From positions 310,001-374,000 of the forward strand of contig JAGTXK010000138.1 of the NCBI GenBank assembly GCA_019096195.1: a stretch of 64,000 bases of DNA, read 5' to 3'. Shown piece by piece: positions 1-64,000 of this stretch (position 1 is the first letter of the stretch; the number at the start of each line of letters is the position of its first letter). Source of the DNA: Boletus sp. NGJ. Lineage: Eukaryota; Basidiomycota; Agaricomycetes; Boletales; Boletaceae. The notes under the pieces are model-generated. The model was not told the origin of the DNA. It worked only from the letters and a program-made list of their open reading frames with translations, and did not search any database. Position numbers and translations under genes: made by a program.

Positions 1-1171
1 GGTCCGTCGAACTGCATTCCCAACATCCTCTGGGGCGGCGTACGGGAGTTCCTCGCCTACCTTCGTCCTCTGCTGGAGGTCTTCCCGTTCCGATAGCCAT
101 GGCTTCATCAGCGTCCCGGTCACGTGCGCCCTGGCGCTGCGGATGGATGGCTCTCTGTCGGTCCCACTCCTCGGCGATGATGGAGATAAGGACATCGTGT
201 ACTATGGCCTTAGAGGGGTCGCGCATCCTTACAGATGTAAGCTGGTTGGAAGCGAAACTAGCAAGAGAATCGGAGAGGGATTTTACGATGGTCGAACGGT
301 AGTCTTTCTTCGTCAATGTCGACGCCAACGGAGGCTAACTCCTCCCGTTTGGTGCGCAGGTTCAAGTTATCCAGGAGCTGTCGTACGTTGGCTCCTTTCG
401 ATGACTTGGAGTCGAGGAACTGGGAACGAAGCTCGGTCTGCGCATACACTCCCTTCTCGGTGTACTCGCGGGTAATCTCGGTCCACATCTCACGAGCAGT
501 TGCGAGGGCCCGGGTACGAAGGGCGGTTGAGTCGGGGATTCGCTGTGAAAGTAGGTTTTTGGCCGTATCCTCACCTTCCTCCCATTTTTGCAATGCAGCT
601 AAGTCCTCGACGGTAGGCGTGGTTCCGGCGGAAACAGTGGGCATGAGATGGGAGCCATCGAAGTGCTTCAAGACCTTTTTCGCTTTCGTAGCGAGTTGGA
701 AGCGGTGGGCAAAAATCGCCCAGTTCGTGCCTTTGACATCAAGCCTAGGGTGTCGGTGGTGACAGGAGCGGCGTATTGGCAGTAGACGGGGCTTGTGCAG
801 GCAAGTCACAGGGCTCAATAACCTAAAGCGAGTGGATAGAAATCGCGCGCCGTTATACGATAGCACCTGACTAGGCACGGAATTGGCTATCATATAGTAA
901 AGATAATGAAAACCAAAAGGATCGCTCACCTCAGTCACGCGCGATGTAGCGAAACGGACTGAGGCGAGACGACTATCGTAGCACTGATAAACGAAAGAGT
1001 GTTCTTGTACGCTCTTGTATCGTACCGGAGCTTAAGCGCTTATCCATATAAGATACGAGACGAAACAATGCCGCCCTAGTTGGCTAACTTGACTTCGAGG
1101 TGTAATAGGTAATAAGACAAAGTTATAATTATGTACTGTAAATCATAGAGAACACTGGCCTACACCCATCA
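1..1171 (-). mobile_element. Ty1/copia-type LTR retrotransposon fossil (edge)
   Basis: The minus strand between about 762 and 258 reads as a copia-type gag (UBN2-like): a conserved block around 'GTNWAIFAHRFQLA', then 'ATAREMWTEITREYTEKG' and 'RQLLDNLNLRTKREEL', the usual gag order. Upstream of gag on the same strand, about 939-1,171, lies AT-rich non-coding DNA beginning TGATGGGTGTAGGCC, which I read as the probable 5' LTR. The element runs off the left edge, so pol and the other LTR cannot be seen. It looks old and broken. Confidence 0.7.
939..1171 (-). repeat. Probable LTR of the copia fossil
   Basis: Non-coding stretch upstream of the gag-like reading frame, AT-rich, with a TG-type outer end near 1,171. 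There is no second copy in the window to compare it with, so the limits and the LTR call are inference from position. Confidence 0.35.
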
Positions 1172-3763
1172 TACATCATGCATCATGATCATAAGCCGAC
1201 TGCGCGGAATTATGTTAAACAGTAACAGTTCAGTTGTATATACACTCGAGTGCTACATCGCACAACATTATATGAAAATTGCAAAGTGGAACATATCATC
1301 AGAGTAATATTGAAAGCGGTGCAAATCGAGGGAGAAACTTGAAGTGGAGATAGCCTAGACGATGAGGACCATGAAAGGGAGAACGAGAACGAGGAGGGGA
1401 GCATACAAATACAGGCTACAAATATACTACCGTACACAAGTGCATGCAAATATTAATGTATAATTGAGTTAAAGTATGTATATGTTTGCACTCCGGGTAA
1501 CCACTGGCAGACTTACAAAAGGTCGCTTGAATTCAATACTCTCGTCTTCACTCGTCCTTCAGAACATGATTGTTCCTAATGAGTACTTGACGCACTTGTG
1601 CAAGCAATGCAACCACTCACCCCGGAGCCATCATCCTTGCATACCAAGGCAAACGACGGACCAAAGCGCAAAAAAGGTAATATGAGCAAAGGGACGTCCA
1701 TGTTCTCTATGGGCAACTGGGGTGGCAAAACGCAGCCATATGCTGTCTCACTCACGAAGAAGGGTCCGGAAAACACCGCCGACATCATTACCTCTGCATA
1801 TGCGCTGCTCAACCATGGTTCGACTAGTTCTAGCCCCTCCGATGGGCCGATACTGTTGATCCGCGCACCTTACTCTGGTATTTCTTTCGGAAACCTGGTC
1901 CACATGCAACTGACAATGATTCTCTAGATCTAAATCCAATTGTTCGTACAACCAAGCAAGTCCACATCACCACCAAGTACTGGCGCTCCGCCCCGCTACA
2001 TCCTAATCTCCCGCTGTGCCGCCGGGCCCCATTGGTATCCATCAACCTCCGCTTTTTGCCCCTTTTCCGGATTCTCCACTACTTTAATTACCCCTTTTGT
2101 ACCTATTTAGTTTCTCCAATTCAGACAATATGGCTCTTCTTGAGCCACTTTTTTCACTTTTTCCAATTGAGACATCCCGCCCCAAGTGCGAAAAGTGCGA
2201 TAGAATTGTCGCGCAAGTCGGATCCAAGAAAACGAGTGCCTTAGGCCACTTGGACAACCTTGCGCCTCAACGGCACAAAGTGCCGCAAAAGTGCCGAAAA
2301 TCCACGGATAAGGCCGGATAAGGCCGTGAACAAATTACTGATGAGTTACTCAAACAGAGTCGTTGAACTTGCCCTTGGCAAGGAAAGCACCGAAAAACAG
2401 ATTTTCGTGAGAGCAACACTTGTTAATGCCGTTTTTAATCACGGCGATCATCCTGCCACATACCTGCCAATACAACGTACTTACAGTATATCCGTGAGAC
2501 GAAGAACACGGATGTTTTATGGTGACGCACGGAATGGTGTGGGACCACGCATGAATGACAAAGGTAAAATTAAAATCCATCCCATGTTTGGTGAGAACTT
2601 GAAACTGGCTGGCTCCCGGGAGCCGGAAACTTTGGTCGTACTCGGATTCCGCGCGTCCGTCGCCGCGTTTCTCCTTGCTTCAGTGTGATTGTGCCCCGTC
2701 TCTAACTGTACCCGTGGTGAACGACTCCAGTCCAGGCTTGACATTTCGATACAGTCAGAAACTCGAGCGTCTCACAAGTAGGTCCATGTATGTTGTCTAT
2801 GACCACGTCTCGATCGACGGTCGCAAAAGATACCGTACGGCAGCTGGATGAATCAAGGACGTTCGCGGTCTTGGGTAAATGAGTGGGGGGAGCAGAAATC
2901 ACATCAAACCCATACACATTGTTCCTATTCTGTGCAAACGCCAGTGAGAATTTAACAAGGTTACCAACGACGGACGTCCCCAGGGCGACCATAGGGAAAT
3001 TCGCTTAAAATTGTACACCGGGACGCGATGCTGACTCTGTTGCATGCGCAAAAGCGAGCGCTGCAAGGGAGGCTCATCCCGAAGAGAAGTGAACGGGGGT
3101 CGCCTGGAATGGCCCAGGTAAACCTCCGAAGCGTCAAGGATACTTATGGGAGCACTACAAGAACCACGTCCAAGCGCTATCCCATGCGCTACCTTGGTTT
3201 AGTCTGACAGGATAAATCTTATCTGAGAAACATCATACTGCATCTACGCACCTCGTTCATGGTGGGGGCGGCAGTACAAATCACCCTACATGAAACCATC
3301 AAGGCGAATCAAACGAAAACAAGGCGGATGATGATACGAACAACTCACCGCTCATGTATGCCCAGTGGACCTCGAATCCTAGCGGTAGATAGTTTAAGGC
3401 GTATATTCATGTACGGTGCTACAAAAGAACGAGTTTGCATGATGAACTACCAAAGTTACCAGCCCAAGAAATCCTCGAGTACACATTGTAAAGCCCATGC
3501 AACCAACCCAAACCAGTGGAAGTAGGAATCCGATCTGCAAACCCTACAGTAAAACAACAACAGCTACTCCAGGTCTGGCCTGAAGAGATTACACAACCTT
3601 GATAAATCATGCATCAACACGAGTGAGTGAATAAAAATCGAGGGAGAGTGTAGGCCAGCTCCAGGGATGAAGGACAGATAACACATTATCGCCAGGATAG
3701 TAGCATTTTGAGAGTATCATCATCTTATGCTGAGAAGTATAAAGCATGGGTATCTTGATTTGT
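1172..3763. other. 2.6 kb without a supportable gene
   Basis: Only short open frames are present, on both strands, with no family motif, no convincing chain of splice sites and no signal peptide. A direct repeat of the 10-mer GGATAAGGCC lies near 2,310. It may be decayed transposon DNA flanking the copia fossil, but I cannot show this. Confidence 0.5.
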
Positions 3764-4487
3764 CTAGAGAGCGAACGCGGCGGCGGCGAGAACGGCGGAG
3801 CTGAAAAGAGTGATAGTACTAATGGGGCGCGTTGAAAGGGCGCCAGAGGTAGGGGCCAGGCCAGGGTTGGCGGCACCGGCTGGGGAGAAGGCCGAAGATG
3901 TCGGAGATGGAGAAGCAGCGGCTGGGGTCGCGCCATTTCCGGGAGGAACAGTATAACTAGAGGGGGGTGCAGAAGAGGGAGTGCTAGCCAAGCAGGAGGT
4001 GTCATTGCTGCTGCCGACAGTGATCTGTTGTCCACCGTGGAAATGGTTAGGCAAGAAAGGTCACAGTCTGGGAAAAACGTACAGCTCCACTCCAGGCTTC
4101 GTTCCCGACAGAATCCTGAAGAGAGAGAACGACTTGAGTACCAGAACCGAGGTTGACGGTCCAGGTCATAGCTATGGAAGTCTGGTTACCAAGGTCCTCG
4201 CTGTGGTGGATGAATTGTAGGTTGGAGAAGATACCAAGGGGGACTCACAGGGCTTCACCGCACACATCCTGGGCAGAGACAATGAGAAGGTCATAAGGAG
4301 GGTAGTTAGAAGGCGACCAAGTGATTTGAGCTGATTGGCACTGGGAAGAAGATTAGAAAGGGATCGCGAGGAAGAGAGGAGGACCGACCTGGACAAATGC
4401 TGGCGTGTCGATCGAGAAACCGGACTGTGCGAGAACGGTGTGGATGAGAGTGATAAAGAGAGAGAGGGAAAGGAATGTGGTGAACAT
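3764..4487 (-). CDS. GPI-anchored Ser-rich secreted protein
   Basis: The protein starts at ATG 4,487 with a clear signal peptide ending near 'FITLIHTVLAQS'. A compact extracellular domain follows, with two cysteines in 'CQSAQITWSPSNYPPYDLL' and 'SAQDVCGEAL'. Next come 'MTWTVNLGSGTQVVLSLQD', a Ser/Pro/Ala-rich stalk and a hydrophobic C-terminus ending 'LAAAAFAL', typical of a GPI-anchor signal. Four exons join in frame with introns of 48 (4,341-4,388), about 48 and 58 bases (4,025-4,082). The mature protein should be about 180 residues and cell-surface or wall bound. The family is common in Agaricomycetes; no enzymatic function is known to me. The first donor, GTCGGT, is non-consensus but gives the right frame. 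Confidence 0.8.
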
Positions 4488-5071
4488 GGCTGCTCGGTGG
4501 AGTGGACGTCGGACGGACACGGGAGGGATAAATACCCGGGCGGATATGAAAACGGGGAGGAGGAGGGAACAAGAAAACAATGCAATCTCACTTTTTATTC
4601 AAAGCCCGCACGACAACTAAAGCACACGACCTGTCACTGGAATTGACACCGCCCCCTCACACGCCCTACTTGCACGCCAACTTAGAGTCTACTCTTTACA
4701 ACGTGGCCCTCTTCTACTAGTCTCCGCCGCTTCGTTATCCTTGTACACATGCATCAGCAGTGACCTCTCAGATTTGATCACGACAGGCTCACCCAGAGTG
4801 CACCATCACGCTTGGTTCCTTGCCAACACCTTCCACCGCTTGCCGCTCCCCCACGGGGATATATGGTCGCTCCGGCGGGCCGACGTAGACTTGTCTCGGG
4901 CGCCATATCTTGACGCCTTCCGGGGACAGCATCATCTAGTGTACTATCAGCAACGTTCTGACTGCAGCAAGATCGCAGGCACCTGACGCCAGTGCGCGAG
5001 CCACCCCACGACACGGGGTACAACGAACAGGACGGGAAAAAAGTCCATCGGGAAACCTGGCATTCATGAGC
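4488..5071. other. Intergenic spacer
   Basis: This spacer lies between the GPI-protein start and the citrate synthase stop. It should hold the promoter of the first and the 3' end of the second. I see no further gene. Confidence 0.5.
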
Positions 5072-6881
5072 TCACTTCCCTATCAGGTTCTCGTCCGAAT
5101 ACACACCCATCGCGCGATAAATTAGCCCACTATCGACCCAATCCCACCCATCAATGCTTGGTTCAGCTGCAAAAACATGGACATTACCTCCAAAAGTCAA
5201 CATTGGGAGCAAGCTTCCGGGAGACGAAATAGTCGTCTTTGAGGGCCGCATCATGCAATGCCATGGCAGTGTTAAGCAGAGGATCAGCACCCGTGCTGCA
5301 TGACGAGAGCATCTCGTCGACAAATGCGTCACATGAAGCAAGTCGGGGACGTACACTGCGAATACTTCATCTGCAACCTTTCTTATGATAAAAGACCGTG
5401 GATCAGACTATCAGAAGCAAGACTCAGCCAACTCGCTTGCCCTGTCAGGTAGGATGGCACACTTACGGTCTTGTAAACACGATGCCCGAACCCGCTGAGT
5501 ACCTTCTCGCGGCGCTTCACTGCTGCAAGGAATTCTGGGACATTTTCAGGACTAGAGTTCACGCGTTGGCTCTGGCGGTTTGGGATGAGGCTAATATTCT
5601 GCAGACATACCTTCCAATAGATATCAACATCCGGATTACAGCTTCATTCGCGCCTCCGTGAAGTGGACCACTATATACCACGGATTTAGTGGGCACGGCG
5701 CAGGATCTTAGATCAATACCTACTACAACGAAGCACACCCTGCTGCAATTGCACTGTACGGGTCTGGAAGTGATGATCCGGTTTGAAGGACAGTGGTGCT
5801 GGAAGCGTTCAACTCATGATCCGCATGGAGGATGAACAGGATGTCCAAGGCGCGGACAAGGACGGGATGGGGTTTGTATGTGGTCCCGCCGGATGTCGAT
5901 GTAGTCTTGAAAGCGTCACTGTGCGAGAGATGGTCGAGCTGGAAGAGGAATCTGATAGACAAGCAGTGACGGTTAGCCTACTTTGTTACACGCAGGATGG
6001 AAAATACACACGATTCCGCATAGCTCATTCCTGTCGGTGGTACCACGAACTCTCTTCCTTGCCGGACACGGTAGGCCATAGCAGCGAGGGTCGTTGCCTT
6101 CCCTATAAGCCTGTAAATCTGCTTGTCCATGTTCCGGAGTGCAGCTAGGTCCCCCTTTGCAGCATTGGTGTAAAGGCTTTGACCTAGAAAAGGATGCCCA
6201 GAAGGTCATCAGCGTTTCGTCCCGCCGTCCGCGTACCGATAAGCAGACGATACCTTGCAAAGATGGGTTTGCCTCGCCGTAATAAGACCCCAGGTAGGCG
6301 AATGCACTGGTCAGGATGGCCATCGGATGGGCGTCATACCTGAAGGCACGGAAGAACCCTGCTACGTCTGCATGCATCACGCCGTGGTTGAGAACTTCGC
6401 GGTCAAAGTGGGAGAGCTGAACACGGGTGGGGAGGGAGCCATAGACGAGGAGGTATGCGCACTCGAGGAACGAAGATTGGGAGGCGAGTTGTTCGATGGG
6501 GTAACCTCTGAGAGGAACACTTGGTGAGGAGAAATATGTAGTGTATGTATAGGAGCATGAAGTACCTATAGCGCAGGATACCGTTGTCACCGTCGATGTA
6601 AGTGATGCGACTCTCGATGACGGCGGTGTTCAGGAAGCCTCGGTCAGAGACACGTAGGCCACGCTCGGACTCGTCTTCTGGGCGGTCATTTGGGCCGGAT
6701 GGTGCGCGAATGGACTTGAAAAAGGGAGCGGGGATGGCATTGTGCGATATACTATGAGACGTGAGCTGAGCGAGCAGAACACGAGGCACACCGGAACGCA
6801 CAGGACTTTGTATTGTTTTCCGGTACGGTTGTCTATGACAGTCAGGGACTCGTCACGCCTGGCCTTTGTGTCTTGACCCAT
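5072..6881 (-). CDS. Citrate synthase
   Basis: Condenses acetyl-CoA and oxaloacetate to citrate. The start at ATG 6,881 gives 'DESLTVIDNRTGKQYKV', the N-terminal strand of the bacterial/glyoxysomal type of citrate synthase. After an intron with donor GTGCGT the protein continues 'SHNAIPAPFFKSIRAP'. Further exons carry '[20 protein letters not shown]', 'FRYDAHPMAIL', 'LHADHELNASSTT', 'YGPLHGGANEAV' and 'GFGHRVYKT', which include the three conserved histidine regions. The last exon ends 'LIYRAMGVYSDENLIGK'. No mitochondrial presequence is obvious at this start, and the sequence resembles the peroxisomal/type II branch more than classic mitochondrial CIT1, so location is uncertain. A 2-methylcitrate synthase role cannot be excluded. 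At least five short introns are needed. Confidence 0.9.
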
Positions 6882-7088
6882 GCTGCGAGCAGATTCAGAG
6901 ATTATGTATTGACCCGGCGTGTGGTGTTTAAGTACTTGCTCAGAACCGGCTCGGTCTGCATTGTGCAAGGTCTCGATTTCACATGCATCTCAACATCAAA
7001 CTCATGCATTGTTCAAATGTACAGTGTAAGTCAGTCTGGTATCTTGCTTGTCTACCCGAGATACGGACCACAAATATAATATCTCCTT

Positions 7089-8122
7089 TCATGCAGCACC
7101 TTCCGCTTTCTTCTCTCTCGACAGCCATCCTGACAAACACCAGGTGAGACAGAAATGCAGTGCCAGGACAGAACATACCTCGCAGTTTCTGATCATGGGC
7201 TTTTTGTCTCTCGCGATCCGCAGCTCGCTGACGCGCCAACTCCGCATCAACCAGTGGGGCTTCTGTGATTATCGTTCCAGTGATTAGTCGCTTTCCAAGT
7301 GAAAGGGATACATGCCATTGGGTGCAATCTTTTTCGCCTCTAAGAGGACCACCTCAGCCTTCTCAAAATACCCTAGTTCCCCCAATGCCTTGCCTTTGCG
7401 AAAGAGTGCTTTGGAGTTGGCCGGGTTCTTTGCGATTGCCTGGGTCATCCTGCTCGTCAGACCCGGAGTGTTCGGAGTGCGGAATGGTTACCTTGTCAGC
7501 GGTGTCTACGGCGCGTTTCCAGTTTTCTTGTTTGAGATGACATGCCGACATATTGGCATAGATCTTCTCGAGCATGACATCGACCTGTTGGACATTTTTC
7601 CACATGCTGCAAGTTCGATAACATGACCGCTAACCTCGGTTTTCTCATCTTTAGCACTCGCGGCCTGGTCGACGGCGGAGGGCGGTGGAAGAGAGGGGAC
7701 ACCCATTCCGAGGGATTTGAGTGCGTTTCTGAGTCACATGGGAAATTGCCAGTCACGGACTAAGCCAAAGTGCTTTGCACGTCGACCAACGTACTTGTCG
7801 AGTCCATGGAGATACATAAGGGCCTATGAAGTCAGTGAGATCCTGATCTCCAAGTATATCATAATGCACGGTTGTACCTCGTGATACGATCGTAATGCTG
7901 CGCAGATTCGTTCAGACGCGCCACCACCAGATGGGCTGTCTTGAGAGACGCACCGTTCTTGAGATCACCGTTCTTGAATGCTGTATCGGCAACGTCCTTC
8001 TTCTCGTGCGCTATCTGCATCTTGGATGCTACCTGTGTCTTCTCTTCTGGCGTCAACGCCACCGCATTTGCGTCGAGCGGGATGGCAAGAGGGGTAGATG
8101 TGGGTGCAGCGGGACCAGACAT
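7089..8122 (-). CDS. TPR-repeat co-chaperone-like protein
   Basis: Starts at ATG 8,122 (MSGPAAPTSTP). Splicing joins 'VADTAFKNGDLKN' to 'ALRSYHEALMYLHGLDK' and 'NALKSLGMGVPSLPP', then 'VMLEKIYANMSACHLKQ', 'NWKRAVDTADK', 'AIAKNPANSKALFRKGKAL' and a charged tail ending 'KLRGWLSREKKAEGAA'. These are three consecutive TPR helix pairs of the FKBP/AIP/Cyp40 type, but no peptidyl-prolyl isomerase domain precedes them. Such proteins usually bind the C-terminal EEVD of Hsp90 or Hsp70 with a TPR carboxylate clamp; the lysine in 'NPANSKALFRKGKAL' fits a clamp position. The exact orthologue is not clear to me. The gene has about six introns and shares a 184-base divergent promoter region with the small membrane protein at 8,307. 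Confidence 0.85.
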
Positions 8123-8306
8123 CACTGAGCTCGGTGCCAAGCAAGTCTAGAAAGCGAACGAGACACGAGTAGCACAGATCGAGTGGGAGTCTATTTGTCC
8201 ATGTTGTTCCTCCTTCCGCATTCGGATCTGCTCAACGTCGACGTCGCCGACGCTCTCCGTCTTGTTTTCATTCGTTTCCAGGAATACCACTCAAAACTCT
8301 TTTTCG
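8123..8306. promoter_or_regulatory. Bidirectional promoter region
   Basis: The 184 bases separate two divergent start codons (8,122 minus and 8,307 plus). Both promoters and both 5' leaders must lie here or overlap the neighbouring gene. Confidence 0.5.
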
Positions 8307-8601
8307 ATGGCTCTCCTTGGCACCGTCCTCGGGTTCTCCGCCTTTGGCCTCGCGTCACGCTTCGGTCAGCTCGCAATACAAAGGAGAAATCTCATGGACA
8401 GTATGTCGCTCTCCACAGACTTCTAACATCTGGCACGCTTTCCTTTCAGACTTGGCCGGACACACCATTGCAATTGCTGTATTTGGATATGCAGGTTACT
8501 GGGTACACCACTACGAAGTACGAACGAACGAGCTCATTGCATGGAAACGGGCGGAAATACAGGCCAGGGTAGATGCTGAGAGGGAGGCAAGAGCGGCTTG
8601 A
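8307..8601 (+). CDS. Small mitochondrial-type membrane protein (NUXM-like?)
   Basis: Two exons, 8,307-8,400 and 8,450-8,601, joined across a 49-base GTATGT...CAG intron, encode 81 residues. The protein begins MALLGTVLGFSAFGLASRFG, a short hydrophobic N-terminal helix, and has a second helix 'IAIAVFGYAGYWVHHYE' followed by a charged amphipathic tail 'IAWKRAEIQARVDAERE'. Size, two helices and the 'GYWxxHYExR' type motif recall small fungal accessory subunits of respiratory complex I such as NUXM. This is recall of a family pattern, not a proven match, and other small inner-membrane proteins look similar. The intron phase restores an asparagine before 'LAGHT'. Confidence 0.65.
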
Positions 8602-9298
8602 TGCGGGTCAAGGTTCCCGTGCGTGGTGTCGGGCTTTGTAGTGAGCTGACTGTGCTCCGACTTGGTGTAGGTTCGTGATTTGTGCCTTGGATGCTCAGTG
8701 GACCTGACGCGTTGCCCCCGAGAAGAGAATCCATAACGCAGCACGATGTTGCGACTTTTCTGTCTAAACGCTATCAATACCTCATCCGGGAGAGTTTCCT
8801 TGGAAGTGCCACATTCGATGAGGGTTTCCGTGCGGTCACACAATGAAGGGTTCCAAGTGCGTCGTCGATACGCCACCTGCCGGTTTCACCCTTCCACCAG
8901 GGACACGTGCATTGCGTCTAGTCTGTTATCTTGAAACCTATCTAAAGCAAGCACCACCTCATGGGGCGTGACGATCGAAAAGCATGCATCGAGTGACTTG
9001 GTATTTCAGGTAATGTGTCCGCCAGAGTGGTCCCAACTTCCATTTCATGGCTCCTTCCCCTAAATGCACTAAGTTCTGGCATGCTCATCGAACAAGTGCG
9101 GTGCGGAAATGAACGTAGTTGTTCACGACACGTTCTAGGGTCATCTCGTGTCGGATAAGCCAGCGGTGGACGAGCCTGGAAATCGGACCTTGAAAGACCA
9201 GTATAAGAGGGGGCGTGCCAGCGGACGGTCTCGGTGGCCCACTAGAGATGAACCATTAAGAAAACGACACATAGCCAGCCTCACGATTGCCTACCATC
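8602..9298. other. Intergenic spacer
   Basis: About 700 bases with only short frames. Its right end holds the TATA box of the small gene that follows. Nothing else is recognised. Confidence 0.5.
9202..9208 (+). promoter_or_regulatory. TATA box
   Basis: TATAAGA in a purine-rich context, 97 bases upstream of the ATG at 9,299. Position and sequence fit a core promoter for the small secreted-peptide gene. Confidence 0.45.
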
Positions 9299-9503
9299 AT
9301 GCGTTACCTGCTCCTCTTGCTCGTGCTGAGTTTTGTAGCCAGCTCCACGTTCTTTTATGTAGAAGCCAGAAAGGTGCGTCGGTCGCTGTGCGCTACGAGT
9401 ACTGCCGCTGACTGTTTGATGGATACTGTAGCCCCATAGATCCTCCAAACTGAAGATGGAGGCTGTGCTGCCTATAGGCAGACGTTTCAGAAGGGACTTT
9501 TAA
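9299..9503 (+). CDS. Possible small secreted basic peptide (48 aa)
   Basis: Exon 1 (9,299-9,373) encodes 25 residues, a textbook signal peptide: MRYLLLLLVLSFVASSTFF followed by 'YVEARK'. A 58-base intron (9,374-9,431) has donor GTGCGT, a CTGAC branch-like site and acceptor TGTAG. Exon 2 (9,432-9,503) adds 'PHRSSKLKMEAVLPIGRRF' and 'RRDF' before TAA. The processed product would be about 25-30 residues, strongly basic, with dibasic sites. Read without splicing the frame also closes quickly, giving a 46-residue product with the same signal. I recognise no family. It could be a secreted effector-like or signalling peptide, or a chance frame. Confidence 0.4.
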
Positions 9504-10009
9504 CCACCTAAGTCCCTGTGTTTTAACAGACTGTATCATAGGTCCGTGCTATGATCTGGGTACTAAAGTTACTGATCATTTTGTTGATTCAGTTTGCTTG
9601 TAATTGCATGTTGAGCCATTGGCCACGAGTTTCCCGCATTTACTTCATCTTATGTCGGACGTTGTACACGTGTAGTGCCCATGTGTTGATGACCCCCTTA
9701 AAAATCACACGTGAGTGATCTCAACGGGGGAAAGCGTGACAACGAGGCAGCAACGTGTCACGGAGCTTGAAATTATCCGGAAACATATTGTCGGGTGTCA
9801 TCGGAGTTGGAACCCGGGAAGTAAACAAACGGTTATGTAATCAAAGAACCGTTCAACGCGAACGACGACGACGACGACGACGACTCACCGAAGCTGAGAC
9901 TTTCCTTGCTCCGTCCTCTGCCTTCGTCCCACTCATCGCCTCGGACTTTTATTATTTTTCTTTCCTTGCTATTTTACTTCGTCGTTGCCATCCGCTCGTT
10001 TCCCTTACG
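9504..10009. other. Spacer with (CGA)n microsatellite
   Basis: Promoter and 5' leader of the following gene. A run of seven CGA units lies near 9,862-9,884. Confidence 0.5.
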
Positions 10010-12107
10010 ATGCCCGTGTCGCTCTTCCCGCTCGCTCTTATCGTACCCCGCCCGAGCATTCCCGCTGCCGTCCCCCCGACTTCTGCCCCGCGCACACCGA
10101 ATCGCAGTCCTGTCGCGTCCCACATCTTGCTCTCCCCGCCCTCGGCGAATCGAAACAGCACAGACTCGTGGAACAGTTCAAATTACGATTTCGAAGACCC
10201 CAACGCAGTGTGGAAAGAGGACCAAGTCAGGCTGCTGTCCAGGGTGAGTATGATCCTTGCAACGTGGTCTACGTCTGCTCATGTTTCACTCGAGACCCTT
10301 GATGCCCTCCCGGCTCACCTTATCACGCCGTTCAACGGATCCGTGCCGCCGTCTAATCTACTCGACAAGATTGCTCGCGGTATATCAGCCGCCAAGGGCC
10401 CCAACGACTGGCCGCACTCCATTCGTGCAACTCGGATCAGGCTCCTTGAGGTTGCGCGCCGTAAAGCCCAAGAAGAAAGGCGCAAGGTTATCATCGGAGA
10501 GGATTGTGCACCGTTGGGCGAGGTAGCCTGTCAACGTGACACCTGCAGAGCGAGGACACCCGATCCCACAGAAGTACTTCAACCTCGAACCAACACTCCC
10601 ATTCACACACGTCGTCCACTTTATCGTCAGTCCAGCATGGACTTTATGAACCCAGACCAATCAGACCAGAGTGAAAGCATCGCGCGGTACGTGCATATTG
10701 TTCTTTTGCGTCGTAGCTTCACTATTTGATCTCCGCTATGATTATTGACGAATCTTTGGCGCATATAGTCTCTCAACGCGCCTTCAGCGCCATGATCGTG
10801 CGTTACACCATCCGTATCTTCGACCGGTGCATACACGCCATCCGTCTGAGTGCAACAAACCTTCCCCGTCGACACCTAGCTCGTCAACACTCAACTCGAA
10901 TAGGTACTCTGGAGTTCGTAAGTCGACTATCTCGGCATCATCAGCCTCCGCTTCTTCGTTCGGATCCCCGATGTCGATTTCCGTTCCGCTCCGCCCATCG
11001 TCCCTTCGCCGTGCTTCTACTCTCACCTTGGCAAGCACAAGCGACGCACACGTCGACGCTAACGCTGATGTCGAAAACGCAACGAGGAATGATTTTCAGC
11101 GCAGTGGTGGATATCCAGAGGCGAGCATCGGCGCCAAGGCTGCTGTCGAAGTCAAGCGAGTGCCACGCGGGGGAAATGCTGCGCCGCCGGCACCAGCAAC
11201 GCCCGCTAACAAACCAAAGAAGCCCAAGTTGGCACTTGTCACAGTGGTTGCGTCTCAGGGGAAGGCCGTTTCCGGTTCTTCTGCTGGAGAGATCAAGCCG
11301 ATGCCTCGGACACCCCCAAATGAGCCTTGTGTGTTAGTTTCGGAGAAAGTAACACCGAACCAGATCAGCATCTACACCAAGAAAGCAAGGAAGGGCCACA
11401 AACCTCAGCTCTCGTTTTCCTCTGACGAGGAGGAAAAAATGCGCTCCAAAACCGCGAAGAAGGTACGCACGCGTGAGCCCTCATGGTCCATCCCTCTCGC
11501 CCCCACGACGCAAGTGCAACCGTCACTGCTTTTGCCGTCAGCACTTCCAAGGGAGAAAAAAGGCAGTGATTCGGGACGCAGCACGAGCACCGGTATCAGA
11601 TCGAAGACATCTACGTCCTCGAATTCCTCGACGGATAATGATATCTCGACAGCTAGCACGGAAACGGCTGCCACCACCGTTTCTACCGTTTCTACCTTCT
11701 CTACATCTAATTCACAAGTCAAACATAAATCGCCCGGGAACTCCAACCTCTATATCCAGGTTCCGCCTCTCACACCGTCACCAGTGAAGGCAAAGAAATC
11801 CGCCCGTCGAAACCCCGCGCGCAATCCATCCATGTTTGGCAACGAATTACCCTGTCCGCAGCGCACGCCTGCGTCCCCCTCACGCATTCCCGTTTCCTCG
11901 CCGGTGCCACTTTCCCCACCTGTGAACCCAGCTGTATCCACATCGCCTTTGTCTGCATCCTCCCGCCCGCGTACCCTTCGCCGAGCCGCTCGGCGCATCT
12001 CATTTGGAAGCGCTGCTGTAAATGGAATCCTGTTCAGCTCGGTTGAAAACCCACGAGGTCATAGCGGGGAAACACCGGATCTCGGCAGTGCCTTTCAGCT
12101 TGCGTAA
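10010..12107 (+). CDS. Large disordered Ser/Pro-rich protein
   Basis: Three exons, 10,010-10,243, 10,295-10,686 and 10,769-12,107, encode about 654 residues. Introns are GTGAGT...GAG (51 bases) and GTACGT...TAG (82 bases). The short ordered part is near 'DFEDPNAVWKEDQVRLLSR' and 'TLDALPAHLITPFNGS', followed by 'IRATRIRLLEVARRKAQEE'. The rest is low-complexity Ser, Thr, Pro and Arg, with many potential SP/TP phosphorylation sites (for example 'VPPLTPSPVKAKKSARR'). The N-terminal pattern recurs in uncharacterised Agaricomycete proteins. I cannot assign a function. The TAA stop lies inside a GTAAGT, so a further 3' splice cannot be ruled out. Confidence 0.75.
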
Positions 12108-13607
12108 GTTTGGTTAGTGGAACGTGAAGCGCTGGGCTCTTCAATATCACCCACCTGCCAATGCTACATATCACTTGTCTTTCAATGTTTCCTTCCAACT
12201 CATTCCATCTTCTGCCCTTCGGGCTTCGAGAGTTCTCTATCCCAAGTTCCATCTTTATTTGAACTGATAGCTTTTACGATCATGACCATTTTCCTTTCAC
12301 TTTTGCTATGGCTCGCTGCTCACAATCTCTGTTCCACTACCCCAATTTGTGTCTTGTTTACTTCCTGGATTCCTATCATCTCTTCGTTCGTTTCATGTTT
12401 TCAGTTGTCGTGTCATGACCACTTGGATTTCTCCTTTCCACGAAATTTACACCGTCATTTGGTCTTCTTCCCCTTCTATTCGTCACCAAACCTTGGCCAA
12501 CTTTATCTGCGGTCTATCAGCATGTCACCCCTCTCCCACATTCCTTCGACTAACATTATTCGCTGAGGTATGCTCTCCTACTTCAAATCTCCGACGACCA
12601 AGACTCATTGCATACATAGATTATCCGTTCTCTGCTGCACTATCCCGCTCCTTCGCCATTCTCGTCGCGTGCTAACTGACACGGTCCCAATCCCGACGCT
12701 CCCTCTTTTTCCTGACCTGCTTGTCATCGACATCCACCCATTCGACTCGACCGCTAACGGACAGCCGACTGGGGAAATTCTCGGATTACCAAATTTCTAC
12801 CGTTTGTTCTCTGATTTTCCGCATCTCGCCTCACCCTCTTTAGGCCTTGTTCTGATCACAATATTTTTTGACCGAACTCTGCTCTCGAAGCTGTCTCCGC
12901 GGCTTATTCATTACTGCTGCCACCATTCACTAACCCTTTCGCACACTGATCCTTGTGCTCACTCGACGCTCATTCACGTTTTCCCCTTGTCGCCCTGAGG
13001 CTTGTACAAATTCACCTCCATTCTGATATCTTTGTGTTCTATCCACATTTATTCCCTATTCTCATTACCTTCCTGAATCCTTCTGTTCATCTCCATCCCT
13101 CTTCTCGTGTCCTTGTACAACACGCCTACTCAGTTGCAACCTGTTCGTTGATCGTCTCAGGTCTTGGGTGAATACGGAACGGTAGTTACAATTTTTACGG
13201 TACAGTTTAAACATGCTACCCATCAATACATGTACCATTCATTGTATGCTTTTGTACAACAGCCTGTAGTTGAAGAAAGAAGGTTGTGTTAATCTTGACT
13301 GATACTTTGATGCAAGATATTCATGTGCAGATCACCTGGCCATGGCCTTGTGCTAAGATACAACCACAGATTTACTGTTGCTAGTCCTCAAGTACTGTAC
13401 TGTAGCAAACAAGGGTTTGCTCTGACCATTAACAAACAGAATGCTGGGTTTTTATTTTTATTTTTATTCCACAACTATACTGGCACATGGAGCAAGGGGA
13501 AGAGGACACACACAGCAAGAAAGCAAGTTGACAGCATGACATGCAAGAGCAAGAGAAGCAGAGCAAAAAACATGAAAACAAAAAGCATCACATAGTTTAA
13601 AAACCTT
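12108..13607. other. Pyrimidine-rich 1 kb spacer, then AT-rich spacer
   Basis: From about 12,120 to 13,170 the plus strand is strikingly rich in C and T. Three overlapping open frames there have no family likeness and look like a by-product of the skew. From about 13,200 the base pattern changes abruptly to CpG-poor DNA that continues into the helicase gene. No gene is called. Confidence 0.5.
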
Positions 13608-16410
13608 CTAGACAAAGTGGGTCTTCCCCAAATCACCCACCTCAAGCCAGGCTTCTCCATTATACCAGTTGCAACTTAGCTCTCCAACAAGGGACTTGCC
13701 TGGACCAGCATACTTGTCAATGTATGCCTTGTTGGTGAAGATCACCATGCCCCTCTTGCACCTGGAGAGCATAACATTCATCCTCCTCTTGTCCTCAAGG
13801 AATCCAAGGTCCCTAGATCTAACCAGGGAGATGATGATATAATCCTCCTCATTCCCTGTCCACACCATCAACACCAAATCTGGCCACCAGTAACATAAAA
13901 TGGACTTACCTTGAAAGGAGTCCACATTGAAACATGTGTTCCTCCACTCAAGTTTAGCCTGCTCAAGCCCTTTTTCAATGAGGGACCTCTGAGCATCATA
14001 GGGAGTGATAATTCTAAAGTTCTTCCTCTGAGCTTGGAAAATGGAGGCAAGCTGGAGAATAGCTTTGCACTCCTCTAAGTTCTGGAGAACAGATAAGCCA
14101 ACATGTAATGAAACTATCAACAATGATACACTCACCTTCCAACTGGTGCCATGGGACATCTGTTGACCTGGTACATCAACAAAGTGGCAGAGCAGAGGTT
14201 CTACACCTGCTAAGGGATGGTGCTCATTGGATTTCAGGAGAGGTTCTGAATCATTATCCTCAGGGTAGATAGTCTGGGCAATAAAACCACCAATTTGGGG
14301 TGGCATTCGATCTAACACTATATTAGTCATTGGAAAGTAAAACTCCCTAGAAACTCACACTGGATGTCAAGGAAAATAAAGGCCTTTTTACCAGTTTTGG
14401 AATCTGGTTTGGTGAGGTGGTCAACTTCAAAAACACTTTTAAGGTCCTGGATATCATCTTGGCCATGTGGTGGTACTATCTAATTCCTAAGACTAGAAAT
14501 GGCTCAGAAGAGATGAGACTTACACTGCAAGTTGTCACCAATGAAGATGACCTTTCTGATGGTAGGGAAATTGGTGAACATAGGAATATAGTCCCCAATT
14601 TCTATCTGGGAGGCTTCATCAACAACAACAGTGTGAAGAGGAGTTCTTCTGAAGACACCCTGTTTTCTCAATATGTCACTAGAGAGCATACTAAGGGTAC
14701 AAAGCACAACTGGGCAGCTGTGGAGTTCAGAGAGCCTCCCAAAAAATTCACCACTAGTGATGGTATTGGTCCTGATGGAAGTATATAGATGCTCATGCCT
14801 AGTGGAGAAAAACAATGAGAAAGGTAAACCAGAGACAAAGGACTTACCAAACAGCAAAAAATTCTTCAGCAACCAGCAGTTTCCAATCAGTCAGGCCAAA
14901 ATCAGCCAACTTTTCTGCAATATTCTTGACAGCTATATTGGACTGAGCTATGAGCCAAATCCCAGACCTCCCAGCTGAGACAGCTGTCAAGACATAGGAG
15001 GCAATGACAGTTGTCTTGCCTGTTCCAGGAGGACCCTGAATGATTGTGGCTCTAGAACAGTCAGTCTGATCAAGCATACATCTGATTGCTTTTGCCTGAG
15101 AGTCATTCAGAGGACGAGGAATCATGTCAAGATTGAGTTTAACAGGGGATGGAGCTGGCTGAGACCATTCAGCTGGCCACACAAAATCCTCTCCAGGATT
15201 AAGATAGATCTTGTGGATCCATGGGTTGAAGTCAGCACCATCAGGACTGATAATTCCCTGAAGAATCATGAGTACGACTTGAGCTCTCTTGACCTCAGCA
15301 GCAGTGGGATCCTCTCTACCCATAAGGGTAATGGTGCCAACTAGCTTCCCAGCCAATAATCCTTCTGTCTCCAGCTGAGCTATGTCATTTCTTGCAGAGG
15401 CAATCTGAGCAGGAACAGTAAAAGCTCCAATCCCATCATGGGCAGGGACATGTATATGAGCTTGCTGCACATAAAAGTTCAAGTATCTCAACCAAGAATA
15501 ACTAGATGAACTCACTTGGTTTTTGCCCTTATGGATCTTATTCTGATAACGATCAGCTCGAACACGAAGTCGCTTCTTTCCAACATCATAAGATGTGGAA
15601 TAAGACCGTGTAACTTCAGTTGGCTTGAGCTGATCTTTTTGAAGGGCATCTGCAGTACTCTTAGCCAGAAAGTGAAGCAGCTAAAGGCTTGGATCAGTCT
15701 TGAGCAAAAATGGAACAAAAGAAATAGGTCACAGTATCAGGGAGCTTAGTGGTATCAATGGGTGGTACTTGGAAGAGCCTATCCTCCATTGAAACCAGCT
15801 GAGAGACATAGTGGGCAGCCCAGGCACGTTGGGCGAGAGGTGTGGTGGCTGAAGCCTGGGTGGCGTCGTCACGTTTCTCGTAAACGAAACTGTTCATGGT
15901 GCGAGTAATGTTGCCCTCGTTCAACTTGTGGGTGCTGGCAAGTTTCATTGTGGCGCGCGGGGCGCGGGTCGAGGGCGGGCCTGCGGACTGGAGGTCGATC
16001 GCCTGCTTGATTCGGAGATTGTGGCTCTGCCACAGGGCGAGCGCGAGTGGACCCATGTCAAACGCGTAGAGGAACCCGCAGGTGCGACCCAAGACGTGGT
16101 CGCGCAGGTAATCACGCCCTTGGGTGGTCAACGAGGAATCCGAAGACTTAGCGCGTCCGTTGTTCTTGTCGCCAGCAAAATCGATGAGGATAATGGTGGT
16201 GGCGTCGGCGATGGCGAGGACCTGGAGGGTCCCGTTGTGCAAGAACGTGCCGGACAGGCCAAGAGAACGACCTTCGTTGCGCTCAACAATGGTGCGTAAA
16301 TCAGCGTGGTCTTCGTTCAAGCTGGACATCTTGATAAGGATCACTTCCAGCTTCCCGTCGGTTCCAGCGTCAACGAGATTCTGGTGGATGAAACGAGTAG
16401 ACGAGAGCAT
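13608..16410 (-). CDS. SF1 helicase with N-terminal exonuclease-like domain, copy 1
   Basis: Starts at ATG 16,410 (MLSSTRFIHQNL). The first exon carries a domain with 'LQVLAIADATTIILIDFAG', 'LLYAFDMGPLALALW'-type and 'LRIKQAIDLQSAGP' patterns, like a RNase D/DEDD 3'-5' exonuclease fold, possibly degenerate. After a linker come SF1 helicase motifs of the UPF1/SEN1/DNA2-NAM7 type: Walker A 'IIQGPPGTGKTTVIA', motif Ia 'LIAQSNIAVKNIAEKL', DEAS-box 'VVVDEASQIEIGDYI', 'FIGDN.QC', 'RMPPQIGGFI', 'RIITPYDAQRSLIEKG' and 'RRMNVMLSRCKRGMVIFT'. The key motifs survive, so the gene looks functional. It likely unwinds RNA or DNA in the nucleus or cytoplasm; the substrate is unknown. Its 3' three quarters are CpG-poor, unlike its 5' end and its tandem paralogue. 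Confidence 0.85.
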
Positions 16411-16779
16411 ATTGGATGATTTAGAGAGAAGTTTTCTTTGGAGGGAAAGGACGAGAGAGGATGGGAAGAGTTCAGGCGCAGGAAGTGCAGGTCAGAACAC
16501 GAGTTGTCCTTGCGGAAAACACGTTCCAGTCTAGCCAATCATTGTGCCACGGGCCCCAAGTACTCCGGGCCTTGCCGAGGTCATTCGCCGCCAGCAACGC
16601 GTCTCCCCCGGACCGGCAGCCAGATGTTCGAGCTTTGCTCGCAAGCCCACCCTTACGCTAATTCACAGATCATGGATGTTCACGTTAGAACGGTCTATCA
16701 AACTACCTTCGTCCTGGCTGATATTCGGCCATGACAGAACTCGGCATGCTCGTCACGACATTGATATTAGGTATTGAGT
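16411..16779. promoter_or_regulatory. Spacer between tandem helicase genes
   Basis: The 369 bases between the stop of copy 2 and the start of copy 1 must contain the promoter of copy 1. No clear TATA box was seen. Confidence 0.4.
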
Positions 16780-19477
16780 CTATGCGAAAGTTCCAACTCT
16801 ACCGCAAATGATGTCATGTCCGTTCATCCAGTTTGTTTCATCGAGAGAGACGGCCAGCTTGCCTACGAGCGTCCCAGACGCCTTGCCAAAGAGAAAAGCT
16901 CGACTCGAGCAGACGACCATGCTTTTTTTACAGCGGGTTAACATCACGTTCGTCCGGCGTTGGTTCCTCAGGAACCCCGGTGCGTGCGAGCGAACGACGG
17001 AGACGATGATGTGGTCATCTTCGTTCCCTGGGATTCAAAGTCATCTTCTGTCGACAACGCTTGTTCTTGGGAACGAACCTTGGAACGAATCGACGTTGAA
17101 GGTTTTGTCTTTCCATGTCAACTTCTCTGATTTGAGGAGTTTCTCTATGTGAGACCTCTGGGCATCGTAAGGCGTAATGATGCGGTATGACATCCCTTTC
17201 GATTCATATACCCCAGCGAGCTTTACGACAACACGAGCCTCTTCATGATTCTTGTTGCGTGCGTTAAAACCATTGAAGCGTTTGGAAATGATTGTCTTAC
17301 AATCCAGCTATGACCCATTTTAGCTTCTCGACCTTTCCTGACGTCGATAAAGCGACATGCTTTGGAGGTCGTGGAGTTGTGACAGGTGAGAAGTTTTCCG
17401 CCATAGACATTTCGTGAAATGAAAGTGCCTATTACATGGGGCATGCGATCTAGACACTATCATCAACGCAAAGGTGGGGAAATCAGAGTTGGTCACGAAC
17501 ATTGCGTATCAAGGATCGATGCCCGTTTCCGAAGATGCGAAAACTCGAAAACGCTGCGAAGCCCCGGTATGTCTTCTTGACCATAAGGCGGCACTGAGGT
17601 GGACATCAGCTACGACGTGAGTGCTAATGAAGAGAGGTCACATTGTTTGTCGTCACCGATGAAGACCAACTTTGAAAGTGTAGAGTGAAATTGATGGAAG
17701 ATGGGGAGATAGTCCCCGCATTCGATCTGGCTAGCTTCATCCAATATCATCATTTCCACTGGGACGATGCCCAGGAATACACCAATATTAGGGTTGCAGA
17801 ACATGCTCAACGTGCAAAGAATTACTTTATGATCAAGCAGTAGCCTGCTTGCATCGACGGTGGACGTTTTAAATCTATCCGATCGAATGAGATACTGCTC
17901 CAGTTTTCCGTACAGATGTTCGTGCCTATGATATTTCAGAAAACGAGTTCACGCAAGGCATCAGACGCACCAATCGTAATGGAAATCCTTGGACACAAGG
18001 AGTCTGAACTTATGAAAGCCCTCTTTGATGAATTTTTCGGCGATGTTTTTGACTGCGACGTTGGACTGGGCAGCAACCCAAATACCCAGACTAGAATTGG
18101 CGTGGTCATGGCTTATCACAGAGGCTGCGATAACCGTCGTTTTGCCTGTTCCGGGGGGACCCTGGATCGTGATGATTCGATCTTCATCTTTATCGGACAA
18201 TATCCTCTGGACAGCTGTGTGCTGAGAGGGATTGAGGGGAGAAAAATGTACAGGGGGTGTTCCCCCCTGCCCTTTGGACTGGGGCCACACCAGTTGCTCC
18301 TTACGAAGCCACAAGGCCCGGAAGAAGGGATTTGATATGATATTCGTCTTGTGTTGCAGGGCTCCGAGTATGATGTCCTCGCGAGTGGATTCGGCGCAAG
18401 TAGGGTTTTCCTTCCCGACGGTCGTAACGGAGATAATCTTGTTGCCTTGAATAGAACCGTTGACAGTGATGCGGGCGTTCCGCCCATCAACTTTGCGGGC
18501 TCGGCCAATTACCTGGCTCGTAGTTGCTTCGCCCTCTATTTCAATCTGGATAACCTATGCAACGTTCACATTCAACTGTATACATTAGATAGAACGTTAG
18601 CAAACCTGATTTTTTGACGTTTTGATGCGAGTGGGAAAACGTTCACAGGAAAGGTTAATAGTACCTTTCCTCACAGTGAATCGATTTGTGACATCGACGT
18701 CGTTTTTGACGGAGGTCGGTTTCAAGGTTTCCAAACGGTCTGCTAGTCGGGAAATGTTCGTCACGGCGACCAAATGCTAGGTTTGCGGGGTGTTAAAATG
18801 GTAACGCAGAGAAGAACCAAGTCCCATACCGCTTTTGGGAAAGCCACCGTATTGATCCTAGGGAGCGGTGCGAAACGCGAAACCATGTGTGGAAGAGTCG
18901 CCGCTCGACAGGCAGCCCACGCCCCAAGCGCTACCTTGACCGCGGTATCAACCGTCGGTGACTTTGAAGTGTCGAAAAACAATGATTGTACGTTCTTCTT
19001 ATTCAGGTTCACTTCGCCACCCATTGCATTCATCAATGCCTCCAGAGATTGCCTGTTATCATTGGTGGTCACTGACAACATGTCTACAGCATCATCGATG
19101 CGGATCGACAGGTCCAAGAACAAGGCGACTGCGAGTTGGTCCATCCTGAACGCATACTTTTGAAATTCCGAGTTGAGGAGAAGACGGTCTTGGATGAGAC
19201 TCCTGCTTCTAGCAACACGTTGTTGCTTCGTGGCATCTTTGGGCTGAGGGATGTGGCATGCAGGTATATTCACCACGAGTACTTGCGAAAGCGTGGAAAA
19301 CGCAATCGAAGAGAGCTGACATTGCTCGCCATAGGTGGCGGCAACGCCGAGAACGTGGCTTGTAGCACCCAATAATGGTTGGAGGTGTTTGTCAGCCACG
19401 GCATCGTCGTTGCATTTAACGACTGTGATAAGAGTAGCATCGTTAAGGAATAGATTCTGAGGGATTGTGAACGACAT
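16780..19477 (-). CDS. SF1 helicase with N-terminal exonuclease-like domain, copy 2
   Basis: Start ATG 19,477 (MSFTIPQNLFLNDATLITVV). The N-terminal domain has the same layout as copy 1: 'LSQVLVVNIPACHI', 'AFRMDQLAVALFLDLSIRI', 'DDAVDML'. A linker with 'IEIEGEATTSQVIGRARKV' leads to Walker A 'ITIQGPPGTGKTTVIAAS', 'WVAAQSNVAVKNIAEKF', 'MMILDEASQIECGDYLPIF' and 'LVFIGDDKQCDL'. An intron split restores the QYRM motif before 'PHVIGTFISRNVYGG'. The C-terminus reads 'YRIITPYDAQRSHIEKLL', 'FNVDSFQ' + 'GNEDDHIIVSVVRS' and 'RRTNVMLTRCKKSMVV'. All helicase motifs are present and splice cleanly. CpG frequency is normal here. A tandem paralogue of copy 1; function otherwise unknown. Confidence 0.85.
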
Positions 19478-19877
19478 GCACACAGGAATGGATGGGTCGG
19501 GAGAGGTGTATGGCCAAAACGACGACGCGTTGGCAGGCCTTTTATTACATCCAGAGATAACGAAAGCTCAGCCTATACTGGTTTGAATAAAGAAGGGGTA
19601 TTGGCGCATCATGGCACAGCAAGTACAGGAAGTGACTCACCCGAACCATTTCAATAGAATTGATTGTGGTTATCTCATGGCGAAGGATACGCACAATGTG
19701 CGACGACGACGCTGGTTGCTGGCATTACGAGGTTGATATGGAAATCCGTTCAATGTACAAAGCAATGCCAGCAATGGCATAAAGCGAGTCACCCCGCTGC
19801 GGTGTTTCTTGAGAGTCACACGTCCTGTGTGAACAAGTGCACACCGCTCACACACTTACGTGCAGTCAGACTAGAAC
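19478..19877. promoter_or_regulatory. Bidirectional promoter region
   Basis: A 400-base gap between divergent starts of helicase copy 2 (minus) and PAM18 (plus). No other gene is seen. Confidence 0.4.
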
Positions 19878-20253
19878 ATGACAACTCCCGTCATCGTCGG
19901 TCTCGGTGCAGTGACGGCTGCGCTAGTAGGCAGACACCTCATTCGAAGCGGTGTTATTGGAAAAGGAGCAGCAGACCAATGGGCAAGGGGAGGGTTCAAA
20001 GCCAAAATGGACCGTAAAGAGGCCATCGCAGTTCTCGGCCTAAAGTACGTCGTCCTCAATGATTCGTTTGCCATCTCTCCGTCTCTTATCCATATTTGTT
20101 TCCAGAGATGGACCTACGCTCCGCAACAAGCTCAAGGATGCTCATCGTCACATCATGTTGGCCAACCATCCCGACCGAGGCGGTTCGCCTTACCTCGCGA
20201 GTAAAATCAACGAGGCAAAAGATTTGCTCGAGAAGAGTGACGGGAAACGATGA
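19878..20253 (+). CDS. PAM18: Pam18/Tim14, J-protein of the mitochondrial import motor
   Basis: Two exons (19,878-20,044 and 20,106-20,253) joined across a 61-base GTACGT...CAG intron encode 104 residues. An N-terminal membrane segment '[17 protein letters not shown]' is followed by a glycine/lysine linker and a J domain. The HPD triad lies in '[20 protein letters not shown]', and 'EAIAVLGLK' and '[11 protein letters not shown]' form the flanking helices. Pam18 sits in the inner membrane, binds the TIM23 channel and stimulates the ATPase of mitochondrial Hsp70 (Ssc1). Length and architecture match the fungal family well. Confidence 0.93.
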
Positions 20254-20545
20254 CATTGCTTTATATTTTTCATTTTTAGTGAGTAGCTGGAACTTTAGAG
20301 TCGCCTTTGTGTAACTCAGTCGTTCCTCAAAGTCTCAGTCATGTACCATACGACACTATCACCCACTACTGCATTATAATATTACTCGCCACTCTCTCGT
20401 GGGTCACTTTGACTCATTCATCGTCGCCCGCTTTTCCATTGAGCTCGCAGCAATCCAACGACATCGACTTTGATGTAGTTCCTCATTGCTGACTAATCTT
20501 CACTCTACCGCCCTCATCTTTTGATCATCAACCTACACGTACACG

Positions 20546-21480
20546 ATGAGCACGATGGAGTTTGACCCTTCGCTGCTCGGAACGAAGGATCAGTGAGGCG
20601 TCTCGCTTACCTGCATCACGACGCCGAGCCATAATCACGCCGTCCAAACAGCTGGGATCAACGCTACTCCGACGAACTTGCCAACTTCCACGAAAGCGGA
20701 CTCGAAGGCGAGGTGTGGTACGTCCCCCAACACTTCTCCCTTTTACTGTCCTCCCATGCCATCATCTATCAGGTTTGGCGAGGAGCCCGTGGTGAACATG
20801 GTCGAGTGGGCCTCGACGCACGTTCCCTCGACGGCTTGTCCCAATGTTCTCGATGTAGGCACGGGGAATGGGCATCTGCTCTTTTCCATGGTTGAAGTCG
20901 GTTACGACGCGTCGCGATTGGCGGGCGTCGATTACAGTCAAGGCTCTGTGGATTTGTCTACGGCCATCGCCAAGCGGCGGGACGAGGAGGAGCACGCCTA
21001 CAAAGACATCACCTTTGCAGTATGTGACTTTCTGGATTCAGAATCACCAATCCCTCCGCCTAGACATGACAGTACCAGCGATGGGGTTTGGGACCTCGTC
21101 TTGGACAAGGGCACCTATGACGCCATTTCTCTCATGGACAGGGATCAACAAGGGATTGCGCCGCTTGAGAGGTATGTCCCGCGTGTTGTGAAGTTGCTTA
21201 GACCAGGAGGTTATTTCCTCATCACCTGTGAGCAACTCGCCTGATTGTCGTTCACAAATTTACCGCCAATGCAGCGTGTAACTTCACCGAGGACGAATTG
21301 ACACAAAAGATCGCAACACAGGGGAGCAGCCTCGAATACAGGTGAGTGCAACCATGGCCTCGCCAGGGTTTCGGAGTGCCTAACCCTTCACCAAGGGGAA
21401 GCGTCCCATACAGAAAGTTTACATTTGGAGGGAAAAGCGGAAGTTCATACGCGACTGTTGCATTCCAAAAGCCTTGCTGA
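20546..21480 (+). CDS. EFM4: EF1A lysine methyltransferase (Efm4/METTL10 type)
   Basis: Start ATG 20,546 (MSTMEFDPSLLGTKD). Splicing gives 'WDQRYSDELANFHESGLEG', then 'EVWFGEEPVVNMVEW', matching the N-terminal signature of METTL10/Efm4. SAM-binding motif I is 'VLDVGTGNGHLLFSMVEVG', with 'GVDYSQGSVDLS' as the acidic loop. The post-motif is 'WDLVLDKGTYDAISLM', where DKGTYDA is typical of the EEF1A-KMT2 family. The C-terminus 'VPYRKFTFGGKSGSSYATV' completes the fold. The enzyme trimethylates or dimethylates a lysine of elongation factor 1A in the cytoplasm. Four short introns are inferred and all restore the frame. Confidence 0.9.
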
Positions 21481-21637
21481 ACCCAGAGAGCATTTGCGGA
21501 TCAGGTCTCTATCTGAGTCGCGTAGCGGAATTCTGTCAGGGCACGAGCCATTAATGAAGATGTCCAGTCGGTGAACAGCTTCCCGATGGATCAGAGATAG
21601 ATCACTTTCGGTAATCTACCGAGAACGCAAATTGATG

Positions 21638-24600
21638 TTATGACCTCGGAATCTCGTTCATCCCCGTCTGCAGCGTCTCCTTCGCTAGCGCACTTGCCCA
21701 CCCGAGCAATCCCTCCTCTGCTCTGAACGCATATGACAGGAAGAATATTAGCCCGAGACCCAGGTTTTCGATCTTGGTCGCCTTGATGAAGATTTCTTCG
21801 ACCGCCCCTCGACTGCGCGAGGTTTGTTCGTTGACGTCGTCTGCCAACACCGGCGACGATGCCTGACTCGCAACAAATATCTGTACAAAGAGCTCTCGGA
21901 GGAATTTCTGACTTTGTGGTTTGAGCACCATAAAGTCGACGGGCTGCACGCGGACTGATTAGCAAAGCTTCAGGAACGGCCATCGATCCCAACGTCACCT
22001 TCAAAACAGTGATGGGGCAGCAGTCTTTTGCAATCCACCACCCATACGCTTTGGCTACATTTTTTATTCGCGACGACGAGACGGTCTTGAGCTCAAACCG
22101 ACCACCGTCGTCGTCTTTGATGCTCTTGATGACCTCAACACCACCCACGCTCGTTTCACCCAGGTCCCGGAGGAAATCCCACAGGCAGAACTGAAGCGTA
22201 ATTTTGTAGGCGTGCGACCTTTGACAGAGTTGCTGGCAAACGAGGGCGTAGTACGGGTTATACGACTTTTCCTAGAGCACGAGACTTGGCGTTCGCGTGC
22301 AAAGCGGAGATAGACTGAGGCGACGCACGTTACCACAGCAATGGAAGATAACACGGACGATCTCCCGTTGTTGCACCTCTGACAGGTTGAGTTGTGCCAA
22401 TCGTTCGCAGGCGTCCAGATAGTCCTACGAGATTCAAACTTTAGAAATGATCACCCAACAATGGTGAAGGTACTGCTTACGTCGCTGCTCATCAGAACGA
22501 CAAAGATGCTCCGCCGAATGTCCGTGTTCATACCCTGTTTCCGTGCAAGTTTCACGAGAGCCGTGTTAGTAGTGTCGACTGCATCGATTTCGTTCTGCTT
22601 TGTGGAGGGATCACGCTGCTGGTCGATGAGAGGGTCGCCTCCCCATGCGGCACCGACTAGCCACCATTTACCCTTTGTTTCTGCAGCACGGAGGTCACCC
22701 AATGATACCCGGAGCGCTTCGTGCGCTTGTACTAGTAACAAGTTCGTATCATCGTGAAGGAGAAGTGTGGGTGCGGTGCGGCTCACCATGACGCTTATTG
22801 CCGAGGCCCGACAAGAATTTCTTCATACGTTCGACGGCATCGCCTCCCTGATGTTGTGTCCCACTTTTCTTGATCTTGTTGTTCTTGAGATTAGTGAGTG
22901 TCTCGATCATAAACTTTGTGCGCGAACTGGTGGGTCGTGTCAAAGAGTGATAGTCGATGGTAGAAATGAGAAATCACCTCAAGTCATCACCTCGACTTGC
23001 GATGCTCGATTGTGCCAGCGTCACGATATCCTTCAGTGCTGAAGGATCGTCTTGCCGAAGTTGCTGCCCGGAACCTGATCGACGTGAGCAGATGAGGGGG
23101 AAGAGTCGATAACCTTGCTCACTGCGCAGGATTTTCAATAACAACTTGACTCGGAACTCGGAGAGCGTTTTGGAAAGCAGATCCTTGATGATGTCGTATG
23201 AGAGAATGCAAGAGATCACTTGGAAATTGTATAGCTCTGACAAGAGGACGATGAGATTGGAGCATTCTTTCCCCCGCTCTTCGGATTGGGTAATGGGGTC
23301 GTGAGCGTCACTTTCGAAATCTCGAAGATGGCGTTCGTAGGCTGAGACGACGTTTTGGACGACAAAGGCAGCTGAGACGACGAAAAGCTAGACTTAGTAC
23401 GTGGATATTTCAGCAGAAATTGTTCATACCAAACTCGAGGCCGATCAGTCTGTGCAGGCTAGAGATAAACGCTGCATGTAAGACGACGAACGAATCGAGG
23501 AGCATCGAATGAGAAGATATGCCGTCGATCATCAAGGTAGTCAAGGTGGATGTCACATCTGTACAACCATCAGTAGGGTGTAACTCTGTGAAACGAATAC
23601 TGACCATGCCGGCGATGGTTGCGATATACCTCCTCTACACCATCTAGCACTGTTGACATATTTTGCTCGCTCATTCTGGACGCAGTAGGATGAAATAAGC
23701 GCAGCATGGATTCGCGTACCCGACTTACCGGTTGATCAAGCCTTTGAGCTGACGGGTGAGCTTTACGATATCCTCCCCTTGACTTCCGCTGGATTCCTTC
23801 CTTAGACCAGGCGGGATATACCGTCTTGTAGATATGTTATTACCATTGCGCCGACCCGCGGTAGGATGCATACCCGACGGTCGTGTCTCGGACTCTTTGA
23901 TGTCCATATGCTCGGTGGCCTGATCGTATTGGAGTAGCTCGTTGTCACTGGTGCCAAAACCAGTCCATTCATCGCTACCATCCAAATCTTCAGCCTCGAC
24001 TTGGTCATCTTCGTCTGACGGGCTGCATTCGGTGGGATGGTCTGATGCTTCACCCGCCTCGGAGGACTCCCCACCATCAACCCAAGTGTCCAAGTCTCGA
24101 TCAGATTTAGCGTCAGAGTAGCCAGGGACATCCAGGAGGGAGACCTCAAGCCCATTGGCAAAGTCAAATAGATCTAAGTGCACTTTTCAATACGTCCGTG
24201 TCCATATTCCAAGTACATGTACTCACCATCCAGTCCATCTGCCACATCCCCTTTCCTGTGCTTAATCGCTTTCGAATATCCTAGCTTGGCTTCTAGATAC
24301 GCGATATATGCGTCTTCTTCTACCTCTTCCCGAGTCCGAGGAATACGGGACACGATGTTTGGAGCCATGCGGGTCGACTGGGAAGCAAGCTTCTCGAGTG
24401 CTGTGGGCTTCAATTTTGACTTTGTCGACTTGCGCGCATCAGAAAGCTCTGGAGGATCGGACACCCGCGTCCTGTGGCTCTCATTCAAAGAAGGGCTCGA
24501 GCTGTTGACCCCATCTGCAAAATGGACCGTCTTCCTCCGTTTAGAGTCAGGGACATCGACGTGTTCCTCATCGGTCTTGCTTTCTACAGCGGGTCTGGTC

Positions 24601-24836
24601 GAGAAATGGTCTGCCCTGCGTTTTTTGCGATCTAGCCTTTCTTGCCTGCGGGCGTCCTTGCGAGACAGGTGACTGCTTTTGCTTTTGTTGCGACGTGAGT
24701 TACCTTGGCCGAGTCGAATCTGAATGAGAACGAGGGATTGAATGACTGTACACACACCAGAGGCGTCTTGACGATCGATATGTTCCAAGATGGATTTGGG
24801 CAGGCTGGGGCCATCATTACGCTTTTTCGTGCTCAT
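21638..24836 (-). CDS. SGD1: Sgd1/NOM1 nucleolar MIF4G-MA3 protein
   Basis: Start ATG 24,836 (MSTKKRNDGPSLPKSILE). The basic, acidic-interrupted N-terminal third contains 'ARRQERLDRKKRRADHF' and 'EDAYIAYLEAKLGY', then 'RYIPPGLRK', the usual lead-in to the MIF4G domain. That domain begins near 'VKLTRQLKGLINRLSEQN' and includes 'VLHAAFISSLHRLIGLEFG' and 'LIVLLSELYNFQVISCIL'. A linker 'RTKFMIETLTNLKNNKIKK' leads to an MA3-like region with 'RRSIFVVLMSSDDYLDACERL'-type helices (21 in total, shown in part) and 'QKFLRELFVQIF'. NOM1/Sgd1 works in small-subunit ribosome biogenesis in the nucleolus. About ten introns. Its start lies only 58 bases from the inserted LTR element, so its promoter has been displaced or replaced. 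Confidence 0.9.
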
Positions 24837-24894
24837 CGACTTGGCTGACGAGTCCGACGACTCGGACTTCGCCTGACCGAAAAGGAAAGGTTTG

Positions 24895-25069
24895 TGTACT
24901 ATAACACTTCACTCTGATAGAGGTAGTCTCCACTGGGTCAAAGTCCAATACAATTCTCGTAAGATCATGAGGGTCTTTTGTAATAGTACGCCCTGTCAAA
25001 CTAGGCCCATCAGCTGAGATAGGAATCAGCAGCATAGTTGCTGGTGTCCATCAGATGTCACTCGTTACA
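24895..25069 (-). repeat. LTR (left copy)
   Basis: About 175 bases, sharing long blocks such as AATACAATTCTCG with the right copy and the ending CACTCGTTACA. It lies directly upstream of SGD1. Confidence 0.7.
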
Positions 25070-26186
25070 GCCCCCTTCCAGCGAGCCTCTTCCGCTCGCT
25101 TGACTACTGTCCTCCTCCGTTGACGCTACGCCATTTCTTGGTCCTCGATGTCGGGGATGCCTTCCGCATCGATGTTTTCGGGTGCCCTCACATCTTGATC
25201 AACGGGGGCACGTGACAAGGAGCCAGCTAGTACTTCCTCGTCCAATTGGATGCTTCGTCACCTCGCCTGTCACCTCCCTGATCTTTTATTTTTCTTAGAT
25301 CTGGTTCGCTTCCGCGAGCGCCTTCTAGAAGAGCGGTCTCGCTTCTTTCGTGCGCGACGACGACGACAGTCGTCTCGGGACGATGATGTAGTAGTAGTTG
25401 AGGACCCATCATCGAATGGTCCCAACGTACTACTGCTCGAAGAGGAGCTTGTCTCCTCCGGTAGTCTAAGTCCTTACTATTCCGAGCTCGTCTCCTAACC
25501 ACTCGGCCTGATGCCTTGCCTACTAGGTAGCTGGTCGGCACGATCTGTCGCGCCAGCTCCATAACACGATTTCCTGATTTCCTGGGGCTCCTGGCATTGG
25601 GACTAAGGGTTTTAGCTTTTCTGTAGCTTCTGAGTTGGCTTGTTCAGCTCGGGAGGTCGACGCTGACCGTTCGCATTGCCTATGGCGCTGCCTATACTCC
25701 GAGTTGTGAGCGCTCGGCTTTTTCTTTTGCTTACGAGTCGGGACATCTGACTCGGATGCCTCATCCTCAGCTGCAGCACTCGAGTTACTCTCGATCTGGT
25801 GATCGGTAGGTGTTTCCTTATGTTTTCAGTGATGAAGTAAGGCGCTGCTCACTCCACTCGTGCAAGACTTTCCTCTGAGCTTCGATGTCGAGCTCGTCGC
25901 TGCTCAAGCGCGAGTTTCCCCAATTCTAGGGATGAGTCCGACGAATCATACGCCGACACTCCTACCGTCTCCATTCGCTTGTGAATCTTATTCCGGTCTT
26001 CTATAGACAGGCTTCCTGCAGTGTGCGAACTATATCAACAATTCGAGTGTTCCGTTCACTGTCCGTCGTGCGGTCGCCTCTGCACGAGCCGCGTCGCTTC
26101 TTAGGTCCAACCAAAGTCCATGGTGGGTTCTCTTCGTCGGAAGCAGTTTGAACAATCACTTTGGATTGACTATGTAGTCACAATAG

Positions 26187-26241
26187 GTTCTGGTACATGT
26201 ATATGTTTTGTTGTGTTGCAAACATGTACATGTACCAGAAC
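26187..26241. repeat. 22-bp inverted repeat (hairpin)
   Basis: Left arm 26,187-26,208 (GTTCTGGTACATGTATATGT plus two bases) pairs with 26,220-26,241 with a single mismatch around an 11-base loop. It lies inside the LTR element. Confidence 0.6.
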
Positions 26242-26539
26242 TGGCAGGTCATCGTCAGACCGACTCTCGCTGCCCTCCGCTGCAGCGGTAGGGGTATGCG
26301 GACACGACAACACGGCATCGCGATACAATTGCGAAGCGGTAGATGTCGGAGCGCCACGTCGTTCACCAAGAGGTGCGGACGTGGGAGTAGGAGAGGGTAT
26401 AGACGACTCACTTTCAGCCCTTCTACGTGGTGTAGCAGGCTGTTCACCGGGCTTGGTTGGCCAAACCTGCTTGCATCGTACCGCTAGGCGAGTACGAGAA
26501 ATAAAGGCAAAAAGGACTTGTTTAATCAAAAAAAAAAGA

Positions 26540-26694
26540 TGTAACACTTTGCTCTGGTCAAGTCCGATACAATTCTCGAAAGACTGGAAGGGCCTTTATA
26601 CTATTCTGTTGTCAGGTGCGGCCTGTCTAACTAGGCCCGTCAGTTGGGATCGATAGGAATCAGCTATCGTGTGGAAATGGTGTCACTCGTTACA
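26540..26694 (-). repeat. LTR (right copy)
   Basis: About 155 bases, direct repeat of the left copy, starting TGTAACACTT and ending CACTCGTTACA on the plus strand. It is followed by the target-site duplication. Confidence 0.7.
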
Positions 26695-26699
26695 GTTTG

Positions 26700-27211
26700 A
26701 TAGACTTGCAGATCCGTTCTGAACCGCCTTGAGTCGTTACACGCGCACCCCACGTGCAACATATATCTCGGAACTAGCTGGGCCCGGGTCCATGCGCTTC
26801 CTGTGTACTGTGATCTACCGGCACGCGCGCGCGAGCCTCGAGGCGATCACAGCTCCGCAAGTTCGGTGCCAGGAACTTGTGGTTCGCGCTTTCCACCCAG
26901 CCCCGCGGTTCTTTCCGTCGCTTCTGTACAAAAAGCACTTTTTTTTCAAAATTTCTCGTGTCAGTGGGGTATACACTAGGGTCAAGTACATGGTGTACAT
27001 GAACAACAGAACCTAGTAGCATCTGTCAAAGCCAAATATTCAGATAACAAATGATGGGATTTGCATGGTGTAACGTCCATGGCATGGCGTGGTGTGGGGT
27101 GATAAAGTACAATGATAGTGAAACAGAACGAGAGCATGCAGGGTAGATAGAAATACGACAGGTTTTGAACGAGGGGCGTTTTTTCGAAATGATGTTCGTC
27201 AAGGATATCCA
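26700..27211. other. Intergenic spacer
   Basis: Holds the downstream end of the coiled-coil gene at 27,212 and the original upstream DNA of SGD1, now 1.8 kb away from that gene. No further gene is seen. Confidence 0.4.
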
Positions 27212-28880
27212 TCATCGTTGATCGAGCATGTCCACTGCTGATTCCAGGATGACCTTCGGTCGAAGTAACAGTCGTCGTTCGATATTTTCTTCTTGCGATG
27301 GCGTGGGTTCCGTAGTTGCCTTGCGTGTCGAGCATCGAAGACCCAACTCCGTCGTGCAAAGCACCGTGCCTTTGGGTGTCCCATAGTCCTCAAACGCGTC
27401 CGCCATCTCCTGGGCGTCATACGTCTGACCGCTATCTGCTCCGACGACCTCAAAGTTCGTAGACATGATCTCTTCTCTGATGATCTTCGCTATCCTGCAA
27501 GCGGAACTCGAAATACACTTGACTTGGGACCCGAAGCGGGTGCGGAAGGCCTCACGAGATGACGCATTGGAGTGGGGGCTGGTGCTCCCGCAGATGAGAA
27601 AGAGATCGAATGACCAACGGAAGATCGTTTCCGTCATTTCGTTCATTGCGTAGTCACCCAGCTCGGGGTGGAGCTCGTGAATATGTTTGTGAGCCAAGGC
27701 CCTCCACCGAGATGATGTAGGCTGTGGCTCTAATGCGTCACATGAGTTACGCAATCGTGGAGCGATCAGAATGAAATCACGCACCGGACTGGAACATGTG
27801 GGTAAAAAGCTGAGTTAGCGTGATATTGGCTTTCGATTGGTAACCAATGCAGAAGGATGACAGAGCCCGAGATATGCAGTACGAGATGCAGCCCTGCAAA
27901 GCAATTTGTACCAGCATCGGATCTTGGGAATGGTCGCGAGTGAAGAGGGAGCGTGTCAGAGATGGGCCCAATCGCAACGCGACGTCGTTTTGGATCTGCG
28001 AAATCTTTGGTTGAGTCGGACGCTGCTTTGCAAAGGTATAGAGCTCGACGGCGGAGGCGGCGAATTGCAGGATCTCAGAATTGAGGTCCTGAACAGCTTG
28101 GATGACTTGCGCACCCGACCATAGGTCGGTCTTTGTGAGGAAAGTTTCCATGCTCTTTGCCTGTGCGCGCTCCTCTTCTGAGACGGTGGTCATGTTGTCA
28201 GCGAGGATGTCACTGGCACGCCGCTGACTGTCGCTGGCCTGAGAAGCGGCGTCAACATCGCGGCGGTCAGACCAGTCTGCGCTGAGCCGAATCTGCTGGG
28301 AGAGCAGAGACTGTGAGGAGTTGGAACGATGGCGCACGACATCCTGGCTACGGCGTCTGTCAAGGGTCACGGAGGGCTGGCGTTCCTTGGAATGGCGGTC
28401 GGCTATGAGTTTATCTCTCTCCCTTCTCACCGTCTCGACCTCGGCCTCTCGTGTCTTGAGCGATTCTCTGGTGTCCTTGAGGGTTTTCTCGATCAGCTTG
28501 CATCGCTCTTCCAAGCGAGCGAGTTGGACTTGAGAACGATGGAGTTCGGATTTGGCGATGTCATGTTCGCGTCGCATAGTGTAAAGAGTGCAGGCTGCAG
28601 CGGAAGCACCGATGGAACGACAAGAACATGCACGGGGACAGTGAGTGCGCTTGGCAGCATGCAGCTCGACACGGAGGTCAGCGCACTCCTTCTGGAGTCT
28701 GTCGACGGGGTCGGGGGCTGGGGAGAGGTTCCGTGGGGTAAGGGGGATGTGTTCGTGGTCGGAGTCGGAGTCGTCGGTTGTGCTGAGGGGGCGGAGGGGG
28801 AAGGCGGGACTGCGGAGGGAGAAGAACTCGACGGTGGTCTCGTAGAGGTCTCTGAGATGAAAGTTGGCGACAGGGAGCAT
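27212..28880 (-). CDS. Coiled-coil protein of unknown function
   Basis: A long first exon (28,880 to about 27,782) and one short intron near 27,735-27,781 give about 500 residues. The N-terminus MLPVANFHLRDLYETTVEFF precedes an acidic/Pro region and a long coiled coil of charged heptads, for example 'ERCKLIEKTLKDTRESLKTR'. The C-terminal half is helical: 'SGAQVIQAVQDLNSEILQFA', 'LVQIALQGCISYCISRALSS', 'WRALAHKHIHELHPELGDYA'. This layout recurs as an uncharacterised Agaricomycete family; I know no biochemical role. The start codon is about 200 bases from the divergent Hsp70 gene, so the two may share regulation. Confidence 0.8.
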
Positions 28881-29078
28881 TGCTGCAGCCTGCAGGACGG
28901 ATAAAACTCAGATAATCAGTGATTAGAACGATTATTCGTTAGCGAGCTTTATGGGACTGGAAATAGAGGGCTTGCGTGTATCCTTTGGCTGCCTCGAGGC
29001 CGCCTCATTTCCCCGTTTTTGCACTTCTCTCCCCACGTACAGATCGATCCGTCTCTCACCGCCCTCGCCGATCCTGCT
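28881..29078. promoter_or_regulatory. Bidirectional promoter region
   Basis: About 198 bases between the divergent starts of the coiled-coil gene and the HSPA12-like gene. Confidence 0.45.
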
Positions 29079-32000
29079 ATGCCCCATTCCATGATGATCA
29101 AGTCCGCTTCTGACATGCGCAAGCCCTACAGCGGCCCTATCCGCGCTCTCGTCGTCGCACTCGATGTCGGAACCACCTTCAGTGGTGTGTCCTATGCCAT
29201 CCTCGAGCCAGGCGAGGTACCGAAAATTTATGGCGTCACTCGGTACGTCCTCCTCACCGTCGCTCCCCCTTTTGCCCATCGCCCAGGGCAGATTTCCTGG
29301 CCAGGAGCACGTTGCAGGCAATAGCAAGATCCCATCCGTCCTCTATTATGACAGCGGCGGGCACGTCATGTGTGCCGGTGCAGAGACAGAAAACGCGTCG
29401 ATCACATCCCAAGCTGAAGACGATGGCTGGATCAAAGCAGAACTGTATGTCACATCTCGTCTTTGATCTCTCATCCGTCGACCTCTCGGTCAGATTCAAG
29501 CTTCGTCTGAGGCCCAAGTCCATGAAACTCAACATGAACGGAATGCGGCTCAGCCTTCTTCCGCGCCACAAGACCCCCGTCAACGTATTCGGCGACTTTC
29601 TGCGATACCTGTTCCATTGCACCCGCAGCTTTATCATCGATACCCATGCGAATGGCAAAGCCTTGTGGCAAGCCGTCGAATATACCATAGAGTTCGTCCT
29701 AAGCCACCCAAATGGCTGGGAGGGGGCACAGCAAACCAGGATGCGTCGTGCTGCGGTCTATGGCGGTTTGATCCCTGACACGGACGAGGGACGCGCCCGG
29801 ATCCGGTTCGTCACGGAAGGCGAAGCGAGTCTGCACGCGTGCGTCCAGAGCGGACTTGCTGCCGACGTTCTCTCGGTGCGTGGCCTCGTGAAGCTTCTGG
29901 AAGTCGTTCATCCAACCCTCTGCCCTAGAATCCATCCAAGCACGGCTTTCTAGTGGCTGACGCAGGCGGTGGCACACTCGATATCAGTTCCTATGCAGTG
30001 CGCGGCACGAATCCGCTAGTCATTGAGGAAATTGCACCACCTGATTGTTAGTCTACCGCGTGCTGAGAAGCACTGCATATGACTAATTTGCGCTTCACAG
30101 GCATATTCGCAGGATCAGTCTTCGTAAGTAGGAGGGCAAGAGAATTCTTGGCGGGTATGTATGTCGAACCATGTCAAGTTTCGACGGGGCTCACTCCCAG
30201 CCAGAGAAACTCAAGACATCCAAATATGGATCTTCTGACACTATTGATCACATTACAAAACGATTTGATGAAACGACCAAACGTTTATTCCGCGACAAGA
30301 ATGAAATCCAATGGGTTCCCTTTGGTTCACCACTTGACAAGGATCTGTCTGTAGGTATACGCGGTGGCTCTCTCAAGCTCACAGGGTATGCCACCTCCCT
30401 CCCACCGCAGGTTTCTCAACTCACAGTAACTCAGTGTGGAGGTGGCAGAGCTATTTGAGCCGTCTATCCAAGCCGCTGTAGCGTCGATCAAGGCGCAGGT
30501 CGTGGCCTCCCAGGGCATGATCAAAGTACGTACTTCCACGTGATGATTGGAGCCACCACGTCTTCATTCTCGCCAGTCCGTGTGGTTGGTAGGAGGATTC
30601 GCTGCTAGCCCGTGGCTCTTTAGTCAACTCCAAGAGCGCCTTGCGCCAATGAAAATCACTGTTAGCCGACCGGACAATCAAACGTGAATCTCTCTCATTG
30701 GTTCTCGCATCCTGATTGACGAACTTGGTGCTTCCCAAATTAGGTCCAAGGCTGTAGCAGACGGAGCCCTTGGCTTCTACTGTGATCACCACGTCTCGGC
30801 AAGGGTATCAAAATTCATGTATGGCGTGGAATATCTCCGGGAGTTTGATCCTAATGATCCTGAGCACGTGGGACGAAAGGAGAGACTCTGCGAGCTCCCG
30901 TCAGGGCCTCAGCTTCTCCCAGACGCGTTTGATTGCATTCTCGCAAGAGTAGGGTCTTCCATTCGATCGCTCTTTTCCCCCTATTCACCGCCCAATCGCA
31001 GAGTGTGAAAGTGAAAGAATCGACTGTCTTCACACGCAAATATTGTACTGAGCTGACGAATCTATCCACTCTGTCCGTGTTTGAAGTGGAGATATGGTGC
31101 TATCGCGGCGGTGATATGATACCTCCGTGGATCCTTCGGCATCATGGCATGTTCTTGATGCATGCTGTCTGCTATCGGCTGATGTTACCCCCCTAGAGGA
31201 CTACTCGACGCTCTGCGTTGTCCGCGCGGATCTATCGCCGCTCAGCGGAAGTGCAGAACCAAAGACAGGGAGGAATGGCAAGACTTACTGGACCATCGTC
31301 TTCAGCGTCGAGATCCATTTCGGTTTGACAGAATTCAAGGCGCGGATAAAATGGAATGACAACGTTCGTATTTGTACCTGCATTTCATAAAACACCATTG
31401 ATCGTTTGATCCTACAGGGCAGGACCAAGTAGTAAGTTTCCGTCGCCACGCGGCGACTTTTCTTCGACTCACGTTTCCTTTATCACAGCGGCCCGGCGTC
31501 TATCGTATACAGCGAAAGTGGTCATCGTGCTGACGAAGATGAAACCGAGACCTACTCTGAGGACGACTTTGGCCCCTCTCGCTCTGTATCGCGGGCCCCA
31601 TCTCGTCCCGCCTCTGTCGCTGCTTCTCGCACCCATTCTCAGGATTCTCTCGGATCAGGGGCCAGGACCCCACAAGGGTCGGGACGACTCGATGCAACGT
31701 TCATGGATGCGGTTAGCCGCAGTCGTACTGTCTCTATATCCCAATCCACGCATTCTCGATCTCAGGCATCTTACCAGTCCCAATCACAACCGCAATCACT
31801 CCCACCGGCACCGCAACCACAACCACAACCACAACCAGCACCGCAACCGCAATTCCAACAACAACAACAGACCACCTACACGGAGCGCACTCGAGAGGTT
31901 GAGCGCGAACACACCGTCTCCAGCTCTGCTTCGCGCGTGTCCTCGTCCGTTACTCAAGTCGAGCATGACCGAAAGACGTCTAGTGCTTCGAAAATCTCGA

Positions 32001-33511
32001 GTTTGTACAGTTCCAAGTCTCGCACGGAATCGGAGAAGGAGAAGCGAGCTAGGGATGTGGCTGAGAGAGAGCGGGTAGCGCTGGAGAGGGACAGGGCTGA
32101 GAGGGACAGGGTGGTGGCTGAGAGAGAGCGGGCAGCGTTGGAGAGGGACAGGGCTGAGAGGGACAGGGTGGTGGCTGAAAGAGAGAGGCTCGAGAAAGAG
32201 AGAGTTGAGCGCGAGCGCGACAGGGCTGAAAGGGAGAGGATCGAAAGAGAAATTGCTGAGCGAGAGAGAGAAGAGAGAGAACGGGCCGAGCGAGAAATGG
32301 CTGAGAAAGAACAAGCCGAGCGAGAGCGGATAGCAGCTGCAGAGGCGGCCGCTGCCGCCCGCCCGCCTCCGCAAAAGAGCAAAGGGAAAGGGAAGACGAA
32401 GAACGCGAGCAAACTAAACTCACCTCTCGACCTTGCTGATACAACGGTTGGGAAGAGTCCAGGAGAGCTCGCGAACACACTTACGTCCGTCTGGGGTTCT
32501 CAGTCCACGGCTGTTACCCCCGCCCCGTCTCCTTTCCCATCATCAGCGCGATCCATGGGACCCACGACGCCTCGAAGCGAATTTCCGCCTACGGAATCAT
32601 CCAAGCTTATGCCTCGTGATCCAGAGCCGACTACCTCAGTCTTTGGCGAGGCTCCAAACGCGTCCTTTGCGGACCCTGCAGAAGCACCTCAGGGACCGTT
32701 TGAGTTTGCCGTTTCTGGAGGACTGACCCTAGATGTATCTCATTCCCAAGACGTTGTCAAGTCTGAAGATCCGGGCCCTGGACACACCCCAGCCGATACG
32801 GTCCCGCTTGACCAACTCACCTCCGGGACGCCCGGAGAGCTAGGTACCGCCGCGGAGTTCGTCGAAACGACGGTCGAACAAACGGTCGAAACGTCCGCGA
32901 TGCAAGACAATTTACAGGAGACATTGACCGCCGGCGCATTCGAGGTATTTGGTACCTCCGACGCCTCCGCCACTGTAACACAAGCCGACAACGCGGATGC
33001 ATTCGGGTGGAATTCATCCTCATGGGATATGCCCACCGACACCACCGGTGCCCAGTCGACCAACGAATCCCTCCACAAGTCACCGTTTGAATTCGGCGCA
33101 TCGGGCATTGGGTCCGGCTTGGGCTTTTCCGGTACCTTTGGCGGTATGGGCTCCATCTTTGGCGTCGGTGGCGGTGAGAACAAGGAGTTTGAACTCGGTG
33201 CGCTGGATTCGACGGATGGAGCACCTCTTGCGGAGCAGCAACCAGTCGAAGCGTCTCCGTTGCCTGTTGCTCCTCCTGCGGCTTCTTCTTCCGAGGAGGC
33301 GCCGGAGCCGCAGGGTTCCGACGCGACCCTCGCTATTCCAGGGCCGACAGACGAAACGCCTTTGGCCACGGAGCAATCTACGACAGACAATCCTACTGAT
33401 GTACAGGGAGAGGAAGAACAAGAAGAGTGGGGCCACTCGACCAAAAAGGGTAAGAAAGGCGCCGGTGGAGGTGGAGGTGGAAAGAAGAAGAAAAAGGGGG
33501 GAAAAGGGTGA
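29079..33511 (+). CDS. HSPA12-like Hsp70 ATPase fused to a long low-complexity tail
   Basis: Start ATG 29,079. The N-terminal half is an Hsp70/actin-type ATPase of the HSPA12 branch: phosphate-1 'VVALDVGTTFSGVSYAIL', phosphate-2 'FLVADAGGGTLDISSYAV' and the adenosine motif 'VWLVGGFAASPWLFSQL'. About ten introns of 45-90 bases all restore frame. After 'FKARIKWNDNGRTK' a GTAAGT...CACAG intron removes an apparent TAG and joins 'YGPASIVYSES'. The frame then runs open into a tail of about 660 residues: Ser/Arg-rich, Gln/Pro-rich (about 31,780-31,875), a run of ERDRAERDRVVAERE-type charged repeats (about 32,035-32,340), acidic/Ser/Thr stretches, a 'GSGLGFSGTFGGMGSIFGVG' glycine patch and a terminal Gly/Lys tract. 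The ATPase may act as a chaperone or sensor. The tail is unusual for the family and could drive assembly or condensation (inference). Confidence 0.8.
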
Positions 33512-33746
33512 AAGGAAGCGATGCAGAATGCACCGTCGTCCGAGGACTACGATCGAGCACGAGTTTGTGTCAGAGATGGTCTGCTTTACCCCGATTAATA
33601 TATTTTCGCTCATGTTCGCGGTTTGCGAGAGCCTCTCATTTGATGTGTATAAGCGTTAGCAGGGGTCGTGATCAACTAAGATGGTGGGTATCATAAATAG
33701 ACTAGGATCCAACAAGTAGATATTCAAAAAGTGAGCCGCATCCCCG

Positions 33747-36141
33747 TTATCGACCGATCCCTGCCACGGTGCGATTGCTGATGGGGCCCTGCTCGAAACT
33801 TTGCTTCCCAAGTTGACCGTTCTCAGCCGGTAGGGGAAGCCCTGCTTTTAGACTGAGTGCGCTGGCGTTCTTCTTCGCATCGAGGGAGAACGACATGTTG
33901 ACAGAGGGCATGCTCAACCGGCGGATCCAGCCTTTTGGCTTTTCGGGACGAAGGAGGATAGGAGGCTCGGGTGGACGAAGGTCACGGGGCGACGGGGACA
34001 GATCCGTCGCCTTGTACTTGCTCACCGAACATGTGTCGCAGCCACAAAACGGCGCGTGATCTTTGGTCGGCAAGAGCGACTGCCCCGAACTGCTCGTCGT
34101 GGTCAAGGGGACGTTGAAATGCGTGACGCTCTTTGAACCGCGCTTGTGTTGGAAAGGACGGTTGCTGTTCCTCGGACCTTTGGGTCCGTCGGTGGCGTTG
34201 CCCGGTTCAGGACGGGAATGGAAAAACTGAGACCGATCGCGTTCGTACTCTTTGCGCTCGAGCTCGGTCGACTCTTTGATGCGTTCCTCGCGTTCGCGTG
34301 GGGACGTACGGGTAGACGTGTCCGGTGGGAAACAATCCATGATAGGGGAGACGGTTCGCCGTGGGGGCAGGGGTTCATCGATGGGTTGGTACCGAGATGC
34401 AATCTCGGAAACGCTCATCGGTAACCGAGGGATATCTTTCGGTCCTTGTGACGGCATTTCAACCTTGTAGAGAAATGTGAGCAGATCCAGAGTGAAACCA
34501 AAGAGATACCAACCGTCTGGGTGTACCTGTTGCGTAAGGCTGCAACATTGCTTCCGGTGCTATGAGTGGATTCTGTACGCTCAAGATGCTTCTTCGCAGC
34601 ATCGACGCTGTGACTTTTGGTTGCGCTTCGGTTGCTCTGTGAGTGGAGCCCAAATTCCTTCTCGACTGAAGGATATTCGGCCCTCTTGAACGGCGACACT
34701 GGTCTGACGGATTTATCTGAGGGCGGAGGCACCCGAGTGATCAAGGAAGGACGTCTTGGCTTCTTCGGGTCCCCTATCGGCTTGATGAATTCCTTATCTT
34801 CGGAGGAAAGGGCTAATCTAGGCGGAGGTTCCAAGGAACGCACGTCCGAGGGGGACTGAGTCTGAGGAGAGTGTAGAGACTTGAGAGAATCGGTTACGAT
34901 AGGAACGGCATCCTGTGACCGAGCGGGATTAGGACTGCCTGCGCGAGAATGTGCATATTGGAAAGTTTGCTGCGGTTGTAATTCTGTCTCGTTCATGGCG
35001 AGGGGCACAGAAATGTGTGTGGGCGGGAAAGGAAACGCAGAGAGCGTGGTGATCGAGTTGATTGAACCTTGATTCTGAGTGGCCGCACTGAACGGTGAAC
35101 GCGGTGGATCGAGCGATGTGGCAGAGGCTGAACCTGGGGGGACGGGGAGCGATCTACGAACTGGCGAAACAGGACCGGTCTGACCCCACTCTGAAACAGC
35201 CGGAGGGACAGGTGCCTGCGTCGAGAGAGCCGGTAGGTCATCGGGAAGAGGACCTGTCCAGGAGCCTTCGCAAAGCGAACGCCATTCTCCGAGTGGTCCG
35301 ATAGTAGGAGCTATGCGACGCATGGACTCGCAAGTGCGGGTCCACTCGGCATCTGCTATGCGAGAGAGACTTGCGGCTACATTGAACGTTACCGAGGTAT
35401 TTTGCCGAGTGACGTTCACAGCATGGTGACTGGGTGAACCGAGTTGATCACTCGCGTCGAGGAGGACGTGGCAAAGGCTTACTATTTCTCCTGAGACATC
35501 TCAGGACCGATAACGTTGAGCAGACTGATGTAACGAGCATGTTCCTCGCCCGCATCCCTGGCTGATTTCTTGGACTTTTCTTCGTAGGTTTGACCTTGGA
35601 CGGAACAGTTAGGAAAAAAAGTCCAAGTGGTGAGCGGTCATGAGATACCAGCTTGCTTGATGCGAGCATTGGACTTGTTCATGCGCTCCTCGTGTGCCTT
35701 TTCCACTTTCTGCGGGAAATGTGAGTCGAGTTCGTGACAGTGGGGGGGGGAGAGCACTGACTGCGAGTTTCTTGAACCATTTCCTGACTTCTGCGCTGAC
35801 GCTATGGGACTCCTTCTCGGCTATCTTTGCAAACTTGCTGCCGACGTCTGCCACGGCCTCGAGAATGACGGCACTCGCGCCGAAAGCATTAGCTGATGTG
35901 AGGCGGGTCAGCCAAAGAGTCGGGGTGTCACGTCGAGCAGGACGGTACCTGCAAACTGGGCGTTTGATTTCAATCCTGCGGCATCCCTGAGTGCTTTTGA
36001 CAACTTTTTCTGTCTCGCTGCAAAGGCACTTGCAGCCTCGCAGTAGTCGTTGAGAGCGCTCAAGAGAGACTCGATTGTGCCACAAGATTTGTGAATGTCC
36101 TGGCGCTCGACGGGCTGGAGGGCCGCCGTGGGAGGGGACAT
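33747..36141 (-). CDS. I-BAR (IMD-like) domain protein, Ivy1-type
   Basis: Start ATG 36,141 (MSPPTAALQPVERQDIHK). The first exons form a helical I-BAR bundle: 'IESLLSALNDYCEAASAF', 'ARQKKLSKALRDAAGLK', 'ANAFGASAVILEAVADVGSK', 'SHSVSAEVRKWFKKLA', 'EERMNKSNARIKQAG' and 'ARYISLLNVIGPEMSQEKY'. The remaining two thirds are disordered and rich in Ser, Pro and Arg. A short cysteine pair 'PFCGCDTCSVSKYKA' lies near the C-terminus. Fungal Ivy1-like I-BAR proteins bind phosphoinositides and Ypt7 on the vacuole; others shape the plasma membrane. Function here is inferred from the fold only. The start codon is 35 bases from the stop of FRA10AC1 on the same strand, so its promoter probably lies within that gene, or an upstream exon was missed. 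Confidence 0.8.
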
Positions 36142-36176
36142 GAACACGACGGACTTTGAAATGTACAAAGTGCAAT

Positions 36177-36756
36177 CTAACGCGGGGGGGACCGCGATCT
36201 AGTACGACGTCTGGCTATGAGCTCGTCGCTCGCCCGTTCCTTCTCGCTGCCGCCACGCTTGTCATGCCTTCGCTTCCACATCAACTTCCGTACGCATCTT
36301 GGGCATAGCACGACTTTGACGAGCGCTTCCTTGTGCTCTCCGTGCTCTTCGTAAGCAAAAGGCAATTCGAGGGTCGAGAGAGAACGTGCACGATGGCGTT
36401 CGCAGCGGGCGTTTGCACAGGACGTTTCACCTGTTCCGTCGAGAACCTCTGATTCCGTGCGCCAGCGCAGAGCAAACTTGGGTGTGTAAGCCGCGACATG
36501 TGAGAGGAATGGCCCGAGCGACGCACGTTGCCCGACCTGTAGTGCTTGAGATCGCAGATGGCGAATTCGCGGTAGAGGCTGTTGTAGTACTTTTTGGCGA
36601 GCTGATCGTTCCAAGAGGTGGTACCGTCCGAGTCGTTGCGGAGGAACCTTGGGCGTTGCGACTCAGGCTGTGCTACGCGGTCAGGGTTGTGTGCGCAGCG
36701 TCTTACCTGTGTGCTGCCCTCAGGATGTCGAATTCGGTGACTGTGAAGAGCGACAT
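36177..36756 (-). CDS. FRA10AC1: FRA10AC1-family protein
   Basis: Start ATG 36,756 (MSLFTVTEFDILRAAHR). Introns ending CCCAAG and CACCCAAG join 'FLRNDSDGTTSWNDQLAKKY', 'YNSLYREFAICDLKHYRSGN' and 'FALRWRTESEVLDGTGET', then 'LSTLELPFAYEEHGEHKEAL' and 'VKVVLCPRCVRKLMWKR'. These blocks are the hallmark of the FRA10AC1 family, including the CxNxRC/CPRC cysteines that probably bind zinc. The family is nuclear and associates with late spliceosomal complexes. The C-terminus is a short Arg/Ser-rich tail. About 150 residues, compact compared with animal homologues. Confidence 0.88.
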
Positions 36757-36885
36757 GGCGGTTTTGTCTGAAACAGGGTAGCAGCGCTGTTTCATGCCGT
36801 GTTGAGCTGAGTCACCGGCGCAGAGGGCAAATGTCCGATCGTTAACGTGTCCGGATTAGCACTTGCCTGTCACCCGCCCCACACA

Positions 36886-36892
36886 TATATAA
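36886..36892 (+). promoter_or_regulatory. TATA box
   Basis: TATATAA, 40 bases upstream of the ATG at 36,932. Strong match and spacing for a short-leader gene. Confidence 0.55.
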
Positions 36893-36931
36893 CCTTGTCC
36901 TTCCCAGGCTGACCACCCACCCTGGCCCACC

Positions 36932-37996
36932 ATGCCCCCCAGCTTCGACCCCCTCCGCCGCCTCCGTCTCCGCTCCCATCCGGTCCCCTCGTCGTCCAGC
37001 GAGGAAGACAGTGACGGGTCGTCGCCCACGGAGAGCACACACATAACTCTCGCCCTCGACAAGTCGCAGCTCGCCAGGAAACGTTTGGCGTCCTGCGTCA
37101 CGAGGTGGGTTTCGGTTCTCATTCCCCCGTAGTCGGCTAAGCTCGACCCAGTGTCACTCCCGTCGACGCTCTGCAGCCCTCGCTCAAGCCGACGCTGATC
37201 CGTCGCATGACCTCGAAACTGCACATTTCCATCCCCTCGAGATCCGCCTTGCGATCTCGGCCATCGACGCGGACATTGCCGGCTGACATGCAAGGACCCA
37301 GAGATTGCGGTCCCAAACAATGCAGTCTCTAGAGAACGTCGAGACGCCGCTCTCCGGGAACGCGGACTGCTCCCTCCACACAAAGATTTCAGCGAACAGG
37401 AACGGGACTCGGATAAACGTCTCGGTTCTGTCCCTTCGCCGACGAGCACGGCTTGCGACGGCTTGAGCGAAGCGGAACGCCTCAAGGCGGGTTGGTTGGC
37501 CAACAACCGAGCCTCGGAGAGCAGCGATTCGGACGTGGAACCTGCAGTAGTTGCGCCATCATACCTCGAGGTCCTGCACGAGGACCCCTCGGAGCACGCA
37601 CCACACCTGCCATGCATTGTGACTAGTCGGTTCGAGTTTCAATCATCCCCCACGCTCGTGGAGAGTCCTACTTCGTCGCATTGTCCGGGGTCCACGCTGG
37701 AGTCGCACCACGCTTCTGTCCCGGAAAAGGACAACATTCGCTCGCTTGCTTCTCGTAGAGGACGCAAGGTTGTGGGGTCGTCGCTGTCTAGTTTTGGGAC
37801 TCGTTCACTCTCCAATCTCCGTCGTTCCGTAGCAGGCAGTCTTTCGAGCACGCTGTCGAGCGCAGATCTCCACCCTCATTCCCCAAGGACGGCGATCAGC
37901 CCAACCATCCACAGCATAGGAAGCATTCTCAGGGAGACGAGAGATATTGAAGATGTCGAGAGTCGCAGATTGAGTGAACTCGCCTTTTTAGATTGA
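36932..37996 (+). CDS. Disordered Ser-rich protein, conserved in Agaricomycetes
   Basis: Start ATG 36,932 (MPPSFDPLRRLRLRSHP). The N-terminal exon has an acidic Ser patch and 'ITLALDKSQLARKRLAS'. After one or two introns the conserved core reads 'LTCKDPEIAVPNNAVSRERR' and 'DAALRERGLLPPHKDFSEQE', followed by 'GLSEAERLKAGWLANNRAS'. The tail has 'SFGTRSLSNLRRSVAGSLSS' and ends 'RRLSELAFLD'. The core pattern recurs in unnamed basidiomycete proteins; no function is known to me. The second intron (donor GTCGCA, about 40 bases) is the least certain part of the model. A TATA box lies close upstream. Confidence 0.65.
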
Positions 37997-40177
37997 TCGA
38001 TTCCGCCTTTTTCTTCTCTCACGGCACAAATGTATAACATCACCTTTGGATATCTTTATTAACTGAATTTCGATGTGGAATACCCAGGCACGTGTTATCT
38101 CACTCTCGTTCATCACCTTGGTACTGTATCTCTACTGGCCGTCAAATTAATCCAAAAAAAAAAAATCTGCTACCACGTTGACCCACGCCCGCTTTCATCA
38201 CCGTCAAATATAAATGCGCAAATGTCCGCGGTCGGGCGGCAGCTTTAGTATCCATGCGCTCGGCGGTCGCGCGCCTGTCAAGCTCTGAATTTGATCAAGC
38301 AAGAATCACGATCGCGCGATCGATGCCATGGGGAATTTGTTTTTTATTCCGACTGTACCACAGATGTCGATTCCGAGGCTCGCTTGATCCGATCGCGATG
38401 GATACACTCTGGACGCTTTCCCGGTGCCGGTGTTGGGCTACCGGAACTTGATGAGGCGGTGACGGAGATGACGCTACAAACGAAAGGATTTGTGCGAGTC
38501 GCAGTCGTGTTTCTCATGCCGAGTATTCAAATTCGATGAGCAGCTCACATTCTGTCACTATCATTATTGTCAGCGGATGGAGCCAGCCTGTCCCCATCAG
38601 CATGACAGGGCTAGCACACACTCGTCAGGTGGAAAGGTAATCAAGTCAGGCAGTTTGGACACTCGCGTGACGACAAAAAACACTCTTGTACGTCATCATC
38701 TCGACGTGAGATTGATATATGATACCGGTCTCGTTCGTGATGCAGTCGGCGCTGGCGAAACGATGGAAACGATGATGGAGATGACCCTGCGTGCTACGGA
38801 GAAAAAGTGAGATCAAGAGTGCAGGTGGTTGTCAACGTTTACAAGGCTTGGATCTCTGGACCTTGGGTACACGTGAACATCGATTTCGACTGGAGCTGAT
38901 GGTGCGATTTTTTCAACAACGCTTGGCTCGGATGGCCGCAGGAGCGATCTCACGGAATCTGGTTGCGGGGTCGGCTGCAAACATGATGGGTATGCCATGA
39001 ATACCTGAGCTGTCCCCTCAAGAAGACCACCGACTTATCCGTCGAACAGAGAAACTGCTCCCACGGACTTTTCAAGGGCCCTCTTCAGAAACGGGCGTCA
39101 GTGGGGTTGTATCCTGATGGCTAATAGTACTGCAGCATCGACCTGATCGATATATGCATCATTGATCAATCGACGTTCATCTAGGCTGGTCTATCGACTG
39201 CTTGCCTCACAAGACCCAGGCGTGCGCATACAATATTGACCGTGTGGGCTTTGCCACCCCTTGCTAATCGTGGCACTCACTCGCTCAGATCCCCTAATTT
39301 GGATAGCACGGGTCGCGTGATGATACAACCTTGGGAGCGCGTTTTTAAAAAAGAATTTGGACAGAGGACAGTAGTACCGACCATGCAAGGCGAGCTGGAT
39401 TTTAACACTCTTATCGTCCCGTATACAATGGCCCGAGCTGGAGTGGCCCAGAGTCTGGCTATCAGAACCCTCACCCCTCAAGATAGTCGACTAATTTGAA
39501 ATCCAGCTGCGGGTGGTTTACATATGGTAATCGGTGTACGCCAGGTTGATCGTCACGAGGTGTGACAGTCCGAGGACAACACACAGTGTGACCGGCCATG
39601 TGGGAATTGCCGAGGATTCTGGAAAACTCTTGTGTCTCTCCTACCACTGACGGAATGCAGTTTGTGTTGGAAAAACATGTCGAGTCAGCCCAGCTTGATA
39701 TTGGAATGCAAAGCTGCTGCATGTCTTGTGCCTCATAATCTCGCGGGGTTTCCATATTGATCGCGGATCTTGTAATACCCAGATAACCTTTCCAAATTGT
39801 GGGAGTATTTGATGGCAGTCCTATTACAAGCAGTGTCTCTACGCCGTGTTATTTCGGGACGGTTCACAGGTGAGACACGAGATCATTTCTCCCAACTATC
39901 CAGCCAAATGGCACGAAATGGTTTACCTCGCAGTCTCGTATTTTACACATACACATACACCAGGGTTTAATAATCGAGTGGCGCTGTCAATCTGGGGAAC
40001 GGCACGTCGGCTCCAGGTTTTTGTGCGGCGAGAATGATCAAATTACATGGCACGTGCTAGGACTGACTGAGTCGGACTGACAAACCGGGAATTGCCAGGT
40101 CGGGGTTTTATAAAGGATCCTGAAGCTATGACTGACTCTTCTCATTTTCTCTCTTTCCCCCTGAACAACGCCCCACA
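37997..40177. other. 2.2 kb without a supportable gene
   Basis: Contains a run of A near 38,152-38,164 and only short, unrelated open frames on both strands. I see no terminal repeats or transposase-like motif. The last 70 bases hold a TATA box for the next gene. Confidence 0.45.
40109..40115 (+). promoter_or_regulatory. TATA box
   Basis: TATAAAG, 63 bases upstream of the ATG at 40,178. Confidence 0.5.
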
Positions 40178-40920
40178 ATGGACCGGAACTCGACCAACAA
40201 CCAGATCATACAGGACACCGCCCAGCACTCAAAGCCAATCCCAATCTCTACCCAGCATCTACGCCATCGTTCTACCTCATTCTCTTCCGACTCATCGAGC
40301 TCGTCCACCTCCTCTCCTCCCCTTGTCACCCCAAACTTGCCCACCACGCGCGTTCCAACATCTGCCGGTTCCCCCATCCTTTATTTCCTGTCCCAGTCCC
40401 CCTCAAAAGCTCCATCGACCTTCCCCTTTCGTGGGTTTGCCCCTCCCCCCGTCCTCGAAGGTGTGCATCTGTGTCGTGTCGTGCCGTGTCGTTGCGCTCT
40501 TGACACGTATCCAACAGACGAACCAGCTGAGGAACCTACATCGGCTCACGCTCGTCGCGCTAGTACCAACACCGTCGCTCGATTCCAACCTCAACCCACA
40601 GTGCCGGAGCTGCATCACGAACGGGGTGTCAATGTTCTCAGGCGTCTCTCCTTTGGTCATCTTGTCAAGGTGTGTTTGTCAGCATATCCCCCCTGGAAGC
40701 GTCTCATTTTCCGTAGCCTCCTGTGGCTGATATACCCCAGCCAAGCAGCCCTCACCCCCCTCCAAATTCTGCTGTATCGAGCTCACCCATCACATACAAT
40801 ACTCTACCCAGCCGTAAAACCAGACGTTCGGCGACCGTCTCTGGGCAGGCACGTCCTCGTCGTGCCCCTTCTCCTATGGGAGAGAGAATCCTCAAGGGCC
40901 ACTTTGATGGTTTCAACTAA
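40178..40920 (+). CDS. Small disordered protein with conserved C-terminal motif
   Basis: Start ATG 40,178 (MDRNSTNNQIIQDTAQ). Exons end 'APPPVLEG' and 'RRLSFGHLVK'; introns GTGTGC...ACAG and GTGTGT...GTAG are in phase. The last exon reads 'PPVADIPQPSSPHPPPNSAV' and ends 'RRAPSPMGERILKGHFDGFN' before TAA. About 205 residues, almost all Ser/Pro/Thr-rich. The final 20 residues look strongly conserved in similar Agaricomycete proteins that I recall, with SP sites that suggest phosphorylation. Function unknown. Confidence 0.7.
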
Positions 40921-41329
40921 CTTATCTCATTCGTCCATGTTTCAGTCCTGCATCGTCCACAAAGCCCCACCTCACATGTTTGCATCCCAACCTCAAACAA
41001 AGCTGTCCATTCGTTATCGCTCGCTGTACTCTCCGTCAAAAGCGATAAGACACACAGCACACTTCATCTTGATTTCCATGCGGAGATATCCCAGTGCGCA
41101 ACCCGTTCATTTTACTCATCAATGGGTTAGCCTTGCCATTCTAAGTTATATTTTTTTTTTTTTGCAATGTGTAACACATTAGCTCAGCGCGATTGGATGC
41201 GTGCTTGCTCCCTCTACCCTATGAATGTATTATGCATTAGTTTCACGTGTAAGAATATGTATGGTTACATGGCCCAAAAATATTCATGGTCCAAGCTCAC
41301 TGTGCCAGCCAGTGGTCTCCTCTCCAAGT
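40921..41329. other. Intergenic spacer with poly(T)
   Basis: Convergent 3' ends. A run of about 14 T lies near 41,150-41,164, which may belong to the 3' processing region of the plus-strand gene. Confidence 0.4.
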
Positions 41330-43099
41330 CTATGAGACGCGTTTGTACTTGTTGTACGCAGCAGAAGACACCCCCACGTCGACCTCTTCTGCACACAGTC
41401 TCAAGAGCCGTTCCTCGAGCTCAGGATGAGGATGTGCCTGAACCGGGGGCTGGTATCTACACCAATCCCACCAAATCGTCCAGTGAATCCATTTCAGTTT
41501 CAGCACTCTGCTGCTTGGTTCCCGTTTCGTCGTCCGAGAGGTCACGAGCCGTTCAAACGCTTGCTCAAACGTGAGCCCAGTGTCGTCGATCCGATGATCC
41601 AGCGCGTCCATCGATTCGCAGCTAAGCGAGATGGCTTTCAGCCAGGGTGCAAGGGGCAACTTTTGTTCGTCGTCCGACACGTTGAGCATCTCCTTGAGCA
41701 GCGGTGCCATCACAAAAGGCACGTCCGCCCCGTTGAGCTTCAACAAGACCAACGAAGGACACCGCTCCATCACCTCGCGCAGCTCCGCGCTCCGAATGTC
41801 GACGGCGGTGAGGGTGAAGTGGTTGAGGGAACACTTGGAGCGGGCAAGCAGCGCGAGGAAGCTCTCGTGGCACCAGCTCGTAGTCATGTTGCTCGTGTCC
41901 CAGACGCGCGTGAGCAGCTGAAAGTCGCGGAGCGACGGGGTCGTGAGAGCGTCCATGAAATGGCTGATACACTCCTCGTGGTCACTGATGGTGACGAGGA
42001 CGAGGGTGGCGAGACAGGGCATCGAGATGCGTTCCCGCGTCCCGTCCCACTTGGTCTCACACTTGTATTGTGTGATCTCGACGTGGAGGTGGGTGAGCAA
42101 CGGGGCACAGGTGAGGATACCGAGCAGCTCCTCGATGTCGGTCGGCCGGTATCCGCCGCGGAGGGTAAGCTGCGTCAGCTGTGTCCACGGCAACGTCCTA
42201 TGGCTATCCGGCATCGCCCCGGCAGGTATCTGCAACTCTTTCAAACGAGGCATAAACTCGGGCCGGAACGGGGCCCAGGGTGTACACTGTGGCGAGATCT
42301 CGAGCTCCTCCAGCGCTGGCATCTGACACCGCACGAGCGCGTTGAAACAATCCCAGTCCCGCGTGGCTGCGGGGAAATGGATAAAGACGGCACGCCAGCG
42401 ATCGGCGCTGTCTGCGATGAGTCGGCTGAGTCGGCGGAGAAACGTGGCGGGGACGTCGTCCGTCAGAAAGTCGTTCCACAGCCATAGCGAGACGGGGAAT
42501 GGGCGTGAGCGCTGGATCCATGCGTGGAGGATCTCTTCTTGTTTGTCGAACGTGCCGGAGGTAGGGAGGTCGAGATAGAGGGCGGTCCACAGTCGAGGCA
42601 TGGTGAAGGACAGCGCGCGCCAGCTGTGACATACGCTCCCAAGGAGCAGCGGTGCACGTCGACTGGGCTCGCAGTGAGGCCCGTGGACGTGGACGTCGCC
42701 ACAAAAGTCAAACACCCGGGCCATGATCTCCGGGGGCATCCGTTTGATTGGGGAAAGGAGCGCACCGAGGTCCTCCACGTACGAGGTCAGCTCGCGCTTC
42801 CGACGCTGGACGTCGGCGAGACGGGCCTGTAGACGGGTGATGTCCTCCTCCACCGCATCGAGCTCAGCCTTGGGCTCGGCGAGGAGAGTACGGACTTCCT
42901 CCCGTTGGTCATCTGGTGGTGCACTGTTGGTGCCCAAAAGGCGAATGATCGATGACTATGGCGCGCGTGAGCGTCAGATGGACGAGTGGCAACTGATCCG
43001 TAAAGCGTCGCTTACTGGAGGTATGTCTTTGACTTCCCCATACTGTTCCAGTCTGGCTGCGTAGAGCGGTACGCCCGTCTCTCTGACGGCTTGAGACAT
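41330..43099 (-). CDS. F-box / leucine-rich protein
   Basis: A first exon from ATG 43,099 (MSQAVRETGVPLYAARLEQY) joins across a 60-base intron to 'SSIIRLLGTNSAPPDDQRE'. A coiled coil 'EEDITRLQARLADVQRRKRE' leads into the F-box: 'LLSPIKRMPPEIMARVFDFC' and 'PLLLGSVCHSWRALSFTMPR'. Irregular leucine-rich repeats follow, such as 'LTHLHVEITQYKC' and 'CPSLVLLKLNGADV'. Total about 565 residues. This belongs to the expanded Agaricomycete F-box family, whose members are taken to recruit substrates to SCF ubiquitin ligases; targets are unknown. Starting the protein at 42,937 instead would lose only the short first exon. Confidence 0.88.
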
Positions 43100-43581
43100 C
43101 GTGATAAGCAAAACGGACAAAAGGACGTGAGGGTGGGGCGTTTCAGATCAGTACACAAGGCTCTTTCGACTCGGAATGCCCCGTTTTAACCAGTTTTTGA
43201 GACGCGAGGTTTGTGGCAGCTGTCTACGGCATGGCAACTTGTAGGGAAGAGGGAAATATAAAATCACGCCGGCATTGCAACGTTGAGAAAACGTTGCGGT
43301 TGACATGAGTTGTCCTCGACTTGCGACGCGCGGACCTCTAAATTACGACACGAGAGCGTAGCACATTTCGCTGGCAACAAAGAATGAAAGACGCGTAGCA
43401 TGTCCAAAAGTACAGCCTCTGGTCCTCTCGATAACCCGCTCACCGAAAGGTCAAGCGTCCCACGTCCAGGCGGAAGGACGCAACGTCAGCCAAGCGTGGA
43501 GAACAGCATGGGTCAAGGGGTGGTCATCGCCCTCGACTCACCTGCAGCGTGTTCCCAACGCTGCTGCGCTCTATCGCCAGA
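43100..43581. other. Intergenic spacer
   Basis: Promoter side of the F-box gene and 3' side of CTF8. A plus-strand open frame across it is antisense to CTF8 and has no family motif. Confidence 0.4.
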
Positions 43582-44117
43582 TCACGCACATACCACGTCC
43601 TGCGTCACGTCTCTACGAGAAGCTGTGCTGGCTGGTTTCGTGATAGGCATGGGCCGCTTCGAGAACACGATCTTTTTCTTCACCACAGCCGTGACGTCCC
43701 ACCGGACCTGCTTGTTCTCCTTCTCGCCTTCGTCTTCTGAATCGTCTGCGGCGTGAACGCTGGCAGGAACGAAGTTCCGGACGTGCTTCTGGAGCACCCC
43801 AAGAGGCTTTGGAAGATTGACCGCCTTGCCTTCCAGCAGATGATGCCCGATCATGAGCATTGGTTTGTTCTAGGACAACGAAGCACATCAGTGGGGGGAC
43901 ATGAACACCTTGTGCCGCAATGAGTACGGACCATGTCAGCAGTGTTCAGCGTCCCAATCAGCTGTCCGTCCTTGCATGTCGACTCGGAACCCAGGACGAC
44001 GTCGAGCGTGCCTTGCAATTCAATCAAGAAGAGTTCGTCGTGCCCCAGCTTGGCGATGGATGGGGGAAGCTTTGCAGAAAACGCGTTTGGTGGTGTGACA
44101 GTGATGGGCACGATCAT
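43582..44117 (-). CDS. CTF8: Ctf8, alternative clamp-loader subunit
   Basis: Start ATG 44,117 (MIVPITVTPPNAFSAKLPPS). 'HDELFLIELQGTLDVVLG' is the family's first strand pair. After an intron of about 65 bases the protein resumes 'NKPMLMIGHHLLEGKAVN' and 'WDVTAVVKKKIVFSKRPMPI', the two best-conserved Ctf8 blocks. About 155 residues. Ctf8 works with Dcc1 and Ctf18 in the RFC-like complex that loads PCNA and supports sister-chromatid cohesion in the nucleus. The intron donor (GTCCGT) is slightly unusual. Only 117 bases separate this start from the ATG15 stop upstream. Confidence 0.9.
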
Positions 44118-44234
44118 CTCAAGTTGCTCGAGGTCGTGGTCCACTCTCAACAGTTGGGTTTCCCTTCTTTGTGACTACTTTCCACGAAAGGGTAGCATGG
44201 GACCTTTAGCTAGTCTACACGTGCACCTCAACCT

Positions 44235-45860
44235 CTACCAACTCCGGCGGATAGTCTCCAAATTCCCAACTAAAGCACTCCTACAGAACTCCGGGTCAAC
44301 AAACGTCCAAGAAAAAAAAAAAAAAAAAAAAGAGGCAAGTGGGGAGCATACCACACATTCCGTTTCTGGCTTTGCCAACGGCGCCTCTCGCCCAACTTCC
44401 ACACTCGGTTGCCACGGTTTGTCCAGGATATTATCGATTACGTTCACGATACCGTGTTTACGAACGTCAACCGCCCACGAGAGATTCGACACGGTGTCGT
44501 ACAAGATCGATGTGCCTAGGTGGCACCTGCACATCGAGGGGCATTGGTCGTGTGACAGGTTGAACGAGGAAAAAGTATACGTACTTGGTCTCCATGGCGT
44601 ACCCTCCCAGTGCACATGAAGAAAGGATGCCATTGCAAGTCCCCATCGCAATGGGGTCAGCCGTATGATACACGTGCGTGACGTGATGCGTTGACGGCTG
44701 GAAAGAATGGTTAGGAGTACCATACCACGTCAACGAGTGGGTCCCTTACAGGCGACGGCAAATGTAACCTCTGAGCTGCGAGCTTCTCCCCGGGCGACTC
44801 AAACGCCACCACCGGAACTCCAAACGTCACACCCAGCAACGACGCGAGCGCACCACCTACATATCCCAGGTCCGCGTTAGCATCCGCTCATCCACGATAA
44901 CCTCGACCAACCTAGCGAATGTCCAATGATCCATATGTTGGCCGTAGGATACATATACGCTATATTATTATATAAATTCTATGCAAAAACCAGTGAATCA
45001 TCGCACAAAGTGGGCCTACCGAAAGAGACGCACTCACTGTACCAATAGCGTAAAACAAGGTCTCCTCCGTCAGCGCTTGCGCCAGGCAAGTCTGATCACA
45101 CTTCCACCCTCCCCGATAACACCCACACACCGTCGTCCACGACCAATCGATGCGGGCACAACAACAGCTAAACAGCAGGTTATCGTTCAACCTGTCCTTC
45201 TTCCCCGTCGGACCGCCACTCCCAAACAACGCCGTCGAGGTCCCCTTGATGGAAAACACAACGGTCGCATTATCCGGGGTTGCAAACACATAGCCGCGAA
45301 ACCCATCCGAGTCGGGTTCCCAACCAAACGGGTAACGCTAACCTCACGTGCGTCCATCAATATATCCACGAACTCGAAAACTGAACGAAGGAAGGACGCA
45401 CGTCGTTCCAATCCTCGCGCAACTCGTACCACTCCGCGTCGTCCGGGGTGACATAGGCATTGTTTGTCATCTTGGCGAGTTCGAGGAGCGATTCTCGGTG
45501 CTCGACGTCGGGTGCGACGATCTCGTCTTCCCACCAGGGAAGGTCGGTGCTTTGCGCATGTCGGATCGAACGTAGGCGGGCGGCCTCGTGTGCGCGGAAG
45601 GATGGGGGGCGGAAGGAGGATATTCTTTTCGTTTTTATCGTATATATCGTTCCGTTTTCTCTTGTGAGCGCACTCGTCGGAGCTTGCGGAACGTCAGAGA
45701 ACACGACACGAGTGTCAGCCGACACAGCGTGCTGGTGTCTCAGCTCGAATTGTAGGTGAGTGGGTTCACACTTGAAAGGGTATACTTGTTCTCGTGGGTA
45801 TAGTCTGCTGAAGAAACTGAACAGAGGGAAAAGAGTCACCGTCAGCGTCGTCGGCCACAT
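44235..45860 (-). CDS. ATG15: Atg15, vacuolar autophagic-body lipase
   Basis: Start ATG 45,860 ([20 protein letters not shown]) gives a signal-anchor helix, then the family motif '[16 protein letters not shown]'. Later exons carry '[17 protein letters not shown]', '[20 protein letters not shown]' and '[13 protein letters not shown]'. An intron splits the catalytic motif, restoring [13 protein letters not shown]. '[17 protein letters not shown]' and '[17 protein letters not shown]' supply the Asp/His regions of the triad. The last intron contains a run of 20 T before its acceptor and joins 'ETECV' to 'FCRSALVGN'. Atg15 is delivered by the MVB pathway and breaks down autophagic bodies in the vacuole. 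Type II membrane topology is expected. Confidence 0.93.
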
Positions 45861-46109
45861 CGACCAAGCACAAGAGCAGAGCGGGACCCATGTTCACAAG
45901 CTGACTCATCCAACGGTGCCAGTGCATTAACCAATAGGATTTATGTAGCACACAAGAGAGCTGAATGTAAATCAAAAGGAACGTAAAAGAGATCTGTATA
46001 TGCAACCAGGATTAGCAGCTGAGTCTAAGCCAACCCGAACATGACCAACTGCTGTCACTATCGTAATCAGGTATTAAAGTGTATTACACGTAGCGGTGCA
46101 CGTCGAAAT
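45861..46109. promoter_or_regulatory. Spacer between NTH1 and ATG15
   Basis: The 249 bases carry the ATG15 promoter and the NTH1 3' end. An ATG at 45,891 in another frame could give a short upstream ORF. Confidence 0.35.
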
Positions 46110-48930
46110 CTATGCAGCGAGACTGAGACTCTCCATCGCAAGGTCGAGAGGGTCAGCGACAGCAGCGGTAGCCTGGACAGCCGCAACGTCGACATTCGCA
46201 GCTCTGCCAAAGAATACCTCGGGGCTTGTGCAGGCCGCAACAGCTCGCCGCATGTGTATAGAGAGGAAGGACAACCCAACTTGGTAGGCAGCTACACGTA
46301 CATTTTTAGCATGCGGACTTCAGGATGAACAAACAATTTGACTCACAGTTCATCCACCCGAAGCCCTCACGTGGGACTAGCTTAAAGTCTAGTCCCTGAT
46401 TCCCATACTCGGCATCCACTAAATGGGATAGCTGGACAGCATCAAACTTTTGCGGAGAATAGAAATTAGAATCCATGCCTAGGTACTGAGATCGAAGCAA
46501 CCCACCTTTTCTGGCACGACGCCATTGAAGTCGACGAAAGCCGTGGTCATCCTGACCGTGAACAAGTTATTTCATCTGTTGAAACGGGTATGATAGCGAG
46601 GGACGTACATGTAGAGGAATCGATACGCGAGACGCTGTGCTTCTTCCAAGTAGCCATAACGCTCAAGACCAACCCACGTCATGATCTGGTGAGGCGGCCT
46701 GAAATCAATTACATTAGCACCCGCCGACAAGCAGCTCGTCCAAGATGACCAACCAAGCGTATCTAAGGAACCGATAATGAATGTGGTGCAGCTCCAGATA
46801 AATCCATCTACGCACGGATAGTCCCATTGCCGGTTTGGCCTGTCCAGGGAAATCTTGCCACGAGACTCCTCCGTACCAGACACGAGCCCGCCGAGAACTT
46901 CGAATTTCTTCAGCGATTGCGAACTAAGTCAAGTTCAGCATGAGAAAGACCGAGTGACCCTTTGAATGAAAACGTACACCAGCATCCAGCACTGTTCCTC
47001 GCTTGCGCAACCTGCCCAAAGCGCCCAAAAGCTTGTGACACTTTCGTACAAGCTCTGTTTCTCCTTAACAGTATCGTAGTCGAAATAGAGGTTCTTTCTC
47101 TCATTCCAAAGATACTTGTCGATCATCTCTCTCCTGAAGTCAGCCCTCTCGAACCACTCCTCGCTAGTCTGAAACCTCGACATCGAACGCTCACGGTGAG
47201 GGTTGGCGTACGCTTCAACCGATGGAGGGAACGGTGCCAGAGGGAAGTCCTCCTCGAGGTTTAATTCGTCGTCGAATACCTCCCGAATCGCAGTCCCGAT
47301 GTCGACTTCATACTTGTACAGGAGCGCTTGAAGATCGATAGTGCCAAGGTTGGCACAACGCTTCTCGAACCGGTAAGTCGTATCATGTCCAGACTCTCGA
47401 ACCGCGCGGTCATGGAGAAAGTATTCGTCGAGCGCAGGTTCCTTGAGGATGCCGTCGTTATACTTTTCACTAAACTCCAAAACTGAAATGCCGTGCTTTG
47501 CAGCATAAGGCTCGAGAATATGGGTAAAGTGAGTAGCTTCCGTCTCAGGAGGAATCCCGACACCATCAGGACGGTAACGGGAGAGACCCGTCTTGGGGTC
47601 TATCCGAGGTTCAGCGACCCAGATTGTGTGATACTCTTTAATCGCTGCTTGTATGGCGCGTTTGAGCCACTGGCGATTTGCGTCCATATCAGAACGATCC
47701 AGCTGGTTATAAATTTGTAACGCCATGTCGGTCAAGAAAGGAGGTTGTGTCCGGCACAAGTAGTAGCTCCGAGATCCGTTCAAAATCTTGCCGTAATGCT
47801 TAACCTCGAAGATAAAGTGATCTACCATGCCCTTTGCCATGGTAACCTGGCCATCGACGAGGAGTCCGAGCGTAATGAAGTAGGAATCCCAGTTGTAGAG
47901 CTGAGATATCAAAGAAAATTAGAAAAGGAAATGTATAACTCGACAAGACAAACCTCATTGAACCGAGCGCCGGGCACAATGAACGGGATTCCCTTTAGTG
48001 TACGGCCACCCTTGCCGTCATCGACTTCATTCATCGCTAACGCGAGAAGGCCGGGCTTGGAGTTGAGACTCTTCACGAAATAGGGGTCATCAGGTTTTGG
48101 GGGAAGAACCACGACATCGAGGTTCATGTGAGGCTTCTCGCGTGCTACCTTTCTGTAATACTCTGCCATCGCGGGTTCGCCGTGCGGGACATATATTCTG
48201 GGTTGGACACGGCCAGTACGGTTCTTTGGATCTGCGGTGATGATCTCGAGACCCTCTCCGTCAATGCGACGAGTGAGTGAATGCCAGAACGAGTTTTTTA
48301 TCATACGTGACAGACGATCGACTGGGTTTTCCGTCAAGCGAGCCTCGTCAAGGACAATGCGCTTTCGATTATGGTCCCGTGCCAGCGCAAGTTCTTGAAG
48401 CAGGTTAGACAACATGTAGGTTCCCTGACACATACATGTCAAGACATCAAACGTGTTGCGAGTACAAGAGAAAACCATACTCGGATGTCAAATGCCTTGA
48501 AACCATTGCTAGTGGCTGTTCCGAGGGCCATCATCTTTGGGCCAGCATCTGTGACGCTGATCTGGAAATCGCCGTCGGTGTCTTCCTGCTCGAGGATGAC
48601 CCGGATGGTCTCTTCGACGTCGATAAGGAAGCGGCGAGGGGCAGTAACGCTTTTCTCGTCGTGCGACATTCTGCGGGCGCGCATGTGCGTGCCCTCCTCA
48701 AAGGTGGGGGGTCGTTTTGGGTTATAACCGTAGACTTGTGACTGCAAAGATGGGGAGAACGCGTCAGACAAGTGTAGAAAGGACAGACGGAGGCGTACAT
48801 GACTATAGGTTCGCGAGCGGGAGAAAGACTCGGTGCCACCATAGTATATGGCAGCATCAGCATGAACGGCACGGTGTTCGGCGTCCTCGATGAAGTTGAG
48901 GCCAGGCGGGTGGTTGAGAGTGGGAGGCAT
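46110..48930 (-). CDS. NTH1: Neutral trehalase (GH37)
   Basis: Start ATG 48,930 ([20 protein letters not shown]). A PKA-like site 'RRMSHDEKS' and the calcium-binding loop '[15 protein letters not shown]' mark the neutral, regulated form; no signal peptide is present. Trehalase signature 1 is '[15 protein letters not shown]'. Further blocks are '[15 protein letters not shown]' and '[19 protein letters not shown]'. Signature 2 is assembled from three exons: 'QWDYP', a 9-base microexon at 46,754-46,762, and '[16 protein letters not shown]', giving QWDYPYAWPPHQ. The C-terminus reads '[18 protein letters not shown]' to '[10 protein letters not shown]'. The enzyme hydrolyses cytosolic trehalose to glucose during germination and stress recovery. 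About eight introns. Confidence 0.93.
46754..46762 (-). other. NTH1: 9-base microexon of NTH1
   Basis: Minus-strand ATACGCTTG, flanked by a 53-base intron (46,763-46,815; GTGCGT...CCTTAG) and a 55-base intron (46,699-46,753; GTTGGT, branch GCTAAT, TTTCAG). Including it turns the exon junction into the invariant trehalase signature QWDYPYAWPP; skipping it keeps frame but deletes Tyr-Ala-Trp. Confidence 0.85.
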
Positions 48931-50149
48931 GGTAGAGAGGGATAGAAGCAAACGGTACTACAAGTGTCAGGGATTGGGTAGTACTGAAATGTCGCGGAAG
49001 TATTGAAATGGAGCAGGAGCAAGGGGTAGCGATGAATTTATGTTAGCCTTTTATTTCCGCACGTGGTCAAAAAATAATTGTGGAAATTGGAGATTCCCCG
49101 CTCAAGACGACAAGCACGACGGTCACGGAGGAGCGCTGGGATGGAACGTGCGCGCCGAAACTGGTTGCGAGGTGAATACTGTGTTCTGCACTCGATGCGT
49201 TAGATCAAGCTCGGTACTCGGTCGACCGAGTCTCGCTGGATGACTGGCGCTGGATGCGAACAACGAGGACAGGGAGGCGATAATCCACCATCTTTATATC
49301 CTTCCTGCTCATTATATGATTACTTCCCACCTTCATTTCTGTCAATGGTCTCAATCCGTCCATCTTCCGGCAACTCGAGAACGCCGCTCGCATCCAACTA
49401 TGTAACGAACACAAGATCCGTTCCGACAGAACATCGGCGTGGTCACTGCCCCTTCCAACCGGGCAACCCTCGAACATTGTAGTATCGAAAGTCGACCGTC
49501 TGTCCTGACGAGTCACTCGAGTCCGCTCCGTCGCTTCTCTCACTTCTCGAATCGAGGCCACGTTCGTTCTTCTCTCGCCCGTCCGTTTCACAGTCAATCA
49601 CACGCACAGCAGCGCTGTCATTCGGAATTTGAGTGGCCAGGAACTCTGTACCTGCACCATCGTTCGCATTAATCGGATTTTCCCATGGCTGTACAGATTT
49701 CACTCTAGGAGTGTATGCAAAGGTAATCCCTGGTATGAGTTCCGGTCAGTAACATGCCGCATCGGATATTGACCCATCCTAGAGTCGATCAGAGAACGAA
49801 CGTGTCAAACGCGTCTACAGAACCGGTCTCTTTACTCAAACTGCTTCCCGAAATCCCCTCTGAGGGTATTTCCAAAGAGTCATATGGCCCCGGCATTCCT
49901 CATCCTCTCCCGCAGGTGGCTTGGGGAAGGAAAATTTACTCACTTGATGTAGTATCATGGCTCTTCATCATCCTCATCTGTCAGTTCTTCCCCTTCCCGC
50001 ACGCCGAGGTGTCGCTCAAGTCCTTGGCGTCTTGCCCATGAATGTCCATCCGTGCACGGCATAATTCTAAACGGAAGGAACAAGGTATATAATGGGCTAC
50101 AAAGTCGTGGAAGTCATGAGCGAGGATTGATCGAAGAAGGCGTGACGTA
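48931..50149. other. 1.2 kb spacer, possible small gene
   Basis: Includes the NTH1 promoter. A plus-strand frame at 49,754-50,041 has one hydrophobic helix (SWLFIILICQFFPF) but no family and no convincing splice chain. An AGGGG element lies near 49,020, on the promoter side of NTH1; a single copy is weak evidence for stress control. Confidence 0.35.
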
Positions 50150-51425
50150 CTATCTATTTCGCCCTATATTGAAGAAAATGGCAAAATTGTTGCGCGCTCT
50201 GTTGGCTGTTAGTCATGAACCCGAGATTAAGCGATTCACGTACCCCAGGTCATAAGAATTAATAAACGTCTCGGGTGCGATCAATACAGATGAGATACAT
50301 GGGAGGAAGAATTCACGTACCTCTCCCCTTCCTTTTGCAATCCTCCGATATACTGCATGGTCTTGCGCTTCAACGGAGGTTTCCCCATGTGCAATTCCCC
50401 ACAAGTGCCAAAGCAACATGATTAGGACTGCGATACACATCACGGCAGAGAGTATGTAGGAGACAATGAAACAAAGTTGGGGCATGGCATGAACCCATGG
50501 CTGAGCATCGATGAGCATCAGTGACAGCCATAGGAACCAAGGGGAGGAACGCACCACATATCGCAGTCCGAGGGCGTCGAGGGCGTGAGGGAACCCGAGG
50601 AAGCAGTAGAAAAAACTTCCAATAACGAGGTATGTCCTGCAAACACATTCGCTACGGTCGCAAACGATCGAATGAGGACTTACATGAAAAGAACAAAGTG
50701 TCGTTCATTGTGCAGACCCACGCATTGGTTCACCCCTAATTGCACTAAATCCTGGATAATTGACCGTGCAACGAGGGTACTTACACTGGGCGAGGAAGGG
50801 TCATGACCACAAAATAACGAGAAAGAGATCAGGTACTGACAGGACAGTGGTGGTCGTATTTGACAACACATTTGTTACATATGCGGCAATGATGTGCCCT
50901 CTCGGTACGAAGTACATTAGCACACTATACGCATATACTCAAGGACCGACGGTTGGACTCACCTCTGGGCGCATAACTCTACATCGTTTGCATCGGGAAA
51001 AACTCGCGTCTACGATTTCTAGCCCTGAAGATGACCAGCGCGCGCCAAGAGTTGATAGTCCTTTTTGGGTGGTCGGAGATGCCCAGAGAAAGCTGGTTCC
51101 AGGATACCGTGGAGGATCATCTACAAACCCTGGGGGGATGGCGCAGGCGTAGTAATAGTGCACATAAAGGTTGAGAGCAATGAGCAAGCAAGGTGGGGTT
51201 GACAACCAAGGAAGTGGCAAGCTGGGTTGTACAACGGTGACTGTGCGAAAAGCATTAAGCACGCCGAGCGTTCCGAGAAAGGGTGTACTCACAGAAGCTG
51301 AGAACCCCGATGGATATGAGAATGACAGCGAGCCCTACAAAGTAAGGACCTGCTGCGCCAGTGATCCGGTCCCCTGCGCGTTCCATCCATTTGAAGCATC
51401 GAAATACGCAACTGGTACAAATCAT
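50150..51425 (-). CDS. DHHC palmitoyltransferase
   Basis: Start ATG 51,425 ([20 protein letters not shown]). The first membrane helix is '[18 protein letters not shown]' and the second is in '[20 protein letters not shown]'. The DHHC cysteine-rich domain reads '[10 protein letters not shown]' + '[20 protein letters not shown]'. A 1-base exon at 50,785 then supplies the Trp codon before '[17 protein letters not shown]'. Helices 3 and 4 follow ('[12 protein letters not shown]', '[18 protein letters not shown]'). The tail has 'ETSVEAQDH', 'TFINSYDLG' (a DPG/TTxE-type region) and '[12 protein letters not shown]'. The enzyme S-palmitoylates cytosolic-face cysteines of membrane proteins, probably in the ER or Golgi. 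Subfamily not assigned. Nine or more short introns. Confidence 0.88.
50785..50785 (-). other. Predicted 1-base microexon of the DHHC gene
   Basis: Minus-strand CAG|T|GTAAGT: an acceptor, one T and a perfect donor. Introns of 55 (50,786-50,840) and 49 bases (50,736-50,784) flank it. T plus the following GG makes the Trp codon of DHHCPWVNQC, which is almost invariant in the family. The only in-frame alternative I found inserts six unrelated residues and loses the Trp. Confidence 0.65.
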
Positions 51426-52304
51426 CGTGATGACCGTCGCCTCGTTCTTTGAAGAGTGTTTCGCAGTTTGAGTTCATTCGAACTTGGTCAGGCATCGTCA
51501 TGCCGTCACGTGAGGATGATGCAGTGTCGAGCTCAGCAGTCGTATTGGCTCACATATAAGGACCATGCTACAGGCATAGTAATTACAGGACGTATAGAAT
51601 GCTCAGAGAATTGAACTGGTAAGCTATGCTTCCCCACAAAGATACGTGTGTATCTGTTGCATGCTCAGCAGCACATGGATCGTGTCTCTTACAGGTATGC
51701 AACTTGTTGATTCATCGAGGGTCCTCTGACTTGCTTGTTAGCTGATCCAGTGCCAAAGGAGTCCGATGAGTAGATAACCATTGGAGGTTGTGGCGGAGCA
51801 AAGGGGAACTTGAAGTACTGACATGACATGCAATATATAACTTATTCAGCGAATGGAATCATTCAAGTTGCTGGAGAAGTGTGCCGCTGTTTACACAAAG
51901 TTCCGCACATTCACGATCTTTTGGGCGGTCACGAGCAAAGGATGGTAAATGTCCTTGCACCTCGTTGATCTACGATATGGTCTGATGACCAGACCTAGTA
52001 TACTGTGAGGCAAGCCGTCTGGTTTCGTTCGAGTCAGTGAGGGGGCCGCGCGGATTCCCACGTCCACCGTTCAAACGTTCGTTCACCCAGACATCACTGA
52101 TTAGTAGACATTGACTCTTCTTCTGCTCGTCGAGATCACTTCTCCGAATTTATCGCCCTGTGGAGGTGAAGCTTTAGTGAGAGGACGGAAGCAATGCATT
52201 CTCACTCGGTCACATTGACGAAGATAGGACTCTTCTTCACGGGAATCCCCGCATGAATCAGCAAAACCAAGTGCTGCCCTTTCACACTGATTCAGCCTAT
52301 CGGT
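51426..52304. other. Bidirectional spacer, 0.9 kb
   Basis: Lies between divergent DHHC and THI20 genes. I looked for the conserved core of a TPP riboswitch upstream of THI20 and did not see it. A TATA-like TATATAA is near 51,835. Confidence 0.4.
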
Positions 52305-54521
52305 ATGCCTGGAATTACAGCAGTTCTGACAATCGCTGGTACAGATCCCAACGGAAAGGAAGGTATCCAGGTGTGTAGATGACTCTGTTGCAACGCTCAC
52401 CGGCACCATCGATCATTTTCATCAAATAGGCCGACCTCAAGACGTTCGCGGCGCATGGGTGCCATGGCACCAGTGTCGTGACTGCGGTCACAGCACAGAA
52501 TACGTTTGGCGTGCAGAGGCATATTATGCCCCCCGACTTTGTTGAGAAGCAGGCTCGTGTTCCTCGATGCCTTGACTCTGATTCCCCTCTGAGCCATTCC
52601 CGTCCAGATAACATCTACGCTCAAGGATATCCACGTGCATGCAATCAAGACTGGCACCCTCTTCGATTCTGAAATTACAAAATCCGTTGCATCAAGTCTC
52701 AGAACGCATTTTAGACAACACGGCCGTGTTCCCTTTATCTGTGATTCCGTCTACGTCTCGGATTACGGAGTTGTCCTATCTGGGGAAGATGTCAGCACAA
52801 TCGTAAAAGAACTGTTTCCTCTTGCACAGGTCATCGTGCTGAGTGAGGCGGAAGCTCAATATCTGCTCAACATAGAAGGACATCCTTTGAAGATTACCTC
52901 ACTCCGCGACATGCTCGTGACAGCGCAGAATCTTCTGGCCCTTGGACCTCAGGCTGTACTTTTAAAGGGCGGTCAGACCATCGTCTCAATAAACGATATC
53001 CTTACAGTGAAAGCTCCAAACGATGCATCATTGGAAATCAAGTCCGACTTCCCCTTGGATGACAATATCGAGATCCTTGGAATTAGTAGCATGCTAGAGA
53101 CCAAAGACCATGTCGTCGACGTCCTTTGTCGTGCCAGCAGCACAGAGTCTAAGGCACTCACATTCACTCTGTATCCCCGACTGGGTTTGAAATCAAAGAA
53201 CGTCCAGGGGGCAGATGCCGCACTCAGTGCGGCACTGGCCTGTGCCCTAGGAAACGAAGTCCCAGGTACTGGCCTTAAAAGTATCAGTATGCCCAGATTT
53301 GTTGCTTACGGCTTGTAAATTATAGTGGGAGAGGCCGTTGCACAAGCGACGACATTCACACGATTAGGAATTGAGACTGCGTCATCTTTGGGGAAAGGGA
53401 ACGGTTCTTTGAGCCTGAACCACCTCCACTCGACGTCCAGCCTCATTGTTCAGCCGTAAGTGTGTTATTCCAGGAGACTGCGTTATCGCTGGATTGCTTT
53501 CACAGAAAAACGTCAAGATATCCATACCCACTGATATTCAAGTTTATTCAAAACACAGCAGCGGTATGGAAACAATACGTACGACACGATTTTGTGGTTC
53601 AGCTGGGAAGAGGAACTTTGGACAACAAATCCTTCCAACACTTTATCAAGTGAGACACCTACGACTTCACGGATGCACAATCTCACACGCGATCAGGCAG
53701 GATTACCTTTACTTGAAGTATTATGCAAGGGCATATGCGTAGGTTCGGTTTCGCCAATTGGAAATTGTCTCAGCACGAGAGCATAGGCTGTTGGCATCCA
53801 AATTCAATGATTTCGCATCGATCAATGCTGCCGTCGAGGCGGTCCTTGGCATTTCCGGGGAGATTACCCCACATGCTTCAGGGCCATTCGCCGGTGTGTG
53901 TCTATGTTGCTTGTCTTCCCGTCCACTCAACGGAAAGCAAGGCGAACCATGGAAGTTATTGACGTCGAGGAAAAATGCCATGCACGCTTCATTCTTTTCG
54001 CAATGGGGCACATCTCTTCAAGACTTGGAAAGGACACCCGAGTCACCTGCCACTACTGCGTATGGCGCGTTCCTCATAGACACGGGGTTGCAAGGTAAGT
54101 CCGATTTGCTCTGCGCCTTTCGGACTCGGAAGTTCAAATTCTATCGAGGTGACACGACGGTGCTCATCATGGCGGTGGCCGCCTGCCTGTTAGGATATGG
54201 GGAAGTAGGTCTCTGGCTGAAAAAGGAGGCCCAAAAGCCGAACTCTTGGGTCAAGTGGGAAGGTAACCCATACCTCGAGTGGATTGAGGTATACGCTGGA
54301 GAGGAATATCAGGCAGGGGTTGTTTCCGGTATCAGTGAATATTCCGTTCCTCCGTCCTCTCGAATCAAGGTCATCTAATGGATTCCTTTTCAGAGATAAT
54401 GGAACTTTTGGCAGAAGTCGACTCTCCATCGCAGCCTCGATATGATCTGTGGTTTTCCGTTTGGGAGAGAACTGTGCGCTTTGAGAAAGGATTTTGGGAC
54501 ATGGCGTTGAACTTATCGTGA
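52305..54521 (+). CDS. THI20: Thi20-type HMP/HMP-P kinase fused to TenA/thiaminase II
   Basis: Start ATG 52,305 ([20 protein letters not shown]). The ThiD half continues after an intron with '[20 protein letters not shown]' and '[20 protein letters not shown]', then '[20 protein letters not shown]', '[11 protein letters not shown]', '[19 protein letters not shown]' and '[12 protein letters not shown]'. After '[19 protein letters not shown]' the TenA half begins: '[18 protein letters not shown]', '[14 protein letters not shown]', '[19 protein letters not shown]', '[19 protein letters not shown]' and the C-terminal '[12 protein letters not shown]'. It phosphorylates the pyrimidine precursor of thiamine and salvages thiamine breakdown products in the cytosol. 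The kinase glycine loop reads GTDPNGKEG rather than the usual GSDSSGGAG, a mild oddity. About eight introns. Confidence 0.9.
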
Positions 54522-55662
54522 AGTCGGTTCGTTTACGTGTTCCTTGGTGACGTGACGAAGTTCTGTATAAGGGTTTGAATCCTTTGCATTATTCCAAAGT
54601 TCGCAAGTAGCGGGATGACTCTGTCAGTCACCACCAAAGCTTCCATGGCAAACCATCACCCAGTCAACAACACCGAGTGTCTAATCGAACTGCCGCGGCA
54701 GCTTAATTCAGTGTCCGGGGAGTCCATGTCATCTCAGACATGTCTTCTGTCGAACCCTCTTCATTTTCTCCACAGGCATCAGGAATCCATCATGTTGCTT
54801 TTTCACCACTGAAGCACACATGAATGGCCGAAAGCACAGGCCCGCTTTTTAAGCAGGTCCTTTTGCTCGTCACTTGCTTTTTCGAGTTTCTTTGTAGCTT
54901 CTGAACCACTTTTCGAGAGTGCGAAGCAATTGAATTCAATGAGAAAGCATCTGACATACACAAAATGCAGTACTCAGTCTGATACGAAAAAGCAATGAAA
55001 AGCTGAAAAGCAAGAGAAGCGAAAACTCGTGTGAAAATGGCAGCACCTGATTGGCGGAAAATGAACGGACGTGATTAGTGTAGAAACGAGCGAAACGACG
55101 ATCGCGATACGCCGCATAAACGATTGGCGCGGAAAGCGATAATGGGACGCGAGGATGAGGCGGGCAAAGGGAGCAGCCGGAGAAGAAACAGAGAATATGA
55201 ATAAAAAGCGGCACCCGCAGTGTGTTGAACAAAACTGTCGAGGCCAATTCTGCAGCCAGTGGTTAGCCATTGAAGATACGCAAATGAAAGGGTGGGTGAT
55301 TTATACATAAGAGCTCGAGGGTCAAGCTTTGGCTGGATGAAGATGATGGGCTCGATAGTCATCTGTCCGCTGCGGGTGGGTCCCCAGGAGCGAGAGGATG
55401 GATGCCAACTGGAAGGCCTTGATGGGGTCGCACCGTCGCTGTGGTCGAATTCCTCGTATGCAAACGCACAATCGTCCAAAAGGACGTTGGCGAATGCGTG
55501 CACGGTAATGCCCTCGATAAGGTTCTCCTTGAGACACTTGACTAGAGCCGCACCCGTGAGAATCACATACTTTGCATAGACAACCCATGGCCATGCAGTT
55601 CCGAAGGAACCCATTGAACATGTACCCAAGAACATATACAACATCGTACACCGTAAAAATCA
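54522..55662. other. Spacer with a long antisense-type open frame
   Basis: A minus-strand frame of about 189 codons (55,644-55,075) begins just past the stop of the sugar gene and contains hydrophobic 'WPWVVYAKYVILTGAALVK'. It could be a further exon of that gene or a separate short gene. I cannot find a confident splice into it. Confidence 0.35.
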
Positions 55663-58600
55663 CTAGTAAACGGCACGGAAGGTGACTGCCAACATGACGA
55701 CGATAACCGCGATTCTTTGCCTAGAATTCCTTCTTTCCTCATTCCTAGGTCCATCACCCATCCTGTGGGTAAACCAATCGAATCTGTGTCCCAGGCATCC
55801 TATCTCCCCGCGTTCCAATATGCCAAACACTCGTCCCCACTCACTGGCCATCCTAATCAAAGAACTTTCCGCGATGGCGATGACCCACTTGGGACCGGCG
55901 AGCGTCGAGTTGATGGCGGTCGTCCGGTTGGCGTCTCGATAGAGGTGGCGATACATGTCATGAATAATGTTACCGACGATGGTCGTGCTCGCGAGATGGA
56001 ATCCAAGAACAGACGGAAATGCAATGCCTGTTAAAAGGAATAGAGGCGCCCCAACGCATACCAGGGCGCAGCTGATCAAGAACAGCTCGCCGCTGTTCGG
56101 TGCATGGTCGATGTAGGACAGATCAGGATACAATCTGATGAGACCTCCGTCGCCCTTCGACCACATGTAAAAGCGATGGTACGACCGCTTCCCTCCGTTC
56201 CACCAGGGATGGGTGACGACGATAGCTGGGGCGGGGTGAAATCCCTCTTGTTTCACGGGAAACCACAAATTTCTTTTCCGTCGACAAAAGTCGATGTCTT
56301 CACCTCCTCCCGTCTTAGGAAAGTGAAGATCAAACTCCACGCCATCATCGATACGACGCGCGATTAGGTTTGCTGTCACCCCCCACGGCATGTCAGTCTC
56401 TCCACGCATCTTCGCGGCGATGTCCCAGAAGTATGTGACGCCTGCCAGATGCACAGCGGTGGTAAAAATGGAGTAGGCTGCAGGGAACTGTGCATTTCCG
56501 ATGAAGCCGACTGCATTCGCGTTTGCACGGATGACTTTCTCAGCTTCGACGAGGAGGTCTGGTTGTGGGGTGACGTCGTCGTCCAAGAAGAGGATCCACT
56601 CTGCAGCAGATTCCTGCATGCCCCGATTACGTGATGCGGATGCACCAAGGTTCTTTTCATTGGTGCGGATGCGAACATCCGGCCTTGAGGCAAATTTGGT
56701 CTCCAGCTCGACGCGGGCGGGCGAACGCGGGTCGTCGATGATGATGATGAACATCGTGGTGCACGTCGGGGATGGTTTCAGATTCAGCATGGGTTCCAGA
56801 AGCTGGAGTTGGACCCGGAAGCTAGGTATCACAACGTCCAGGGTAAGCTTACGTGAGACTGCTGGACAATACCTCAGCAACCACTCTTCGGTGGTAGCTG
56901 TTGCTTTGTCCAAGGGGCCAAACGTCCACCCTTTGGCATGTTGTTGACGATACCGTGCCGGTTGGCTGCCTCCGATCCCATTCTCGATTCTCGCGGTGAA
57001 CATCCTGGAGCAATCCCAACGACGATAGAGCTGGTACAGGAAGGGATCACCATCTTGGTTGATGAAGATTTCGGGAATAACGTCCCCATCGAAGATATCT
57101 AGATGAGTGCGGTGAACGATGGGAAAGGTCGGCATACCGGGGAAACTGGTATCTGTGAATGCCACGCATCCAAATCCGTGGGGGGTGCCTGTGCGGTGTG
57201 CTATCTGAGCAAACTCCGCGTGGGCATCCCTGATCCAACCTTCATCCTTGAGGACGACGTCGTCTCCCATGAGGACAAAGTAGTCCGACCCATCCTGCCA
57301 GGCTTGCTTGGCAATCTGTCGCCAGATGGCGCAAACATGTCCAGCAGGGTGTTTGCAGATTTGGATCGCCACATCACAGATATTTTGCGACGCCAGTTCA
57401 GCTTCGGCGATGTTCATGCCGGTTTTGCTGTCGCTTCCCAATAGCAAGGGGTCATCGTGGTCGATCGCGAGATAGACTTTGACCACAAATCGTTGACCAC
57501 CCAGCTGATGGGTGTCCCGCCAGGTCGTACGAGCGAGTGATTCGGCGAAATCCTTGAGGAGAGACAGGCATTGGCCTGGAGGATTTGAACCGCGGGAAGT
57601 GATAGGGAGGAGAATGGCGAACTTGATATCCTTGTCTGCCAAGTCGACGATTTTGCTGCGGCGCATCATCTGCAACATCAAGATACGTTCCTCGTCGTCC
57701 ATGCCGTCCACGATCTTTCTTATCTCACCCTGGATCCACTTCCCCGTCTGCGCCATCCCGTCTTCCAGAGAAACTTTTGGGGTCCAACCAGATAAGACCA
57801 TCTCTGCGAGGTGGTTGTCTGAGTTTCTTGCGCGAACCCCGACCGTTTTCGCGTCGGTATTTGGTCGAAACACGACATCCGAACCTGGTTGCAGCCCTGT
57901 CCACCTGACAGCTATCTCTCCGAGGTCGTTGATCGTAACGGCGCGATCGGAACCTATGTTAACCGGCTTATCGTAACCGGACGCCAGGAGTGCCAATATG
58001 GCATCCACACAGTCGCTGATATATAGAAAACTGCGTCGCTGTCTGCCATCGCCCCAGATCTCGAGTTCCTTCGGGCCCCTCCCCGCTAAACGCATCGCCA
58101 ATGCTTTCCGCAAGAGTGCCGCGGGGGCTTTCTCACGTCCATCGTTCCATGCACCGCGCGGACCAAACACGTTGTGGAAACGCGCGATTTGGACACATAT
58201 GTTGTATGCGCTGCGTTGGACGAGGAGCTCGGAGACGAGCTTTTCGAGGCCGTAATGTCCTTGCGGTTCGGGTGTCCCTCCTTCCCAAACGTCATCTTCC
58301 TTGAGCGAGACATCGGTGTCGAGATTCTCTTGCTTATGCCCCGGATAGACACAGGCTGAGGAGGCGTAGAAGAAGACGCGCACGTTGGCGCGGATGGACG
58401 CCACCAAGACGTTGGACGTGATGCGTGAATTGGTTTGATAAATCGTGAGGTCGTTGCCTTCGTGGATGGTCCCCATTCCTCCCATGGTGGCAGCAAAATG
58501 AAGGACAGTATCGATGCCCTTGACAGCGCGGTGACAAAACTGCTCGTCGCAGAGGTTTCCGACAAGCGTCTCGTGACAGATGGGTTCCTCGAACACAGAG

Positions 58601-58811
58601 GATGGGACAATATCTGCTATACGGACGAAGGAACCTAGGGTAAAGAGGGCTTTCGCCACGTGCGACCCCTCAAAGAAAGTTTTAGCTTCCAAAGTCTTCA
58701 TCCGGTAGTGTCCTGGCTCACGATGAATCCATTCCCACCTGTTACCAAGAACTTGCGATGAGGGTCGATGGGGAGTACGACAAGGTTCGGCGAAATTTTT
58801 GCCTTGGCCAT
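55663..58811 (-). CDS. GDP-mannose 3,5-epimerase-like / dual glycosyltransferase fusion
   Basis: Start ATG 58,811 (MAKAKISPNLVVLPIDPHRK). A single 53-base intron (58,669-58,721) restores the NAD-binding loop TGGNGFIGSHVAKAL; the rest is one exon, total about 1,031 residues. Residues about 20-345 match GDP-mannose 3,5-epimerase: 'AATMGGMGTIHEGNDL', 'FFYASSACVYPGHKQ' (Cys136), 'YGLEKLVSELL' (Tyr169/Lys173), 'GREKAPAALLRKAL' (Lys210) and 'VGVRARNSDNHLAEMVL'. About 380-620 is a GT-A-like domain with 'DYFVLMGDDVVLKDEGW'. About 638-872 is GT2-like with 'LDVVIPSFRVQLQLLEP', 'EWILFLDDDVTPQPDLLVEA' and 'GGGEDIDFCRRKRNLWFP'. Two membrane helices follow (about 891-937). It probably makes GDP-L-galactose or a related nucleotide sugar and transfers it to a membrane acceptor (inference). 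Confidence 0.85.
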
Positions 58812-59151
58812 CCCCTTGGCTCAAATATGTTTTTGGAAACACAGAACGACTTGCGTCAAATGCTATAATTCACTTGGGGTCAGGTAGGCGTGAAATCTGA
58901 CCACGGTGGATGTCAGCTTGACCGAGGAAAAATGGACGACGTTCAGAACGGTCCCCACCAGGAACGAACAAGAACATCACCGAGGGGAGGAGGGGGGAAC
59001 AGAGATACGTGCTTTAAATGATTTCCAATCCCACTCTCCGCCTACCTTCGTAAGCAGGGCGCAGCGTTACAATCAAGGTATACGGGAATTCAACGCCCAC
59101 GACAAGAACGGGGGTCTTGAACGTAGGTCCGATGTCTGTGGGCAGCTTCAT

Positions 59152-59466
59152 TCGATAAACCCCGTCTTTGTCTGGACAAGTCGCCTTCATCTCAGAGCAC
59201 GGACGATCACCCAGAAATGGTTTAGGGCGATAAAGCCCGCCAGGAATTACGAAGGCACTCACGCCTTAAGTCCAAAAGGTGGTATGACTGACTCTCCTTG
59301 TCTTTCCGAGGCGGCGGCGATCCGCTCGAGCCTCACATATACGCGTGGCCCTATCTGCACCGTTTCCTTCAATAGCCCACCTCATACCTCCCATAATCAA
59401 GTGAAGTCTCGTCACTTCTGATCCTGGGCTGGCGGTTGTGAAGATTGTCTGCGGAAACAATGAGCA
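59152..59466 (+). repeat. Direct repeat, copy 1 (promoter duplicate)
   Basis: About 315 bases similar to 60,083-60,390, sharing blocks such as GCCTTCATCTCAGAGCACGG and GGCTGGCGGTTGT. It ends at ATGAGCA, the same start-codon context as the methyltransferase-GT8 gene, after which similarity stops. Confidence 0.75.
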
Positions 59467-59693
59467 CTGTGACCAGTGATCTACGGTCAAAGCTGCTGTA
59501 GCGAACATTGAAACATGACTACGCCATTCGTGGCATTCATATTTGCGGAGAACAATAGAAATGCACCTCCTGATAACCGATGTCTGTGTGTCTATGCTGC
59601 TGGTATTCAAGTTGATACCACCACCTATCCATCTTTAACGAACTACCTGGCGGTCATGCAGACTCTTCGTGCACCTGCCACAAATACCCTGCA

Positions 59694-59826
59694 CAGAAAA
59701 ATCCTGTACAGAAAACCTGAATGCGCAGGTGAAGTTCGGCAATTCCGGAACATATGGAATGGGAACTCGGAAGGGATATTCCGAATGCAAAAGGGAAATC
59801 CCGCTGTACAGGTTGAGTTTTTGCTG
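59694..59826. mobile_element. MITE-like inverted-repeat element
   Basis: 133 bases with terminal inverted repeats: CAGAAAAATCCTGTACAG at the left and, reversed, CAGCAAAAACTCAACCTGTACAG-like at the right (a 5-base insertion in the second). AT-rich and non-coding. No clear target-site duplication was seen, so the call is tentative. Confidence 0.4.
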
Positions 59827-60082
59827 TAAATTACTATCTTTTTCGACATCCCCGTCAAAGACACGTATCAAGGTTTCGAATCTCGCTCTACCACTTACAC
59901 TATTCTAGAGCGGGCATATAAATCTCTATGGTTACTGATTAGTTCTTTTGCCTGTTCCTGACCAAGCTGTCCTTCCGAGTCTCGCGCCCATACCGTCTAA
60001 TGAGGCGGCCGAGAGATGGATGATAACCAAAAAAGACTTTTGTGGGGCAACATCATACACATTGCCGAGGATGGGGAAATTG

Positions 60083-60390
60083 TTCGATAAACGCCGTCTT
60101 AGTCTGGACAAGTAGCCTTCATCTCAGAGCACGGACGATCACCTAGAAATGGTTGAAAGCGATGAAAATTACGAGTGCACACACCTAAAATCCGAAAGGT
60201 AGTACGACTGACTGTCCTTGTCCTTCCGGCGTAACGACGATCCGCTTGAGCCTATCTCACATATACGTGAGGCCCTTTCTGCATCGTTCCCCTCAACAAC
60301 CCACTCCATACCTCCGTGTAATCAGGTAAAGTCTCATACTCATCATATTTGGCTGGCGGTTGTAACGATCATCTGCAGCAACGATGAGCA
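60083..60390 (+). repeat. Direct repeat, copy 2 (leader of the methyltransferase-GT8 gene)
   Basis: Counterpart of 59,152-59,466, immediately upstream of and including the ATG at 60,384. Offset between copies is about 924-931 bases, so small indels separate them. Confidence 0.75.
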
Positions 60391-62012
60391 TTCTGGATAC
60401 GAATGCCACCGCCGATTTCTATGAATTTACCCCGACTCAAGATTGGTTTTCATTCAATAAGCCCGCATGGCAGAATCTTTTTCACCTCGTCCTTTCCAAG
60501 GCGCCTCGCGTGCTCGAGATCGGATCCTGGGAGGGTCGTTCGGCAGTATTCCTCCTGACCACCCTCTGTGCTACGAGTGGAGAAGTCGTTTGCATTGACC
60601 ATTTTGACCTCATGGGAACAGCGGAGGGACGAGAACGGTATCGCAAACTCGCCCACAATGTCGCGCTCACGGGTCGTCCTGCTCGCGTGCTCCCCCAATT
60701 CAGCGTCCCCGCCCTGTGTACCCTATTGTTGGAGGAGATGAACGAGGACCACGAGGCTGGGTTCGACTGGATTTATATCGACGGGTCCCATCGTTCAGAT
60801 GATACACTTCTTGATGCAGAGTTGGCATGGCGGCTAGCGCGGCCCGGCTGCATCTTCATCTTCGACGATTACAACTGGTCTGAACAGCCTTTCGACAGCC
60901 CACACCACCCACGTCGCGGCATCGACGCCTTTCTTGCAGTCCATAAAGGAGAGTACGAGCAGCTATCGACGAACCCCGAACAGTACCAGATGGTACTGCG
61001 GAAAAAGACCCCGATGCGCATCGGTTTTCTTCTTGAACCAGGCAGGGATAGACAACTATATGACGCTTTTGAATACGGAATAAACGTTGTGCTCACCGTC
61101 GACTCTGCATATGCCATGGCAGCGGCGGTAACTCTCCGCAGCGTCGTGGAACACTCCCAGGGTCGCATCACCCTCTATATCGTCGACTGCGGTCTCCTTG
61201 CGGAAGACAAGAGGAAGATCGAAGCGTCCTTGCCTATGAATTCGAACGTTACTCTTCTCTTTATAGCGTTGCCTCCAAATTCTTTGGCCTCCAACATGGG
61301 TGCCGTCTGGGCCAAGGTCGACATGATGAAATGCTTGCCTGTCGAGCGTGTCCTTTATCTAGATGCAGACATTCTGGTGCGCAGGGACTTGAGAGAGCTG
61401 TGGAACACCAACCTCAGTGGTCGCTCGCTCGCCGCGGCACCTGACGTAGGATGCCCGATGGGACACCCAGGCGTCCCACGAGGAGAATACTTCAATGCCG
61501 GCGTGCTCCTGGTCGATCTCGCAAGAACTCGCTCGACGCTCCGAGAGCTCGAAACGTGCTGTCGCGAAATGGTGCACTCCAAATTTCGTGAACAGGACGC
61601 ACTCAATGTTCACTTTAAAACCGACTGGGTCGCGTTGAGCCTCAAGTGGAACGCACAAGGACTCGGGACGTACGCGGAGTGTACGTCTGTGGACAGAGAA
61701 AAGCTTTGCTTGAGAGAGATGGAGGATCCTGCGATCGTCCATTTTACTGGACCAGTTCATCCCCGGATGGAAGTCGTGTTGAATCCTTATGTGCAACCTT
61801 ACACAGCCAAGCCATGGGGGTATGCTGGTGCGCCTAGACACCCGTACAAGAGGGAGTGGTGGGACATGTCAGAGAAGACCGACTGGAAAGGCTGGAAGGA
61901 AACGACAGACTACAAAGAAACGTGTGAGAAGGCTAGAGTGGAGGTATTGAAGGATGCGAGGGAAGAATTCAACAGACGGTTGGAGTCAAGTGAGGACGGT
62001 CGATTCCTCTAG
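60384..62012 (+). CDS. SAM methyltransferase-GT8 glycosyltransferase fusion
   Basis: One uninterrupted exon of 542 codons from ATG 60,384 (MSILDTNATADFYEFTPTQD). Residues about 38-210 form a class I methyltransferase of the TylF/Methyltransf_24 type: 'VLEIGSWEGRSAVFLLTTL', 'VVCIDHFDLMG', 'FDWIYIDGSHRSDDTLLDAE' and 'GCIFIFDDYNW'. Residues about 232-485 form a retaining GT8 domain: 'NVVLTVDSAYAMAAAVTLRS', 'ERVLYLDADILVRRDLRELW' with the DAD motif at 327-329, 'EYFNAGVLLVDLA', 'FREQDALNVHF' and 'IVHFTGPVHPR'. All catalytic motifs seem intact. The likely job is adding a hexose to a glycan and O-methylating a sugar or acceptor; substrates are unknown. The lack of introns contrasts with the surrounding genes. 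Divergent from the epimerase-glycosyltransferase gene. Confidence 0.9.
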   Translation: MSILDTNATADFYEFTPTQDWFSFNKPAWQNLFHLVLSKAPRVLEIGSWEGRSAVFLLTTLCATSGEVVCIDHFDLMGTAEGRERYRKLAHNVALTGRPARVLPQFSVPALCTLLLEEMNEDHEAGFDWIYIDGSHRSDDTLLDAELAWRLARPGCIFIFDDYNWSEQPFDSPHHPRRGIDAFLAVHKGEYEQLSTNPEQYQMVLRKKTPMRIGFLLEPGRDRQLYDAFEYGINVVLTVDSAYAMAAAVTLRSVVEHSQGRITLYIVDCGLLAEDKRKIEASLPMNSNVTLLFIALPPNSLASNMGAVWAKVDMMKCLPVERVLYLDADILVRRDLRELWNTNLSGRSLAAAPDVGCPMGHPGVPRGEYFNAGVLLVDLARTRSTLRELETCCREMVHSKFREQDALNVHFKTDWVALSLKWNAQGLGTYAECTSVDREKLCLREMEDPAIVHFTGPVHPRMEVVLNPYVQPYTAKPWGYAGAPRHPYKREWWDMSEKTDWKGWKETTDYKETCEKARVEVLKDAREEFNRRLESSEDGRFL

Positions 62013-62626
62013 GTCATCGTATCGATCTCAACACCGCCTTACTGATGTACTGAATCACACATACATTAAAACGCACCTCGCATTCGAAAACCAGTACGTT
62101 GCATGGCATTTGTTTGTGTTAAGACACCTTCGACTCGTGGCTTTGGAAAAGCCGTCGCTGCTGGGAAAAATCTGGCTTTGCGGCATTCAACGCGTTGATC
62201 GTGACACCCAACAACAAGGTAGGGCGTGTGGGGTCTGAGTGTCGACTGCCACGCCGGTCACTCGTTGTGCTAACTACAGCTTGGCTGTCACTGCGTGAAC
62301 AACGGGTGGCACGAAGAAGTACTGTGACTGTGGTACGGAGACCAGTTGAAAGAGTCGTTGATGAACTATAGCGCACTGCCTCGACAGTGGAAGGCAGGTG
62401 ACAGCCGTCAACACCAAGATTTTAGAGACTAACTTCTATCACGAGGCAGAGTACATGGACCTAACCGAGCACAACATCCATAGCATTGCGATCCAAGACA
62501 AAGCAACAGAAATAAGAGGAATAAGATAGGTCGATAGACAAAAGTGTCACCGAGAATACATCATGGCTACAGTTGAGGCAGTGGCACTAGGTCACAGTGA
62601 AACGAAGAAAATCATGTCAGATGTTT
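62013..62626. other. Intergenic spacer
   Basis: Convergent 3' ends of the methyltransferase-GT8 gene and DSN1. Nothing else is recognised. Confidence 0.45.
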
Positions 62627-64000
62627 TCATCGATCTCTCCGACGTGGCGTCCCAGGTACTTTGCGAGGTGTTGCCCCAACACCCAGTGCCAGTCCTGTTA
62701 TTCGCCGTTCCCCGACACCACCAGAGCCTACCACCTGCACGCGCTGCACCTCTCTCACTGCCTTTCGAGCAGCGTCGCCAATCTTTCCTGGAGGTCGTTC
62801 CTTGTCTATCCGTGACAAGGCACGAAGAATATCTCTTGGACTTTCCCCAGGTGGATGGCTTACTCCTCGTTGTGTGCGTGGAAGACATGAAGGGAATGAT
62901 GATGATGAAGACGGGAGTGGTGGAAGAGAGTGTGATCGCGCTGACAACGCGAGTGAGAGAAGGGAGAAGCGATAATCAAGTTCCGCTTCAGCCATGTCAG
63001 TCGCCCGTACCGCCGAGTTGACGTACGAGTAGAGACTGTCCACTTTAAATTGAAGATCCCCTATTTCTTGATCCGAGGGTCCTTGGAACTCAATCCCGGG
63101 TGGGGGTTCAGAGGACGCAACTTGCTTGATGAGTTCGAGGTCGATTTTGTCCTTGAATCCATCTGAAAGATCTTCTTCACGAGGAACGAGCCATGACCAG
63201 TCATCCTGTGGCTCCTGCGAAGTAGCCCGTTGTTTGCCTTTCGCCTTGGCAGATGAAGGCTGTTTGAGAGCCTGATGTCGTTTCTCGAGATCAGCCTTGG
63301 AATCAGCTTCGTACTGGTGGTAGAATTGGTCGACTCGTGACCAAGCCTCTGACTCGGCTTGTGCCCTAAAACATTCAACATGCGATCAGGTCGGGTAGGT
63401 GACCGTATAAACAGGAAGCTCACCGATTTATGTGCTGTTGGAACGTCACCTCCCGCGCGCGATTCTTGACGTTTTGCTCATTGGGCTTCAGAGCACCCTC
63501 TTGGACAGTTTTCCCATCCTCTCCATGACTATATACAGATGTATCAATCTTCTTCTCAGCCAACATTCGGATGAAGTCCTCCTCTATAGCCTTAAGTATT
63601 TGCTTTTTTCGATCGTCAAGCGGCGGTGGGTCCTTGCCATGACTCGAGGATGATTTGGATGGCGGTTTTGAGGGTTTCGCAGAGGATGCTTCTGACGATC
63701 GTGAAATGGCCCGTGCGGCTGACCATACCAACAGCTGGCGTGCACGCTGTGGCTCGGGGAGATCGAAATCGATATGTTTGTAAAAACTTGAATTATTCAC
63801 AGATGCATGGGGTTGAGCTATGTGGGGCAAAATTTAGGGCTGATTAGAAAAGGGAATTGTAATCCAAGATGATCAGAACGTATTAGAGAGAGACGCACAA
63901 ATAACGCCAGTGTTCTCGAAGCTGGTACTTATACGCTTGCCACGCATGGTCATCGAAGTTCGTCGGGAATGTGACGGTGTCTGTGGTGTGCGGGGAATAG
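62627..64000 (-). CDS. DSN1: Dsn1/Mis13, kinetochore MIS12-complex subunit (5' end missing)
   Basis: Minus strand, entering from the right edge; the N-terminus is beyond 64,000. An exon near 63,900-63,960 ends 'MRGKRISTSFENTGVI', then a long intron leads to 'SQPHASVNNSSFYKHID' and 'FDLPEPQRARQLLVWSAARA', the diagnostic Mis13/Dsn1 block. Later exons add 'DRKKQILKAIEEDFIRMLAE', 'REVTFQQHINR' and the coiled coil 'AESEAWSRVDQFYHQYEADS'. The C-terminal part has 'GDLQFKVDSLYSYVNSAVRA' and a basic tail ending 'PGTPRRRDR'. Dsn1 links centromeric CENP-C to the NDC80 complex at the kinetochore. Three introns are seen in the visible part. Confidence 0.9.

Follow-up and report, generated by a model that had tools for sequence, protein, structure and literature searches.

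A pair of adjacent genes in the window, a 64,000-nucleotide stretch of the Boletus sp. NGJ genome, is, with a probability that we put at roughly 55%, an old and conserved module with which mushroom-forming fungi would assemble a methylated, L-sugar-containing glycan. Gene A and gene B probably make and attach L-galactose and methylate the resulting sugar chain. Open reading frames and splice sites establish the two as real genes in the divergent arrangement given in a preliminary description of this DNA. Gene A (minus strand, 55663..58811) runs from an ATG at 58811 to a stop codon at 55663-55665 and encodes 1031 amino acids, arranged as a GME domain, a middle domain, a GT2 glycosyltransferase domain and a hydrophobic C-terminus. 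Gene B (plus strand, 60384..62012), recognized by its open frame and Pfam matches, starts with an ATG at 60384, has a stop codon ending at 62012 and encodes 542 amino acids, a methyltransferase followed by a GT8 domain. The reported near-absence of introns also stands, with one intron in gene A and none in gene B.

The GME domain of gene A (57715..58757, minus strand) was assigned by profile, catalytic residues and structure comparison. Its Pfam Epimerase match covers residues 22-269 (E 8e-39), and the domain scores best as a GME (profile E 1e-98 to 7e-100; next SDR 7e-37). The five GME catalytic residues (C136, Y169, K173, K210 and R311) are invariant in 52 aligned sequences. Y174, K178 and K217 are named in entries from the structure comparison, and the remaining two of the five are taken to be catalytic as well. 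Epimerase entries fill the match list when the whole structure model is compared, so this comparison is mute on the middle domain. Judged by its sequence, the epimerase of gene A is specifically a GME, from which GDP-L-galactose or GDP-L-gulose is predicted as the product; the earlier prediction of an L-sugar gains support from this assignment. Sequence, predicted fold and catalytic residues place the domain in the same SDR subfamily as plant GME (PDB 2c59 and 8sg0), which serves the vitamin C and wall sugar pathway. The fungal GME differs from the plant enzyme in forming the N-terminal third of a fused multidomain protein, and a role in ascorbate synthesis is not implied. The domain could also be active but yield GDP-L-gulose or another epimer, which would give a glycan with a different rare sugar. 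The identity of only 40-42% to two plant GMEs would allow for this, as would the Arabidopsis GME structures, which by their entry titles contain GDP-L-gulose besides GDP-L-galactose. But the full catalytic set is kept, and no residue examined separates GDP-L-gulose from GDP-L-galactose; we consider a different epimer unlikely.

Gene A had also been credited with two glycosyltransferases, one of which holds. The GT2 domain (residues 641-845; 56224..56838, minus strand) matches Glycos_transf_2 (PF00535) at residues 642-745 (E 7e-14; 52.6 bits versus a curated cutoff of 23.3) and, more weakly, PF13641 up to residue 845, and its motifs DDD (726-728) and GGGED (817-821) are invariant. The second, the conserved middle domain (residues about 373-633; 56860..57642, minus strand), contains the invariant motifs GDD and N-Q-x-x-D-P and appears GT-A-like by motif only, with no credible match in Pfam or PDB sequence searches. 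It has one match in the genome, and its profile showed no significant similarity to those of the GT2, GT8 and methyltransferase domains. PF00535 was matched by 3 of 13 middle-domain members, which we put down to GT2 parts present in such sequences. No relative was confirmed among viral contigs (43 pattern matches with a narrow profile, 92 with a broad one), and the domain occurred in none of 240 loci, made up of the best 80 of 559 bacterial GME loci and 160 viral loci. Outside the Agaricomycete clade, P0275 (EukProt) and P0253, P0255, P0267 and P0278 (metagenomes) have the middle domain followed by GT2, as in gene A, but unlike gene A their frames start at the middle domain and have no GME part; this search took proteins of up to about 457 amino acids, so longer fusions would escape it.

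Hydrophobic helices follow at residues about 889-940 (55939..56094, minus strand). Gene A has one hydrophobic stretch at about 889-924, and the structure model of its homologue P0004 shows helices at 888-909, 913-940 and 1002-1030, in agreement with the membrane part proposed earlier. Helices at this end of the protein would also suit a membrane glycolipid, e.g. a decorated inositol-phosphoceramide, as the product in place of a wall or secreted polysaccharide. Basidiomycete glycolipids with several sugars are known, and for a long heteropolymer the glycosyltransferase domains of the pair are few. We regard a glycolipid as a possible product, if on balance a rather doubtful one.

Gene B combines a methyltransferase and a GT8 domain in one protein, as described, with both Pfam matches above their cutoffs. 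Methyltransf_24 (PF13578) covers residues 44-163 (60513..60872, plus strand; E 4e-18; 66.7 bits versus 26.3), and D133, D161 and D162 are invariant in 49 aligned sequences. The GT8 domain (Glyco_transf_8, PF01501) covers residues 234-460 (61083..61763, plus strand; E 5e-27; 95.4 bits versus 24.3), and its DxD residues D327 and D329 are likewise invariant in 49 aligned sequences. Its closest solved relative is the LgtC-type GT8 galactosyltransferase LgtC (1.8e-25); unlike in LgtC, the domain is fused behind a methyltransferase. The methylation suggested previously is probable from the PF13578 family match. GT8-only paralogues of gene B are present elsewhere in the genome.

Family membership suggests a route of three steps. 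The N-terminal domain of A would turn GDP-D-mannose into GDP-L-galactose, with GDP-L-gulose as an alternative or intermediate. GT2 and the middle GT-like domain would then move the L-sugar, perhaps plus a second sugar, onto a membrane acceptor; the C-terminal helices would reach the membrane where this acceptor sits, and the fusion would channel the rare donor sugar. Finally, the GT8 domain of B, presumably retaining and LgtC-like, would attach a hexose such as galactose, and the methyltransferase would O-methylate the chain, thereby capping or diversifying it. GT2 is an inverting family, and both GT2 and GT8 are broad families.

If this is true, a whole fungal class makes an additional L-sugar, the genes for a methylated mushroom glycan can be put to a direct test, fungi and at least one sequence from a protist set share a new GT-like domain family without a Pfam entry, and the handedness of mushroom 'galactose' needs checking. 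A survey of nucleotide-sugar enzymes across the fungal kingdom, with 491 taxa (PMC8092308), distinguishes ten epimerase-type clades, no GME among them, and its main text does not contain 'GME' or 'L-galactose'. The survey looked for known enzyme classes, so that it may simply have missed a GME. PMC8829048 assigns methylated mushroom galactose to the D series, and the term 'absolute configuration' is absent from its text. Our search of the open-licence literature yielded no paper on the gene pair or on a fungal GME, which is no proof of absence. We tentatively raise the wider possibility, which we would not favor at present, that GDP-L-galactose represents an uncharted nucleotide-sugar branch of mushroom-forming fungi, made and used in a trifunctional A protein with an undescribed middle GT family. 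Together with B it would lead to a class-wide methylated glycan, so part of the reported mushroom galactose and O-methylgalactose may be L or depend on the pair.

The two genes stay linked, which strengthens the idea of a functional pair. Between the homologue lists of A and B, 37 contigs were matched by size, compared to 0-1 in shifted controls, a measure that indicates linkage, not adjacency, and in four named species the homologues carry consecutive locus tags. Boletales and Tulasnella (Cantharellales) alike show the linkage, and we infer that it has lasted longer than drifting gene order would readily allow. This speaks against A and B being neighbors by old accident that serve separate pathways with one glycan each, a situation that we consider improbable even though 82 of 120 A homologues have no partner among the B matches listed, the GT8-only paralogues lie elsewhere, and the 1.57-kb gap has no compact common promoter. 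The intergenic 1,572 bp hold a degenerate direct copy of the gene B upstream region (59151..59466, plus strand), whose alignment stops within the first codons. It is 78% identical over 321 aligned columns to 60083..60390 (plus strand), the gene B upstream region with its first codons and the source or sister of the copy, corresponding to a duplication of about 315 bp. A dispersed repeat (59572..59801, no strand assigned) recurs at at least 19 other places in the genome with 66-77% identity. With duplication and repeat in the gap, the proposed shared promoter space is no compact bidirectional promoter.

Gene A has at least 120 homologues with 53-91% identity over the aligned part. The species-named ones among the at least 120 homologues each of A and of B belong to Agaricomycetes, from Boletaceae to Tulasnella, with two of the class assignments checked. 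A sparse distribution, which the preliminary description would have counted as support, is contradicted by this range. Among the matches listed, the best-scoring named relatives of both genes are boletes, followed by other Agaricomycetes, and in a quick tree the 18 fungal GME sequences form one clade (SH-aLRT 100). Recent horizontal acquisition was rejected on these grounds. Another quick tree placed the fungal GME domain beside plant and Bacteroidetes GMEs (support 83), and the domain may stem from an older, stem-lineage transfer. A scan of prokaryote genomes with fungal and viral sequences as profile confirmed 559 GMEs, of which the best 80 were kept; a fungal-only profile gave 61 pattern matches, none confirmed, its patterns being too narrow. 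Bacterial GMEs occur in polysaccharide clusters, e.g. in Cohnella (L211), where GT8 genes lie near the GME gene, but the bacterial loci differ from the fungal pair in consisting of separate genes and in lacking the middle domain. L211 is the only one of the best 80 of 559 bacterial loci with a GT8 match in the fetched flank (2 of 240 bacterial and viral loci, one weak), so a GME-GT8 neighborhood is not general in bacteria.

The sole intron of gene A (58669..58721, minus strand; 53 nt) lies within the Rossmann glycine motif (GFI|GSH), and removal of this GT...AG intron (58721-58669) restores the motif VTGGNGFIGSHVA. Among 48 environmental relatives the intron site recurs in 14, the motif is uninterrupted in 5, and 29 start downstream of the site and are uninformative. 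A recent retrocopy of gene A was rejected because of this retained, shared site. Recent acquisition of the pair as a unit or from retrocopies, as put forward in the preliminary description, would fit its long uninterrupted frames, the relatives without the intron, and the frequency of GMEs in bacteria and their presence in viral contigs. It is nevertheless very improbable given the single fungal clade, the full-length homologues across Agaricomycetes and the intron site shared with 14 of the environmental relatives; it thus fails by the distribution half of the refuting condition that the description itself had set. Long frames without interruption are not peculiar to the pair, since the window also contains other stop-to-stop frames of 691 and 541 amino acids (candidate frames, gene status not implied).

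The frames and domains of gene A and gene B leave the preliminary description of a pair of divergent multi-domain sugar genes sound in the main. Gene A (58811 to 55663, minus strand) combines a plant-type epimerase domain (GME), an unnamed glycosyltransferase-like middle domain, a GT2 domain and a hydrophobic C-terminus. Gene B (60384 to 62012, plus strand) is intronless and encodes 542 aa with a Methyltransf_24 (PF13578) domain followed by GT8, for which the nearest solved structure is the galactosyltransferase LgtC. In the assembly holding the window (32.8 Mb, 141 contigs), the middle domain has one match. Whole gene A has one match and a short one of 58 residues on contig C124 (42%, E 4e-8), which looks like another SDR gene.

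The searches found 491 proteins for A (E<=1e-3, among 8,000 scored candidates) and 468 for B; distribution and linkage rest on the best 120 of each and carry no claim of absence elsewhere. Among the matches listed, the top named A homologue is from Imleria badia (Boletaceae, 84% identity), and a partial one from Butyriboletus roseoflavus shows 87% identity across 69% of A. The named homologues listed for A and B span Boletales, Polyporales, Russulales, Gloeophyllales, Agaricales, Hymenochaetales and Tulasnella (two lineages checked). The listed A and B rows have 37 contig sizes in common (38/120 A rows, 37/120 B rows), and 12 small shifts of the sizes gave 0 or 1 coincidences. The smallest common contigs measure 7,160, 10,024 and 10,433 bases, so A and B must lie close together there. 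Furthermore, four named species carry consecutive A/B locus tags: Bondarzewia (8857/8856), Tulasnella (010532/010531), Pleurotus ostreatoroseus (010337/010338) and Stygiomarasmius (015707/015706). Shared contigs and consecutive tags thus strengthen the idea of a functional pair. No partner was found among the listed B rows for the other 82 of the 120 listed A rows, which may reflect short contigs, partners outside the best 120 or true separation.

The genes had also been suggested to be retrocopies. The single intron of gene A (58721-58669, minus strand; 53 nt, GT...AG) splits the Rossmann glycine motif; after its removal the gene reads MAKAKISPNLVVLPIDPHRKFLVTGGNGFIGSHVA..., followed by an unbroken frame through residue 1031. 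We compared this site in the 48 listed A relatives with environmental sources only, which we took as unspliced. Three read through from GFI across the intron to GSH, 11 open their frame just upstream of GSH in non-conserved sequence, and five have an intact motif (spliced source or no intron); the remaining 29 begin further downstream and are uninformative there. All 48 are unbroken over at least 908 aa. Judged from these sequences, the single intron at the GFI/GSH site and the long unbroken remainder look like a family feature of A, and this recurrence counts against a recent retrocopy.

Recent acquisition of both genes as a unit was rejected. In a quick tree of 125 GME domains (18 fungal, 80 bacterial, 25 of 79 viral at random, 2 plant), the fungal domains form one clade (SH-aLRT 100), and three Bacteroidetes rows and the plant GMEs group next to it (support 83). 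This placement would be compatible with inheritance and with transfer. Bacterial GMEs are common (at least 559 stretches confirmed, best 80 kept), and viral contigs gave 118 confirmed stretches (80 kept); the GME-like genes on viral contigs L002-L081 share 32-45% identity with the fungal domain. In a Cohnella sugar cluster (L211), GME is directly followed by a GT8 gene, with a second GT8 further along. Outside the Agaricomycete clade of the middle-domain comparison (support 99/95), middle domain and GT2 occur without GME in P0275 (EukProt) and in seven metagenome proteins (P0253, P0255, P0263, P0267, P0269, P0274, P0278). The fungal A proteins therefore look as if a GME had been added to an older middle domain-GT2 unit. 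Further rows (P0270, P0272, P0273, P0254) are short middle-domain proteins without GT2 from metagenome contigs and a fragment listed for the liverwort Calypogeia fissa; the latter (54% identity) may be genuine or stem from a contaminating fungus.

The predicted L-sugar product was strengthened. Through its GME domain, A would make GDP-L-galactose (or L-gulose) and transfer the L-sugar at a membrane; B would add a hexose and methylate it. As a guess from domains, the product could be an O-methylated galactose-rich mushroom glycan. Two papers describe 3-O-methyl-galactose in Pleurotus placentodes, with other Pleurotus species tabulated (PMC8829048), and mention 1,4- and 1,6-linked Pleurotus methyl-galactans (PMC6257751); there the sugar is written as D. 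The main text of a survey of fungal nucleotide sugars across 491 taxa lacks the words GME and L-galactose (PMC8092308), and that of a Ganoderma sugar nucleotide model lacks L-galactose and GDP-L-galactose (PMC6298397); PMC12295706 concerns rhamnosyltransferases. The enzyme kinds of A and B are already known; as far as these searches reach, the way they are fused, A's unnamed middle domain and the conserved A-B pair are undescribed.

The two start codons are separated by 1,572 bp. Between them, the upstream region of B is directly duplicated (59151-59466 versus 60083-60390; 78% over 321 columns), extending into the first codons of B. The copy at 59151-59466 is degenerate and may be the remnant of a lost tandem copy. 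A dispersed repeat (59572-59801) found in at least 19 other places in the genome (66-77% identity) separates the two copies. Further GT8 matches, some broken, occur at C129:503-518 kb and on contigs C1 and C46; among the loci fetched for the genome's GT8 matches, only gene B's own has a methyltransferase domain beside GT8. A cluster of GT8-only paralogues of B (L244, L246, L248, L249, L250) lies on the window's contig about 130-145 kb past the window and includes two divergent neighbours and broken copies.
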